Assembly: GCA_945861715.1 (NCBI GenBank)
Contig: CAMAVK010000001.1
Coordinates: forward strand, 394,908 to 458,907
DNA: 64,000 nt
Direction: 5' to 3'
From: Candidatus Woesearchaeota archaeon
Lineage (GTDB): Archaea > Nanobdellota > Nanobdellia > Woesearchaeales > GW2011-AR9
The notes under the pieces are model-generated. The model had not been told where the DNA came from, made no database searches, and saw only the letters and a list, made by a program, of their open reading frames with translations. The translations under genes and the position numbers were made by a program. This document shows positions 1 to 64,000 of this stretch, in pieces; position 1 is the stretch's first letter, and each line of letters begins with the position of its first letter.

Positions 1-455
1 TCGCGCTCAGCCGTTGGCGGATATAAATCATAAAATACCACATCAACATCGTTTCTATCAACATTAACAGTCCGTACATCTCCTTTTATAAGGGTAATTT
101 CTAGAAAAGGATATTTCTCTCCACGCAAAACAGACTTCAAAATACCAAATGATTTGAGTGGCATCACCGCAGTTTGAATTGACTCCAATACCTCAGAATC
201 ATTCTCAACTCCCACAATCACTACTTTACACTGCGGATTAATTTTCCACAGCGAATCCAAAAATAGAGCTGATAAATAACCAACTCCAAACCCAACATCA
301 AGTACAACCACAGAACCACTACGAGCAATCTTATTCAAATCTAAACAAGAAATATACTTATGTCGCATCTCATCAAGTCCATTCATTGGATGCAACAATA
401 AACCCTGTTTATTTTGAAGTGATACAACTTGATCTCGCAGTATAACTTGTTTCAT
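1..455 (-). CDS. SAM-dependent methyltransferase (MnmC/COG4121-like), 3' part cut by window edge
   Basis: Own minus-strand translation MKQVILRDQVVSLQNKQGLLLHPMNGLDEMRH..VVVLDVGFGVGYLSALFLD..; Rossmann SAM motif. Confidence 0.45.
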   Translation of the reverse strand, partial: MKQVILRDQVVSLQNKQGLLLHPMNGLDEMRHKYISCLDLNKIARSGSVVVLDVGFGVGYLSALFLDSLWKINPQCKVVIVGVENDSEVLESIQTAVMPLKSFGILKSVLRGEKYPFLEITLIKGDVRTVNVDRNDVDVVFYDLYPPTAER

Positions 456-496
456 CAAATAAAACACTACCTCTCAGTATAAAAAAGAATAGGTAC

Positions 497-1201
497 TCAA
501 ATCTCCTTCTGAGAATGTCCCTCAGCCTTCTCAATTAAATGCTCAACTTCATGTAACTCATAAAACAAGAAGCGTTTAATTTTTTCTCGAAAGACTGCAA
601 TAAGAGCACCAACCCCACAAATCACAAGCAACACAACCATTCTCCAGCTAAACCCTACCACTAATTCAGCCCCAAGCGCCGTAACAAGAATTGCACGAGG
701 GATAGTCCCCACCACAAGCAACCAAAACAACGTTCTAAATTTCATATGTGTGAAACCAAGAAGCAAACAGACAATATCTGCCGGAAACACTGGAACTGCA
801 AACGCAAAAAGAACAAACACATGACCGCGTTCATTTAGCAAATGGAAGAAATGTATTCGATGATGATGGTCAACAAGTTTCTCAAGAAGTGGTCTGCCAC
901 CAAAACGAATCATATAAAATGAAATAATTCCTGCTAAAATCAATCCAACAAAACTAAGTAAACCCCCAAGAATAGTTCCATACAAATATCCGCCACCTAA
1001 CACCACCGCTGTACTAGGAATTGGTAACGGACCAGCAGCACTAACAAGAGTAACATAAATCGCCCATCCCGCATATCCAAACTGTAAAATTGTCAAGCGA
1101 ACTTGTTCAGGACTAGAAATATACGGAGCAAGAAGCATCGAACCAAGAATAAGAGCAATTACCAACACAATTGAACCAATCACCCGATGAATCGTCTTCA
1201 T
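497..1201 (-). CDS. DedA/TVP38-TMEM64 (VTT domain) membrane protein
   Basis: Multi-TM ORF with PLPIPSTAVVLGGGYLYG..G and later FPADIVCLLLG motif typical of VTT domain. Confidence 0.7.
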   Translation of the reverse strand: MKTIHRVIGSIVLVIALILGSMLLAPYISSPEQVRLTILQFGYAGWAIYVTLVSAAGPLPIPSTAVVLGGGYLYGTILGGLLSFVGLILAGIISFYMIRFGGRPLLEKLVDHHHRIHFFHLLNERGHVFVLFAFAVPVFPADIVCLLLGFTHMKFRTLFWLLVVGTIPRAILVTALGAELVVGFSWRMVVLLVICGVGALIAVFREKIKRFLFYELHEVEHLIEKAEGHSQKEI

Positions 1202-1279
1202 AATACATGTTCATATCTCTACGTTCTTAAAGATTGCTCCTGCCATACACAACAAGACCCCCAAGAAATCACCTGCCAA

Positions 1280-1792
1280 TCAAAACGGCACAGGATCATT
1301 AAACGACCATAGCTCTTCCTGCTCTGGTTCCTCTTCCCTAACAGATGACATAAAGCGTTCCAGACCAAAGTATTCTCGAACCATATCTTGGGGAAGCATT
1401 TCCCCAAACCGTATACTGGTCATCCCATGTACCAAATGATCATAAATCAGCAATCGATGAATTGCATCGCTTGAATAAGCCATCGAAATATACCCTTGAT
1501 TCTCTACTATCTCTCTATCCTTTCCCAACACAATCCTTCCCAGTGATCGCAACGTTCGCGTGCGATTCCAATGCGGATGTGAAGAATAAATTGCCTGATA
1601 CCACTTAGGATTTTCTGATTCAACGCTGCGAATCATATGTCCTACAAATCTTTGTTGTGGTGCCGGAGTTAGAATGACCTTCAATTCATTTGTTGTTATC
1701 TCCTCAAGAAGCAACCGAGCGTGTGATCGAAAATAATTTTGAATCGGCATAGCCCATGTGTACAAAGGTACATCAGCATTCCACCCAAACAA
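1280..1792 (-). CDS. hypothetical protein
   Basis: 170 aa ORF, no recognised motif. Confidence 0.5.
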   Translation of the reverse strand: MFGWNADVPLYTWAMPIQNYFRSHARLLLEEITTNELKVILTPAPQQRFVGHMIRSVESENPKWYQAIYSSHPHWNRTRTLRSLGRIVLGKDREIVENQGYISMAYSSDAIHRLLIYDHLVHGMTSIRFGEMLPQDMVREYFGLERFMSSVREEEPEQEELWSFNDPVPF

Positions 1793-1892
1793 ATCTCACC
1801 ACCTCACAAAAAGAAAAACTTTCGGCTCACTTATAACCATTACTCTACTACAATATCGACTCTAGAATAAATCCAATCCATTCATAAAAAAA

Positions 1893-2636
1893 TCATACCT
1901 TAATCGCTCTTCCTTTTCGCACCAACAAATCGGCAACTTCCGTAAAAAGCGTTGCTTCCTCACCAATATCAAACGGTCCATAAACTTTCATGTCTTTCCA
2001 TACAAAACTCGGAATCGGAACTACGACCTTCACTTTACTTTTACCAACTTCACTCGAATAACCAACCCCGTGTTGTTCGCCCATCTCCTTATGGACAATT
2101 ACATTTCTTTCATCTAAATCCGGGTTCATACCTTGATCCAACCCACTTATGTTTGTTTCACGTGGGTTCGACAAATTTTGAAAAGAATCATGTGGTGTTG
2201 GCGCAATCAAATTACTCACAATTGGAATCTCACCTCGCAACAGTGCATGCATAACTCCTCGACGGTGTGAATCAAGAACCAACAGAATTTGATCATAATA
2301 GACTTTCTCTTCAATTAACATAGAAGTGGTATCAATTATTTCAGAGCCAGTTTTACTTTTATTAAGCGCAATATCAATAATCTTTTTCTCTCGTTTTTCA
2401 TAAATTTCGCGAACAATCCGTTTAATACTACGTAATTCACCCTGCAATTTATCTTTTTCTGCTTGTCCAAACAATTCCTCAGTCTTATCTACCTTATCCA
2501 GAATTTCTTTCTTCTCACGCAAATAACCAACAAGATCAACGTAAAACGTAGGGTCAAGTTTCTGCAAATCCTCTCTCTTCTTCTCATTACGTAAAAGATC
2601 GTACAAAAGCTCCAACGTAATTTTTAATTGATCCAT
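1893..2636 (-). CDS. DNA replication factor GINS, archaeal Gins51-like
   Basis: MDQLKITLELLYDLLRNEKKREDLQKL N-terminus and C-terminal YGPFDIGEEATLFTEVADLLVRKGRAIKV typical of GINS51; start chosen at internal MDQLK. Confidence 0.75.
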   Translation of the reverse strand: MDQLKITLELLYDLLRNEKKREDLQKLDPTFYVDLVGYLREKKEILDKVDKTEELFGQAEKDKLQGELRSIKRIVREIYEKREKKIIDIALNKSKTGSEIIDTTSMLIEEKVYYDQILLVLDSHRRGVMHALLRGEIPIVSNLIAPTPHDSFQNLSNPRETNISGLDQGMNPDLDERNVIVHKEMGEQHGVGYSSEVGKSKVKVVVPIPSFVWKDMKVYGPFDIGEEATLFTEVADLLVRKGRAIKV

Positions 2637-2838
2637 TGCCACCCCAATATATGGTATAACCACTAACCTCACCACTCCAAAATCTCAAACCATTTCAAAG
2701 CCGCTTCCAATTGTCTACAAGCATCTATCCATTTTAAAACTTATTGGCAATCCACAAGCTACATTTCCTATGGAGTTATACTCGTATCTAAGACGACAAG
2801 CATAAAGTAAATAAACTCCATGCGTTATACTCATTACA

Positions 2839-3090
2839 ATGGTAAATATCCCTTCAATACCAATTGAAAAATACATAATACGCAATACTATTTCCCTATA
2901 TGTAGTTCCCGGCTCATCTCAAATAACCTTAACTGAACATGACAACTCCCTCAAACTCTACATTCACGCTCAGCCAGAAGATAACAAAGCCAATCAAGCT
3001 GTCATCCAATACTTCAAGAAAACATACAAATTAAACGTCAGAATCAAACTCGGGCAAAAATGCAGAGATAAAGTGTTAGAAATTATATAA
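2839..3090 (+). CDS. DUF167/UPF0235 (YggU-like) protein
   Basis: V.PGSSQ....LKLYIHAQPEDNKANQAVIQYFKK signature. Confidence 0.8.
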   Translation: MVNIPSIPIEKYIIRNTISLYVVPGSSQITLTEHDNSLKLYIHAQPEDNKANQAVIQYFKKTYKLNVRIKLGQKCRDKVLEII

Positions 3091-3126
3091 TAATTCACTT
3101 AAAAATAAATTCTCTTGATTACACAA

Positions 3127-3402
3127 TCAATTCTTTTGAGCAAAATAAGTATCCACAATCCGTGCTAATCCAGAATCTTCCACTCGCAATGTTATTGACT
3201 TACCTTCATCCGTTTCCTTAAACGTAGAAAATCGTGCGCAAGAATCAAACTGTTTCGATTTCCCATCATCAATAGTACCCGTTGGCATTCCAAAATACGA
3301 ATTTGCTTTAAATGAACCTTCCCCTTCTAAATATTGAGTTAAAGCAGAAAATGTACTCTTCTCTATTTGATATTCAACAATTCTTTTCATACTAACAAGC
3401 AC
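3127..3402 (-). CDS. hypothetical protein
   Basis: 91 aa ORF in coding-dense context. Confidence 0.5.
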   Translation of the reverse strand: MLVSMKRIVEYQIEKSTFSALTQYLEGEGSFKANSYFGMPTGTIDDGKSKQFDSCARFSTFKETDEGKSITLRVEDSGLARIVDTYFAQKN

Positions 3403-3479
3403 AAATTATCTTTTATAAATATTTATATTCTAAAAAAACACTCCGAAAATAAAAGAAAAAATCAAAGTAAAAATCTCAA

Positions 3480-3803
3480 CTAACACTTAGCGAGTATCGC
3501 ATCAATTTTCTGTTTCAAAATTGCTTTCGGGGCAAATCCCACAATACGATCTACTTCTTCCCCATTCTTGAACACTATTAAACATGGAATACCAGTAACC
3601 GCCGAATCTGCTGCAACATCAGGATAGTCTTCTGTTGAAATCTTTGCAAAGTTCAATTTTCCTTTATACTCTGATGAAACCTCTTCAAAGACTGGAGCCA
3701 GCATGCGACAAGGACCGCACCACGTTGCCCAGAAATCAACAATAACTGGAATTTTCTCCTTAATTATACTCTCAAATTGCGTATTTGTAAGTTCCGTAAC
3801 CAT
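3480..3803 (-). CDS. trx: thioredoxin
   Basis: [39 protein letters not shown]. Confidence 0.95.
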
Positions 3804-3973
3804 AGTAAACCCCTCCAAAAGTGAAATCAGTACCTTTCGCAAACGAATAAGTATATAAATATAAGCTCAGTTAAGAACACTATTATAAAGGAAATTACCT
3901 CTCCCCAAAGAGGCTAACAAATATCGCAACTTCCTCTAAATAAGCGTCTAAAATTAAAACCAAAGGTGAAAAG

Positions 3974-5128
3974 ATGATAATAAACAAGTTATATGCAATT
4001 CTAATACTCTTAATTTTAACCGTAAGCTTCAGCGCAGTAGCTGCACTTCCTACTGAAAATGATTGTGTTCTCTATTTTTATGGAACAAACTGTAATCATT
4101 GTGTAGCACCAGGAGATATGTTGCATAAACTTAATCTCAAATATCCAAGCATTCATATAAAAACGTACGATGTATACAGCAATCCTGAAAACAAAGCCCT
4201 TCTGGAATCCTACTTCCAAAATTACGCGATCCCCAAAACATCCCAAAGCCTTCCCGTTATTCTCATTGGTGATACCTATTTCATTGGGGACCAAGCAATA
4301 AGCACTCTGGTAGAAAATTATATTCTCTCAGGCGATCACTACGAGTGCCCTCAGCCTATTTCAAAGCAAATTGTGGGGGTGGCAGGACAAGGTTCACCAA
4401 TTAATAATTTTGAGACCCTATCCTATGGAACAATTTTCAAAGCAGCAATTAAAGACAGCTTCTCACCTTTCTTAATGGTCATGTTTCTCCTTTTAATAGC
4501 CCTCGTTGGAAGTTTAAAAGATTGTGAAGAAATTCGTAGACGAAGTATGTACTTTTTAATAGGCGCCTTCGTAACCTATATCCTCTACACCTTTGCCGTC
4601 TTAAGTGGATTCTCTCCTGATGGAGCACCAAAATATTTCGCAAAAGCCGCCGGACTCATCGCCATTTTCGCAGGAATGTATATCATACGAAATTTTGTCC
4701 TAGGCAAAAAAGGATTAGTTGCACAATTACCTAAAGCCAGAAAACGCCACATTGAAGGAAAAGTAGGGACAACCTTCCTCTCTGACGCCGGTTTCCTCTG
4801 GCTTGGACTTCTCACCGCATTGATGACAATTCCTACCACCAGCGCCATCCTTCCAGCATTAAGAAATCTGTATTTAGAGCCAACATGGACATCAACTCTT
4901 GTACCAATGCTTCTATTCTACCTTATCATCTTAGCAATTCCAATGATGATATTGGCGCTTGGAGTATATCTCACGAGATGGTACTTTGACTACACAGGAG
5001 TTGTTCGAGGCGGTGGCTCAGAGCGAAGAATAGAAATCTGGCAGCGTCATCACTTGAAGTTATTCAGATTATTCATGAGTCTGCTTGCAATAATTATCGG
5101 AATGTATGTACTCTTTGCACACATCTAA
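3974..5128 (+). CDS. thioredoxin-like domain fused to CcdA/DsbD-like transmembrane domain
   Basis: Signal/TM, FYGTNCNHC redox site, then about 6 TM helices. Confidence 0.7.
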   Translation: MIINKLYAILILLILTVSFSAVAALPTENDCVLYFYGTNCNHCVAPGDMLHKLNLKYPSIHIKTYDVYSNPENKALLESYFQNYAIPKTSQSLPVILIGDTYFIGDQAISTLVENYILSGDHYECPQPISKQIVGVAGQGSPINNFETLSYGTIFKAAIKDSFSPFLMVMFLLLIALVGSLKDCEEIRRRSMYFLIGAFVTYILYTFAVLSGFSPDGAPKYFAKAAGLIAIFAGMYIIRNFVLGKKGLVAQLPKARKRHIEGKVGTTFLSDAGFLWLGLLTALMTIPTTSAILPALRNLYLEPTWTSTLVPMLLFYLIILAIPMMILALGVYLTRWYFDYTGVVRGGGSERRIEIWQRHHLKLFRLFMSLLAIIIGMYVLFAHI

Positions 5129-5305
5129 CTTCAAGTTAAACACATCAACCAACAATAAAATTTATTTTATTTTTTTAAAATTCAAAAAGTTTCTTTTTTA
5201 CTTTATCTTTGAACCAAAAATATCAAATAGAATTATTCAAGGTATATACTCTAAATCAACCTATAAACTCAACTTATAAACCAAGCTCAACTCAACCCAT
5301 CACCA

Positions 5306-6085
5306 ATGAAAAAACCAACCCTCCCAAAACCAAGCACTCATTTCATTACTATTCCACTGAACTCGACTCCCGCACTAAAAGTTTCTCCGTTTATCCCTGC
5401 TCCCATCTCGCACCCTATTCCGTTAACCAATACCCAACAAATATTCATCGCCACTCTTGACATTCTCGAAAAGACACGAACCCAAAAAACGATGCTAGAA
5501 TCCCTCCCCACATTCACTCCCTACCAACTTTTAGTAGCTACCATGCTCTCGGCAAGAACTAAAGATTCCACTACTATCCCCATCGTCAAGAACCTCTTCA
5601 AACTTCATCCCACTCCCAAAAAAATCTCGGAACTTAAATTGAGCGAACTCGAACGACTTATCTACGGCGTGGGTTTCCACCACACCAAATCAAACCACCT
5701 TCATGAACTATCATATCTCATTCACACAAAATATAAAGATCAATGTCCATCCACCCAAGATGCGCTCACCTCCCTCCCTGGTGTTGGTCGAAAAACCGCG
5801 AACTGTATCCTCAATTACGCATTCAATACCCCCGCAATCGCTGTAGACATTCACGTGCATCGAATCACGAACCGTCTTGGTTGGATTAAAACCACATCTC
5901 CCGAAGAAACCGAAGACGCACTCATGGAAATTCTACCAACAGAGCAATGGATCAGAATAAACAAACTTCTCGTCGTACACGGTCAAACAATTTGTGAGCC
6001 GCGAAAACCAAAATGTAATCTCTGCCCAATCACAAAGTACTGCGAGTATTTTCAAAAACAAGCAAAGATCACGCCATCAAAATAA
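5306..6085 (+). CDS. nth: endonuclease III (4Fe-4S)
   Basis: LPGVGRKTANCIL HhH, VDIHVHRITNRLGW, CxxxxxxCxxCxxxxxC cluster. Confidence 0.92.
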   Translation: MKKPTLPKPSTHFITIPLNSTPALKVSPFIPAPISHPIPLTNTQQIFIATLDILEKTRTQKTMLESLPTFTPYQLLVATMLSARTKDSTTIPIVKNLFKLHPTPKKISELKLSELERLIYGVGFHHTKSNHLHELSYLIHTKYKDQCPSTQDALTSLPGVGRKTANCILNYAFNTPAIAVDIHVHRITNRLGWIKTTSPEETEDALMEILPTEQWIRINKLLVVHGQTICEPRKPKCNLCPITKYCEYFQKQAKITPSK

Positions 6086-6208
6086 CCATCCCAAATAATT
6101 CTTCTGAAATATTTTTGCTTTGTCTCACTTTCCCTCACCAGATTTCGTATTTTTCGTATATATACCCTTTAGCCAACGTTAATATCACTCTCTCACCCCA
6201 AACGAATC

Positions 6209-6781
6209 ATGAACTATGGTGGACTTTGTATTGAATATGGAAAAAGTGTAAATGCCACAGCTGCAGCCATTACTATTTTCAACAAAAAGCAGGATTGCAT
6301 CGAACGTCAAACCTGCTATATTTATCCATCAATTCCGTTTAGCGAGGAAAATAGATACTCCCGAGATCGAGCAACCTTTGAAATCCTAATGTCGCTTGTA
6401 CGTGAAATAGTGGATGTCCTCGTATTCTATAGAAAAGGAACAGGAGCAACATACAATTTGGCATCTAAAATTGGAGAAGAATACCATTTTCCTACCTTTG
6501 CTCTTGCAGACAGTTTAAACACGGGAAGATATGAACCCCTCCCAAATAATGCTGGGTCATACGTAAAAGTCGACAAAGAAATCGGACCAGACACCTACGC
6601 TCTTCGTACGTTATCATTTCATAAACCAATATACCTTGAAGTCGGGTATAATCTTGAAGCAAATCAAGTAATTCCTTTAACCTTTGAGTTCTCAAAAAAT
6701 TTTAGAACTCCTGAAATTGTCAGAAACGCAAGAGTATTAGCACGTCAAACATTACGTGAAAATTTAGCAGACAGATTATAA
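6209..6781 (+). CDS. endonuclease V-like fold protein, catalytic residues degenerate
   Basis: Manual alignment to EndoV: VDVLVF..G......NLASKIGEEYHFPTFALADSL, RTLSFHKPIYLEVGYNLEANQVI, RTPEIVRNARVLAR. Confidence 0.55.
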   Translation: MNYGGLCIEYGKSVNATAAAITIFNKKQDCIERQTCYIYPSIPFSEENRYSRDRATFEILMSLVREIVDVLVFYRKGTGATYNLASKIGEEYHFPTFALADSLNTGRYEPLPNNAGSYVKVDKEIGPDTYALRTLSFHKPIYLEVGYNLEANQVIPLTFEFSKNFRTPEIVRNARVLARQTLRENLADRL

Positions 6782-6798
6782 CATCTGGTTGCAGAATT

Positions 6799-7416
6799 CT
6801 ATATCCCTACACGATGTGTGATAGTTACATCTCGAAGCGTTGTGCGATAAAAATCAAGACGTTTATTCACATAATCTTGATGCAAATCCTTCTCAAATAA
6901 AACGCATACAGTATAATCGCGTTTGCAAGCAGCAGGAACAAAACCACACACCTCAATAGGCCGAGTTATACGAGGTAGTTCTCGAGAATCAAATTGTCGA
7001 ATAATCAAATAGTATCGATCTCCTTCAGTAGCATGTAATCTCGAACGGATTCCAAAGACAGGATCAGTTTTGAAATACTCACCTTCCTCCGCTACATAAG
7101 CGTTTGAATGCCCCTCTTCATTACCATAAAATGTGGTATTTACAATTGCTTGAAGCGTCTCAAAACTATCTTCTCCGCCCCGCGGTTCTATACCATGGAT
7201 CCCTGGCTGAACTCGAAACACATAATCGCCTTCATCAATGTGGAACCGTGAAAAAACATATCCCCCTCGGTGCGCAAGCGGCACAATCAGTGGCCTAATC
7301 TTCGAGCTTCCAAGACGTGCCTCAACCGCAAGAGCTCGCTCAAGTGTGGATGGAAAATGGGAAAATTCCTCTGCTTTCAAATTCAACCCATCAGAAGTGA
7401 TACTGACATGTTCCAT
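6799..7416 (-). CDS. hypothetical protein
   Basis: 205 aa ORF. Confidence 0.6.
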   Translation of the reverse strand: MEHVSITSDGLNLKAEEFSHFPSTLERALAVEARLGSSKIRPLIVPLAHRGGYVFSRFHIDEGDYVFRVQPGIHGIEPRGGEDSFETLQAIVNTTFYGNEEGHSNAYVAEEGEYFKTDPVFGIRSRLHATEGDRYYLIIRQFDSRELPRITRPIEVCGFVPAACKRDYTVCVLFEKDLHQDYVNKRLDFYRTTLRDVTITHRVGI

Positions 7417-7451
7417 ATATATTGTGATATTTGTCTAATTAATAAATCACC

Positions 7452-7727
7452 CTACCATTTCACTTTATGCGGCGATCTTCGAGACGTCGCATGCAACACT
7501 TCTGCGGTCTTTACCAGTGCAACAACCATCCAAATCGCATTTAAAATCACAAACGGCCATGCCGTTAGTGACCAACCATAATACAAAAGAAGCAACGACC
7601 CAATCACATTCATCACGTTATATCGAAGCGTATCTTGTCGCCATGCAACGAGAAACTCATCAAGAATAAATGCAACCAAAATACAAATCATCCCAACAAT
7701 CCCTGCAAATAAAGTAAATGTCAAAAC
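7452..7727 (-). CDS. small membrane protein, CBU_0592-like
   Basis: Three-helix hydrophobic ORF; LRYNVMNVIGSLLLLYYGW..PFVILNAIWMVVAL; start taken at MVLTF. Confidence 0.55.
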   Translation of the reverse strand, partial: VLTFTLFAGIVGMICILVAFILDEFLVAWRQDTLRYNVMNVIGSLLLLYYGWSLTAWPFVILNAIWMVVALVKTAEVLHATSRRSPHKVKW

Positions 7728-7801
7728 CATTTTATCCTCCTTTCCGACTAAAAAAAATATTTTAATCAGCAATCAACAACCAACCAATTACAAAGTACAA
7801 A

Positions 7802-8410
7802 TCACCGAAGCGGCATCTTCCGTAAATTCTGCTGATCCGCAATCGACACCAAATGCCGACCTAAATCACGAACAATGAACTTCTGCTTCTCCGCTGTTCT
7901 TTTCAACGTTGCCAAATATTTCAAATGCGGCATCTGCATCATATATACTGCCTCATCAAGTGAGAGCGTCTTATGTAACAACTCTGTAATCTCATGGTAA
8001 TGTGACTCAACCATTTTAATAGAAGTATCATACTCACGTAGTTGCGCAATCGTAGCGGGTAGGCTCATATAATCATCATTAAGTAATTGCGAAGTAAGCA
8101 TCTTTGCTTTTGCATGATTCCCTTGAAAGTTTGCAAGTTTCCAATCAATCAATTGACGCACATGACTTCGAATCTTCTCTTGCACTTTCACATTGCGTTG
8201 CGCCTTATCAAGCTGAACATCCATAACTTGCAATTTAGAATTAACGTTATCTTTAACATTATTTGGTAAATCTCTCAGAAAAGAAAAGTTTCCATTTGCA
8301 TTATCCTTTAACGGTGCAATCCATGCTTCTCTAAAATCTGCCAGCACGCGCGAGCTATCATCAAGCGAGTGCACCTCTTTACGCAGATCTCCAAGATCCC
8401 TAACATCCAT
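7802..8410 (-). CDS. helical hypothetical protein
   Basis: 202 aa ORF, coiled-coil-like. Confidence 0.6.
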   Translation of the reverse strand: MDVRDLGDLRKEVHSLDDSSRVLADFREAWIAPLKDNANGNFSFLRDLPNNVKDNVNSKLQVMDVQLDKAQRNVKVQEKIRSHVRQLIDWKLANFQGNHAKAKMLTSQLLNDDYMSLPATIAQLREYDTSIKMVESHYHEITELLHKTLSLDEAVYMMQMPHLKYLATLKRTAEKQKFIVRDLGRHLVSIADQQNLRKMPLR

Positions 8411-8565
8411 AGCTCAATAACCCTATTTTACGTATATAAACCTTGTGCTTATTCACCCTGTAATAAGGCATAGAAAATCACTCTTTAGCGCATCTAAAAA
8501 ATGCATTTCACAAATATTGACTATTCAAGAAAAAGAAACAAAAAAAAGAAAAAAAGGCCCCCGGT

Positions 8566-9018
8566 CTACTCGAGGTACATCTTAAGGCGATCTTGATTAA
8601 GTTCCCACTTTGCTGAAATCTTTCCTTCACGCTTGTAATACTTAGCAAGTCTTCGAATCTTAGAAGTTGCTAAAATGAGACCACGCCCAGCTGTCATATC
8701 ATGTTTATTTTTAAGCAAATGACTCTTAATTGCAATCAACTTTCGAATAAGCGATAACATATCCTCTGGAAGTTCAGTTGCAACATCATGTTCCTTCATG
8801 ATAACAGCTACCGACTTACCAGTAAGTGCTTTAACACTATTTACACCGTGAGAATCTCGAAGAATCATACCTACTTCAGATCCACTCTTACCTGACTTAG
8901 CGTACTTTACAACAAGTTTCTCAACTTCCTTATCCTTATACGGAGCCCAAGAAGGTGTATGTTTAGCTGGCTTCTTACTACCTGCCTTACCCTTTGCTCC
9001 ACTATGCATTCGTGCCAT
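8566..9018 (-). CDS. rps15: 30S ribosomal protein S15 (archaeal)
   Basis: MARMHSGAKGKAGSKKP..PSWAPYKDKEVEKLVVKYAKSGKSGSEVGMILRDSHGV. Confidence 0.97.
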   Translation of the reverse strand: MARMHSGAKGKAGSKKPAKHTPSWAPYKDKEVEKLVVKYAKSGKSGSEVGMILRDSHGVNSVKALTGKSVAVIMKEHDVATELPEDMLSLIRKLIAIKSHLLKNKHDMTAGRGLILATSKIRRLAKYYKREGKISAKWELNQDRLKMYLE

Positions 9019-9295
9019 GGTTATTCCTCTATTAGTTTTTTTAAATCGAGAATGAGATTCATAAGTCCCGCCTGTGTTTACCAACAATTCAACCTGCTCA
9101 CATAAAGCCTGATCAAACTATCGCAACTGCAACGTATACTCATCAACTCTCTTAAGTACAGACAAGCCATAAAGACCGATCTGCCCCTCGAATACAACCT
9201 AACTTGCAACTTTCTTTAAAAAGCTTACTCTTATTTCCTCCTATCACCCTACCACAACCCACAATGTTTATAACTCCAAAAATAATTTTAAAACC

Positions 9296-9850
9296 ATGGT
9301 AACACCTATTGGTAATCAAGGCAATAACATCCCTTGGAGAGAACCTGTTGTTCTCAGCCCGGCCTATGTCTCAGGAGATTTCGCAGGTGCACGAGAAATT
9401 TTTGCTGCAATTAATCGATCCGTAACTAATCTCAATCTTGTAAGTGGCGACATCATTCCTCAAATACATCCTACTCTATACTCCAATATAACTCGAGACG
9501 GGGCTCAAACAAAAATCTCAGAATACTATCACCAAAATTTCCCTCCTAAAGATGGTGAAAAAAGATACCCAGTTACTCCACTGCAAAGAGCATACCTACA
9601 AGATGGCTTCACCGTACTTGAAACACTTACTCTTAACGCGCACGATCTTCCTGACTATCTTATTTTTCTAAACAGTACATATGGTGCTCTCTCATCAAAT
9701 CAGCATTGCACTTACGGCTCAAAAATAAGTCCTGCAGACCATCTCAATTTTGCAATCGCCCAACAAATTCACGCTAAAGGAAATCAAACAGGCGTAGACC
9801 TCACACTCTATATTCGATTCCAACTACCGGTAAATAAATCAGAGAAATAA
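9296..9850 (+). CDS. hypothetical protein
   Basis: 184 aa ORF. Confidence 0.6.
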   Translation: MVTPIGNQGNNIPWREPVVLSPAYVSGDFAGAREIFAAINRSVTNLNLVSGDIIPQIHPTLYSNITRDGAQTKISEYYHQNFPPKDGEKRYPVTPLQRAYLQDGFTVLETLTLNAHDLPDYLIFLNSTYGALSSNQHCTYGSKISPADHLNFAIAQQIHAKGNQTGVDLTLYIRFQLPVNKSEK

Positions 9851-9923
9851 ATCAGAAAAATAAACATCCAAAGTAGACATTAAATCCATAATCCTTATAA
9901 ATAAAAATTTCTCTAGCATCATT

Positions 9924-10481
9924 ATGAAAAGAATTCACCTTGCCATAATCATCATACTCGTTGTACTCATTGCAGTCTTTATTGCTCGAAATACTGGAAT
10001 TGGAAATGCGACAACCACCAATATCCAAGTCTCAGATAAACCAACAATTAACAACGCACAACCCTCTTCCTCACCTAATATCACTCCATCCTCAACAGAC
10101 AATAAAGACAATGACGATGATGAAATATCATCGCCACAAACAACATCTTCATCAATAAATTCGAGTACACAATCAAACACGCAATCAAACTTATCTACTC
10201 AAAACGAGCCTACTGCAACATCGGCTTCAGGTATAACCATAACCGAACTCGCAACGCACAACTCTCGAAGTGATTGTTGGATAGTGTACCAAAAAAAAGT
10301 GTACGATATAACCTCATTCCTTCCAAGGCATCCAGGTGGAATCAATGCAATTGCTAGACACTGTGGGACCCAAGGATTTGAAAATGCATTCGTACAACAA
10401 CATGGAACAAGCAAAGTCTCAATGATGATGAAAGTAACCACCTTCATCGGTGACTTCGATGTTGTAGGGACAATGCAATAA
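9924..10481 (+). CDS. membrane-anchored/secreted cytochrome b5-like heme-binding protein
   Basis: N-terminal signal anchor, Ser/Thr/Asn linker, then DCWIVYQKKVYDITSFLPRHPGGINAIARHCG..F..QHG. Confidence 0.85.
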   Translation: MKRIHLAIIIILVVLIAVFIARNTGIGNATTTNIQVSDKPTINNAQPSSSPNITPSSTDNKDNDDDEISSPQTTSSSINSSTQSNTQSNLSTQNEPTATSASGITITELATHNSRSDCWIVYQKKVYDITSFLPRHPGGINAIARHCGTQGFENAFVQQHGTSKVSMMMKVTTFIGDFDVVGTMQ

Positions 10482-10534
10482 GTAATACCCATAAATGCAA
10501 CAACAGAATCAACCCCCAATTAGGAAAAAATAAA

Positions 10535-10939
10535 ATGAAAAACAACCAACCAAAAGACTACTCAACACTTATCTTACGAATCTCCTTAGCACTCGTATTT
10601 CTGTACTTCGGATTTTCTCAAGCGCTCACACCAGATAATTGGACTGGTTATCTACCCGGATTCATGACAAACACTATCATTACACCTACTAACATAGTGG
10701 TGATGAATGGTATCATGGAAATCGTACTTGGAATTTTTCTTGCAATCGGCCTATTCACAAAATTCGCATCCCTCCTACTCGGCCTTCATCTAATCGGAAT
10801 CGCAGCAACAATCGGATTCAACCCTTTAGGAGTACGCGACTTCGGACTAGCTGCTGCGACTCTCTCCTTATTTTTCTCCGGAGCAGGAAAATGGAGCATA
10901 GACAACAAAAACGCAAAACAGGAAACAAAAGAAGAGTAG
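10535..10939 (+). CDS. DoxX family membrane protein
   Basis: LRISLALVFLYFGFSQ..; 4-TM DoxX pattern. Confidence 0.8.
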   Translation: MKNNQPKDYSTLILRISLALVFLYFGFSQALTPDNWTGYLPGFMTNTIITPTNIVVMNGIMEIVLGIFLAIGLFTKFASLLLGLHLIGIAATIGFNPLGVRDFGLAAATLSLFFSGAGKWSIDNKNAKQETKEE

Positions 10940-10987
10940 GTCACAAGAATCTAAATCTTTTTATGTTCCATCTTGATTTAAACTAAA

Positions 10988-11566
10988 TCAACGAAATAAA
11001 ACCCCTCCAACATCATAATCAAATCTAAATATTTCAATAATACGTGAGATTGCTGTTTTTTCAACAACTGAGTCGCTATCTGTAAACACAAAGATATCAC
11101 CTTTTGCAACTTTCAACCCTTCAGCAATCGCTTTCTTCTTTCCAGAATTATGTGGCATATCAATGATTTTCACAATAGGGTTAGATTCAAACGATGCCAA
11201 AACACGACGAGTAGAATCAGTACTACAATCATTAACAACAATTATTTCTTTTGGTGAATAATCAGATTCCAGAAGTGACCTAATACAGGTCCAATAATCT
11301 TCTCATCATTATATACTGCAAGAACACAAGACACCAGGGGCTTTTTCCCATCCATCTTCAACCCCCTGTTTCCTAATTTCCGCTGATATATCAATATACT
11401 TATGAGCAAAGTAGAAAAAGAGAAATATTACTACCGTGACAAGTACACCATAGGCAACAAAAATTGGATTAGCGTTAATTTGAAAAAATAATTTTCCATT
11501 GAGAACTAACACTAATAACATCAAAATAACCAAAATCAATAAATTTCGAACCGCTCGCGATGCCAT
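10988..11566 (-). pseudogene. family 2 glycosyltransferase (hyaluronan synthase-like), frameshifted and truncated
   Basis: Reading frames can be stitched: ..EKAP(L)VSCVLAVYNDEKIIGPVL(G)SLLESDYSPKEIIVVNDCSTDSTRRVLASFESNPIVKIIDMPHNSGKKKAIAEGL..FTDSDSVVE; two single-base deletions plus early stop. Confidence 0.75.
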
Positions 11567-11823
11567 AGGGTGTCTCCTGACGAAGAGCTTCCGTCAATTT
11601 GGGTAGTAGTATCTTCACTTCAGATGAAACAGCAAGAAAAAAGAAAACGTCAAAATAACCGTATCAACCATAGTTAATAAAAATTACATATATAGGGGGG
11701 ATTTCATATATATATTTTGAAATGAATCCTCTCTGATGATTAATTCTCTCTACTCTTATGATCTAATCACAGAAAAATAATAAACACAATCACTATTGAA
11801 AAAGAAAAAGCAACTACTGCCAC

Positions 11824-12759
11824 CTACCATGTATCATCTTCATGACGAGTATATACAAGTGTCTTATCCTTCACAATCATAGAATGCTCAAACTGAGCAA
11901 CAAGTCCACCTTTTACTTCTGGGAGTGGAGGATATGCACGAACTATTCCCTCACGTAACAGCTCTCGAAGACCTAATAGCGCTGGTCCTTTACCGAGCGT
12001 TCGAGTCAACCAACGAGTTGTAAACGGAAGACCATTTTGTGGAGCAACCTGTTCCAAAATTTTCCGAGCATATGGAGATCGAGGCATCCGTTTATTTGCA
12101 ACCATAAATATTGATGGGTTGTTACCCTCTTTAATCAACCCAACCCCGTTTGTAATAAATGGTTCAATTGCAATTTGCATTCCCTCAACCAGTTGAGTTT
12201 TTTCTTTCGAATTATACGTTGGAATTGAAATCCCTGCATGCACTCTATATTGTTCAATAGAATGTCCAGCTAAATTTCGCACGATTTGAAATCCTGCTTT
12301 CTCGGTTTCCGATGTTTGCGCTTCACCGAGTTCCCATAATTGAACACCTGGCCTTACAAGTTTAATAGCAGCTCGAAGGGCATTTTGTGACGTTTTAATC
12401 AATTCCTGCCGCACCCCAGTAACAGAACCAACTTCAACAGTCATCGCATTATCCGCAATATAACCATCAATGTGGACACCAATATCAATTTTAACCAGAT
12501 CACCAACTTTAAAGACACCGACATCGTCTTGTTCCGGACAATAATGTGCCGCAATATCATTAACTGCCATCTGAGCCCATGCAATACCACCACCAAGCTC
12601 AACAATACGCCGTTCGCAGTAATCCATCACTTCTAAATAAGTAGTACCTTCACAAATACGTGCCACACCTTCGCGTCGCACTTGACCTCCGATTCGGCCA
12701 GCTAGAATAATTTTATCCTCTATTTCATCTCGAGAGCTATCTTTTACCACATCAATCAC
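11824..12759 (-). CDS. map: methionine aminopeptidase, type II
   Basis: VKIDIGVHIDGYIADNAMTVEVG; NLAGHSIEQYRVHAGISIP; FEHSMIV. Confidence 0.93.
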   Translation of the reverse strand: MIDVVKDSSRDEIEDKIILAGRIGGQVRREGVARICEGTTYLEVMDYCERRIVELGGGIAWAQMAVNDIAAHYCPEQDDVGVFKVGDLVKIDIGVHIDGYIADNAMTVEVGSVTGVRQELIKTSQNALRAAIKLVRPGVQLWELGEAQTSETEKAGFQIVRNLAGHSIEQYRVHAGISIPTYNSKEKTQLVEGMQIAIEPFITNGVGLIKEGNNPSIFMVANKRMPRSPYARKILEQVAPQNGLPFTTRWLTRTLGKGPALLGLRELLREGIVRAYPPLPEVKGGLVAQFEHSMIVKDKTLVYTRHEDDTW

Positions 12760-12867
12760 AACAAAAGGACAGTATCAAGCATTTTTAAAGTTATAGGAAG
12801 CCCACATATAGATATACTAACATATAAAACAAATAGAATCAACCAAAAAATAAAATACCTCTCTTTT

Positions 12868-13221
12868 TTATCTTGTCCCAACTTGTATTTCTGCCTGTAA
12901 TGTATTCAGATTTTTGATCAAAACTTGTTTACTGGCAAGCAGCTCATCACGTTCTTTTACATTGACACGTTTTTTAATGGCGATTTCTAGTTCAGTCGCA
13001 ATCATCAAAAGAAATGATGCCTGCTTATGAAGTTTTTCTCCTTCTGCTTTCTTTTGAACCGCGTTAGTCATACTCTTGAAATAACGAAAATCAATCTCGC
13101 ATGTATTCATAACTTGTAAACTAAAATCTCGCATAACTTCCTTTGCCCTCATGATACTCTCGGAAGAAAGAGATTTCTTCGCATCAATATTTTTTCCCGT
13201 CTCAGTCCAAATATATGTCAT
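12868..13221 (-). CDS. helical hypothetical protein
   Basis: 117 aa ORF. Confidence 0.55.
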   Translation of the reverse strand: MTYIWTETGKNIDAKKSLSSESIMRAKEVMRDFSLQVMNTCEIDFRYFKSMTNAVQKKAEGEKLHKQASFLLMIATELEIAIKKRVNVKERDELLASKQVLIKNLNTLQAEIQVGTR

Positions 13222-13363
13222 TATTATTCCTCTCTAAATGCAAAGTTCTCAATAATTTATCTAGATGCCGTACCTATCTAAACCTATAAAAGGATTTCCC
13301 TGATATAGGGGGGATATACATCACCACAGAAATACTTATAATCTACAAAATCAAAAACACCTC

Positions 13364-14518
13364 ATGATACCACAACTAGACTCATTTGTAATAGTGCGAC
13401 CAGACCAATATACTGGGTTCAATGCCGAATCAACGCAAGCCGTCTTGCAAGCAGACCAACGTGTGCTTGGAGTGTTAGAAAAAATCATCGCGCAAGGCGA
13501 TGAACAACTACGAACAAAAACCGGCTTCAGCAACGATAATATGCCAGCATATTCACCTACCACCACAAAATATACCTTGGATGAAATCCAATTCGAAGTG
13601 ACATCCACCGTCAAAAGGATTAATCCTGAATATCAAAAAGCATTCGACCAACTGGAATCATTTCTTGAATTCTGCTTAACGGATTGGCAAGAAGGTGTAA
13701 GAAAATATCGTGTAAGATCTTATAACACTGGGTCCAACAAAGAACCAAAGAAAGAACCATTCATCCGACTTGATTATTTAATGAGCAATGCATACCAATT
13801 CTTAGCCAATGTAACGGAGCTTAAAGTTGAGCAAAAAGTAGAATGTTGGGCACCCCCAGAATATGACGATCTCTCAAGCAGATTAATTGTCCCAACTAAA
13901 CTATTAGCAACAGACAATGGCAAGTATAACATTAGCGAACCAGGAGCAGCTAAATTATGGTACCAAGCAAAAAAGTTTGCAAAAGAAGTAAAAGAGAATA
14001 CCATAGCTCCTTTTACTGAGGAAGTTAGAGACAGGGCAGAAGTAAGCGAAACGAAAAATGAAACCAGAGAACATTTCGAGGCAATAGCAGGAAAATATCT
14101 TATTCGCGTACAAAGCGTCCCATCACCACGCAGGCTAGCCGGAGTCGCCATGAATACACTGTTTGCTATTCCCGAACCAAAACGTGAAGAGGGCGGACAT
14201 CCAATTATAACCTCTCGAGCTAATTATCAAACCCAACTCCATGATGCCCAAGCAACATTAAGAGATAAAAAAGGTAATCTCAAGGGCCTAAGTAAAATGG
14301 GAGAACTTCCTCTGATATTTTACGGATTAGAACAAGACCCTAAAGTGCAAGAAGCAGAAATCGACCTTTCAATGTACCAAGCAAAAAGAGAAACCAATAA
14401 CGGACAAAACCACATTTTTGTATCTCTACCAGCAGTATACAAACGTTTAGGTGAATTAGAAAACGAGAATATTCGAGATCGTATGCTGCACAATTTAAGC
14501 ATTTTGCATCTCGCATAA
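13364..14518 (+). CDS. hypothetical protein
   Basis: 384 aa ORF. Confidence 0.7.
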   Translation: MIPQLDSFVIVRPDQYTGFNAESTQAVLQADQRVLGVLEKIIAQGDEQLRTKTGFSNDNMPAYSPTTTKYTLDEIQFEVTSTVKRINPEYQKAFDQLESFLEFCLTDWQEGVRKYRVRSYNTGSNKEPKKEPFIRLDYLMSNAYQFLANVTELKVEQKVECWAPPEYDDLSSRLIVPTKLLATDNGKYNISEPGAAKLWYQAKKFAKEVKENTIAPFTEEVRDRAEVSETKNETREHFEAIAGKYLIRVQSVPSPRRLAGVAMNTLFAIPEPKREEGGHPIITSRANYQTQLHDAQATLRDKKGNLKGLSKMGELPLIFYGLEQDPKVQEAEIDLSMYQAKRETNNGQNHIFVSLPAVYKRLGELENENIRDRMLHNLSILHLA

Positions 14519-14615
14519 ATCAATTTTTTCTTTTTTTCTTTTGGATCATCTTTTCTACCAACATGGATTCCCCAATTCCGCAACACATATAACCAAGTTC
14601 TACTAAAACCCCAAA

Positions 14616-15689
14616 ATGGCAAAACTAAGCGTCTGTATGATCGTAAAGAACGAAGAACAATTTCTCAAAAATGCACTTACCTCTATTAAACATCTCGCTG
14701 ATGAAATCATCATTGTTGATACTGGCTCTATCGATAGTACTCCCGAAATAGCTCTTCAATTCACTCCGAATTTATTCAATTTCAAGTGGAATGACAATTT
14801 TGCTTCAGCAAGAAACTTTGCTCTCAGTAAAGCAACAGGTGATTGGATTTTTGTACTTGATGCTGACGAATCAGTGAGCGTTTTGGATATTGATGAATTC
14901 AAAACTATTATCCAAGAAGCATCAGAAGAAACGAGTGCCTACGCCTTTACCAGAAGAAATTATACCAACGAACATAAAGTTGCATCGTTTATTTCATCTG
15001 CATCCGACCCATACCCTGAAGCTAAAATGGCATCTGGGTATATTGAAGACAAAGTAATACGTCTTGTACGAAATCTACCACAAATTCAATTCATAGGACA
15101 AATTCACGCAACCTTAAACGAGTCTGTACGAAAAGTAGGTAAAATAGAAGAGAGTGGAATTCCCATTCATCACTTTGGTCAACTTAAATTTGGCAACGAA
15201 AGCAAAAAAGAATTTTATGAACATCTCTACCAAGTTGCCGAAAAAGAGTCTCCTTCCGCAAAATTATTTTGGCAGCATGGCCAAGATCTTCTCTCGCGAG
15301 GAGATGCTGTAAAAGCGATTTCATATTTTTGTAAATCTGTAAACATCGATAAGGGATTTTTCCCCGCATGGTTAGCCATGGCCAACGGTCACCTTATCCA
15401 CGGCGATTATTTTAGAACCAGAGTAGCATTAAGTAAAGCTCGTGAATTGAATCCAAACCATTTTTACATCTATCTTGCTCAAGGCATCATGCTCATCACC
15501 GAACGTGATTTCAACGGAGCTCTTGAAGAATTATTTCATGCACTCGAGTTAGAACCAAAGAATGCCGCAATCCATTACTACACCGGTCTCTGCTTACATG
15601 CAAAAGGTGACACAGAGCGAGCATATCTCGCATTCAAAAACGCGTGCGACATCGACCCAACATACAAAGAAAAAGTGAAATTCGAATAA
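14616..15689 (+). CDS. family 2 glycosyltransferase with C-terminal TPR repeats
   Basis: MAKLSVCMIVKNEEQFLKNALTSIKHLADEIIIVDTGSIDST..DWIFVLDADE; TPR-like C-terminus. Confidence 0.9.
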   Translation: MAKLSVCMIVKNEEQFLKNALTSIKHLADEIIIVDTGSIDSTPEIALQFTPNLFNFKWNDNFASARNFALSKATGDWIFVLDADESVSVLDIDEFKTIIQEASEETSAYAFTRRNYTNEHKVASFISSASDPYPEAKMASGYIEDKVIRLVRNLPQIQFIGQIHATLNESVRKVGKIEESGIPIHHFGQLKFGNESKKEFYEHLYQVAEKESPSAKLFWQHGQDLLSRGDAVKAISYFCKSVNIDKGFFPAWLAMANGHLIHGDYFRTRVALSKARELNPNHFYIYLAQGIMLITERDFNGALEELFHALELEPKNAAIHYYTGLCLHAKGDTERAYLAFKNACDIDPTYKEKVKFE

Positions 15690-15758
15690 TTTCAATTTTA
15701 CTCTCTTTCTTTCTTAATATCTTTTTAAATTTCTTTTTTAATCTCTATATAACTCGTT

Positions 15759-16361
15759 CTATTTTCGTTTCATCAGGTTAAGAGCCTGTTCAGTTGTAAG
15801 TTCGCTAAATCCCCTTTCTTTAAATTTCACGTCCACCAACCCCAGTTGTACTGAGTCAATAGAAACACACAGCTCAGGCACATAAAATATATCTTTGCCA
15901 GCAAAACCAAATTCATCTTGAAAATACCCCATCGCGTTCGCAACACAATTTTCAAGCACTCCTCCAATAAACATTGTTTTTGTATGTCCACGCACCTTTT
16001 CATACAAAGATTTACGCGAGTCATAAATCTCAATTGCTCGATCCCACACATCCTGTGAAAATGTTTCAGGACGTAAATCTGGAAGTGGCATGCCCCACTG
16101 GGTTGTTGTACATATATTCACCCGCGAGTCAAATAATATTTTAAAGTGAGAATCACGATACAAAACCATTTCCTCCACAATTGACTTCATCATATCCCCT
16201 GAATCATTTTTATGCATCAACACATCCACTCCACCATTTAATGCCGTTGAAATAAACTCACTCACCCTCTTGTCTCGCTCCGCAAACTGTTCAATTGGCC
16301 CCAAAACGAGCGTATCTCCCGTGCCCTTATACATATGGGGATGTATAATATTAAGTAACAT
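15759..16361 (-). CDS. isochorismatase/nicotinamidase-like hydrolase (tentative)
   Basis: TKTMFIGGVLENCVANAMGYFQDEFGF resembles isochorismatase Cys region. Confidence 0.45.
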   Translation of the reverse strand: MLLNIIHPHMYKGTGDTLVLGPIEQFAERDKRVSEFISTALNGGVDVLMHKNDSGDMMKSIVEEMVLYRDSHFKILFDSRVNICTTTQWGMPLPDLRPETFSQDVWDRAIEIYDSRKSLYEKVRGHTKTMFIGGVLENCVANAMGYFQDEFGFAGKDIFYVPELCVSIDSVQLGLVDVKFKERGFSELTTEQALNLMKRK

Positions 16362-16509
16362 AGTCTATTCAAACCTACTCCTTTTAAAAGATGTAAGTAA
16401 AAAATTCACTCCCTCTTTTTTCCTATTCCTAACAATACCTACTCCATCACCATAAATGTTTTATAATCAAAAGTACAAAAAATAAATCAAACAAAGGGGG
16501 TATAAATAG

Positions 16510-16812
16510 ATGGTATTAGATCTTACACAAATATTATTTCAAAGCGAAAAAGACGGTTTCGTAAACGCACGAACCACCGCACCAATCACCGCAATTCGTC
16601 TCACCCAAGTTATATCTCTCAGTTCTGGATATGGCGGATTTTCCGATCCGGATTCTGCAAGAGATGCAGCTCTACGCGAGTTACCAAACAAACTTACTAA
16701 ATACGAAGCCAATGCCTATGAAGAAGTAAGTGGACAATCTCACGATTCTCGCCAAGAATGTGACGGAGCTCCCTACAGCTATTCAATGCAAGTCATCGGA
16801 TATCGAATTTAA
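16510..16812 (+). CDS. hypothetical protein
   Basis: 100 aa ORF preceded by G-rich/TATA-like sequence. Confidence 0.55.
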   Translation: MVLDLTQILFQSEKDGFVNARTTAPITAIRLTQVISLSSGYGGFSDPDSARDAALRELPNKLTKYEANAYEEVSGQSHDSRQECDGAPYSYSMQVIGYRI

Positions 16813-16834
16813 GTTTTAATTCTTTATTTTTTAC

Positions 16835-17425
16835 GTGGTATGTTTCATGATTTATCCAATATACACCATCGGCGGAACACCTGGCTCCGGCAAAAGCACC
16901 CTCGCAAAACAATTAGCAACCAGGTTAGGATACGAACACATTTATGCAGGCGGAATTCTCAGATCATGGTCACAAGACATTGAACACAATCCAACCAGTC
17001 TTCCTTTTGACCAATGGTACGCATCGCTTTCAACCAACCCCTCATTTGACCATAAAGTAGACCAACTAGTAGGACAGGCCGCAAACAACAAAACCAATCT
17101 TATTCTCGAAGGCAGAGTCGGATTCCATTTCGTACCCCAAGACAAACGCAATATTACAAGACGACTCTACATCACATGTGATCCCACGGAAGCAGCCAAA
17201 AGAGTAGCAACACAAAAAGCCCAAGGACAAAGAAGTGAAGAAACCCCCACAAAAGATATTCAAGCGCAGTATTACCTTTTATTATCAAGATCCGCACAGG
17301 AGCGCATACGCTATGAAAATCTCTACGCAATTGACATAACCAAACCTGAGCACTATGACCAAATCATCGATACAACCCATCTAACGCCCGAGCAAACAAT
17401 TGACGCAGTTCTAAACAAAAAATGA
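16835..17425 (+). CDS. cytidylate kinase-like P-loop kinase
   Basis: IYTIGGTPGSGKSTLAKQLATRLGYEHIYAGGILR; LILEGRVGFHFVP. Confidence 0.8.
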   Translation: MVCFMIYPIYTIGGTPGSGKSTLAKQLATRLGYEHIYAGGILRSWSQDIEHNPTSLPFDQWYASLSTNPSFDHKVDQLVGQAANNKTNLILEGRVGFHFVPQDKRNITRRLYITCDPTEAAKRVATQKAQGQRSEETPTKDIQAQYYLLLSRSAQERIRYENLYAIDITKPEHYDQIIDTTHLTPEQTIDAVLNKK

Positions 17426-17467
17426 ACCCAACCAGCATAAACACATCTAATTCTACTTTTATCATTT

Positions 17468-18268
17468 CTATATTGGTTCTATCCGAACATTCGCAAATAA
17501 ACAGTATTTTTCAGTAAATGGGTGCATGAAATGTAGCACCGGAGTGTACATAAAAACATTAATTCGAGCGATCTCCCAACTTGGTGCCAAGAACGGCCGA
17601 TTTGCCCCAATATCAAATGCCTGTTCCTTAAGGAATCTAATACCCGTTGCGTTATCTCGATATGATTTTACTTTCTCATACTGCAACGATGTCTTATCAC
17701 CATTGAAACTCTGAACTTTGATACTCCCTTCGGATATAATAATCGATAAACGTTCTTTGGAGATAACTTGCGTCATCGGGGCATAATTACCATCCGTACT
17801 CCAGTTATTTCGTCCCAAAATCAACACTTCATCTTCTGAGATAATTTTTTCAAACGTAGCCTTACCAAATGCTGCTGCCCGAGAAAATGTTACTTTGTAC
17901 TGTTGAACAGACTTTCCGGCAGCCTTACCCACTTCTTTGGCCTCAGGAATCATCTCCAATAGTTGCTCGCGGAGTCTCTCAGCAACCTTCACAATGAACT
18001 CTGATCTCCCTTTGGCAGCTAATTTTAAGGTCTCAATTTTAGCATGATTCGGCTTTTCACGAATTTTCTTTAAACCAAGAGAAAACTCATTAATCTCCGC
18101 TTTAAGAGTACCAAAACCAGTAGCTGCCTTATCCGCATCATTTGCCAATTTTTGTAGATCGTTCTCAGCCAATTTTTTCCACTCAGCTGCCGTTCGTCTA
18201 TGAAGTAATGACATAAATAGACCCCTTTTTGGATTATCTAACCATAACTGGAATAGAAACCAATCCAC
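17468..18268 (-). CDS. hypothetical protein
   Basis: 266 aa ORF; likely start at internal MSLLHRRTAAEWK. Confidence 0.6.
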   Translation of the reverse strand: MDWFLFQLWLDNPKRGLFMSLLHRRTAAEWKKLAENDLQKLANDADKAATGFGTLKAEINEFSLGLKKIREKPNHAKIETLKLAAKGRSEFIVKVAERLREQLLEMIPEAKEVGKAAGKSVQQYKVTFSRAAAFGKATFEKIISEDEVLILGRNNWSTDGNYAPMTQVISKERLSIIISEGSIKVQSFNGDKTSLQYEKVKSYRDNATGIRFLKEQAFDIGANRPFLAPSWEIARINVFMYTPVLHFMHPFTEKYCLFANVRIEPI

Positions 18269-18383
18269 ACATAGCTTAATAAATATTACTCACCACCAAA
18301 TCGCAGTAACTATTCACTACGACAGACAATTAATCACAAGAAGTAACTACTAACTAAACGAAAAAGATGTAACAAGAAAAAAT

Positions 18384-19193
18384 CTAAAATCGTCCTTTCT
18401 CAATTAACCCGCGCATACGTTTGACAAAGTCTTCTGCTTCCAAATACAACTTCTCATATTCCGGACCACTAATCTCTTTAATCTCGCGATGAGTAATCTT
18501 CTTTGACAATGTATAAAATTTATGCATCGTCTCAACATATTTTTTTTCAAGCAATTTTGGCTTGACATATAATTTATCTAAAATTTCAGCAACGTGTTCC
18601 GGTGTTGGTGGAACCTCTCCGCGTCGCATAATCGCAGCATGTGCTGCGTCAATGACTGCCCAATACAAATCAAGAGCTGCTTGTAATACATGCCACCTAC
18701 TATTCAGCAATGTCTTAGGTGATCTACCATAATATCTCCAGATACTCTCTTCAGATGGTCGAACACGACCTTGCTGTAATAAAATTTGTAACGGTTCAAA
18801 ATATCCTCTATCATGCAGAGCTACACCATCACGTAAAATGTTTACAATAATGGGGTCGCCAGCTCGAATATGTTCCCAAAAAGCAGTAAATGTCATGGAA
18901 GTTACGTGCAGCTTAGGTGTAACCTTCATCATCGTATTTTCAACAATAATACGGTATCCTTCAACGAGCGCATCCGTAATGGCAAAACGGGTATCATCCG
19001 TTAAAACAAGAACATCGATATCACTTTTCGCGGTCGTCTCACGCCGAACCGAAGAGCCAAACACAATAACTCCACTCAAAAAATCTCCTAACTCCTTAAG
19101 CAATAGCTCAGAAAATTGTTCAGCAAGACGAAGATCCTCTGTAGGATACTTAATCTTATTCTCATTCATTCTTCGGCCAATTACAAACTCCAT
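18384..19193 (-). CDS. nucleotidyltransferase (MNT-like) with alpha-helical C-terminal domain
   Basis: GVIVFGSSVRRETTAKSDIDVLVLTDD NTase motif. Confidence 0.8.
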   Translation of the reverse strand: MEFVIGRRMNENKIKYPTEDLRLAEQFSELLLKELGDFLSGVIVFGSSVRRETTAKSDIDVLVLTDDTRFAITDALVEGYRIIVENTMMKVTPKLHVTSMTFTAFWEHIRAGDPIIVNILRDGVALHDRGYFEPLQILLQQGRVRPSEESIWRYYGRSPKTLLNSRWHVLQAALDLYWAVIDAAHAAIMRRGEVPPTPEHVAEILDKLYVKPKLLEKKYVETMHKFYTLSKKITHREIKEISGPEYEKLYLEAEDFVKRMRGLIEKGRF

Positions 19194-19335
19194 ACCCCTA
19201 TCACCACATAGGCGTTATTAAGGTTTATGAACCATTATAGAGTAGTGTTTGGAAACATCTATCCAATCCCATATTAGTTTTTATACCATCCCCCACCTAA
19301 AATCTCAAATTAATCTGATTATTGAGGTAATTAAA

Positions 19336-19680
19336 ATGACTGATATTCATGAACAAATCGCAGCAATGCATGACACTGGTCTTGACATAGGCACTCTCAT
19401 AGAGATAACTTTGAAGCAAGGAGTAGTATGGAACAATGGCCATACCGACGCACCAACCATCGACCCTTGCGGATATGAAGCTCCAAAAAATAACCTTACC
19501 CCCCCAATTCCCGGTGCTACCACTGTGGGATATATTAGCGGGTTAACACATTTACGCGTAACTCTCGCACCAACCCTGGGTAAAACAAACCGGGCGGGAC
19601 ACTTCGAGCTTGTTCCTGACTTTCAACCAGGTCACTGCTACGTGCATGGCGATGCAATTTACTCCGTTCGTAAGTGCTAA
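19336..19680 (+). CDS. hypothetical protein
   Basis: ORF with start MTDIHEQIAAMH preceded by SD-like gaggt. Confidence 0.5.
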   Translation: MTDIHEQIAAMHDTGLDIGTLIEITLKQGVVWNNGHTDAPTIDPCGYEAPKNNLTPPIPGATTVGYISGLTHLRVTLAPTLGKTNRAGHFELVPDFQPGHCYVHGDAIYSVRKC

Positions 19681-19792
19681 AGGAAATCCAACATTTATTT
19701 TTTCTATTTCTTCCTCTCCCACTTCTCCCCAGTTCTAACCCTATAAACAACCTTTATATACCAATACTCCTACACCATTCTAGGTGAAATCA

Positions 19793-21034
19793 ATGTCCAA
19801 CAAAAAATACTTTCTTCTGTTAATTGCAATCATAATTTTATCATTCTCGGCATTTGCGTATGTAAGTGATTCACCTAGAGCAAGCGTCACACTCGTAAAT
19901 CAAGATCCTGATCCCGTTGAACCTGGACAGGTTGTAACTCTCAAATTCAAAATCGAAAACCAAGGCGCACAAACAAATCAAGATGTTATACTACGCCTTA
20001 TTCCGAGGCAGCCATTTTCCTTGTATGGGGACCAAGCAGAAAAAAATGTAGGCAAACTTGCCGCGGGTTCAGTAAACAATGAAGCAATTTACGTTGAATA
20101 CAAGCTAAAAATTGATGAAAACGCAGTCGAAGAAGAAACCGAAATAGAAGTTGAGCTACAAATCGGTGAAGGAAAAATTCTCTACACCAATGGCGAATTT
20201 AAAGTTGACATTCAAACTCACGATGCCTCTTTAGACATCAAATCAATTGCTCTTGACCCAAATCCAATCCCACCCGGTCAAACTGGTCGAGTTACATTAA
20301 CCGTGAAAAATCTCGCTGACTCACTATTAAAAGACATCAAAATTAAACTAGACTTAAGCAGTGCAACTCTTCCATTGGCACCATACCAAAGTTCATCGGA
20401 GCGCATAATCCCACAACTCCAAACTGGAGTACAAGACACTCTCACCTTTGATATTATCGCAACGCCTGAAGCCGTTCCTGGCTTATACAAAATACCTCTT
20501 AACATAACTTTCTCCGATGAGCAGGGAAGCAAAACCACGATTAATGATATTCTTGCAGTACAAATAGGGGACATCCCAAATCTCAAAGTATTTCTTAAAA
20601 AATCATCAGCGCCTCAAGCCCAAAGTCGTTCAACTATCACAGCAGCGTTCGCTAACGCCGGACCAACAGACATAAAATTCCTTGAGTTCACACTTCAAGA
20701 TGATCCGAGCTACAAACTACTCTCCTCTTCAAACTATTTTTACATTGGCGACGTCGATAGTGATGACACAGAAAGTGTTGACCTTGACATATTCATCAAC
20801 TCAAATCAACCAACCCTAAAAATCCCAATAAAAGTCAATTTTATTGATGCTAACAACAAACCCTATGAAATATACTCCTCACTTGAACTCAACCTCCTCT
20901 CTTCAGATGAGATGGTAACATATGGCATAACACCCAAAAGTTCAAGCATGCTTATTATAATTCTCATAATCTTAGTCATAGCTGGGTTTATAGCATACAA
21001 AAAGTGGTACAAAAAAAGGAAACCAAAAACATAG
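19793..21034 (+). CDS. S-layer-domain-like (COG1361/CARDB) exported membrane-anchored protein
   Basis: Signal peptide, repeated Ig-like domains (LDPNPIPPGQTGRVTLTVKNLADS..), C-terminal TM. Confidence 0.75.
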   Translation: MSNKKYFLLLIAIIILSFSAFAYVSDSPRASVTLVNQDPDPVEPGQVVTLKFKIENQGAQTNQDVILRLIPRQPFSLYGDQAEKNVGKLAAGSVNNEAIYVEYKLKIDENAVEEETEIEVELQIGEGKILYTNGEFKVDIQTHDASLDIKSIALDPNPIPPGQTGRVTLTVKNLADSLLKDIKIKLDLSSATLPLAPYQSSSERIIPQLQTGVQDTLTFDIIATPEAVPGLYKIPLNITFSDEQGSKTTINDILAVQIGDIPNLKVFLKKSSAPQAQSRSTITAAFANAGPTDIKFLEFTLQDDPSYKLLSSSNYFYIGDVDSDDTESVDLDIFINSNQPTLKIPIKVNFIDANNKPYEIYSSLELNLLSSDEMVTYGITPKSSSMLIIILIILVIAGFIAYKKWYKKRKPKT

Positions 21035-21097
21035 GAACAAAAAACATAATTTCCTTACCAGCATGAAAACCAAACCAAAGAGTAGGAATACATCACA

Positions 21098-22312
21098 ATG
21101 AAACGTGAATATTTCATCCTCGCGGTGCATAACCTAAAAGCACGACCCACAAGGTCAATTCTCACCATCTTGGGCGTCTTCATTGGGATCGCAGCCGTTG
21201 TTGCCTTAGTATCTCTGAGTGAAGGATTAAAAAACTCAGTAGCCGATCAATTCTCTAAATTAGGTTCTGATAAAATCACTGTGCAAGCAGCAGGGGGTGG
21301 ATTCGGACCACCCGGAACCGCCGTACCTACTCCAATCACATTAAAAGACAAAAAAGCTTTAGAGGGGGTTTCAGATATTGATCTTGTAGTTGGTAGATTA
21401 ATTCGAACAGCGAAAATTGAGTATCACGATGAAACAAGATTTACCTACGCAGTTTCTATGCCTGACGCATTAAAAGAGCGAGAAGTAATCATCGAAATGA
21501 ACGACTATCAAATGTATCAAGGACGTTTTTTTGAACAATCATCTGCCAAGGAAATAATAATAGGATACAATCTCCAAAAAGATTTTTTCCCTGATAACCT
21601 ATACCTAAGATCAAAAGTCCTTATCCAAGGTCAAGAATTCACCATTGTAGGAATTCTCAAAGATTCCGGAAATCCTCAACGTGATAATACTATCATCATG
21701 CCTGAAAAATCCATGCGAGATACTCTCCTCATCCCCGAAGCATACGATATTGTTGTAGCAAGCGTTCAAAAAGGAGTCAGCATATCACAAGTGAGTGAAG
21801 CAGCAGCAAAGCAATTGCGAAAATCAAGAAACGTAGACATAGGTAAAGAAGATTTTACCATTCAAACACCTGAACAACTTCTTGGCACCCTTAATACCAT
21901 TCTCTCTATTATTCAAGGTGTGCTCGTAGGTATTGCTGCCATCTCTCTTCTCATTGGTGGAATTGGCATCATGAATACTATGTACACCGCAGTAGTTGAG
22001 AGAACAAAAGAAATTGGCATCCTCAAATCAATTGGTGCAACACCACAAACCATCATGACTATTTTTCTCATCGAATCCGGCCTGCTAGGTTTAATTGGTG
22101 GAATAATCGGAGTTATCTTAGGAGTCGCAATAGCAAAACTAGTCGAATTCCTTGCGTACCAAGCGTATGGCACATCTTTAATTCAAGCAACAATAAGTCC
22201 CACTGTAATAATTTTTTCCCTAGTCTTCGCATTCATCGTTGGAGCCGCATCCGGCGCATTCCCAGCAAAGCAAGCAGCCAAAATGAACCCTGTAGACGCA
22301 TTGAGAAGATAA
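21098..22312 (+). CDS. MacB/FtsX-type ABC transporter permease
   Basis: NLKARPTRSILTILGVFIGIAAVVAL; GIGIMNTMYTAVVERTKEIGILKSIGAT; ASGAFPAKQAAKMNPVDALR. Confidence 0.93.
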   Translation: MKREYFILAVHNLKARPTRSILTILGVFIGIAAVVALVSLSEGLKNSVADQFSKLGSDKITVQAAGGGFGPPGTAVPTPITLKDKKALEGVSDIDLVVGRLIRTAKIEYHDETRFTYAVSMPDALKEREVIIEMNDYQMYQGRFFEQSSAKEIIIGYNLQKDFFPDNLYLRSKVLIQGQEFTIVGILKDSGNPQRDNTIIMPEKSMRDTLLIPEAYDIVVASVQKGVSISQVSEAAAKQLRKSRNVDIGKEDFTIQTPEQLLGTLNTILSIIQGVLVGIAAISLLIGGIGIMNTMYTAVVERTKEIGILKSIGATPQTIMTIFLIESGLLGLIGGIIGVILGVAIAKLVEFLAYQAYGTSLIQATISPTVIIFSLVFAFIVGAASGAFPAKQAAKMNPVDALRR

Positions 22313-22394
22313 AACCCAATTAATAGATTCACATACCAATTCAAAATAGAAACGACCTGAACTCAATCTAGCTCAACATCCTTTATTCATCATC

Positions 22395-23405
22395 TCACTT
22401 CGCAAGAGAAATTTTAGGCACCATTGCTACTTTATCATATCCTGTATCCAAAGATCCTGTTGGGTGCGTGATCATATTAACAAAAAATATTCCTCCGGGG
22501 TTATTGGTCGAAACAAATTCCATATCCACAAAAATATCATTAGCGTATTGTGGAACTGCAACAAGCCCTTTATCCGTATACCCCAGTGAGTTTCGTAGCA
22601 TTGTTGCAGTATGGCATACACAAAAAGGCACGCTCATCCCCGTAACGACATGACGAACACTCTTCAAACTACATCCAAATTTAGATCGCATTTTCAACTC
22701 TAAAAAAGCAATATCTTCAACTGTTGGAAAAGCGTTTTCAGAGATATGCACTCTGTCTTTTCGTTGAAGTAATGTTAATAAATCTTGTATTTGCTTTGGT
22801 CCTGCAATATCATCTTGGCCCTTCACAATATGGAGGTACATATACTCCTTTCTGGAAACAACGTTGAGTAATCCGTACAATTTGTTTATAGTATTAATCA
22901 CCGCAGCCGATGTGACTTTGTCACCATAAAAATTCAAATGCTCACCCGAATAAGATGTACCTAATTTGAAATCAGACGGGTGAAACGCGGTTGGATGAAC
23001 AAACCATACTAATGTAGGGTATTTTTGTTCAGAAATGGTATGTATCATATCCATTCGATATTTTTGTGCAATCAATATAGCTTCTCCTATCTCTTGAAGT
23101 AGAACCGCCGCAAGTGTAGTGTCCTCGTGCTCTTTTCCCCGCTGTATTTTAGAAATAAGTGCCTCAATCACAGTTATTTTTTCAACTAATGTAGGGGCGG
23201 TTTCATTTTGAAGGTGTTTTTTGTAAATTTTTCGAGAAGCATCCTTCATCATCTGTTGCAGTAATGATTTTTGTTTATTTTTTACAATAATTTTCCTATC
23301 CGTTGATTCAAACGACTGCACCAATTGTATCGCGTGAGATTTTTCTAACAATAAATGAGTAATAACATCATCCCACTCTGCAATATTCATGTATTCAAAC
23401 AGCAC
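22395..23405 (-). CDS. hypothetical protein
   Basis: 336 aa ORF, no recognised family. Confidence 0.65.
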   Translation of the reverse strand: MLFEYMNIAEWDDVITHLLLEKSHAIQLVQSFESTDRKIIVKNKQKSLLQQMMKDASRKIYKKHLQNETAPTLVEKITVIEALISKIQRGKEHEDTTLAAVLLQEIGEAILIAQKYRMDMIHTISEQKYPTLVWFVHPTAFHPSDFKLGTSYSGEHLNFYGDKVTSAAVINTINKLYGLLNVVSRKEYMYLHIVKGQDDIAGPKQIQDLLTLLQRKDRVHISENAFPTVEDIAFLELKMRSKFGCSLKSVRHVVTGMSVPFCVCHTATMLRNSLGYTDKGLVAVPQYANDIFVDMEFVSTNNPGGIFFVNMITHPTGSLDTGYDKVAMVPKISLAK

Positions 23406-23490
23406 AAGTCTCTATTTAATTGTTTCCTCACTCCAATGGCTTCTAACAACCACCAAAAAGGTATATTAACCAAAGCATTATACATTCATC

Positions 23491-24888
23491 ATGGAAAAAA
23501 TTCCGGAAGCATTTTTAGAGCATGATCAACTCCTCCTAGAGTACGATCGCTTGCAAAGTGTTCTGGATTTAGTAAACTCAAGAGTTTCATTGGGTTCAAA
23601 TGCAACCCCTTCTTTTAACAGAGATATTCGATCGAATATAAACAAGCAACTTCGAGGCGGATTAATTCATACTGGTATTTGGAAAATCGAAAAAAAACAC
23701 CAAGAATATGTACAGAAATTAATTCAGAAAATTAATTCATTACATGATGATCAATCAAGTCAAATCCAATTAATTTCGCAGGGTCAAACTATTACATTAA
23801 GTAAGCTAGAGGACGAGATTAATACCTATGCAAAGGAAATTCTAAAACATACCGCCCAAACCGGGAGCATAGGAAAATATTTAGCAGATAAAGAAGTCGA
23901 TTGGCAAGAGCTCAAAGATACCATTGAACATGTACTCAAAAACATCCGCTCGCTTATCGCCCTGCTAGAAAATATTGGGTATATTCGTCCATCGCTCCCT
24001 ATTATCAAAATCAAGTCTACCCAAAAGCAATATTGGCATGCCGGAATTACCGGACGTCATGGTGAAGTAATAGACTCTATTCAAAAACAGGGTCTGCTCC
24101 CAAAAGATCAACTCACGGCAAAAACTGGAAATATCTGGACGCAATCAACAGGTGAAGCGTATGTTACAACTGATCCTAAAGCAGCTCTACGCTATCTCAT
24201 TATGGGTTGGAAAAGTTATGATCACACTCGTGGAGGCTTACCATTCGTACTATCTATCAAAATCAATGAATTCACAAAACAATACTCCTTTGATAGTGAG
24301 ATGATACGACAAACTCCATCGAGTACGTTCGTATTATGGTACGCACTCATTCAAGGGTGCATCGATATCAATGGCAATCTTCAAGAACTCTATCATATTT
24401 CAACAATTCGCACGGAGCCGTGGATAAACGCGTTAACATATCCTCCCCTGCTTCATGCAGCATCAAACGCCCACAACCTTCTTACATTCTTAACCACCAT
24501 GAGTTTTACGTCCTCCTGCCCACAACCACTTAGCTCATTAGACACATTCTTGAACAATACCCAACTAAGTGAAGTCAAAGAAAAAATAAGCTCTAAAGTT
24601 TGGGAACGCTTCCTCATTAGATTAAACGAAGTCCGTCCAGGAAAATCCCTTTCTCAACTCACAACACAATACACCAAAAATCTTGCTAAAACGGACGGGT
24701 GGGATCCATCATTTATCGATAAAATCTATATCATCACACCAAATGGCGAAAAAGATTGGCGCAAATGGGCATCAATTATCCCAGAAGATCAAATTATAGT
24801 GTGGGAAAAATGGTCAGAGTTGAAATATGATGGAAAAAACAAATATCCTGGGAACGGAAAATTTGTTGCAATAAAAGAAACCAAGTAG
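23491..24888 (+). CDS. large hypothetical protein, possible ART-like domain
   Basis: KQYWHAGITGRHGEVIDSIQKQGLLP...GEAYVTTDPKAALRYL resembles H...Y of ADP-ribosyltransferase-like folds (weak). Confidence 0.5.
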   Translation: MEKIPEAFLEHDQLLLEYDRLQSVLDLVNSRVSLGSNATPSFNRDIRSNINKQLRGGLIHTGIWKIEKKHQEYVQKLIQKINSLHDDQSSQIQLISQGQTITLSKLEDEINTYAKEILKHTAQTGSIGKYLADKEVDWQELKDTIEHVLKNIRSLIALLENIGYIRPSLPIIKIKSTQKQYWHAGITGRHGEVIDSIQKQGLLPKDQLTAKTGNIWTQSTGEAYVTTDPKAALRYLIMGWKSYDHTRGGLPFVLSIKINEFTKQYSFDSEMIRQTPSSTFVLWYALIQGCIDINGNLQELYHISTIRTEPWINALTYPPLLHAASNAHNLLTFLTTMSFTSSCPQPLSSLDTFLNNTQLSEVKEKISSKVWERFLIRLNEVRPGKSLSQLTTQYTKNLAKTDGWDPSFIDKIYIITPNGEKDWRKWASIIPEDQIIVWEKWSELKYDGKNKYPGNGKFVAIKETK

Positions 24889-25002
24889 TTGATATATTAC
24901 TATCTTCTTTCCTATCACAACATTCTGAGTTTCTCCCGTTTCTCCATCTTTTGTCAAAAATCACAAACCTCATAAACTCCTCTTCCTATCTAAATCCTGA
25001 AG

Positions 25003-26220
25003 ATGTTTAAAGACTACATTACCCTTGCGCTTAACGCTGTACTCAGAAGAAGAAAAAGATCCATTCTCACTCTCTTAGGTATTATTATAGGAATAGCTGC
25101 CGTTGTTTCACTCATCACACTTGGCCAAGGCCTCAAAAATTCCATCTCCGGTCAATTTAACGCCTTGGGCTCCGACAAATTAATCATCAGTGCTAAAGGA
25201 GATTCATTCTCCATTGGGCTCTCAACTGATGCCGTAAAAATTACCTCAGATGACCTACATATAATTCAAGAAACGCAAGGGGTCTCACATGCAGCCGGGT
25301 GGATTTACCAATCCGGAAAAATAGAATTCAACGGTAATGTTCGATACTATTCAGTCAGCGGCTATCCTCTAAACAAAGAAGAAACAACACTTTTATGGCA
25401 AGCAAGCAATTACAAATTACTCACAGGACGTCTCCTTGAAGAAGGCGACACCTATAAAGCCATGCTAGGCTATTCATATACCAACCCCGAAATATTCGGA
25501 AAAGCTCTTGAACTTGGAAGTAAAATAAATATTCAGGGCCAAGACTTTAAAGTAGTCGGGTTTTGGGACAAAACAGGTTCCCCCCAAGACGACCAAGGTA
25601 TAATTATTCCCTATCAAACCTACGAAGAACTCTTCAATAAGCATGATCAATTAGGAATCATAATAGCTCAAGTTCAAAGCGGAGAAAACATCGATACTGT
25701 AGCCGAGCGAATGACCAAAGAGTTGAGAAAGGAAAGAAAAGTAAGCGAAGGTAAAGAAGATTTTTCAATCCAAACTCCCAAACAACTCGGTGCAGCTTTT
25801 GGAACAGTTATAGACATGGTTCAAGTTGTCCTCATTGGAATTGCTGCAATTTCTCTAGCCGTAGGCGGTGTGGGAATTACCAATACCATGTACACCAATG
25901 TATTAGAACGCACACGAGAAATCGGACTTCTAAAAGCCGTAGGAGCAAAACGCAAAGACATCATCATTATCTTCGTTCTCGAAGCAGGACTCTATGGTCT
26001 TGTTGGCGGGCTCATCGGACTCCTCCTAGGAACATCATTTGCTCTTATTGTCGAAGCAGCATTCCATGCCGCAGTAGGACCATTACTTGACATCCAAATA
26101 GATCCATATCTTCTTTTTGGCGCCCTTGCATTCACATTCATCCTTGGTTGCATTGCAGGAATTACCCCCGCAAGACAAGCTTCAAAACTAAGCCCTGTAG
26201 AAGCCCTAAGATATGATTAA
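25003..26220 (+). CDS. MacB/FtsX-type ABC transporter permease
   Basis: Paralog of 21098..22312; GVGITNTMYTNVLERTREIGLLKAVGAKRKD. Confidence 0.93.
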   Translation: MFKDYITLALNAVLRRRKRSILTLLGIIIGIAAVVSLITLGQGLKNSISGQFNALGSDKLIISAKGDSFSIGLSTDAVKITSDDLHIIQETQGVSHAAGWIYQSGKIEFNGNVRYYSVSGYPLNKEETTLLWQASNYKLLTGRLLEEGDTYKAMLGYSYTNPEIFGKALELGSKINIQGQDFKVVGFWDKTGSPQDDQGIIIPYQTYEELFNKHDQLGIIIAQVQSGENIDTVAERMTKELRKERKVSEGKEDFSIQTPKQLGAAFGTVIDMVQVVLIGIAAISLAVGGVGITNTMYTNVLERTREIGLLKAVGAKRKDIIIIFVLEAGLYGLVGGLIGLLLGTSFALIVEAAFHAAVGPLLDIQIDPYLLFGALAFTFILGCIAGITPARQASKLSPVEALRYD

Positions 26221-26338
26221 ATAGTCATTCATACATTACCCAATCAACCCATTAAACATCCCTCAAACAACAATCAACATCATCAAAGTCGCAATCAATA
26301 TCATAATCCAAAATACCGGTTTAATTTAAAATAATCAC

Positions 26339-27055
26339 ATGACACAAGCAAAACCACATCCATCAACGCACGCACCAAAAATCATGGAACTCCAAGATGT
26401 ATGGAAAACATACCATCTAGGTGACGCAGATCTTAATGTATTGCAAGGAATTAATTTACATATTAAAAAAGGCGAATTCGTTGCAATTATCGGCCCATCT
26501 GGCTCTGGCAAATCAACGCTTATGAACATGGTTGGTTTACTTGACACTCCTTCCAGAGGCCAAATTATTATTGAAAACACTAACATAGCAAAACTCAAAG
26601 AAGATGAACTATCCAAATTACGCGGAAAAAAAATCGGATTCATCTTCCAACAGTTCAATCTTATCCCAACACTTACTGCACTTGAAAACGTCATGCTCCC
26701 AACTATTTTTCAAAATATGCCTAAAGATGAAAGACTAAAAATCGCAACATCCCTACTTACCAGGGTAGGACTTCAAGACCGACTTGATCATAGGCCAGGT
26801 CAACTATCAGGCGGTCAACAACAGCGTGTTGCCATAGCCAGATCCTTAGCGAACAACCCAGAAATAATTCTTGCCGACGAACCAACTGGAAACCTCGATT
26901 CAACATCCGGCGTAGCTGTCATGGAAATGATACAAGAATTACACAAAGAAGGAAAAACTATCGTACTTATCACTCACGACCCACGCCTTGTCAAATTCGC
27001 AACGCGAGTCATACACATCCAAGACGGCAAAGTTGAAAAAGAAACAGTGAACTAA
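26339..27055 (+). CDS. MacB/LolD-type ABC transporter ATP-binding protein
   Basis: GPSGSGKSTLMNMVG Walker A, LSGGQQQRVAIARSL, ILADEPTGNLDS. Confidence 0.96.
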   Translation: MTQAKPHPSTHAPKIMELQDVWKTYHLGDADLNVLQGINLHIKKGEFVAIIGPSGSGKSTLMNMVGLLDTPSRGQIIIENTNIAKLKEDELSKLRGKKIGFIFQQFNLIPTLTALENVMLPTIFQNMPKDERLKIATSLLTRVGLQDRLDHRPGQLSGGQQQRVAIARSLANNPEIILADEPTGNLDSTSGVAVMEMIQELHKEGKTIVLITHDPRLVKFATRVIHIQDGKVEKETVN

Positions 27056-27148
27056 TCTTTTTTTTTCACACTAATTCAGATATATCTCTTATATTTTAAT
27101 CGGACCATATCAAAACATTTATCAAACCCATTTCCCTGTACTCAAACC

Positions 27149-28312
27149 ATGGTAAGTAAAAAAGACGTGATGGCCACAAGGGTTCTAACTAAAAAAATAA
27201 AAGAGCTAGAAACCAGAAACGACACTGCGTTAACAAAAGAAATCAAAGAAACAGAACGTATTGCAAAACTTCTCGAATACACCGTTGAGCATCTCAATCC
27301 CAGTGCTTTGATAGCGGTACATCAAACAAATTATTTTCCCCAAAAAGGCATCATTCTTCCCAACGGTCATGGCCTATTATCCCTGTATCAAAATACCAGT
27401 GCAAGAAACATAATTAATGACTTACAATTAAAATACCCTCGCATGACTGTTCATTTCACTTTAAATTATCCAGTTGAGGGGGTGTCATCAAAAGGGAGCT
27501 GGATTACGTGGGATGCCAAATACGCTGTTCTCGTACCCGTAAAAGATATTATTACCCGTGTTGTGTGTCTAAACCCCGTTGATACCTGGGTCATAGGAAA
27601 AATAGCTCTTCCAAAATCTGCTGAAATCATCATTCGTGAAGACGAATACAACGTAAATCCAAAAAGTTGGATTACTCTTGCAGGAAAAGCAAAAATCATA
27701 ACCTTCCCCCAAAACAAAAAGCTCGCTGATTTTATCAAGTATAGAATCGTTGAAAAAGGATACACAACCACCATTGCAGGCGACCATGGATGGTACGAAT
27801 CTGATGATCTCCTCTACATCAGCAGGTTCATCAACAAATCAACATTTCTTACCTACACTGAAAAAGACCATCTCATTGCGATTGCAGCTAACAAAGGCTA
27901 TCAAAACTGGAATCAAGTATTCTGGGCTATGGCAGCAAAATTCCAAAAAGAAACACTTCCACATTTTCACACCTTATGGAATCAGATAGAAGTTTTAACC
28001 GAAGATGTATACGGGGTCATGTTCGATCCAAGTTATAGAGAACGTCAAAAATTATTACCTGAAATAACCGTTCAGTTGCAGGAATTAGTTAATCAACTAA
28101 AAAGACACAAAACAAAAGTTGAGTCATTCATCACAGAAAGAAAAGAACTTTCTCCATCAAAAGAAGAATCTGAATCCCTAACAATGCTTATCTTCGAACT
28201 AAACCGTCTTCAAAGTTGGCTTGAAAGTATAATTCAAAAAGTATCTCATGAACTAAATAAAAATACCGCAACCTGGGAACAATTCCTAATACAAGAAAAA
28301 ATAATAGATTAG
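27149..28312 (+). CDS. large hypothetical protein
   Basis: 387 aa ORF; AVHQTNYFPQKG..TVHFTLNYPVEG..KYAVLVPVKD..NPVDTWVIG. Confidence 0.65.
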   Translation: MVSKKDVMATRVLTKKIKELETRNDTALTKEIKETERIAKLLEYTVEHLNPSALIAVHQTNYFPQKGIILPNGHGLLSLYQNTSARNIINDLQLKYPRMTVHFTLNYPVEGVSSKGSWITWDAKYAVLVPVKDIITRVVCLNPVDTWVIGKIALPKSAEIIIREDEYNVNPKSWITLAGKAKIITFPQNKKLADFIKYRIVEKGYTTTIAGDHGWYESDDLLYISRFINKSTFLTYTEKDHLIAIAANKGYQNWNQVFWAMAAKFQKETLPHFHTLWNQIEVLTEDVYGVMFDPSYRERQKLLPEITVQLQELVNQLKRHKTKVESFITERKELSPSKEESESLTMLIFELNRLQSWLESIIQKVSHELNKNTATWEQFLIQEKIID

Positions 28313-28336
28313 ATCAGTCACTCACAAAAAATCCAC

Positions 28337-29455
28337 TTATTCCACTCGCTTCAATGCCATATTTTCATACGCACCCATAGCCACCATTTCTTGTGCTTTC
28401 TTTGTCAACTCACCTGTATACAAATACAATAAAGGCATCTTTTTCATTTGTGCTTCAAGATACGCCGCAGCCAAATCTCTTTCATCTGTTTTAATTTTCT
28501 GTTTCGCTTTAGCATGATATCGGATGTGACCAACCGCACTTGGAACCTTTACAACATAATTAATTTCATTCTTACGAACCGCCTCAGCTTCAACCGCTTC
28601 AATTTTCAGTGCAGAAAAATAGGACTCCATCGTAAGGCCAAATTCACTCTGAACAATAACCGGTTTAGCCTCGGGCGTTACAGAAACCGCCGAATCTTCA
28701 AGCAGAGAAGGTAGTGTTGGTTTCTCAAAGACCTTTTCAGCATCTTTTTCCTTAACCCGTATCTTACTCTCACCTGTAACTTTAGATTTTTTCTTCGCTA
28801 ATGTAGGTTCAATGACGCTTTTTTCAGCTGCCTTATCAGCCACTGCATCAATAAGGGTCATCTGGGAAACTCCAACAACAGGCAAGATAGCGTCCGTTGT
28901 AACATCCTCACTGTTTCGAACAGTTGGTCCATCACTCACCCCAGCGCCGGGCCCTAACTTTGATACCTCTTCCACAGGAATTTCTGTTTCTACCATCCCT
29001 TGAGTAGAAGATGCACGTAAAATAGCACTAATGCCCAAATTCGTATCATCGGCATTAAGTAAATGCCATCGCCAAAATAACTCTGTTTTCTCAGCTGTTG
29101 TCACATTAATCGGAACCGCAAAATCCTTCAACCCTCGTAGCGCAACTTTAGAAAGTAAATCCAAACCAGACTCACGTAATACCTTCGAATTACGTAAATG
29201 TTCAAGAACATCAAAATCCTTTGGGTTCAAATTACCCGGAGCAAAATGATACAACTGATCTTCCTGGCCGGGCAAATAATAAAGGGGTGTTCCCCCAATC
29301 TTCAGAGATGAAATTTTAACCTTTTTCTGAGAGGCGAGATCCGACAAATGTGCCGATGCAAATAGAATCTCTGTTTTTACCTGTTTAGCAACTTTGCTAG
29401 GGATAGTAGGACCAGTTACTTTAAGAAAACGTATAATATCATCCTGCACCGTCAT
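28337..29455 (-). CDS. protein with N-terminal winged-helix-like domain
   Basis: QDDIIRFLKVTGPTIPSKVAKQVKTEILFASAHLSDLASQKKVKIS. Confidence 0.6.
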   Translation of the reverse strand: MTVQDDIIRFLKVTGPTIPSKVAKQVKTEILFASAHLSDLASQKKVKISSLKIGGTPLYYLPGQEDQLYHFAPGNLNPKDFDVLEHLRNSKVLRESGLDLLSKVALRGLKDFAVPINVTTAEKTELFWRWHLLNADDTNLGISAILRASSTQGMVETEIPVEEVSKLGPGAGVSDGPTVRNSEDVTTDAILPVVGVSQMTLIDAVADKAAEKSVIEPTLAKKKSKVTGESKIRVKEKDAEKVFEKPTLPSLLEDSAVSVTPEAKPVIVQSEFGLTMESYFSALKIEAVEAEAVRKNEINYVVKVPSAVGHIRYHAKAKQKIKTDERDLAAAYLEAQMKKMPLLYLYTGELTKKAQEMVAMGAYENMALKRVE

Positions 29456-29714
29456 AGATATAATCACAGTTCTGCGCGTTTAAATAGTTTTGGATAGTCA
29501 AAACGGTTAACTCCTACTTCCCCCAAAAACCATATTTTGGACATCTCCTCCTTCTATTCAAACATCTCTTCTTCTTATCAAATATACTATCCTCACAATT
29601 AAGTATTCATTTCATCCTCAAACTAGGGTATTCCCACCATCATTTAAATCATGCACTACTATTAAGAAGTTATAGAGCGATACTTTTTAAATATCAAGCT
29701 CAACTAAGCTCTAA

Positions 29715-30500
29715 ATGGAATCCAGCTCATATACCATCGATGAACTTGTTAAACGTGGCATCATGCCCGTGCGAATTGATAACCAAATAACACAATATGT
29801 GAGTCTTCGTGAAACATTTATTGTCGAGTCAGAGTCAAATGCCAAAAATGTATTATCTATTGATACATTTCCAGCCCATCTCCCAGAAGTAAACGAACGA
29901 CTTCTCAGAGCCCTTCGTTGTGAACTTACTCAAAATATGGCGGGAAAGGGTATGGCATCAACGACTAAATACTTCGCGCCCCCGGTACAGTCCATCTGGC
30001 ATGGAACCTCCTATGGAAGAATAAGAGTCGATTCCCCTTTTAATGTTGCTAAAATCATATTTTATCATACTCCAGAAAGTGAAGAAATAAAAGAAAAAGC
30101 AATCGAACGTCGCAAGGGAGCATATCCTCTAAAAAACGGAGTCAGTCTTCGAAACGCACTTGTTTTCTTCCTCGAACCAGGTAAAGCTATATTTCGGGTA
30201 ACCTCTAATGCCATGGAAATCGGTGCAAAGGTATCAACTCAAAATACCGGACAACCAAAAGAAGTTCGATTACCAGGACATACCTATGGTGGAATGAGGA
30301 TTGTCAACATCCCGCAGACGCATCATGATCCAATCGAAAGTGGAATCCAAATAATTCTCCCTCCAAATCATAACGGATTTTACAACCCCATTTTTGACGA
30401 TAAAAAAAGAGTTCCTCAGTATTTGCGTGTTTGGGAACATCTCCCCGGGGTTACCTACTCACGTGCCATGCCTTACCAAGTAGAGCAACTACCTCGGTAA
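29715..30500 (+). CDS. hypothetical protein
   Basis: 261 aa ORF. Confidence 0.65.
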   Translation: MESSSYTIDELVKRGIMPVRIDNQITQYVSLRETFIVESESNAKNVLSIDTFPAHLPEVNERLLRALRCELTQNMAGKGMASTTKYFAPPVQSIWHGTSYGRIRVDSPFNVAKIIFYHTPESEEIKEKAIERRKGAYPLKNGVSLRNALVFFLEPGKAIFRVTSNAMEIGAKVSTQNTGQPKEVRLPGHTYGGMRIVNIPQTHHDPIESGIQIILPPNHNGFYNPIFDDKKRVPQYLRVWEHLPGVTYSRAMPYQVEQLPR

Positions 30501-30595
30501 TAACCAAAAGACTTCTTGGCAAGACGGATGAAATAGTGGAGAGAAATGCAAGTTCTATTACAAAAACATATAAATCCCCTCTCCTCCGCATAACT

Positions 30596-31204
30596 ATGCG
30601 CGAATTCATCCTCCTCTCCTTAAAAGGCAGTACCTTTGACTTCGAAATAAATGACAAAACCGAATCCGGTTTAGTTTGCCGAGTCATCGCCAACACCTTC
30701 TGGGTATCCCGTGGTATCAGGCCAGATACAGTTCTTCACGTCGTATTAAACGGTCCTCCTCACTCACCAAAAATAATTACTTTCACCGGAAGTCAAATTC
30801 AAGACCTCCCCTTCGATGAAAAGTCTGTTGCAAAAATAGTGAGGCACGCCCTAAACGAAGGCAAAGATCTCAAAATGCACGAAACAAAGGACGTCAACCC
30901 AGGAATAAAAGTTGCTAAAGAATCATTTGAATGGCTCGTGCAAGATTTAGCAAAAAAAGAAATCCCTCTTTTCTATCTCCACAAAAAAGGAGACGACATC
31001 AGAACCACGCCAACCCTAAGCAACGAAAACATCGCCTTCATCTTTGGCGACCTCTTTGGCATACCACAAAACACCGAAAAACTTCTAAAGCGCCTCAACG
31101 CAAATCGAATCACCTTGGGACCAACCATGCTGTTCGCGTCTCATTGTCCCATCATCGTTCATAACGAGTTAGATAGAAAAGAAAGAAATTGGACAGAAGA
31201 GTAA
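30596..31204 (+). CDS. trmY: tRNA (pseudouridine(54)-N1)-methyltransferase TrmY
   Basis: MREFILLSLKG...CRVIANTFWVSRGIRPDTVLHVVLNGPP...FLY..KGDDI matches UPF0217/TrmY; internal start of ORF 30431. Confidence 0.8.
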   Translation: MREFILLSLKGSTFDFEINDKTESGLVCRVIANTFWVSRGIRPDTVLHVVLNGPPHSPKIITFTGSQIQDLPFDEKSVAKIVRHALNEGKDLKMHETKDVNPGIKVAKESFEWLVQDLAKKEIPLFYLHKKGDDIRTTPTLSNENIAFIFGDLFGIPQNTEKLLKRLNANRITLGPTMLFASHCPIIVHNELDRKERNWTEE

Positions 31205-31259
31205 TTCAGATTCAAGAAATATGCCAAAAAAAATGAAGCACTCTCTCATTTTTAATCTC

Positions 31260-31607
31260 CTACTCTTCTAATATCCGTCGCACTGCTACATCAGCTTTAA
31301 AATACTCCGGACCCTTCAACATTTTAGTTGGACTATATGTCTTACTCATGTTCGACTCATACACTGCCCGAAAAACAGCAGGCATTTTATCCTGCAATCC
31401 ATGTTCCAAAATCGTTCCATATACTGCAAATAAAACATCCGCAAGTTCAAGAGCAATATTGGGCAAATCACCTGCAACACAGCCATCCAAATACTCCTTC
31501 ACTTCATCCGCCATTAATTTATGACGCAATCCAAATCTATCTGCTGGAATAAGTGACGCCCTATCCAAAATAGGAACCTGAAATTTCTCATGAAATCGTC
31601 GAACCAA
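31260..31607 (-). CDS. MazG/HisE-like all-alpha NTP pyrophosphohydrolase, copy A (TTG start assumed)
   Basis: Near-identical to 33556..33933; ELADVLFAVYGTILEHG; upstream ATG followed by in-frame TAA. Confidence 0.65.
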   Translation of the reverse strand: MVRRFHEKFQVPILDRASLIPADRFGLRHKLMADEVKEYLDGCVAGDLPNIALELADVLFAVYGTILEHGLQDKMPAVFRAVYESNMSKTYSPTKMLKGPEYFKADVAVRRILEE

Positions 31608-31707
31608 CTCTAATTCCTCTTACATAAAAATCCCCCCTTACTCTAAATAACCATATATCGTTGACATACACAACACTTGCATTAAAACCATATCTATCCT
31701 AAAAAAT

Positions 31708-32430
31708 CTATTTCCCCTTCCTATCAACAAGCTGCTCTTGCCATACTGCAACAAATGCGATTATCGAAGTTAACAACGCAAAATTACAAAATATTGACGG
31801 ATAACTCTTCCCCAAGGAAGGAATAATCACAATGAGCACAATAGAAGGTAACACGCTACATAAAATAGCAACTAAACCAAGCAGCTCCACTATTTTGCGG
31901 CGTTTATTTTTCTCCCTCAACATATTTCGTCCAAGCAACCAACCTGCTAAAGAAATAAACCCGAAATAATATCCTAAATACAAAGTGGTAGCAAACATAT
32001 GATTAGAAAAATCAAAGAACAACGATTGCACAACCACCCATACCTCTGAACAATACGCTTGGATTATAAATGATTCATGTAACAAGGCAATAGCAGTTAT
32101 AGACAGTGGAATAACAACTAAAAAAGACTTCACAACATAACTTCTACCCCAATCGTGGTGCAGTGACCCGCGTCTGGATGTATATTGAATGGCAAACCAT
32201 AACCCTAGCGCAGGAATCAACGTATAAACTGAAATCCCTATTCGTGCCCAAAAAGACGGATTTCCTGATGTACACAAAAAAAACTGACTCAGTTGAAATG
32301 CTCCCAAAATAAACACAAATGCAGAACAAAAATCACGAAGTGGAGTTCTTTTAAACTTGAATAGCAACACTGCCGCAAGCACCCACTCAATGAGTGCAAT
32401 ACTAATTGAAACAATTGGCGAATAACACAT
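31708..32430 (-). CDS. 7-TM membrane protein with MCYS N-terminal motif (DUF5765-like)
   Basis: MCYSPIVSISIALIEWVLAAVLLFKFKR and multiple TM helices. Confidence 0.55.
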   Translation of the reverse strand: MCYSPIVSISIALIEWVLAAVLLFKFKRTPLRDFCSAFVFILGAFQLSQFFLCTSGNPSFWARIGISVYTLIPALGLWFAIQYTSRRGSLHHDWGRSYVVKSFLVVIPLSITAIALLHESFIIQAYCSEVWVVVQSLFFDFSNHMFATTLYLGYYFGFISLAGWLLGRNMLREKNKRRKIVELLGLVAILCSVLPSIVLIVIIPSLGKSYPSIFCNFALLTSIIAFVAVWQEQLVDRKGK

Positions 32431-32481
32431 AACCTCCAGAATGAGAAAGAGCCTTTTTTAATCTAACTATATTATCAAACC

Positions 32482-33003
32482 CTAAATTGGAGTTGGCATT
32501 CTATCAAAAATAGTTAATTTCTTGGGCTCCGGTTTTTTCTTCTTCTTTTTATTTTTGCCAGTCGGATCCTTTTCAAACTGATATAAAAAGAATTCATCTT
32601 CAGAGCGAAGAAGTAGGACATCATACAAGCGACACGAGGCAGGTAATGGTGTACCCAACAATATATCCTCTTTATTTGAACGACTATAATGCGACGCAAT
32701 AACTTCTAGCGTGCCACTATAATCATAAATTTTGGCTTTAATAGCACCAAAAAATACTGACCTTTCTTTAGGAGGAATATATGTGCCTGCTTCATACATG
32801 CAAGTTGGCAAAAAAATATGTGAACACAAAGGAAGAAACCCATCAACACCAAAGAAATCTTTACCTGAAATAAGAGGTTTATTTTCAACCAAGTCCCCTA
32901 TATTTCGACAATGATAATGTTTCGTCATAAGAAACGTCGCAGCTAGCCCTCGAGCAGAAAACCGTCCGTGTTCTTTACGAATTTCATCATTCTCGTAAAT
33001 CAC
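32482..33003 (-). CDS. hypothetical protein
   Basis: 173 aa ORF with Lys-rich C-terminus. Confidence 0.6.
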   Translation of the reverse strand: MIYENDEIRKEHGRFSARGLAATFLMTKHYHCRNIGDLVENKPLISGKDFFGVDGFLPLCSHIFLPTCMYEAGTYIPPKERSVFFGAIKAKIYDYSGTLEVIASHYSRSNKEDILLGTPLPASCRLYDVLLLRSEDEFFLYQFEKDPTGKNKKKKKKPEPKKLTIFDRMPTPI

Positions 33004-33021
33004 AGTTAGTCAACTCCTAAT

Positions 33022-33546
33022 TTAAACACGAGCAATCCGAGGCCTATACACATCCATCGGAACAACCTGCCTCTTCTCACCAAAGAATCGCGTATCAAAA
33101 TAATAAATTTCCGTTGGCACAATTTTCACAAATTTCCACTCTGCACGCGCCCCTTTATACTTCTCCGGCAAATTATCTTGCATCACCGCACCCGCCGGAC
33201 TACGTGCATAATAAATCTTAAACACATCCTCAACATCCGCATCATCCACAAGAATTGCATGGCCTCGCATCTGAATTCCAAACACATCTTTAGCGGGATC
33301 TTGCTGAGTACTATAAATCGCAAGCGACACATTATTTCGATTTGCAATGTATCCCATATGTCGTGATTTTGGCTGCGAAATAAAATACAAATTATACTTC
33401 TCATCAAATGCAAAGAATAACGGACATGTCCAAATCCCATCTGCCCCAAGAGAAGAGAGTGCAAGAAACTGCGTAGATTCAAAACACTCAACTAAGTACT
33501 TTTTCCAATCAAATGTTTTAGTATCCATCAAATAAAATCCGTCCAA
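33022..33546 (-). CDS. pyridoxamine 5'-phosphate oxidase-like FMN-binding protein
   Basis: FLALSSLGADGIWTCPLFFAFDEKYNLYFISQPKSRHMGYI. Confidence 0.8.
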   Translation of the reverse strand: MDGFYLMDTKTFDWKKYLVECFESTQFLALSSLGADGIWTCPLFFAFDEKYNLYFISQPKSRHMGYIANRNNVSLAIYSTQQDPAKDVFGIQMRGHAILVDDADVEDVFKIYYARSPAGAVMQDNLPEKYKGARAEWKFVKIVPTEIYYFDTRFFGEKRQVVPMDVYRPRIARV

Positions 33547-33555
33547 TTCAGCAAC

Positions 33556-33921
33556 CTATTTTTCTAATATCCTTTTAACTGCTGTATCAGCTTTAAAGTA
33601 TTCTGGTCCCTTCAACATTTTAGCCGGACTGTACGTCTTACTCATATTCGAGTCATACACTGCGCGAAAAACTGCAGGCATTTTGTCTTGTAATCCATGT
33701 TCCAATATGGTCCCATATACCGCAAACAAGACATCAGCAAGTTCAAGCGCAATATTTGGCAGATCCGAAGCAGCAACCCCATCTAAATACTCCTTAACTT
33801 CATCCGCCATCAGTTTATATCTCAGTTGTGACCTATCCGCAGCAATCAACGTTGGCCCAGCCAAAATGGGTACCTGAAATTTCTCATGAAATCGTCTCAC
33901 CAGTTCTAGTTCATCATTCAT
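33556..33921 (-). CDS. MazG/HisE-like all-alpha NTP pyrophosphohydrolase, copy B
   Basis: MNDELELVRRFHEKFQVPIL..EYLDGVAASDLPNIALELADVLFAVYGTILEHG. Confidence 0.75.
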   Translation of the reverse strand: MNDELELVRRFHEKFQVPILAGPTLIAADRSQLRYKLMADEVKEYLDGVAASDLPNIALELADVLFAVYGTILEHGLQDKMPAVFRAVYDSNMSKTYSPAKMLKGPEYFKADTAVKRILEK

Positions 33922-34020
33922 AAAGAATACCAACTCATGAGCATTTAATTAGATTTCTATACACCAATATCCCCTAAAAGAATGTCGTACAACGTCCTCT
34001 CTTTAAAGAACGATAAAAAA

Positions 34021-34092
34021 AGCCTCCGGAGGGATTTGAACCCCCGACCTGCTGCTTACGAAGCAGCCGCACCACCGCTATGCTACGAAGGC
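34021..34092 (-). tRNA. tRNA-Thr (anticodon CGT)
   Basis: Reverse complement GCCTTCG..GCTGC-TTCGTAA-GCAGC..GGGGGTTCAAATCCCTC-CGGAGGC-T folds as cloverleaf; discriminator U as in archaeal tRNA-Thr. Confidence 0.95.
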
Positions 34093-34175
34093 ATAAACAC
34101 TCAAAACTACTCTTGATTTTTAAAATGTATGCTAATCAAACCACAAACCAAGAAACGTAAATCCTCCTTTCGCAC

Positions 34176-34340
34176 TTACTTCAATGCAGCAAGCAATTCA
34201 TCCTTAGAATCATACTTTTTCTGGCATGCAAAACATATGGGATATTGTTTCTTCGAACCTACTTTCTTCACAATTGTGCCCTTTAACTTCTCTAAAAAAA
34301 GTTCTGCAATCTTCATATTACACAGTGAACAAGATACCAT
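34176..34340 (-). CDS. small zinc-binding protein (54 aa, two CxxC)
   Basis: Own translation MVSCSLCNMKIAELFLEKLKGTIVKKVGSKKQYPICFACQKKYDSKDELLAALK*. Confidence 0.75.
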   Translation of the reverse strand: MVSCSLCNMKIAELFLEKLKGTIVKKVGSKKQYPICFACQKKYDSKDELLAALK

Positions 34341-34401
34341 CTGTATAAAATACTCATTTTCCTATAAATATGTATGCCTCCAATTTTGATCTGAAAGATA
34401 T

Positions 34402-36159
34402 TTACTTCCTCAACTCCCCTCCATTCTGTATTTGCACCATGCGATAAAACACACCCTTCAACCCAACCAGCGATTCATACGTCCCTTGTTCTACAATTTT
34501 CCCCTTATCTAACACAATGATCTTATCTGCTCTTCGAATTGTAGACAATCGATGTGCCACCATAACTGTCGTCTTTCGCGTCGCAATCGAGAAAATTGAC
34601 TCCTGAATAACCCGTTCAGACTCCGAATCTAGTGAAGATGTTGCCTCATCAAAAATAATCACCTCAGGGTCAGCAAGAAGGGCGCGTGCAATACTAATTC
34701 GTTGCTTTTGTCCACCAGAAAGCTTTACACCTTTTTCTCCTACAAGAGTATTGTACCCTTTTTCAAATTCTGAAATAAACCCATGTGCATACGCTTTACG
34801 CGCAGCCTCAATTACTTCTTTTTTAGACGCCGTAGGAACAGAAAACCGAATATTCTCAAGTACACTACGATTAAAAATCTCTACATTTTGTGATACTACT
34901 GCAATGCGTCGCTTAAAGTCCGCCCGTTTCAATTCATTAACAGACGTTTTTCCAAGTAAGATATCTCCCTTTGTTGTATTATACTGACGAAGCAACAACT
35001 TCACAAGCGTAGATTTACCAGACCCAGAGTGCCCAACAAACGCTACCGTCTCTCCTGGTGCAATAGAAAACGACACATCATGAAGTACCTCTTTTCCCTT
35101 CCCATACGAAAACGACACATGAGAAAAAATAATAGGTCTATCAATTCTCTCAACTCCAACTGCTCCCGCTAAGTCAACATTTTTCGTTTTGCGATCAATC
35201 AATTCTGCGAGTTTGTTAATCGACTCTGTGGAGTCTCCCAAAAAGAAAAATAAGCGACCAATTCGATGCGTCGATAAAAACGCCCGCTCGGTCATCGTAT
35301 ATACCAAAACCAAACTACCCGGACTAAGAATCCCCCGACTAACCATATAGACACAGGTGGCAAGTGTTACTCCGCGACCAATCACTATCATCATATCGCG
35401 AAAAAATAAAACCTTATGAGTAAAAATAAATCGTTTTTGCGCTTGATCATAGTATGTTTTCAACAACCTCTTAAACTTAGAATATTGATGCTCTTCCTGA
35501 ACATAATCTTTAACTGTTGATATGTTAAGCAAACTCTCTCCCAATTCCCCTATTGCTTCATCATACGTTTCATGATATTTTTTTCGCATTGGAGCAACTT
35601 TACGCACTTCATACGTTGTAATCCAAAAAATAATAGGCATAAAGAAACAGAAAATACCAGCTAGTATCCATTGTTCCTTAATAAGTAAGATCACCGTGAT
35701 AAACAACTGAACAAAGGTAGGCAAAAATTCCTCAAATATAAAAAAGATCAAATCCGTTAACTTCTGTGTTCCCTTCACAATCCGAGACACTTGGCTGCCA
35801 GTATTATACGACTCATGAAATTCGATATCTAATTCAAGCAACTTTCGCTTAACTTTCTCAAGCACTAACACTTCAAATTTAAAGAGCCATTTCTGTCGCC
35901 AACGTTGGGTAAAATAATCCATGATGGAAAGAATCACATACGACGCAGCAATTCCCAACACAATATACACAAGAATCATACTCGTACTTGCCCCAGTTGC
36001 AAAATGATCAACAACATACTTCAAAAGAATCGCGGGTAAAAACTTAAGCGCCTCATACACCACCGAAAGCCAAATCCCATGCATCCAACCCTTTTTAGCT
36101 TCAGGAACAATTCGTACAATTTGCGAAAGTAATTTTTTCAGAACCACACCTAGCATCAT
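34402..36159 (-). CDS. ABC transporter, MsbA-like fused TM + ATPase
   Basis: VAFVGHSGSGKSTLVKLLLRQY; KLSGGQKQRISIARALLADPEVIIFDEATSSLDSES. Confidence 0.95.
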   Translation of the reverse strand: MMLGVVLKKLLSQIVRIVPEAKKGWMHGIWLSVVYEALKFLPAILLKYVVDHFATGASTSMILVYIVLGIAASYVILSIMDYFTQRWRQKWLFKFEVLVLEKVKRKLLELDIEFHESYNTGSQVSRIVKGTQKLTDLIFFIFEEFLPTFVQLFITVILLIKEQWILAGIFCFFMPIIFWITTYEVRKVAPMRKKYHETYDEAIGELGESLLNISTVKDYVQEEHQYSKFKRLLKTYYDQAQKRFIFTHKVLFFRDMMIVIGRGVTLATCVYMVSRGILSPGSLVLVYTMTERAFLSTHRIGRLFFFLGDSTESINKLAELIDRKTKNVDLAGAVGVERIDRPIIFSHVSFSYGKGKEVLHDVSFSIAPGETVAFVGHSGSGKSTLVKLLLRQYNTTKGDILLGKTSVNELKRADFKRRIAVVSQNVEIFNRSVLENIRFSVPTASKKEVIEAARKAYAHGFISEFEKGYNTLVGEKGVKLSGGQKQRISIARALLADPEVIIFDEATSSLDSESERVIQESIFSIATRKTTVMVAHRLSTIRRADKIIVLDKGKIVEQGTYESLVGLKGVFYRMVQIQNGGELRK

Positions 36160-36254
36160 ATTTCAATACTTAATAACCTTTCGAGAATCTAGATAATTAA
36201 GCATAAATCAAAGAAAAAACGAGGAAGAAAACCATAAATCTGGTTCTCCTCCCC

Positions 36255-36462
36255 TACAGGTTTTAACCCCTGTAAACACTGAACCCTTAACAATGTTGCA
36301 ACCAATTTCCTTTTTAATCATTTATAGTGCTGGCACGGAATATTCGAACATATATCTGCCAGCATTATATAGGAAAAACAAAGTTTTTACATACCGATGT
36401 GAAGAATATCCCATCGTGTATTAGAAAGCAAGAACTATTTATACCATTATTTCTTGCTTTCT
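36255..36462. other. non-coding region with three successive inverted repeats (candidate structured RNA or element)
   Basis: TACAGG/CCTGTA (36255-36274); TATAGTGCTGGCA/TGCCAGCATTATA (36323-36369); perfect 12-bp AGAAAGCAAGAA/TTCTTGCTTTCT (36423-36462). Confidence 0.5.
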
Positions 36463-36542
36463 TTATAGAGACTCGAAAAATCACTCAAAAAAATAGAGAT
36501 TCAAAGTATAAGGAAGCTCATATAAAATAAGAAAATAATACC

Positions 36543-37016
36543 TCAATAACCTTGAACATCGAATTTCAATTCTTCCGCATTCAACGAATTAAGAAGCAAA
36601 TGAACCAAACCTGTACTATGAGCAAATGCTTGTACTAATCCCCCTGCTCTATCCGTTACAGGGAGAAGTGACTTATAATAATCCAGACGCGAAACAACCT
36701 CTGAAAAGTGGCAAACACCAGGATAATCATTTTTTGGTATACTTTGCAGATATAATCCTCGTGCAATTCCCTTCTTAGCATCACAATGCAGTAAATATCG
36801 TCGTTGTAATGGTAATGTATTGATATCAACTCGAGAATCTTGACGAAGTCCAGCTAGCGCATACTGTGTAGCAAGCGAAACAAAAACATCTCGAACTGGT
36901 TCATGTACGGTAAAATCCAACTCTACTTCACCGCGTCCCAAAATACACGTATCCTTTGTAGAATGAGCCCCGTGCGTCGTAATTGAATACCTCATACCTG
37001 TAATAATAGTTGCCAT
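36543..37016 (-). CDS. hypothetical protein
   Basis: 157 aa ORF. Confidence 0.6.
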   Translation of the reverse strand: MATIITGMRYSITTHGAHSTKDTCILGRGEVELDFTVHEPVRDVFVSLATQYALAGLRQDSRVDINTLPLQRRYLLHCDAKKGIARGLYLQSIPKNDYPGVCHFSEVVSRLDYYKSLLPVTDRAGGLVQAFAHSTGLVHLLLNSLNAEELKFDVQGY

Positions 37017-37089
37017 ATCTATTATTTCTAGTATCTATTTTAAAAAGACTACCCTCAAAATGAAAATCACTCAGATAGAATCTAAATCT

Positions 37090-37560
37090 TCACTCCGTCC
37101 GATGAAATTCCTCATCCATTCGAACAATATATTCTTTCACCCGGCTAAGCACCTGAGACAATATCAACTGTTCAATCTTCTCAGAAAAAATTTCAGATAA
37201 ACTCATCCATTCTGTAATACGATACAAATTTGCATTCGTTTCAATAAGTTGCAAATCCTTTAATCGCTTCAATTGTCGTCGAATATTGGATGCCGCAATG
37301 CCTAACATAGCAAGACCCATACTTTTGCGAAGATCCATTACTTTATTTTTAATTTCTTCAGAATGTAGTTGCTCTTTTTGTTGCTTGGCAATAAGAAGGA
37401 CATAGAGCACATCAACGACCACATCACGCGAATCTCCTGGTTGCAACAATCCAACAGAAAGACAAAATCGTCGAACTAAATCGCGACCCGACGATGCCGG
37501 TTTCTCATACCTACGAAGTGTAATTTCAACAAGCGGTGTATCTCGACTAATTTTTGCCAT
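37090..37560 (-). CDS. conserved archaeal winged-helix-like regulator
   Basis: RYEKP..RDLVRRFCLSVGLLQPGDSRDVVVDVLYVLLIA..ASNIRRQLKRLKDLQLIE..YRITEWMSLSEIF. Confidence 0.6.
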   Translation of the reverse strand: MAKISRDTPLVEITLRRYEKPASSGRDLVRRFCLSVGLLQPGDSRDVVVDVLYVLLIAKQQKEQLHSEEIKNKVMDLRKSMGLAMLGIAASNIRRQLKRLKDLQLIETNANLYRITEWMSLSEIFSEKIEQLILSQVLSRVKEYIVRMDEEFHRTE

Positions 37561-37662
37561 CTATAATCCCCTCTTTTTCGTTGTGCAAGCAAACACCCCA
37601 GCTAGCAAACCATCACTCTCTCCAAACATCTATCGTTAAACTATCACTCACGAACTTCAACT

Positions 37663-39372
37663 CTACTCATGCAAATACCAAAAGGTCAACTTCTTCGCAT
37701 CAACATGATCGAGCCGAGCAAAATAGCATCGCTCAAATTGCACAATCTCTCCTTCCTTAAGGGTTGAAAGCGCACTCTCCCCTAAACCAGCAACAACAGA
37801 TCCATCCGTCATACACACATCAACTGGAACCAACTCAGCCGAAACAGGCAAATAGTGAATAATCATACCACGTGCTGAGCCCGCACTCTTATACTCCTCA
37901 TAAGTCGATGAATGGAACGTAAACACCCCACTCGAAACCGTAAAGTTATATCCTTCAATCAAACGGTGGATCTTACCTTCTTCCAAACGTGCAACATCGT
38001 CAGTTGAAAGATAAATCTCCGAACCCACCGTAAACGACCTTGAACCGAGTTCAACAAAATTCGGATGAACCGGAACATGAGCAACAACTGAACCCTTAAC
38101 ACCATTTACAGGAACCCGAACCGGACTTGCAATAAAGAATGCCCGTCGTGATTTCGAATCAATAATCTCTTTATTGAACGCATTAATGTTCTTCCAAAAT
38201 TCACCAATGGCAACCGTCTTATCATTGAGTGATAATCCGATCTCCATAGCAAACCGTCGAAACGCACCAGGCTGATATCCTCTTTTTCGTAGTGCAGGCA
38301 GAAATGGTAACCGAATATCTTCCCATCCTTTATATGCGCCCTGCTCAATTGCCACGCGTGTCTGCGAAGTAGAAAGTTCAAACCCTTCAAAGTTAATTCT
38401 ACCCCAATGCTTATACTCGGGAGCCTTCCAACCAAGGCATTCCATAATCATCTTTTCTTTTATTGCATTATCTGCATGATCTTTTCCATTCAAGACGTGT
38501 GTAACACCCATCTCATGATCATCAACTGCTACCGAAAAAACCATCAGTGGCCACAATCGTTGACTCTTTCCTGTCTTTGGATGTATATGTTCAACGATTC
38601 GCATCACACCAAAATCTCGCATTGCAGGATTCTTATGAGCAATATCTGTTTTTAATCGAACAACCGCTTCACCCTCTGCGTACTCACCAAACATTTTGGC
38701 CCATCGCGTTCTATTCTCCGCAACGGTAAGTGCGCGACATAAACACGCTTCACCCTTATTCTTCATCTCGCGCCATGCATCAGCATCACACGTACAAATA
38801 TACACATCTCCTTTCTCAACGAGTTTTTCAACCGCGTCATTATAAATGCCAAGTCGACTGGATTGCACAATTACTTCTTGCTCAAGTCCATTTTCCGTAA
38901 GCCATCGAGCATCGCGTTCAATAAGTTCATACGCTTGAGGGTAAATATTCTCTGCATTTGTATCTTCAATGCGCAAAATTAATTTTCCCTTGTACATCTT
39001 TGCATACTCATAATTAAGTGACGTACCGTATGCATGACCAATATGAAGCGGACCTGATGGTGATGGTGCAATACGCAGAACTACTTTTCCCATCACTGCG
39101 TTTGGTAATTCTTTAAGTGGACCAAGTGACACAACAACCTTTTTAGCTTCAAGAAGGGCAGGATCAATTGCAAGTAACTGAGCTCGCAAATCCTCAACAC
39201 TCTTTCCTTTAATAGACAAAATAGCAGAATCAATTTCCTTCAAAAGAGCCGGAACATCACTTCGACATGATGGCATATCCTTCAGAACCGAACCAAGAAC
39301 AACCTTCGAATTAACACTCAAATTAAACTCAATAGCATTCTGTAAAACGAATTTAATAACGGTCTCTTTCAT
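37663..39372 (-). CDS. gltX: glutamyl-tRNA synthetase (archaeal type)
   Basis: LRIAPSPSGPLHIGHAYGTSLNYEYAKMYKGKLILRIEDTN; TSQTR; long archaeal C-terminal domain; start assumed at METVIKFVLQ. Confidence 0.93.
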   Translation of the reverse strand: MKETVIKFVLQNAIEFNLSVNSKVVLGSVLKDMPSCRSDVPALLKEIDSAILSIKGKSVEDLRAQLLAIDPALLEAKKVVVSLGPLKELPNAVMGKVVLRIAPSPSGPLHIGHAYGTSLNYEYAKMYKGKLILRIEDTNAENIYPQAYELIERDARWLTENGLEQEVIVQSSRLGIYNDAVEKLVEKGDVYICTCDADAWREMKNKGEACLCRALTVAENRTRWAKMFGEYAEGEAVVRLKTDIAHKNPAMRDFGVMRIVEHIHPKTGKSQRLWPLMVFSVAVDDHEMGVTHVLNGKDHADNAIKEKMIMECLGWKAPEYKHWGRINFEGFELSTSQTRVAIEQGAYKGWEDIRLPFLPALRKRGYQPGAFRRFAMEIGLSLNDKTVAIGEFWKNINAFNKEIIDSKSRRAFFIASPVRVPVNGVKGSVVAHVPVHPNFVELGSRSFTVGSEIYLSTDDVARLEEGKIHRLIEGYNFTVSSGVFTFHSSTYEEYKSAGSARGMIIHYLPVSAELVPVDVCMTDGSVVAGLGESALSTLKEGEIVQFERCYFARLDHVDAKKLTFWYLHE

Positions 39373-39511
39373 CAATAAGCACACACTCAAAGTACTTCTT
39401 AAATCTTTTTATTATTTCCATCAGTACGTCAAAGAAAACGTAATCCAATTATCTTCAAACCACCCAAGCAACCCCAAAATCTTTATAATAATCAATGTAC
39501 ATCCTATACTC

Positions 39512-39865
39512 ATGGATCAAAACATTTTCAACAGAGCTGTAGAAGGCTGGATAGAACACTGCGAGCAACTGGATGCATTACTAAATTCTTCCGCACAAAC
39601 AGTTCGACGCACTCCATATTATAACATCATCTCCTCAATGGGCCACCAAGCTTTACCATTTATTAGAGAAGTATACGCCAGGGATTCCTCAGAAAATTTC
39701 GCGTTACACATGGTGCAAGGTCACGGCTTAGTTGGTCTCGTCAAAGAAATCGTTGGTGACGACTTTCAAATTCCAACCGAATTAGGCGGTCAAGTAAGTG
39801 ACATTGCAGAATATACCAAACAGTGGCTTGATACAAATATGGATAAATATCTTGCAACAAAATAA
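39512..39865 (+). CDS. hypothetical protein
   Basis: 117 aa ORF. Confidence 0.55.
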   Translation: MDQNIFNRAVEGWIEHCEQLDALLNSSAQTVRRTPYYNIISSMGHQALPFIREVYARDSSENFALHMVQGHGLVGLVKEIVGDDFQIPTELGGQVSDIAEYTKQWLDTNMDKYLATK

Positions 39866-39881
39866 TTTCTCTTACCTCTGT

Positions 39882-40586
39882 TTATTTTCTTTGAAAATCT
39901 CTTCCCGCGATCTCATATTTTTCAAGTGTATCGGTTGGAAACCATTGACCGGAATGAACAAACGCAGCAATCTGACCCTGCGCAGCAACCTTTTCAAAAC
40001 AATCCTTCTCCATCGAACAAATCCCCGCAGGCAGCATCGAAAGTACTGTGGGATCAATAATAAACACACCCGCATTAATCAAGTTTGATGGCGCAAGAGC
40101 CCGGCTAGGTTTCTCAACAAATCCCATAACACACCCATTAACAACCCGAGCAACGCCAAAATTTTCCACATCTTCTCGAGTAACAAGTGTCATCGCAATC
40201 GGACAACCAGAAGAAAAGAAAGTAGAAGACAACAAATCAACATGAACATCATGCAAATTGTCTCCCCACATTAACAGAAATGGCGAGTTCAACCCTAAAG
40301 CCGCTTCACGTACCGCCCCACCCGTACCTAGTGGAGTATCTTCAACACAGTATGATATCGTTATTCCCCATTTTGTACCATCACCAAAATAAGTTTTAAT
40401 CATCTCTGCCTTATACCCAACCGACAAAATAAATCGAGTAACCCCATACTTCCGAGCATTAAGTATAATATGCTCAATCATCGGTATCCCTTGAATGGGA
40501 AGAAGTGGTTTAGGAGTAGTTTCCGTAAGAGGTCGAAGACGAGTCCCCAGTCCACCCGAAAGAATAATTGCCGTATCTATCATCAT
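39882..40586 (-). CDS. sugar-phosphate nucleotidyltransferase
   Basis: IILSGGLGTRLRPLTETTPKPLLPIQGIPMIEHII. Confidence 0.93.
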   Translation of the reverse strand: MMIDTAIILSGGLGTRLRPLTETTPKPLLPIQGIPMIEHIILNARKYGVTRFILSVGYKAEMIKTYFGDGTKWGITISYCVEDTPLGTGGAVREAALGLNSPFLLMWGDNLHDVHVDLLSSTFFSSGCPIAMTLVTREDVENFGVARVVNGCVMGFVEKPSRALAPSNLINAGVFIIDPTVLSMLPAGICSMEKDCFEKVAAQGQIAAFVHSGQWFPTDTLEKYEIAGRDFQRK

Positions 40587-40765
40587 ATCCTCAATAAAAT
40601 CAATTCATTTTTTTATCTATTCAACCAAGCAATGAATGCTCCAATATTCTTCTATCATCGAAACTCTTCCATTTAAGTCTTATGAAAAACCAATAAAGAT
40701 ATTGTATCTATAGTAGCCCTCCATCAAGAAAGTCAAAAAGAATTATATCCCAAATTGCAGAAACC

Positions 40766-40775
40766 TTTATAAATA
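40766..40775 (+). promoter_or_regulatory. TATA box of 5S rRNA gene
   Basis: tttataaata about 20-25 nt upstream of the 5S 5' end. Confidence 0.55.
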
Positions 40776-40793
40776 ACCTGCTTTTCAAAAGTA

Positions 40794-40906
40794 CTGGACG
40801 GCCACAGGGGCGTGGTTCACCCGATCCCGTTTCGATCTCGGAAGTTAAGAACGCCTCCGTACTGGTGTGTACTGCGATACGTGGGAAAACCGGTAAGCTG
40901 TCCCCT
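40794..40906 (+). rRNA. rrf: 5S ribosomal RNA (unlinked to 16S/23S)
   Basis: GGACGGC...CCCGATCCCGTTTCGATCTCGGAAGTTAAG...GCTGTCC with complementary ends. Confidence 0.93.
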
Positions 40907-41069
40907 TTCTTTTAATCAACAAAGACAGGGGAAGTATTTCTTTAACCAAACATTCTTTCCCAAATTTTCTAAACCAACTTAATCTCAAACTACACTTCAT
41001 CTTCTCCATTACAAATTCATAACCCTTTTAAATCATCAACCAACCATTCACCCATAAAAAAGGTGGATT

Positions 41070-41855
41070 ATGAAAGCGCTTCTCTTAGCTGGTGGATTTG
41101 GAACACGACTAGAAAAAGGATACATAGATTATACTGGTCCCCTAAAAAGTCAACTCAAAACCTGGGTTGAAGGAAAACCAAAAGGTCTTGTTCACATTAA
41201 AGGAAAACCAATTGCAACACACGTTTTAACGCAATTACAGGAAGCAAATATCCCTTCTTCTCAAATTTATGTTCAAACTAATAACGTCTACTTAGATCAA
41301 TTCCAACAGTGGGCAAGAGAAAACAATCTGCCCGAAAAAAACATTCTCACAAACGGAGTAAATCGGTATGAAGATCGCTTGGAGTCCTTAGGAGATCTCA
41401 AACATGCACTTGATAATAATATAGGATACAATGATCCTGTGTTAGTAATTGCCTCCGACACTCTTCTCTATAATGAGGATGGTTCACTATATTCTCTCAA
41501 AAACATGGTCAACTCCCTCACCCAAACAAAACAGATTCATCTAACGGGGTATCACGCACCAAAAGATCGTCTCTCAAAGCATGGTATTCTTCAATTAAAC
41601 GAACAGAACCGAGTACTCGATTTCGAAGAAAAACCATCGCACCCAAAATCTGACATTGCTCACGCCTTCGTAAATCTCTATTCAGCTGAAGCTATTCAGT
41701 ATTTACGGGATCAATACAGCACTCTCCAAAGATTTCCACATCCAATTGTATATCTGCACAAAGTATTTCCAACCTTTGCTCACATCATACCCAAACGTGT
41801 AGATATTGGAACAATTGAAGACGTAATCCACGAAAATGGTAGTTCTCAACTTTAG
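41070..41855 (+). CDS. NDP-sugar nucleotidyltransferase
   Basis: MKALLLAGGFGTRLEKG; preceded by SD-like ggtgg. Confidence 0.85.
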   Translation: MKALLLAGGFGTRLEKGYIDYTGPLKSQLKTWVEGKPKGLVHIKGKPIATHVLTQLQEANIPSSQIYVQTNNVYLDQFQQWARENNLPEKNILTNGVNRYEDRLESLGDLKHALDNNIGYNDPVLVIASDTLLYNEDGSLYSLKNMVNSLTQTKQIHLTGYHAPKDRLSKHGILQLNEQNRVLDFEEKPSHPKSDIAHAFVNLYSAEAIQYLRDQYSTLQRFPHPIVYLHKVFPTFAHIIPKRVDIGTIEDVIHENGSSQL

Positions 41856-41877
41856 TTGATACAACCGGATTACTCGC

Positions 41878-41973
41878 ATGAACACCAAACTATTGCTCGA
41901 TGGCCGAAATATTTATGAATCATCCACTATCAAAAAAGCGGGATTCACCTATTATGGAGTTGGTAGACGATGA
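41878..41973 (+). pseudogene. orphan C-terminal fragment of UDP-glucose 6-dehydrogenase (31 aa micro-ORF)
   Basis: MNTKLLLDGRNIYESSTIKKAGFTYYGVGRR*; matches canonical UGDH tail DGRNIYDPEKMKELGFKYYGIGR; overlaps next gene by ATGA. Confidence 0.65.
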
Positions 41974-43247
41974 AACAAAAAGTATGTATTATAGGTTTAG
42001 GATATGTTGGTCTTCCATTAGCTTGTTTGGCATCAAAAGTTCACGATGTCATAGGGTTAGATATTGACGGAAAAAAAGTCGATCTCATTAATCAAAAAAT
42101 GAGCCCCGTAAGTGAAAAACATACTGAGTCCCTTCTACAATCATCCACCCTCATAGCATCCACTGATTTCACCAAAATTAATGACGCAAACATCATTGTA
42201 GTCTGTGTTCCCACTCCTATTGATGATAAACAATTACCTGACCTCAAACCATTAATTGGTGCAACCACCTCTGTAGCTTCGCACATGAAAAAAGGGCAGA
42301 TTCTCATCATCGAATCAACCATTCACCCCGGAACATGTGAAGAAATTGTTATTCCTTTAGTTGAGTCTATTACTCACTTAAAACATGACCACGATTTCCA
42401 TGTTGTACATTGTCCTGAACGAATTGATCCGGGAAACATGAAATGGACAATTCAAAATATCCCCCGCGTCATCGGATCAAAAAACCCCCATGCCTCGCAA
42501 GCAGCCCATGACTTCTACACCAGCTTTATTGATGCAAACTTCATTATCTTAAACTCACTCAAAGCAGCCGAGGCAACCAAAATAATGGAAAATACGTTTC
42601 GTGATATTAACATCGCTTTCATCAACGAAATGGCCATGAGTTTTGATGTGTTAGGAATTGATATCATTGAAGTAATCAAAGGAGCATCCACCAAACCATT
42701 TGCGTTCATGCCACATTTCCCTGGACCAGGAGTAGGTGGACACTGCATTCCAGTAGATCCATACTACCTCATCGAAAAAGCAAAAACGAACGGTTTCTCG
42801 CACCGATTTCTCAGCTTGGCACGTGAAATAAATAATAGCATGCCGGACTACGTCTTCAAAATAATTCAGAACGAATTAAATAATATCAATTTACCACTCA
42901 AAGGAACAAGGATAGGAATTTTGGGCTATGCCTACAAAAAAAACATCGGTGACGCAAGGGAGACCCCCGCACATCGCCTCATCCATCTCCTTCACGAACA
43001 AGGCTCAACAGTACATATTTACGATCCATTCGTCCCACAGGAATCCACACATCTTTCATTAGCCAGCATCCTAAATGACAGCGACCTCGTAGTATTCGTA
43101 ACAGATCACGATGAATTCACCCAAATGGATTACACCCTCTTAAAAAATAACAAGACAAAAGTCGTCATTGACCCAAGAAACGTCTTAGACCAAGAAAAAA
43201 TAATATCTTTGGGATTGAAACATCGTGGTGTCGGCCGGGGGCACTAA
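41970..43247 (+). CDS. nucleotide-sugar dehydrogenase (UDP-ManNAc/UDP-GlcNAc dehydrogenase-like)
   Basis: CIIGLGYVGLPLACLA; PGPGVGGHCIPVDPYYL; VVIDPRNVLDQEKI. Confidence 0.92.
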   Translation: MKQKVCIIGLGYVGLPLACLASKVHDVIGLDIDGKKVDLINQKMSPVSEKHTESLLQSSTLIASTDFTKINDANIIVVCVPTPIDDKQLPDLKPLIGATTSVASHMKKGQILIIESTIHPGTCEEIVIPLVESITHLKHDHDFHVVHCPERIDPGNMKWTIQNIPRVIGSKNPHASQAAHDFYTSFIDANFIILNSLKAAEATKIMENTFRDINIAFINEMAMSFDVLGIDIIEVIKGASTKPFAFMPHFPGPGVGGHCIPVDPYYLIEKAKTNGFSHRFLSLAREINNSMPDYVFKIIQNELNNINLPLKGTRIGILGYAYKKNIGDARETPAHRLIHLLHEQGSTVHIYDPFVPQESTHLSLASILNDSDLVVFVTDHDEFTQMDYTLLKNNKTKVVIDPRNVLDQEKIISLGLKHRGVGRGH

Positions 43248-43250
43248 GAC

Positions 43251-44273
43251 GTGAATAACCACTCTCCTCCAATAGAGCAATCAAGCACCACCCCTACGCC
43301 AAAAAGAAAAAGTACCACCAACATTTTAATTCTCCTATTTCAAACTCTTCTCGGCTTTGCCATCTTGGGGTATCTTATCTACCAGATCGGAGCAGAACAA
43401 ATTCTCGCAACCATTTCTGCAATCCCCCTTCTCGTTTGGTCTCTTCTCCTCGTCTACACTTTCCTAAGCGTTTTCATAACCTCACTTTGTTACAAAAGTC
43501 TCATCGATCCAACATGTGGAAAAATAACCCCCAAAGAAATATTCAAATATTCATTAACCACTGCGAGTCTCTCCCGGTCCTTTCTTGGCCGATATGCGGA
43601 GGTCACTCTCATCTACTTTCTCAAAAAACGCGGCGTCGAATACGGTCGTGGGATTTCTATTTTTCTCGTAGATAAAATAATCACTCTCATCACACAACTC
43701 ATTATTTCCATCATTGGTGTAATCTTCTTCTTCCCATCAAAACCATTATTGTATGCCTTCATCGGACTCCTCATCATAACTGGTCTCTCACTACTTACCC
43801 TTCAATCCAAACCAATTAAACAATTCATCAAAGAAAAAATTCTCAGAAAATACCAATCAAAATTCAAACAATTCTCATCCACTTTCCATGATCTTTATTA
43901 CAAACATAAATCCGCCCTGATACTAAACACATTATTCACTCTCTTGCGACTCATCTTAACTGGCATCGCAGTGTACGGCGTGTTCCATTATTTAGGCTCC
44001 GACGTCCCACTACTTGAAACCATCATAATTAATACAATTCTCATGACCGCCTCCCTCATCCCATTAACTGCAAATGGCATTGGGATCAGAGAAACGTTAG
44101 GAGTCTATCTCTTTGGCTTATACGGAGTTGACCCAGTAGTAACCGTCTCTGCCTATCTCTTATTTAGAATTACCAACTATTTATTCGGCATACTCCTTCT
44201 CCCTCACAACATTATCTTGTACTTCAAAACCAGAAAAGAATCAATCAAAAAAGGAACAAAAGAGACTCAATAA
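43251..44273 (+). CDS. lysylphosphatidylglycerol synthase TM region/UPF0104 flippase-like membrane protein
   Basis: Multi-TM; PLTANGIGIRETLGVYLF..G. Confidence 0.8.
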   Translation: MNNHSPPIEQSSTTPTPKRKSTTNILILLFQTLLGFAILGYLIYQIGAEQILATISAIPLLVWSLLLVYTFLSVFITSLCYKSLIDPTCGKITPKEIFKYSLTTASLSRSFLGRYAEVTLIYFLKKRGVEYGRGISIFLVDKIITLITQLIISIIGVIFFFPSKPLLYAFIGLLIITGLSLLTLQSKPIKQFIKEKILRKYQSKFKQFSSTFHDLYYKHKSALILNTLFTLLRLILTGIAVYGVFHYLGSDVPLLETIIINTILMTASLIPLTANGIGIRETLGVYLFGLYGVDPVVTVSAYLLFRITNYLFGILLLPHNIILYFKTRKESIKKGTKETQ

Positions 44274-44348
44274 TACATCCCTTGCCGATATAAATCCCAC
44301 CCGATATCAACTCCTAAATCACAACTAGGGTCCAATTCCACAATCTTT

Positions 44349-45116
44349 ATGAACCAAAACCGGCAAACACCAATTATGGCACTTAAAACCAAAGAAGAAA
44401 TTCAAAAGCACTATCAAAAATCCTCCGTCACAGTAAAATACGTTGGCAATCGGTTCAAAGAACCAATAGGAATTCTCAAACATCAAAAACAAATTGCCGT
44501 CATAAACACATTCATCGCAAAAAAGAAAAACCCAACCGTTCTCGATTTAGCATGTGGGCCAGCACGTTTAACCAAAGACATGAAAGGCGTAACCAAAGGC
44601 TACGCACTCGATAGCAGCCCAGGCATGCTTGAACAAGCAAAGAAAGTACTCTCAAAAGTATGGACCGTGCAAGAAGGCGACGCATACAATCTTCCATTCA
44701 AAAAAGCAACTATAGACATCCTCACCACTTTTCGATTCATTCGTCATTTCGAACGCGGTGACCGACATAAACTATACGCACAGGCACACAAAGTTCTCAA
44801 AAAAGACGGCTACCTCATCCTCGATGTACTAAACAAAAAACCAACTAAAATCCTCAAACTGTTAGGCAAACACAAATACCAAGTGTACGACGCGCTCTAC
44901 CCCTCCCTCAAAACATTCGAACAAGAAATCGAAAATGAGGGATTCAAAATAATTCACGCAAGACCAATTGTTCATCACACTCTAAGTCAACTGGCAATCT
45001 CCAAAGTAACTAAAGCACTCCATCTCCACAGCATTGGATACAAAACCGTATCCGCACTTGAGCGCCTCGGCGGCAAAAGCCCATGGGAATGGATAGTTGT
45101 ACTGCAAAAGAAATAA
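44349..45116 (+). CDS. SAM-dependent methyltransferase
   Basis: TVLDLACGPARLTKDM..GYALDSSPGMLEQAKK. Confidence 0.85.
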   Translation: MNQNRQTPIMALKTKEEIQKHYQKSSVTVKYVGNRFKEPIGILKHQKQIAVINTFIAKKKNPTVLDLACGPARLTKDMKGVTKGYALDSSPGMLEQAKKVLSKVWTVQEGDAYNLPFKKATIDILTTFRFIRHFERGDRHKLYAQAHKVLKKDGYLILDVLNKKPTKILKLLGKHKYQVYDALYPSLKTFEQEIENEGFKIIHARPIVHHTLSQLAISKVTKALHLHSIGYKTVSALERLGGKSPWEWIVVLQKK

Positions 45117-45119
45117 AAA

Positions 45120-45917
45120 ATGGCTGAACCCAAACTCGCACGACCGTACTATAAATTATCTGACATCAACGGGTCATACCTAAGAAAATTCTATCGGGCA
45201 CTCGGTGGTAATACTGCACTCCTCCTCGAAAGAACTCCCATCACCCCAAACCAAGTAACCCTGCTAAGCACACTTCTTGCGTTCATCAGTTTCGGCTGCC
45301 TATATTACCAACAGTTCATCGCGTCCGCCATTCTTCTCTTCCTATCCATGGTCCTAGACAAAGCCGATGGCTCACTCGCAAGATTGCGAGGCACAAGCAC
45401 ATCACTTGGCAACTGGCTTGATAGCACCACCGATTATCTCCAAATAAGTATCATGTTCATTGCTATTGGATTCTTCTTACAAAAAGCAATTTTCACCTTC
45501 TCTTACAGTTCCATATATCACGCACTCCCCCTACTAAGCAATATCTCCATTACAGATCTTACTCAATTTGCATGGATTGTAGCTCTCTCATCATTACTAG
45601 TATACAACGCAACCAAATACCTCTTCGTATTCTTCAAAAAATATTTCGCGCAAGAGGCAGATTCAATTGTAGAAAAAGAAAAAAGCAACCATCCTCTCAG
45701 ATCCTGTTTTCACATCAACGAAATATTTGTAAACAACGTAGTATTCATTGGAATCATCGGAACAATCTTTCACCCTCTCTTCCTACTCTACACCCTACTC
45801 GCCTTCGTACTCTACGGCATCCTCTTCTTCAGTGCAATGTATACCATATTCACCTACCAAGCCTACAAAAAGAATAAGACCTACACCAAAGAAGAGCAAT
45901 TAAAGACAAAATTCTAG
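45120..45917 (+). CDS. CDP-alcohol phosphatidyltransferase
   Basis: DKADGSLARLRGTSTSLGNWLDSTTDY matches DxxDGxxAR(x8)GxxxDxxxD. Confidence 0.93.
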   Translation: MAEPKLARPYYKLSDINGSYLRKFYRALGGNTALLLERTPITPNQVTLLSTLLAFISFGCLYYQQFIASAILLFLSMVLDKADGSLARLRGTSTSLGNWLDSTTDYLQISIMFIAIGFFLQKAIFTFSYSSIYHALPLLSNISITDLTQFAWIVALSSLLVYNATKYLFVFFKKYFAQEADSIVEKEKSNHPLRSCFHINEIFVNNVVFIGIIGTIFHPLFLLYTLLAFVLYGILFFSAMYTIFTYQAYKKNKTYTKEEQLKTKF

Positions 45918-45925
45918 GTAGAGTC

Positions 45926-46360
45926 ATGAAACTTGAATTTAACACTAGCAAGCTGGAAAGTTTATATCATTTAAACATTACTATTCTAATCTTTTTCCTA
46001 TTAGCCCTTGAAAAATGGCTAGCTTGGTTAGGGGTTGATACAAATAAAGATGGGTTGGATATTCTAATCAAATGGTTGTTATGGGTTATACTTTATGTTA
46101 TCCTCTATGTATTCTTTTCTTTTTATGAAAAACAAATTTCTCAAAATAAGTTCATATGTGCACGGATTAAATATGTGTTATTAACAAATCTAATTATATT
46201 CACTATCATTCTCTCATTAATGGTCAGTATTAAATGGGTCAATTTACAAAGTGAGACTGTAATTTCAACCTATCTAACCATATTTAGTTACTGTTTGTAC
46301 GCCGTGTTCATCCCACCAATTATACTTGTTTATCTTCAGGTGTTCAAAATAAACAAATAA
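45926..46360 (+). CDS. small membrane protein
   Basis: Four hydrophobic segments. Confidence 0.6.
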   Translation: MKLEFNTSKLESLYHLNITILIFFLLALEKWLAWLGVDTNKDGLDILIKWLLWVILYVILYVFFSFYEKQISQNKFICARIKYVLLTNLIIFTIILSLMVSIKWVNLQSETVISTYLTIFSYCLYAVFIPPIILVYLQVFKINK

Positions 46361-46375
46361 AAATAAACAATGTTC

Positions 46376-46513
46376 TTACAAATACGCAAGCAGAAACAAA
46401 ATCCCATTCAAAATGAAATAACCACCTACAACAAATCTCAAAAACTTCGGCAACGCCATCACAAGCACTCCAAAAAAGATACTCACTAACCCAAAAATTA
46501 ATGCTGAAACCAT
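46376..46513 (-). CDS. 45-aa membrane microprotein (DUF3096-like)
   Basis: Own translation MVSALIFGLVSIFFGVLVMALPKFLRFVVGGYFILNGILFLLAYL*. Confidence 0.6.
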   Translation of the reverse strand: MVSALIFGLVSIFFGVLVMALPKFLRFVVGGYFILNGILFLLAYL

Positions 46514-46685
46514 ATTCCTGCCCTCCTTCAAGACAAATACGTGTCTTTCTATCTTAAAATACCTCTATCTCCTTAAACTATCCCTCCAGAATCTTTTAAA
46601 TCCTTCCATTCATACTTAATCAAAGAATCATTCTTGGAATCACTTTTTAAAAATATTAATATACTATTTTGTAATATCTAACATA

Positions 46686-47219
46686 ATGGGGAAAAAACAT
46701 CATCATAAATACCACTCCAAACATCATTCTGAGCATCATCCTAAAAACCATTCCAACAAGTTCAAGGATAAAGTGTTTCCTCATTCGAGTTCTTCCAGGA
46801 CTTCAAATAATGCTAATCAGACAAATGGACATAGGATACCACTTAGATATAAACTACTCATAGGTGTGATTATATTAAACTTAATTGTTATTTGGCAACA
46901 ATCAATTATTGCAAATTTTTTTCTTTTTATCACTGACTTTATTTTAATATTAGTTTGGGGTTTTGGTTGGTCAAATGCCTGTCCAAAATGCAAGTCATTT
47001 TGGGTAAGAAAATTCATTGATCGTTCCCACTTCGGAACGCATACGGAATTTGAGGAAATTGAACGAGAAAAACGTTTTTATGATGCAAAAGGAAATTCAA
47101 GAGGTACATCATCATATCAAAGCACAAGACCAGTCACCATGCAAACAATTCAAAACCACTATCAATGCAAATCTTGTAAACACTTTTGGTCCGGACCAGT
47201 TCATGATAAACGAAAGTAA
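46686..47219 (+). CDS. His-rich membrane protein with split zinc ribbon
   Basis: MGKKHHHKYHSKHHSEHHPKNH; TM; CPKC...CKSC. Confidence 0.65.
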   Translation: MGKKHHHKYHSKHHSEHHPKNHSNKFKDKVFPHSSSSRTSNNANQTNGHRIPLRYKLLIGVIILNLIVIWQQSIIANFFLFITDFILILVWGFGWSNACPKCKSFWVRKFIDRSHFGTHTEFEEIEREKRFYDAKGNSRGTSSYQSTRPVTMQTIQNHYQCKSCKHFWSGPVHDKRK

Positions 47220-47322
47220 TAAACCGATTATAACCTTTCTTACTGCTTATTAAACACATATACTCCCCCCGTAACCTTTATATCCCCTCCTCACCTCCTA
47301 AGCAGAAGAAAAGAGGAATACG

Positions 47323-48267
47323 ATGTCACATAATCTTACTATCAAAGAGCTCCAAATCCAAGCTGACATTATCCGTGAAGACATTATCACTTCCTTGGCC
47401 GTTGCAAAATCAGGTCATTCTGCCGGACCCCTTGGTATGGCCGACATCTTCACCGCCTTATATTTTCAAACTTTAAACATAAACCCCAAAAATCCCGACG
47501 ACCCAACGCGAGACTTTTTCATTCTCTCAAACGGACACATCTGTCCCGTCTTATACGCCACATTAGCAAATCGAGGATTCTTCCCAAAGAAAGAACTCCT
47601 CACATTAAGAAAATTAAATTCAAGACTCCAAGGCCATCCGCATCGAACTTCAATCCCCGGAATTGAAACCACCAGCGGACCATTAGGTTCAGGTCTTTCT
47701 CAAGCAAGTGGCATTGCCCTTGCACATCAACGCGACAACAAACCAAACAAAGTATACTGCGTCGTAGGAGACGGAGAACAAAACGAAGGCAATCACTGGG
47801 AAGCTGTCATGTTTGCCGCCAAATACAAACTCTCAAACCTGATTGCAATAACTGACAGAAATTACATCCAAATCGACGGTCCAACTGAACAAGTCATGCC
47901 TTTAGGTGACCTTGAAAAAAAGTATCAAGCATTCAACTGGAACACCATCACAATTGATGGAAACAACATGCAACAAATCATCGCAACCTTCAATCAAGCA
48001 AAACAAAACAAAGACAAACCACTCATGATCATCGCAAAAACCATTCCCGGAAAAGGTGTGAGTTTCATGGAAAACGATTATCGCTGGCATGGTTCACCTC
48101 CAGGCGGGCTCAAAACAGAACGCTCCCCAGAAAAAGACAAACAACAAAGCATAGCAATAGCCGAATTACACGCTAAAGAAATAAGCGAGCGTGGCAATTG
48201 GTATAAAACACACAACCATCTCCATCCCATACACAACGCAAAAAAATCATCCTCAAAGAAAAAATGA
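47323..48267 (+). CDS. transketolase, N-terminal subunit
   Basis: TPP motif GDGEQNEGNHWEAVMFAAKYKLSNLI; HSAGPLGMADI. Confidence 0.93.
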   Translation: MSHNLTIKELQIQADIIREDIITSLAVAKSGHSAGPLGMADIFTALYFQTLNINPKNPDDPTRDFFILSNGHICPVLYATLANRGFFPKKELLTLRKLNSRLQGHPHRTSIPGIETTSGPLGSGLSQASGIALAHQRDNKPNKVYCVVGDGEQNEGNHWEAVMFAAKYKLSNLIAITDRNYIQIDGPTEQVMPLGDLEKKYQAFNWNTITIDGNNMQQIIATFNQAKQNKDKPLMIIAKTIPGKGVSFMENDYRWHGSPPGGLKTERSPEKDKQQSIAIAELHAKEISERGNWYKTHNHLHPIHNAKKSSSKKK

Positions 48268-49238
48268 AACTCAACCCCAAACTAAAACTCAACGCGAACC
48301 AACCCCCACTTCCAACCAGAAACGGTTATGGGGACGCTCTCCTTGAACTTGGAAAAACCAACAAAAACGTCTATGTTCTCTGCGCAGATCTAACCGAATC
48401 AACGCGAGCTGACAAATTCGCAAAAGCCTATCCTAATCAATTTGTTGAAATTGGAATCGCCGAACAAAATCTTGTTACAGTCGCATCCGGCTTAGCACAC
48501 GCAGGTAAAATTCCATTCGCTTCAAGCTACGCAGCGTTCTGTCCCGGCAGGTGTTGGGAACAAATTAGAACCACGATTTGTTACAACAATCAAAACGTCA
48601 AAATTATCGGTGCCCACGCAGGAGTAAGTGTGGGTCCAGACGGTGCAACGCATCAAATGCTCGAAGACATCGCGATCATGCGAGCACTCCCCAACATGAC
48701 CGTTGTTGTACCACTTGATTACAATCAAACAAGCGCGGCAACAAAAGCTATCGCCAAACACATCGGACCGGCATATATGCGATTCGCAAGAGACCCCACG
48801 CCTCAACTCACCACCCCAAAAACTCCATTTCAAATAGGAAAAATTCAAGTGCTCCAAGACGGAAGCGACCTTACCATCATTGGATGCGGACCAATTTTAT
48901 TCCAAGCCATCCAAGCAGCAAGTATTCTCAAAAACCAACATAACATCAGCGTAGCCATTCTGAATTGCCACACCATTAAACCACTTGACACAAGAACCAT
49001 CGAAGCGTACGCAAAAAAAACAAAACGAATCATCACTATTGAAGAAGCTCAAATCGCAGGCGGTCTTGGCTCTGCAATCGCAGAACATCTCTCTTCTACC
49101 ATTCCAACCCACATCTATCGATTAGGAATAAAAGATCACTATGGTGAATCAGGCGAGCCATCTGAACTCCTCAAAAAATTCAAGCTCACTCCGCAAGATA
49201 TAGCACGCGAGTGCCACAAAATATTTAAAACCAAATAA
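48264..49238 (+). CDS. transketolase, C-terminal subunit
   Basis: YVLCADLTESTRADKFAKAYPNQFVEIGIAEQNLVTVASGLA; 4-nt overlap with N-subunit gene. Confidence 0.95.
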   Translation: MKLNPKLKLNANQPPLPTRNGYGDALLELGKTNKNVYVLCADLTESTRADKFAKAYPNQFVEIGIAEQNLVTVASGLAHAGKIPFASSYAAFCPGRCWEQIRTTICYNNQNVKIIGAHAGVSVGPDGATHQMLEDIAIMRALPNMTVVVPLDYNQTSAATKAIAKHIGPAYMRFARDPTPQLTTPKTPFQIGKIQVLQDGSDLTIIGCGPILFQAIQAASILKNQHNISVAILNCHTIKPLDTRTIEAYAKKTKRIITIEEAQIAGGLGSAIAEHLSSTIPTHIYRLGIKDHYGESGEPSELLKKFKLTPQDIARECHKIFKTK

Positions 49239-49252
49239 CACCTCGCATAACC

Positions 49253-49366
49253 ATGAAAGACTGCTATGAATGTGGCATGATAATGGAACATAGTGATGAA
49301 TGTCAACATTGCCATCGGTGCACCAGTTGTTGTGATATCGAAGGATGTTCTTCTAAAGACGATTAA
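49253..49366 (+). CDS. 37-aa Cys-rich microprotein (8 Cys)
   Basis: Own translation MKDCYECGMIMEHSDECQHCHRCTSCCDIEGCSSKDD*. Confidence 0.65.
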   Translation: MKDCYECGMIMEHSDECQHCHRCTSCCDIEGCSSKDD

Positions 49367-49380
49367 TTCTAACCCTAATC

Positions 49381-49839
49381 TTAAAACCCCGCATTACCGT
49401 AGAAACTTCGAATATACTCCGCAATATCCCGTTGTTTTCGCAAATGAATGCCAGCCCAGCGTGAAACATCATTCTCATTAAATGCTCTATCCAACATATG
49501 ATACTCATACGCATGTAACCACTCATGAACAATCGTATTATCCATACACTCTCGACGTAAATTCCTATTTCGAATTTGCTGTGTAGGGCAAATCAACACA
49601 ACATCACAAGAGGGATGAAACTCACCCAAATGATTTCGACTGCGCAGTGTAGAGTCAAATCGCATCTCAACTCCATACCCCAAAAGTGAATCAACACTAT
49701 CCAATCCGAAGTAATACAACCCAGAAACCATATCCAAATAATGACCTGTAGAAACACAAACATGTGCTCCTGAAAAAAGCAGAATAAACAGAGCAAAAGA
49801 AAGAAAAGGAGAAAAAACATATATCTTTATATAATACAT
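49381..49839 (-). CDS. exported HExxH putative metallopeptidase
   Basis: N-terminal signal; MDNTIVHEWLHAYEYHML. Confidence 0.65.
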   Translation of the reverse strand: MYYIKIYVFSPFLSFALFILLFSGAHVCVSTGHYLDMVSGLYYFGLDSVDSLLGYGVEMRFDSTLRSRNHLGEFHPSCDVVLICPTQQIRNRNLRRECMDNTIVHEWLHAYEYHMLDRAFNENDVSRWAGIHLRKQRDIAEYIRSFYGNAGF

Positions 49840-49855
49840 AATAGCAATCCAAGGT

Positions 49856-50533
49856 GTGACTCTTCGCTACACGCTCACCAGAAATCAGCAAGAAATTGAA
49901 CATTTTTCTAAAGCAACATTTTCTAAACCGTGGAAACCTACATATAACGCATCGCTTGGACAAATGCTTCCAATAATCACTCAGTCCGAACCCACACTGA
50001 TTCACCTAGCCCAATGGGGTTTTATTCCTCAGCATGCAATGGATCAAAGAGCTGGTCTCAAACATCCTACTGCAACTTCCCAAGACGTCTCTGAATATCC
50101 ACCTATGCGAGCAGCATTCAAACATCGTCGTTGCATTATAATCACCGATGGATATTATGAATGGAAAAAAATACAAGAAGGACACGTCCCTTACCGTATC
50201 GAACATAAAAAAAAAGACATTCTCTATCTCGCAGGAATCTACAATATTTACACCTTGCCAGACGGTCGAGAACTCTACTCTTTTTGCATGCTCTTAACCA
50301 AACCGAACGCCAAAACCAGTGAGTTCCAAACGCCAATGCCCTATATTCTTGAGCCAGATGAAATATCCAAATATCTTGCACACACCCCTGCCACCTTCGT
50401 TTCACCAGCAGCAGCAGCGCTCAAAGTATTTCCTGTAGCCATCGACGTCAACAATCCAGAAAATAACACCCCCAATCTCATTCTCCCAACAAATGAACCC
50501 ATCCCCGCAAAGTTCAACGGAAAACACAAGTAA
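49856..50533 (+). CDS. SRAP/HMCES (YedK)-like protein lacking most catalytic residues
   Basis: MRAAFKHRRCIIITDGYYEWKKI..PYRI; LAGIYN; F.MLLTKPN; PMPYIL; N-terminus M-T-L-R-Y instead of M-C-G-R-Y. Confidence 0.75.
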   Translation: MTLRYTLTRNQQEIEHFSKATFSKPWKPTYNASLGQMLPIITQSEPTLIHLAQWGFIPQHAMDQRAGLKHPTATSQDVSEYPPMRAAFKHRRCIIITDGYYEWKKIQEGHVPYRIEHKKKDILYLAGIYNIYTLPDGRELYSFCMLLTKPNAKTSEFQTPMPYILEPDEISKYLAHTPATFVSPAAAALKVFPVAIDVNNPENNTPNLILPTNEPIPAKFNGKHK

Positions 50534-50635
50534 AAATCACGGGCATTTATCTAAGTCTTATTCTATCAATATATCCCGAAAGACAAGTATTCAACACCCA
50601 CAAACTATAAAAAGAAAAAACCACCAACTTTAACC

Positions 50636-50944
50636 ATGTTATACGAATCCTACATCAATCAACCACCCATGTGGCTCATCACTCTATTCTTCGTAGCTAT
50701 TCTTTGGGAACTAGTATGGAAAGGCATTGCGCTTTGGAATGCAGGAAAAGCAAAGCAAAAAGAATGGTTCATCTTCCTCTTCCTACTAAACACTCTGGGA
50801 CTCCTCCCAATCATATACCTTGCATTCTTCAAAAAGAAAGAAGAAGAAAAAGATTTGGCACATTTCGCAAAAGCCCAAGAAGAACAACTAAAAGCCCAGC
50901 TTCTCAGGCCTCCCGCAAGAAAACGATCACCTAAGAGAAAATAG
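50636..50944 (+). CDS. DUF5652-like small membrane protein
   Basis: LWELVWKGIALWNAGKAKQKEWFIFLFLLNTLGLLPIIYLAFF. Confidence 0.8.
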   Translation: MLYESYINQPPMWLITLFFVAILWELVWKGIALWNAGKAKQKEWFIFLFLLNTLGLLPIIYLAFFKKKEEEKDLAHFAKAQEEQLKAQLLRPPARKRSPKRK

Positions 50945-50983
50945 TTTTCGTCCATATAAGAATAATTTTTTTCGTATTTTAAT

Positions 50984-51589
50984 TCAACTCTTTCTATCTA
51001 ATAAATTACCATTAACATAACCAATCAGTCGTTCACACTTCTCAACAATATCCATTGAACGTTGAGCATAGTTAACTCCTATTAATTGTTCTAGGGGATA
51101 TTTGGCAGATGGTCTATACTCTTCTATGGGCCATAAGTTGACGGTAAGTGCACTATCATGAGATAAACTATGTTCATAACCTACACTAAACTCTGCTTCG
51201 CGTCGATCGCAAAAAATTGAAACAGTTTCTGTTTCCTCATTCATCCTTTTGATATATGGTTTTCCCCCAATATCTCTTTTTACTCTTCCTCCATCAATCG
51301 CCACAGCTTTCAGCAGTGCTTGCATCACTGGATTGGATTTTGATAGTGCATCATCATCAAATTCTTTTCTGATCATATCCCCAATTATTTCTGTAACTGT
51401 TGGATCTGTTTCATAGCCTCCTTTAGAAAACGACAAACTGAGAAAGCCCTGGTCATCATATTTATTCCAGTAAGTGTACCGACATAAATCACTTCCACAA
51501 ACAAGAGCTACATCAATGACTTTTCTTCCTGCCTTCTTTTGAAGTTTAAAGAATTGTAGAACCATATAATCATCAACATTGGGAATCAT
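50984..51589 (-). CDS. hypothetical protein
   Basis: 201 aa ORF. Confidence 0.55.
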   Translation of the reverse strand: MIPNVDDYMVLQFFKLQKKAGRKVIDVALVCGSDLCRYTYWNKYDDQGFLSLSFSKGGYETDPTVTEIIGDMIRKEFDDDALSKSNPVMQALLKAVAIDGGRVKRDIGGKPYIKRMNEETETVSIFCDRREAEFSVGYEHSLSHDSALTVNLWPIEEYRPSAKYPLEQLIGVNYAQRSMDIVEKCERLIGYVNGNLLDRKS

Positions 51590-51651
51590 ACCATCAAAGA
51601 ACAGAATCCTATTTTTAAAGCTTCGCTAGAAGAACTACTCACAAGGAACAA

Positions 51652-52737
51652 CTATTTCTTCTCAAACACTTCAATCCGTCCCTTATCTGCTTTCACCACA
51701 TATTCCTTTCTATCAGAAAACCCAGACAATACCGTCACAAATTCCGGAAGCAATATTCTCTCGCCGCGAAATGTAAGTTTCGTCATAATTTCCCGACCAG
51801 GCTCTCGCAACTCCGCTTCTTTGGACATCGCTTCAATCATCTCGGATGCTCGTTTACTACGATGGATCCCTACTTTCTCAGCAGTTCGAGAAGCTAAAAA
51901 CTTGGCAATTTCGCTTGCAACATCAACTGTTGCAACACTACTAATTCCTTGCAATCCTGGAGAAATATTCGCTTCTATAACCATCGGTCCTCTCGGGCCT
52001 TCTAAAATATCAATTCCGCAAATATCAACTTGGAGCGCCTGCGCTGCAGCAATCGCACAACTAATAACTTCACGAGACAAATTAATTTGCAATCCAACGC
52101 CTCCTGCATGAATATTTGCTCGCTTCTCTTCTTTTTGTGCTTGACGTCGCATCGCAGCAACAATTTTATCTCCTACTACGATAACACGGATATCAGCTCC
52201 GCCCGTTTCAATGTATTCTTGAATAATAAACGGTTGATTCAATGCACCAAGTGCATCCAACAATGAAGACGCCGAACTAAACGAATCTGCAAACATAACT
52301 CCCTTCCCCTGCGTACCCTCAGGAAATTTCATGACAATCGGGTATGATACTTGCTTTAACAACGCGCGAGCTGCCTCCGTTGTTGATGGAATATATGTTG
52401 TTGGCATAGGAATATTATGCTGTTGCAAGACAAGATGTGTTAACAACTTGTTATGAATTGTATTGAATGACGTAGCGGGAAGTGGCATATACGGAACCCG
52501 ACCTTCAAGCATTGCTGCAATAGATTGCAGAAGTTGAGCATAGCGAAAAGATCCCTTAACATACACACAATCAAAATCATCAAGAGGTTTGCCTTGATAA
52601 AAAATTCCTCCTTCTTTACCCAGTTGTACCTCAATTTTTTTCAAATCAAGTGTTTGCACTTCATCAAAATAAAACCGTGCTGCTTGAGCTAGCATCTCTG
52701 AACTTTTCGATCCAAGTGAAATCAACCCAAACTTCAT
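51652..52737 (-). CDS. rimK: RimK-family ATP-grasp ligase
   Basis: VMKFPEGTQGKGVMFADS; FIIQEYIETGGADIRVIVVGDKIVAAMRRQ; HAGGVG; DILEGPRGPMVIEANISPGLQGI. Confidence 0.92.
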   Translation of the reverse strand: MKFGLISLGSKSSEMLAQAARFYFDEVQTLDLKKIEVQLGKEGGIFYQGKPLDDFDCVYVKGSFRYAQLLQSIAAMLEGRVPYMPLPATSFNTIHNKLLTHLVLQQHNIPMPTTYIPSTTEAARALLKQVSYPIVMKFPEGTQGKGVMFADSFSSASSLLDALGALNQPFIIQEYIETGGADIRVIVVGDKIVAAMRRQAQKEEKRANIHAGGVGLQINLSREVISCAIAAAQALQVDICGIDILEGPRGPMVIEANISPGLQGISSVATVDVASEIAKFLASRTAEKVGIHRSKRASEMIEAMSKEAELREPGREIMTKLTFRGERILLPEFVTVLSGFSDRKEYVVKADKGRIEVFEKK

Positions 52738-52770
52738 AATGTTCCATCCTCTTTCTTTTTCAAATAAATT

Positions 52771-53154
52771 TTATTTTTTCACAGCTACTTTTTTCTTCGA
52801 ATCAAACTCAACTAACGGATCAATAATAAATTTTTCCTGTGTTAAAATATCCCGTCCAATCAGCAATGGATACGTCATATGACTGCGATCAGTAATACTC
52901 ATCTTTGCACTTATCTTTTTACCCTGAATTTCAAGAGTTGCCTGAACCACTTTACGAATCGTTTCACCATTTGCAGACCTAATTGTCTTCGTAAGCCCAG
53001 AAATAATAGGAAAATGTAAGTCCTTTGCAATCTTAATATCAATACTGGAGCTCATCGCCCCCGTATCAATACGCGCCACGACATCTTCATAACATTGTGC
53101 AGCACCAATTAAGCGAACATGTTCTAATAATCCAATCACTTTCCTTTGAACCAT
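52771..53154 (-). CDS. RimK-associated retropepsin-like zinc protease
   Basis: VVARIDTGAMSSSIDI; MTYPLLIGRDIL. Confidence 0.85.
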   Translation of the reverse strand: MVQRKVIGLLEHVRLIGAAQCYEDVVARIDTGAMSSSIDIKIAKDLHFPIISGLTKTIRSANGETIRKVVQATLEIQGKKISAKMSITDRSHMTYPLLIGRDILTQEKFIIDPLVEFDSKKKVAVKK

Positions 53155-53293
53155 ATCACCCAGTATACTCCTGCATTTATAATCCTTTATCTCTTTTCCC
53201 TACTAACGACCGTAAAAAGTCTAAATCACAAAAATTTTCCGTACAAACCCAAACCAAAGCTTTTTAAAAAGAACCTCATTTTTGAGCTCTAAC

Positions 53294-53431
53294 GCCCCTG
53301 TAGTGTAGTCCGGAATGAACGTAAGCAATTACGAGCATGGACAAACTATCATACGGCCCTTTCAAGGCTGCGACTCGGGTTCAAATTCAGCGATCCCCCA
53401 AGGATACTGTACGAAATTCCCGGCGGGGGCG
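53294..53431 (+). tRNA. tRNA-Glu (anticodon TTC) with D-loop hairpin insertion and a T-loop insertion
   Basis: GCCCCTG/CGGGGGC acceptor stem; CGGCC-CTTTCAA-GGCTG anticodon arm; TCGGG-TTCAAAT..-CCCGG T arm. Confidence 0.85.
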
Positions 53432-53507
53432 TTCTTTTATTATCATTCAATCCAATTACCCGCTCACAAAATTCAGTGTGTGAAGATGTTCTATTAATCC
53501 CAACGCC

Positions 53508-54189
53508 AATGGAACCATTCAATAATTTCGATCGCTGGACTCAACTAAAAAACTACGTTGAATCCAACTGTGACCTCTATCAACTTCTCCAAGATTTCTG
53601 GCAGGTTTACAGCACACCATACGACAAACGCACAGTCCCAAAAGACCTAGAAAATAAAATAGAAGATCTGGGTGATGGCAATACCCGACATATCTATCGC
53701 ATTGGCAAAACCACAGAATACGAGTTTGATTGTGGTTTCGGAAAAATGGTATTAATCTGCAAACTTCCCGCACGAGGCGAGCATGAAAATTTTTCTTATC
53801 CTGCAAATTATTTTCCAACCGCACCAGACCTAGGAAGATCATATGCAGGTAAAGTACATCCAGAACGGGGTGCAAATATTCTCCTCAGACGACCACTCAT
53901 GGAAGCACAATCATTTGAAGAAGCAGCTGTAAAAGGAAAAAACATTCCAAAAGTAACTGGCATTATTGCAGGAAATGGCATCTTAGGAACACTAACCCAA
54001 GATGTTTCCGAAGGCGACAGAAAAGAAATTGAGTTTGCAGATTATGACCGAGTATACGTTATAGATAAAACTACACGTGCAAAAGAATTAGTCTACACAG
54101 ATCGAAAAGGCCACTTCCCATTAAGTCCAAAAACCGATTACTACTTCCATCGTTTACAAATCGACAATCCATTCAAGTCTCAAGTATAA
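53508..54189 (+). CDS. hypothetical protein, paralog of 58582..59154
   Basis: MEPFNNFDRW...LYQLLQDFW..DLGDGNTRHIYRIG..GTLTQD. Confidence 0.65.
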
Positions 54190-54315
54190 ATCAACTATTA
54201 AAGAATCTCAAATCAATGACCAAATAGTTCTCGCACTATTAAACGAGTTTCACAACCATTAAAAAGACACCATATTGTAAAACGACTATGTTCAGAAAAT
54301 TCTGACAAAAAAATC

Positions 54316-54900
54316 ATGGTAAAATGCACCTATTGCGATAACGAATTTAACAGTGAAGACGCTCTTCGCATGCATCAGCATACCAAACATCCTCAAACGA
54401 GGCCAAAAGTATTTCTTACACCAAAATCAAAAAAAGGAATAAAAATTGCTGCCATATTCTTGGTTACAATAGCAATTCTTCTCGTAAGTATAAACCTATA
54501 TCAATCAAAATATCCATCTACTAACATCGTCGAAAGTTCAGAAATTCCCACTGGTCCAATTCATTGGCATCCACACCTAACCATTATCATTGATGGCAAA
54601 GAACAAGCTATTCCTCCAAACATTGGTCTTGACGGTCCGGTTCATTCGCCCATTCATACCCATGATCCCGATGGTATTATCCATCTTGAAAATAATAATC
54701 CTACTGAGAAGACAATGAGATTGGGAACTCTCTTTGAACTATGGGGAAAAGAATTCAACCAGAATCAAATCTTTCAATATACCACTGAACAAGGGAATCT
54801 ATCTATGTCTGTCAATGGTGAAACAAATGAAGAGTTTGAAAATTACATCTTAAAAGAAAAAGATAACATCACAATCGAGTATATTAGTAATTCAAGATAA
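54316..54900 (+). CDS. C2H2 zinc finger + TM + extracellular His-rich (HWHPH...HTHD) domain protein
   Basis: CTYCDNEFNSEDALRMHQHTKH; one TM; IHWHPHLTIIIDGKEQAIPPNIGL..SPIHTHDPDGIIHLE. Confidence 0.8.
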   Translation: MVKCTYCDNEFNSEDALRMHQHTKHPQTRPKVFLTPKSKKGIKIAAIFLVTIAILLVSINLYQSKYPSTNIVESSEIPTGPIHWHPHLTIIIDGKEQAIPPNIGLDGPVHSPIHTHDPDGIIHLENNNPTEKTMRLGTLFELWGKEFNQNQIFQYTTEQGNLSMSVNGETNEEFENYILKEKDNITIEYISNSR

Positions 54901-54905
54901 ACTCT

Positions 54906-55904
54906 TTACCTTCCTCTTCCCTTCTCTCCTACTCCCTTCCCTTTCTTTCCCTGCGCAGGATTCAAAATATTAATCACTTCAAAATCTTTAATGTACGGCA
55001 ACTCTAAACGAAGTCTCTCTAAAAATCCATCTAACTCTAATGTTGTTGCAAACTCTACTTCAACATCTAAGTCCTTCTTCCCAATCAATTCATAAATCCG
55101 CACAACTTGTTTCTGAGAATGCAAATAAGAGATAAACTTATTTTTCTCACTCGGTTTACCAAGAACTAATGAAATCCTGTATGTATTGAATCCTAACATC
55201 GACGTATCAAGTACTGGAACAACTCGATGTAAAATCCCACATCTCACCAAATGTTGCATGCGAGAGTGCGTTGCCGCAGCACCCATCTTAATCAAGCCGG
55301 CGAGTGTCAACACCTCCTGCCGAGCGTCCGTTCGCAGATGTAACAACAATTTGTGATTATGCTCATCAATATCTTTTCTCAATGCACCATCACACAGCAC
55401 ACTTTCATCCAAATCCTTATTATACAAATGACGATGCCCGAAATAATGCACTTTCGTAATCACATAAAATTCCCGGTCTCCAATATATTCCGCATACTTC
55501 TCTAAAATTTGATGATAGTGTGCATAAAAAGTCTGACTCGTATTCACCCACACATCAACTTCAATATCCCAATCACTTGACATATACACAATCACATCCG
55601 AACGAGGAATCTTCTTCACTTCTGAAATAATCTCATTGCGCACATGATACGCCATATTTTGCAAATTAATCAACAATCGATATTGTTTCAAACCAAGAGC
55701 ATAGAAATCAATGATTGGCTCAAAGTGTGTAATAAATCCAACCTTCATCAACCTATTCAATCGATAATGTGCAACCTCTTTCGAAACCAGAATCGTTCTC
55801 GCAATCTTAGCAAGAGGCGTACGACTATTGAGTTCAAGTTCATACAACAACGACTTATTCTTCACATCCAATGAAAATTTCTTCCTTAGTACTAGTTCAG
55901 CCAT
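54906..55904 (-). CDS. Lrp/AsnC-family regulator, tandem HTH+RAM
   Basis: NSRTPLAKIARTILVSKEVAHYRLNRLMKVGFITHFEPIID repeated second half. Confidence 0.85.
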   Translation of the reverse strand: MAELVLRKKFSLDVKNKSLLYELELNSRTPLAKIARTILVSKEVAHYRLNRLMKVGFITHFEPIIDFYALGLKQYRLLINLQNMAYHVRNEIISEVKKIPRSDVIVYMSSDWDIEVDVWVNTSQTFYAHYHQILEKYAEYIGDREFYVITKVHYFGHRHLYNKDLDESVLCDGALRKDIDEHNHKLLLHLRTDARQEVLTLAGLIKMGAAATHSRMQHLVRCGILHRVVPVLDTSMLGFNTYRISLVLGKPSEKNKFISYLHSQKQVVRIYELIGKKDLDVEVEFATTLELDGFLERLRLELPYIKDFEVINILNPAQGKKGKGVGEKGRGR

Positions 55905-55997
55905 AATTACAACAAAACAGCACTAATTATAAATTTATCGCTATAAAGTTAAAGAAAAACAAGTAAAAGGTTTATCATTAATGTCATCATAAAAACT

Positions 55998-56079
55998 ACA
56001 ACGCGGACACTTAACACAAAAATGGTAAGGCCAGCAGTCGCAAAGACGACCTAGCTGACAACCGCGCAGGAGATAAAAA
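55998..56079 (+). promoter_or_regulatory. structured leader with 10-aa uORF upstream of 56080
   Basis: CGCGG/CCGCG outer helix, CAGC-A-GTCG/CGAC-CTA-GCTG hairpin; uORF MVRPAVAKTT* at 56022-56054; SD ggag before ATG 56080. Confidence 0.4.
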
Positions 56080-56433
56080 ATGTCGAAAGTAATTAGTGTT
56101 GTAGGACTAGTAGCCGGAGCAGTAGACGGATATTACAATGCGCAAGGAATTCCTTTGAGCAATCATATGGACAACTTACTATTCCATGCCGCACCTCTTG
56201 CAAATGGGGTACTCATCGGAGCGCAAGGTATCCTTATAGGTGGTGCCGGTGGAGTCGGCCTTGGAGTGAGTCGTTATTCATCCGGACTTGAAAATGTTGT
56301 AAAAGGAAGTATCGGCGGAGCTGCAGGAGCAATAACCGGTGGAATTGGCGCAGGTGGAGTTGCAACAGGAATAACCTATGTGTACACAGCTGTAGGGTAC
56401 ACTGCAGGTTACATCGCAGGAAAATTACTCTGA
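56080..56433 (+). CDS. Gly-rich glycine-zipper membrane protein
   Basis: GGAGGVGLGV..GGAAGAITGGIGAGG; SD-like ggag. Confidence 0.65.
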   Translation: MSKVISVVGLVAGAVDGYYNAQGIPLSNHMDNLLFHAAPLANGVLIGAQGILIGGAGGVGLGVSRYSSGLENVVKGSIGGAAGAITGGIGAGGVATGITYVYTAVGYTAGYIAGKLL

Positions 56434-56481
56434 GAAATACACCATCACAAATCAATAAATAAAATAACGGAGAAAAACACC

Positions 56482-57336
56482 ATGACAAAACAATCATTAG
56501 AAGAATTATTTGGAGAATTTGGTAGGATAGCTGATACCCTCTTTGGAGACCCAGCACAACCAAAATCACAAGTATCCGAACCAACCACTCCTAAACAAAC
56601 CGCTGCAGCATCAAGCGATGACAGTAAACTCATCACTGCCCTGGAAAAATGTTACCCTCAATATAAGCCTGCACTAACTCGGCTTGTAGCCCAAACCGCA
56701 ACGCATGTCAAACAAAGTGCGAATCCAAAACTCAGTGGCGCCCATGCCATTGCCGCACTCTACACGAATCAAAATGCAGTTGCTATGGAAACACTTGATG
56801 CAATAGCACTACCAACCAATCAAGAGATAGAATTACGAGCAATGATGCATTACGCAGGGGGAAACTTTCCACTTAGCACCACGCTATTTGAAAAAATGGC
56901 AGAAAACTACACCACTAAGAATGCACGTTTTGCTCATGTCAGTGCACTTAATAGACAGGAAAAAACAAGTCCCCAACAGTATGCAAGAATACTAAACGGA
57001 CTATGGCTGCGCTCAGCCCCGGCTTCAGACATGATGGGAGTAATGCATTTCAATCGAGGTGAGATGGATGGCGCAAGAGGATACTTCACACAATCCCTAG
57101 AGTTGACACCAACCGCTCAGCGAAAACTCAACCTCATGACGGCAATCGCTGCTCGTTCGGACATTGACAAAGCTCGAGTAATGGATAGTGAGATGCCAAG
57201 TCTCTTTCAAGAGTTTCAATACGCAGGGTCAATTGAGCAAGCAAAACAGGAACTTAACAGAACCAGAATCGGCTTCCCGTATCTCAAAGTAACAAACTTG
57301 TTTGAAGTGGCATGTAGTATTTACCAAGCTCCATAA
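56482..57336 (+). CDS. TPR-like hypothetical protein
   Basis: 284 aa helical ORF. Confidence 0.65.
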   Translation: MTKQSLEELFGEFGRIADTLFGDPAQPKSQVSEPTTPKQTAAASSDDSKLITALEKCYPQYKPALTRLVAQTATHVKQSANPKLSGAHAIAALYTNQNAVAMETLDAIALPTNQEIELRAMMHYAGGNFPLSTTLFEKMAENYTTKNARFAHVSALNRQEKTSPQQYARILNGLWLRSAPASDMMGVMHFNRGEMDGARGYFTQSLELTPTAQRKLNLMTAIAARSDIDKARVMDSEMPSLFQEFQYAGSIEQAKQELNRTRIGFPYLKVTNLFEVACSIYQAP

Positions 57337-57464
57337 TTTTTTTCTTTTTTTCTTTTAGTCTTATCTTCTCTACCCTCCACCAAACCATCAAATCCCTTAA
57401 ATTCCTCCTTTTCTTCAAAAAACCAAAAAGAATTTAAAAACTACCCATTAAAACCAATCTTAAT

Positions 57465-57570
57465 GCCCCTGTGGTGTAGTCCGGAACGCGCAATAGAAAT
57501 ATTCTGTGTGGACAAACTATCATACAACCCTCTCACGGTTGGGACTCGAGTTCAAATCTCGGCGGGGGCG
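57465..57570 (+). tRNA. tRNA-Glu (anticodon CTC) with D-loop hairpin insertion
   Basis: GCCCCTG/CGGGGGC acceptor; CAACC-CTCTCAC-GGTTG anticodon arm; TCGAG-TTCAAAT-CTCGG T arm. Confidence 0.88.
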
Positions 57571-57595
57571 TTTTCCTTTCATACCTAATATCCTC

Positions 57596-57973
57596 ATGAC
57601 CTCCTCCTATTTCCCCGGTTTACTGTTTAGAATTCCTATGTATGTTGCCATAAGCACAGTTGGAACTGCATTTTATCTCAAACCAAAAGTAGACGAACAA
57701 AACACAGACCGTCTCAATCGAGTAGTTCAACCAATAATCCAAGAAAAATACGGTTCAAGCAAATCATTTCAATTATATGACATTCCCTCTGAAACCTGCC
57801 AGACTACTTTCTCCGAAGAAATGGATTCACATCACAAAAGAGCCGCAAGTATCCAAGTGGGAAACACCACAATGGGTTACTTTTGTTTAGAATCAATCTT
57901 GGACGACGCAGTAACCGCAATTGAAGAACTGCCCATCTATAGATATACCTTAACCCCTCTCACAAAAAAATAA
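57596..57973 (+). CDS. hypothetical membrane-anchored protein
   Basis: MTSSYFPGLLFRIPMYVAISTVG; ORF start trimmed to exclude tRNA. Confidence 0.55.
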   Translation: MTSSYFPGLLFRIPMYVAISTVGTAFYLKPKVDEQNTDRLNRVVQPIIQEKYGSSKSFQLYDIPSETCQTTFSEEMDSHHKRAASIQVGNTTMGYFCLESILDDAVTAIEELPIYRYTLTPLTKK

Positions 57974-57991
57974 GACTCCTCTCGTTCATTC

Positions 57992-58522
57992 TCACGTCGC
58001 AATAAATCTCCACTCCAATTCCTTCGCCTTCGAAATACCAATTCGACAACTTCTCTCCACCTTAGAAAATATAAACCCATCATCAAACAACTTCACCTTT
58101 GAACCAACCACAGTACCATTAACACTTAACCCCACCCCAAGCGCAATACATAACTTCCCCGGCCCAGAACACAAATCTTTCTCCTGAACCGCAACCCCAC
58201 GTCGCTTTTTTATAACAGAAATCCCAGTCAGAGGCACAATCGCTCGTATCAATACTGCCCCTGGCATCCCTTCTTTTTCCGTGGTAAAATTCAAACAGCA
58301 ATACATACCATAAATGAAATACACATATACATGACCATACGTTGAATACATAATCTCAGACCGTCCAGTGCGTCGAAATGCATGCGACGCTTCATCATCC
58401 TTATACGCTTCCACTTCAACAATGCGACCAGAACAACTACCAACAGAAATAATTTTCCCAAGAAGCAACCGAGCAACATCAAGCGTATCTCGTGCAAAAA
58501 ACGACGCATCAAGTTCCTTCAT
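57992..58522 (-). CDS. 3-methyladenine DNA glycosylase (AAG/MPG family)
   Basis: FFARDTLDVARLLLGK; VEVEAYKDDEASHAFRRTGRSEIMYSTYGHVYVYFIYGMYCCLNF. Confidence 0.93.
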   Translation of the reverse strand: MKELDASFFARDTLDVARLLLGKIISVGSCSGRIVEVEAYKDDEASHAFRRTGRSEIMYSTYGHVYVYFIYGMYCCLNFTTEKEGMPGAVLIRAIVPLTGISVIKKRRGVAVQEKDLCSGPGKLCIALGVGLSVNGTVVGSKVKLFDDGFIFSKVERSCRIGISKAKELEWRFIAT

Positions 58523-58581
58523 AAAAAGAAAACATCATTTGCACTTAATAACCTTACCCAAAAAAATATGTAACCGCGAGA

Positions 58582-59154
58582 TTACAATACGATACATGCA
58601 TCTCCCTCAACATAGCGTTTTCCAAGAGGCCCATAATCAGATTGCAACGAAGTTGGTGGATCAATAAAAAACCGTTCATATGACCCATCCCTACAAGGAC
58701 GAAAAGCAAAACAACTCGGAGCTTCCTCCTTCAATCTAAGAGTCTTCCGTGCAGTCAAGTCTTGAGTCAACATCCCCCACGCAGGTAATCCATCAGATAA
58801 AGTATGAGATTTAACCGCACCGATAAAGTAAGGAGGATTCTTCCTCATTTCAAATGCTTCAACAAAGTTATGTAATTCGAGCGATAAATCCCAATCTTCA
58901 TATGGGAGGGCATCTCGTTGGCGAACACGAAGGGCAATATCCAATGGCTTAGAAAGTTGCGGAATCTGAATAGTTCCCACGCTATATACATGATGACACG
59001 AACCACCACCAATATACAAAACCTGTGAGGGAAGGCTATCCAGATGATATTCATGATCAAATGTAGCTCGTAGAACTTCTAATAAGTCACTTCGTGTTGC
59101 AATTACATGTCGTACAACGTTCCATCGGTTAAAATATTCTTCTTCCAAACTCAT
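58582..59154 (-). CDS. hypothetical protein, paralog of 53508..54189
   Basis: FNRWNVVRHVIATRSDLLEVLRATF..LYIGGGSCHHVYSVG..MLTQDLT. Confidence 0.6.
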   Translation of the reverse strand: MSLEEEYFNRWNVVRHVIATRSDLLEVLRATFDHEYHLDSLPSQVLYIGGGSCHHVYSVGTIQIPQLSKPLDIALRVRQRDALPYEDWDLSLELHNFVEAFEMRKNPPYFIGAVKSHTLSDGLPAWGMLTQDLTARKTLRLKEEAPSCFAFRPCRDGSYERFFIDPPTSLQSDYGPLGKRYVEGDACIVL

Positions 59155-59190
59155 ATCCATAAGAAATAACATTTCAACTTAATAATATTT

Positions 59191-59511
59191 CTACTGCAAA
59201 GTATTCGATTCAGAAAAAACAACTTTACACGAACCTTCAACACACGCAACTCGACCCGCGCCGCAATCAAGTGTCCCCGGCTCACAATTCATAGTACACA
59301 TCATACCAGAACAATCAGGAGCATACGCCTTACCAACAGCACCCTTTGCATGGCAACAAGAATCAGCAACACAATCCTTATCCACCACGCATGACAAAGA
59401 CTCATTCACAACGGGTTCATCAATTACAGGAGAGCTACAGGAAACAATAAGTAACAGCACTAAAACAGAAACAAAAGCCAGTATCCTAGAACGAAACATA
59501 TTTTGCATCAT
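59191..59511 (-). CDS. Cys-rich lipoprotein
   Basis: Lipobox LIVSCSS and about 12 Cys; overlaps 3' end of gatD. Confidence 0.6.
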   Translation of the reverse strand: MMQNMFRSRILAFVSVLVLLLIVSCSSPVIDEPVVNESLSCVVDKDCVADSCCHAKGAVGKAYAPDCSGMMCTMNCEPGTLDCGAGRVACVEGSCKVVFSESNTLQ

Positions 59512-60835
59512 ATGAGATTTTCTCCGAAATTTCTCCATGTAAATTCTCTCGAATCAATTTAACTGCATCCTTCTTATCATAATTTGCAAGCAGCCAGGAT
59601 AATTTAACTAGTGCAGTATTTGCAAGCATATCTTCACCAGGTACAACTCCAAGTTCCAATAGATCGCGGCCCTTATCATACACATTCATATTGACGCCGC
59701 CAAAAATACATTGCGTCGTCATGACCACAACACATCCAGATTTAATCAGCTTAGTAAGAATCGGATAAAATTTCTTATGAATGGCACAAATATCATTTGG
59801 CACCTGTCCCGGTGTATGACCTAAACCAGTTCCCTCAATAACTAATCCTTTAAACCCTTCAAAGGCCTTGAATTGTTCCGGAAACATATTAATGTGAATC
59901 TTAAGTAAACCTACTTTTTCTTCCATCTTCGGCCGAATGATCATTAGTGACGACCCACGTTTTGGATAATGTGTGCTCACCATAGATACTAAACCAGTGC
60001 TATACTCCACTCGGGCAATGGCAGAAGTATTAACTGCTTTAAATGCATCCCGACGAGAGCTATGCAACTTATACGTTTTCCCGGCAGGTAGAACAACGCA
60101 GCTTGTATCCTCTTCACTCTCATGCATACAAAGTGCAACACCAGCATAATCAGAGCCCAAAATAAATTTTGTAGCACAAACGATATTCATTGCAGCGTCT
60201 GACGATCCTCTATCCGAACTTCGCTGAGAACCAACAAGAATAATTGGAATTGGTGGATTCTCAACAATAAACGAAAGCGCAGCTGCGGCAACTGCTAGAT
60301 TATCTGTACCCATGCCAATAATAATACCACGCACTCCCTTCTTCACTTGTTTTTCAATTGCCTTCGCTATCAGACCAAAATGTTCAAACCGTAAATCATC
60401 CGACCACATCTTTGCAATAAGTTCAGATTCAATATGTGCAAGTCCCGCAAGTTCAGGAAACAATGCAATCAATTCTGCTGGCTCAAACCCAGCCACCACA
60501 CCGCCAGTTCGATAATCCACTTTGGATGCAATCGTACCACCAGTATGTAAAATAGTAATCGTTGGCAACGTAGATTTTTTAGCACTTAATTTCTCAACTA
60601 ACACTCCTACACTCGACTGCTCAGCTGCCTTTTCAACAACTTTAACCTTGGTAACCAGTTTTTTCTCAAAACCTATATTGTACCCTGACTTTAATTTAAT
60701 AAGAATTACATTTTTATCTGGACTTGGAATCATTATACCTTCTTCGGAATTGTCTTTTGTGGTAACAAGAACCTTATCACCTACTTGTGGATCCAATGCA
60801 GCGCCAGATTTAGCCATACTACCCTGAAGACCCAT
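59486..60835 (-). CDS. gatD: glutamyl-tRNA(Gln) amidotransferase subunit D
   Basis: ILHTGGTIASKVDYRTGGVVAGFEP; GTDNLAVAAAALSF; VIEGTGLGHTP. Confidence 0.95.
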   Translation of the reverse strand: MGLQGSMAKSGAALDPQVGDKVLVTTKDNSEEGIMIPSPDKNVILIKLKSGYNIGFEKKLVTKVKVVEKAAEQSSVGVLVEKLSAKKSTLPTITILHTGGTIASKVDYRTGGVVAGFEPAELIALFPELAGLAHIESELIAKMWSDDLRFEHFGLIAKAIEKQVKKGVRGIIIGMGTDNLAVAAAALSFIVENPPIPIILVGSQRSSDRGSSDAAMNIVCATKFILGSDYAGVALCMHESEEDTSCVVLPAGKTYKLHSSRRDAFKAVNTSAIARVEYSTGLVSMVSTHYPKRGSSLMIIRPKMEEKVGLLKIHINMFPEQFKAFEGFKGLVIEGTGLGHTPGQVPNDICAIHKKFYPILTKLIKSGCVVVMTTQCIFGGVNMNVYDKGRDLLELGVVPGEDMLANTALVKLSWLLANYDKKDAVKLIRENLHGEISEKISYDAKYVSF

Positions 60836-61044
60836 CCGTTTATTAAGGTTATTCTAGTCCCTTCAATTAGGCTCAACCCGACCGGAAATAGGCTCAAACC
60901 ATCGCACTCAAAACCAACTATCTTTATAAACCACCTTCCTATCCTTATCGAGTTGTAAATCTTCAAAAAATTACACTCTAATCAAAAGGAATCCCGTTTG
61001 TGTATGCCCTAAAAATTTAAATACCTAAAACGGACAATAAAACT

Positions 61045-62133
61045 ATGGTTGATGTTAACGAGCAAAATATTCAAAATTATTTAGAAGGTGTTTTTAACGC
61101 CGATGTTACAAATGTCCAAATTCAAAAGCTAGGACAGGGTTGCGTCGGAACCGGCTACGCACTTGATTTTAACGTAAATGGTGAACCGCAGCGTAAAATT
61201 CTAAAAACATTATTTACCTCCAACTTAGGAATGGATCATTTCTCCGATCGCGCCGGTTCCCTCTTGCTCGCCAACTCTCATTATTCTAAGATTCCAAATC
61301 ACATCAACTCCTTTGATGTTTGTGGGATTCATGAAGATGGTACTGTAATCTCCGTGGGAAAAGCCCAGGAGTTCTTCCTCCTCTTGGACGAAGCACATGG
61401 AAAAGATTTATTTGGTGACTTTGAGCGAATTGCAACAACTAACCTGTTAACCGAATTGGATAAACACAGAATAATCCTTCTTGCAGAATTTCTTGCTACA
61501 TTACATCAAGAAAAACCAGCTACCAATCAAGACAGTCTCTACAAACGTTGTATTCGTGGATTAGTTGGTGGCAATACCTCAATCATGGCTATAATAGATA
61601 TGTACCCCGAGCATCTCAACTGGGTAACGCATGAGCAACTCCAACATATGATACAAGAGTCAATTCATTATTGGACAACTCATAAATTCAAACAAACCCG
61701 ACTATGCCATGTTCACGGAGATTTTCATCCAGGAAATATTTGGTTTAAAGAAGGAACCAATGAGTATACTCTCCTCGATAGATCTGGTCAAACCTATGGC
61801 GAAGCAGCAGATGATCTTACTGCGTTCACGATAAATTTTATTTTCTATTCTCTGAGTAAGCGTGGAAAATTCGAAGGAGCGTGTAAAGATGGATTCGAGT
61901 TGTTTTGGACAACGTATCTCACTAAAACCAAAGATCATGAGATACTAAGTGTCTCTCCACCCTTTTACGCACTCAGATCAATGGTAGTATGCAATCCCGT
62001 CTTTTATAGTGATGAATTCTTTGGTTCAGCTGAAAACGCCAAACAAACGAGGCAGAAAATATTCAATGGCGCTCTACGTATGCTAACAGCAAAGGAAGTA
62101 GATCTCACAAAGATCGAACAGTATTTTAGTTAA
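61045..62133 (+). CDS. aminoglycoside phosphotransferase (APH)-family kinase
   Basis: HVHGDFHPGNIWFKE..YTLLDRSGQTYGEAADDL. Confidence 0.85.
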   Translation: MVDVNEQNIQNYLEGVFNADVTNVQIQKLGQGCVGTGYALDFNVNGEPQRKILKTLFTSNLGMDHFSDRAGSLLLANSHYSKIPNHINSFDVCGIHEDGTVISVGKAQEFFLLLDEAHGKDLFGDFERIATTNLLTELDKHRIILLAEFLATLHQEKPATNQDSLYKRCIRGLVGGNTSIMAIIDMYPEHLNWVTHEQLQHMIQESIHYWTTHKFKQTRLCHVHGDFHPGNIWFKEGTNEYTLLDRSGQTYGEAADDLTAFTINFIFYSLSKRGKFEGACKDGFELFWTTYLTKTKDHEILSVSPPFYALRSMVVCNPVFYSDEFFGSAENAKQTRQKIFNGALRMLTAKEVDLTKIEQYFS

Positions 62134-62175
62134 TACCTTACTCCCCCCAAATCATCACAAAGCAAAGTTACCATC

Positions 62176-63135
62176 TTAATTCAATCCTTCAAATAGTTTT
62201 ATGTTACTATTTGAGACAAAACCTAATTTTTTACAATCTGTGAGGTACTTAAGGGCAAAATCAATATAATTTTTTATAGGCTCTTTATCTTGAATCTCTT
62301 TTGAAACCACTCCTGCTTTAATTTCATAAATATGCATTACGTTCCAGCAAAAAGTCTCAAATATCTTTAAAGGAACGAACACTTTCACTCAATCTTTTAG
62401 TGTGGTATCTTCTCTGTGTATCAAGTATTCTTTGTAAAATATTTTTTGATGCTCTTTGGAAAATTTTTTCCCAAATCCAGTAAAGATATCTGCAATATCA
62501 TAAGCCGGGTCAGAAATACCACAGCGTTCAAAATCTATAAACTTCAAATTTTGATAGGTATCATAGATCAAATTCTGCTCACAAATATCACCATGAGAAA
62601 TTGACGTTTTATTTTGAGGCCCATGAGTTTTAAGTTGTGGTAAAAATTCTCTCAAAAACTCGCTTTCATTCTTCCCACCATACTTTTTAGTCAATTTAAT
62701 CAAATGAACAATATTATTTTTAACGTCCAAATATGTCTCACTAAATATTGGAATTTTTTTTCTAATTGGTATGGAATGCAGGGTAGCAGTTAGTTTTGCA
62801 AGATCTTTAATCATTTTTCCAGATAATTTCATCTCTCTAAGATCCTTGCCTGAAAAGAACTCAATAATTAAGAAATCTTGAGGAATAATACTTTTTGTAG
62901 TATCCTTAACATAAGGAATCGGAGCAATCTGATATCTATCCAAATATTTGAGGATTTTGTATTCTTTATTTATTTTGTATTTCAGTCTAAAATTTGCATT
63001 TACTCTAACCAGGTACTTATCCTCTACTAAAAAATTAGTATTGCTTTCACCAGAGCCCAACAATTCTATCTTAGGATTCGTTAAAAGTAAATGTTTCTGT
63101 ACTGCTTTTTTAATATCAGATATTTTTACCTTCAT
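62176..63135 (-). pseudogene. APH/choline-kinase-like phosphotransferase interrupted by in-frame TGA
   Basis: SHGDICEQNLIYDTYQNLKFIDFERCGISDPAYDIADIF..TTLKD*VKVFVPLKIFETFCWNVM; both halves in same frame. Confidence 0.7.
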
Positions 63136-63296
63136 TCTATCAACCTATGATTTCTAATCTAGTTATAACTCATATAAAGGTTTCTAAACTCCTAATTATT
63201 CATCTATATTTAGCCCGCAAAGATAGAAATTACGCCTTATTCAGTAAATGGCATCCATCAATCTACGAAACCAATAAATCAATAGCCATTCCTCAT

Positions 63297-63980
63297 TTAT
63301 TTATTGGAATACGCCACAATCTTCTCAACAATCTTTTCCTTTAATTCAGCATATCTCTCGGATGTAACATCATAAGGTGTACTAAATCCTCCACCATTAC
63401 CTCTTCCCCCACCGCCAAAGTCTGTTGCAATTTGTATAACTGGAAAATCAACATCTGCTCTCTTCAAAAGAAAATGATTTCGAGATGGACTCTGAAACCC
63501 CACAAAAAATAAATCCGCATGTTTTTCGTAGTGCAGCCTAATATACTCTTGGGCAGGCTTCATGGAAAGAATCGCCGGACTATATGCAAAGAGCACACGT
63601 AACCCTGCTATTTCTTCAATAGCAATTGAAGATTCCAACTCTGTATAAGCCGAACTCTTTCGGGAGTCAAACTCAGAACTAATCTCCTTCCATTTCTGTC
63701 GTAATTCAAAATGCGAATTAAAAAAAGTTCCCTGAACAAGACTCCATGTTATATCATTCATGAGTGTATAATCTAATCTCTCATTAGCAAGAGAAATCAC
63801 TTTTTCAAGTTCATCTCCTCGAAGTACGCGCTGTGATGTACTTCCCGGTTTTTTATGATCATGTGCCTGTGCAATATGAGCTAGTTCTGATTCATACTCG
63901 GTATCTAAACCAAATATATCTTTCACTAGTAATGCCGCACATCTCTCAGCATGGTACTGCAAATCGGTTCTCATTCGCAC
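63297..63980 (-). CDS. hypothetical protein, possible DHHA1-like Gly-rich C-terminus
   Basis: FGGGGRGNGGGFSTPYD; weak. Confidence 0.4.
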   Translation of the reverse strand: MRMRTDLQYHAERCAALLVKDIFGLDTEYESELAHIAQAHDHKKPGSTSQRVLRGDELEKVISLANERLDYTLMNDITWSLVQGTFFNSHFELRQKWKEISSEFDSRKSSAYTELESSIAIEEIAGLRVLFAYSPAILSMKPAQEYIRLHYEKHADLFFVGFQSPSRNHFLLKRADVDFPVIQIATDFGGGGRGNGGGFSTPYDVTSERYAELKEKIVEKIVAYSNK

Positions 63981-64000
63981 GAGCGCCTCTCTATGATTAA

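What the first reader, a model, noticed from the sequence alone, without database searches (positions are those of the whole stretch)
53308..57513. Two tRNA-Glu isoacceptors share a GNRA-capped hairpin inserted at the same D-loop position
Seen directly. tRNA-Glu(TTC), 53308-53342: GTCC-[GGA]-ATG-AA-CGTAA-GCAA-TTACG-AG-CAT-GGAC. tRNA-Glu(CTC), 57479-57513: GTCC-[GGA]-ACGCG-C-AATA-GAAA-TATT-C-TGTGT-GGAC. The outer GTCC/GGAC helix and the 3-nt GGA bulge (which would contain G18-G19) are identical. The inner stems differ in sequence but both remain paired, and both end in a GNRA tetraloop, so compensatory change suggests selection on structure. Known archaeal non-canonical tRNA introns use a bulge-helix-bulge (BHB); here I see a clean 3-nt bulge on only one side. 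The insertion could therefore be a relaxed BHB intron, or a retained extended D-arm specific to tRNA-Glu. Glu-tRNA is used here by GluRS (37663), GatD (59486) and probably the RimK ligase (51652).
Basis: partly seen in the sequence, partly recalled or inferred. Interest (0 to 1): 0.78.

Follow-up and report, generated by a model that had tools for sequence, protein, structure and literature searches.

The report
BHB introns in archaeal tRNA-Glu D-loops
The two hairpins are small introns that the cell is predicted to cut out of its two glutamate tRNAs with the standard archaeal splicing enzyme; such introns are a known kind of thing, although this uncultured lineage (Woesearchaeota-like archaea) is rich in them and appears to have only a simple version of that enzyme.

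Summary
The insert is best explained as a 31-nt bulge-helix-bulge (BHB) intron in each tRNA-Glu gene, not a retained extended D-arm. Cutting there gives GTGTAGTCCGG|ACTATCAT in both genes. Of 12 genomes of the same family whose tRNA-Glu lacks the insert, 8 show that exact junction and 4 differ by one base (GCCC for GTCC); 20 others carry an intron at the site. Only spliced sequences are recognised as tRNA-Glu (75 nt each). Across 24 distinct D-loop introns, sequence and length (19-90 nt) change freely, the hairpin and central helix persist with compensatory change, and GNRA loops are rare (3/24). The genome has RtcB and a single EndA gene that looks homotetrameric and lacks the loops linked to relaxed-BHB cleavage; that is the one mildly surprising point. 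New member of a known kind. No RNA data were available, so splicing is inferred.

The parts
53294..53431 (+). tRNA-Glu(TTC) gene with two introns; the product with both introns removed is 75 nt
   Evidence: Read directly. ARAGORN finds no tRNA unspliced or with one intron removed, and tRNA-Glu(ttc) with both removed; coordinates.
53308..53311 (+). exon strand GTCC of the BHB central helix (positions 15-17a)
   Evidence: Pairs with GGAC 53339-53342; 22 of 24 distinct introns keep all four pairs.
53312..53314 (+). 5' bulge GG^A; 5' splice site between 53313 and 53314 (G19/A20)
   Evidence: conserved GG^ in all 24 introns.
53314..53344 (+). D-loop intron of tRNA-Glu(TTC), 31 nt: AATGAACGTAAGCAATTACGAGCATGGACAA
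   Evidence: removal restores the D-arm sequence found uninterrupted in family members.
53339..53342 (+). intron strand GGAC of the central helix
53343..53345 (+). 3' cleavage site AA^A; splice site between 53344 and 53345
   Evidence: Intron end GGNY-AA^ in all 24 introns.
53386..53417 (+). second intron, T-loop of tRNA-Glu(TTC), 32 nt: TTCAGCGATCCCCCAAGGATACTGTACGAAAT
   Evidence: Its removal is needed for ARAGORN to recognise the tRNA; T-loop introns at the same site in relatives.
57465..57570 (+). tRNA-Glu(CTC) gene with one intron; spliced product 75 nt
   Evidence: ARAGORN: none unspliced, tRNA-Glu(ctc) spliced.
57479..57482 (+). exon strand GTCC of the central helix
   Evidence: Pairs with GGAC 57510-57513.
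57485..57515 (+). D-loop intron of tRNA-Glu(CTC), 31 nt: AACGCGCAATAGAAATATTCTGTGTGGACAA
57510..57516 (+). GGAC AA^A: intron strand of the central helix and 3' cleavage site

Best explanation
Each insert is a 31-nt archaeal tRNA intron at position 19/20 of the D-loop. In the pre-tRNA, exon GTCC (positions 15-17a) pairs with GGAC near the 3' end of the intron, giving the 4-bp central helix. The intron folds on itself as the inner helix, whose sequence is free to drift. EndA is expected to cut GG^A and AA^A, the RtcB-type ligase to join GG to ACTATCAT, and the excised hairpin is probably a by-product. tRNA-Glu(TTC) also loses a T-loop intron. The motif is relaxed (HBh' type), because the D-stem closes only several nucleotides beyond the 3' site. 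Shown by sequence: junction, pairing, conservation, presence of EndA and RtcB genes. Inferred: actual cleavage, enzyme assignment and fate of the intron.
For: ARAGORN recognises tRNA-Glu(ttc) and (ctc), 75 nt each, only after removal at the BHB sites. Of 12 same-family genomes with an intron-free tRNA-Glu, 8 have the exact predicted junction GTGTAGTCCGG|ACTATCAT and 4 have GTGTAGCCCGG|ACTATCAT; 20 genomes of the family carry an intron there. 24 distinct introns keep GG^..GGNY-AA^. The central helix is fully paired in 22, as GTCC/GGAC (17), GTCC/GGAT (3) and GCCC/GGGT (2, a U-A to C-G two-sided change). All 24 introns fold below composition-shuffled controls, mean z -3.8. A scan of 85,462 species for the architecture gave 17 hits; 15 are tRNA-Glu, all in archaeal records except one contig labelled Buchananbacteria. 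EndA and RtcB are present. Other tRNAs of this genome are interrupted too.
Against: No RNA data. The motif is not a strict hBHBh': in the minimum-energy fold the 3' site lies in an internal loop. Two relatives have a C.A mismatch in the central helix. The only EndA found looks like the homotetrameric type, which is described as narrow in specificity (PMC6379350).
Confidence: 0.95

Rival explanations
1. A retained extended D-arm: the hairpin stays in the mature tRNA-Glu as a lineage-specific identity or regulatory element.
For: The hairpin forms in the unspliced fold, and both isoacceptors have one.
Against: Family members have tRNA-Glu without it at the same junction, even within one genus (G299 with, G192 without). 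Sequence, length (19-90 nt) and loop are not conserved, whereas cleavage-site bases are. tRNA-Glu(TTC) also needs a T-loop insert removed. A splicing endonuclease and ligase are encoded.
Confidence: 0.03
2. The genes are decayed tRNA-Glu copies carrying insertions, and functional copies lie elsewhere in the genome.
For: Standard tRNA finders miss both genes.
Against: The pattern for an uninterrupted tRNA-Glu D-arm finds none in this genome, and no other tRNA-Glu was recognised among the tRNA-model matches. Spliced forms are intact cloverleaves. The same arrangement recurs in 20 family genomes.
Confidence: 0.01
3. The excised intron, or its GNRA-capped hairpin, has a function of its own after excision, for example by binding a protein or guiding a modification.
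For: All 24 introns keep a hairpin, and both loops in this genome are GNRA.
Against: Only 3 of 24 loops are GNRA. The two window introns agree at 10 of 24 core positions. An inner helix is part of BHB recognition anyway.
Confidence: 0.04

Closest known systems
Non-canonical BHB tRNA introns of Thermoproteales and Thaumarchaeota (PMC4033280, PMC8450103)
   Same: Short introns outside position 37/38, sometimes several per gene, with a central 4-bp helix; D-arm and T-arm sites are known (PMC12397907, PMC6379350).
   Different: The lineage is Woesearchaeota-like. The papers found here discuss such introns mainly in Crenarchaeota, Thaumarchaeota, Korarchaeota, ARMAN and a few methanogens.
Methanopyrus kandleri pre-tRNA-Glu(UUC) relaxed-BHB intron (PMC6379350)
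   Same: Relaxed BHB intron in the same isotype.
   Different: M. kandleri has a two-subunit (alpha-beta)2 EndA; here one gene was found. Whether the intron position matches was not checked.
Nanoarchaeum equitans split tRNA-Glu(CUC)/(UUC), joined at 37/38 (PMC3218864, PMC4090602)
   Same: A DPANN archaeon in which both tRNA-Glu isoacceptors are disrupted and processed through a BHB motif.
   Different: Trans-spliced halves joined at 37/38 and a heterotetrameric EndA, versus cis introns at 19/20 here.

Membership tests
archaeal BHB tRNA intron | 4-bp central helix with the exon on the 5' side and the intron on the 3' side | tested here: met
   GTCC/GGAC in both genes; two-sided compensatory change GCCC/GGGT in relatives.
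archaeal BHB tRNA intron | cleavage after the second nucleotide of each bulge gives a normal tRNA | tested here: met
   GG^A and AA^A give 75-nt tRNA-Glu recognised by ARAGORN and the junction of intron-free relatives.
archaeal BHB tRNA intron | two clean 3-nt bulges flanked by helices on both sides (strict hBHBh' subtype; relaxed subtypes lack this) | tested here: not met
   The 5' bulge is clean, but the 3' site is in an internal loop, so it is filed as the relaxed HBh' subtype, not the strict one.
archaeal BHB tRNA intron | splicing endonuclease and ligase encoded | tested here: met
   EndA E=2.4e-29; RtcB E=2.1e-168.
archaeal BHB tRNA intron | excision observed in RNA | not testable with these tools
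   No transcript data held.
homotetrameric (alpha4) EndA | single catalytic-subunit gene, no second subunit | tested here: met
   One match in the genome with the Pfam profile and with a family profile at E<=10; one convincing copy in most of the family. A very divergent beta subunit could be missed, and the assembly is 98.33% complete.
homotetrameric (alpha4) EndA | catalytic Tyr/His/Lys and an acidic C-terminal loop like that of the M. jannaschii enzyme | tested here: met
   VDDEGDVSYW aligns with VDADGDIVYY of 1a79; VDDEGDV invariant in five family members. That this segment is the L10 assembly loop is from general knowledge.
homotetrameric (alpha4) EndA | homotetramer in solution | not testable with these tools
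   Oligomeric state needs biochemistry.
broad-specificity EndA | Crenarchaea-specific or ARMAN-specific loop | tested here: inconclusive
   The 9-residue insertion of A. pernix is absent in the alignment, but an invariant Lys80 sits in the short loop at that place in five family members.

The most novel reading that the evidence does not exclude
A single-gene, apparently homotetrameric EndA without the known specificity loops removes relaxed, non-canonical introns from D-loops and T-loops in this lineage, perhaps with the help of the invariant Lys80 or the charged N-terminal extension. This would break the published rule that only (alpha-beta)2 and epsilon2 enzymes do so efficiently.
Probability: 0.4. 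Interest if true: 0.55.

Novelty: new member of a known kind. Interest (0 to 1): 0.33.

Why it matters
It shows that this Woesearchaeota-like order carries non-canonical, multi-intron tRNAs that standard tRNA finders miss, so tRNA sets of such genomes are likely undercounted. Because an intron at one site is present or absent even between close relatives, the family offers a natural series for studying gain and loss of tRNA introns. It also gives a direct test of the proposed co-evolution between EndA architecture and intron type.

Tried and rejected
GNRA capping as a conserved signal: rejected, 3 of 24. A second EndA subunit: weak Pfam matches in G267 and G225 proved unconvincing on reading the frames, and a family profile found only one gene in this genome. 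Splice-site enumeration with ARAGORN scores on the other tRNAs gave clear answers for several (Ala, Val, Gln, Gly) and ambiguous ones for others; I did not finish the whole set. Literature searches for tRNA introns in Woesearchaeota found no description in the held library, which is not proof of absence; the one paper holding both terms concerns group I introns.

Full report
What is there. The full genes are 53294-53431 (tRNA-Glu, anticodon TTC) and 57465-57570 (tRNA-Glu, anticodon CTC), both on the + strand. ARAGORN reports only tRNA-Thr(CGT) in the window, and Rfam at its gathering scores only that tRNA and a 5S rRNA. The architecture GTAGTCCGG...GGACNNNNNATCA occurs twice in the window and never in 100 shuffles.

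After GGAC comes AA^A in both genes. Cutting GG^A and AA^A removes 31 nt from each gene and joins GTGTAGTCCGG to ACTATCAT. In tRNA-Glu(TTC) a second insert of 32 nt in the T-loop must also go. ARAGORN finds no tRNA in the unspliced sequences or in tRNA-Glu(TTC) with only one intron removed, and finds tRNA-Glu(ttc) and tRNA-Glu(ctc), 75 nt each, when all are removed. The spliced exons of the two isoacceptors agree at 66 of 75 positions; the intron cores agree at 10 of 24.

Comparison with relatives. The window lies in a 1.30-Mb genome of 98.33% estimated completeness. In the same family, tRNA-Glu genes were recovered from 32 genomes by D-arm pattern. Counted by hand, twenty carry a D-loop intron (this genome included) and twelve do not. 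All twelve intron-free genes have the 3' exon ACTATCAT. Eight (G210, G297, G119, G192, G307, G271, G257, G323) show the exact predicted junction GTCCGG|ACTATCAT, and four (G295, G290, G247, G063) have GCCCGG|ACTATCAT. Genus g6 has one genome with the intron (G299) and one without (G192). Across the order, the strict intron pattern occurs in 8 of 292 genomes and the uninterrupted D-arm in 183 of 292. The intron pattern is narrow, so 8 is a lower bound.

Structure. Twenty-four distinct introns, 19-90 nt, were collected. All have GG^ at the 5' site and GGNY-AA^ at the 3' site; the collecting pattern required these, so their constancy is partly by construction, but the uncorrelated intron cores and the matching intron-free exons are not. 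The central helix is GTCC/GGAC in 17, GTCC/GGAT in 3, GCCC/GGGT in 2 and GCCC/GGAC (one C.A mismatch) in 2. GCCC/GGGT is a two-sided change against GTCC/GGAC at the second pair. Each intron folds better than shuffles of its own letters (mean z -3.8; mononucleotide shuffles, so approximate). Loops vary, and 3 of 24 are GNRA, two of them in this genome. The structural constraint is therefore that of a BHB substrate, with no sign of constraint on the loop.

Type of motif. Exon-side pairing does not resume directly after AAA; the minimum-energy fold puts the 3' site in an internal loop. This is the relaxed HBh' form in the terms of PMC6379350. D-arm and T-arm introns are established in archaea (PMC6379350, PMC12397907), as are several introns per tRNA gene (PMC4033280, PMC8450103).

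The genome is rich in tRNA introns. Of 27 matches to the tRNA model, 22 span 83-129 nt; some of these are class II tRNAs with a long variable arm. Introns at 37/38 are clear in tRNA-Ala(TGC), Val(TAC), Gln(TTG) and Gly(GCC). tRNA-Arg(TCG) has a D-loop intron with its own central helix CTGG/CCAG and an anticodon-loop intron; removing both gives tRNA-Arg(tcg), ARAGORN score 121.4. T-loop introns at the tRNA-Glu site recur in relatives.

Enzymes. One EndA gene encodes 217 aa (L001:1135-1788). It matches TIGR00324 and the Pfam EndA domains, and its best solved relative is the M. jannaschii homotetramer 1a79, E=1.7e-35. A family profile finds no second copy, and most of 51 family genomes have a single convincing match (G307 has two). 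The alignment to A. pernix EndA (3p1z) shows a 9-residue insertion there but not here. The acidic VDDEGDV segment near the C-terminus is invariant in five family members and resembles VDADGDI of the M. jannaschii enzyme. An invariant Lys80 lies in the short loop where the A. pernix insertion sits, which is only a lead. Reviews state that only (alpha-beta)2 and epsilon2 enzymes efficiently remove relaxed-BHB introns (PMC6379350) and link non-canonical introns to such enzymes (PMC4033280). The nanoarchaeon Nst1 likewise lacks an identified beta gene but has only two intron-bearing tRNAs (PMC3655853). The combination seen here is therefore worth a biochemical test, but a divergent second subunit is not excluded. 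RtcB is present.

Verdict. These are introns of a known kind, in a lineage for which I found no description in the held papers. The finding was correctly seen and half correctly interpreted. Splicing itself remains inferred from sequence.

Noticed in passing
L019 (G000:C2:208262-208369, minus strand): tRNA-Arg(TCG) of the same genome has a 17-nt D-loop intron with central helix CTGG/CCAG plus an anticodon-loop intron; both must be removed to give tRNA-Arg.
   Followed up: yes
L089 and L103 (G311): The two tRNA-Glu isoacceptors of one relative carry nearly identical 90-nt D-loop introns, suggesting recent duplication or conversion between isoacceptors.
   Followed up: no
L038 (MHII01000034.1): A contig labelled Candidatus Buchananbacteria (a bacterium) carries an intron-containing archaeal-type tRNA-Glu, so it is probably misbinned.
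   Followed up: no
L001:1135-1788: EndA of this family has a charged N-terminal extension of about 45 residues of variable sequence before the conserved enzyme.
   Followed up: no
window 51652-53154, minus strand: A RimK-like ATP-grasp ORF lies next to a 127-aa ORF that reads like a retropepsin-type protease (IDTGAMSSS), just upstream of the tRNA-Glu(TTC) gene; judged by eye only.
   Followed up: no
G307 (L059 and G307:C45:5692-5952): One family member has two EndA-like genes, both over the Pfam cut-off; contamination or a real second subunit was not resolved.
   Followed up: no
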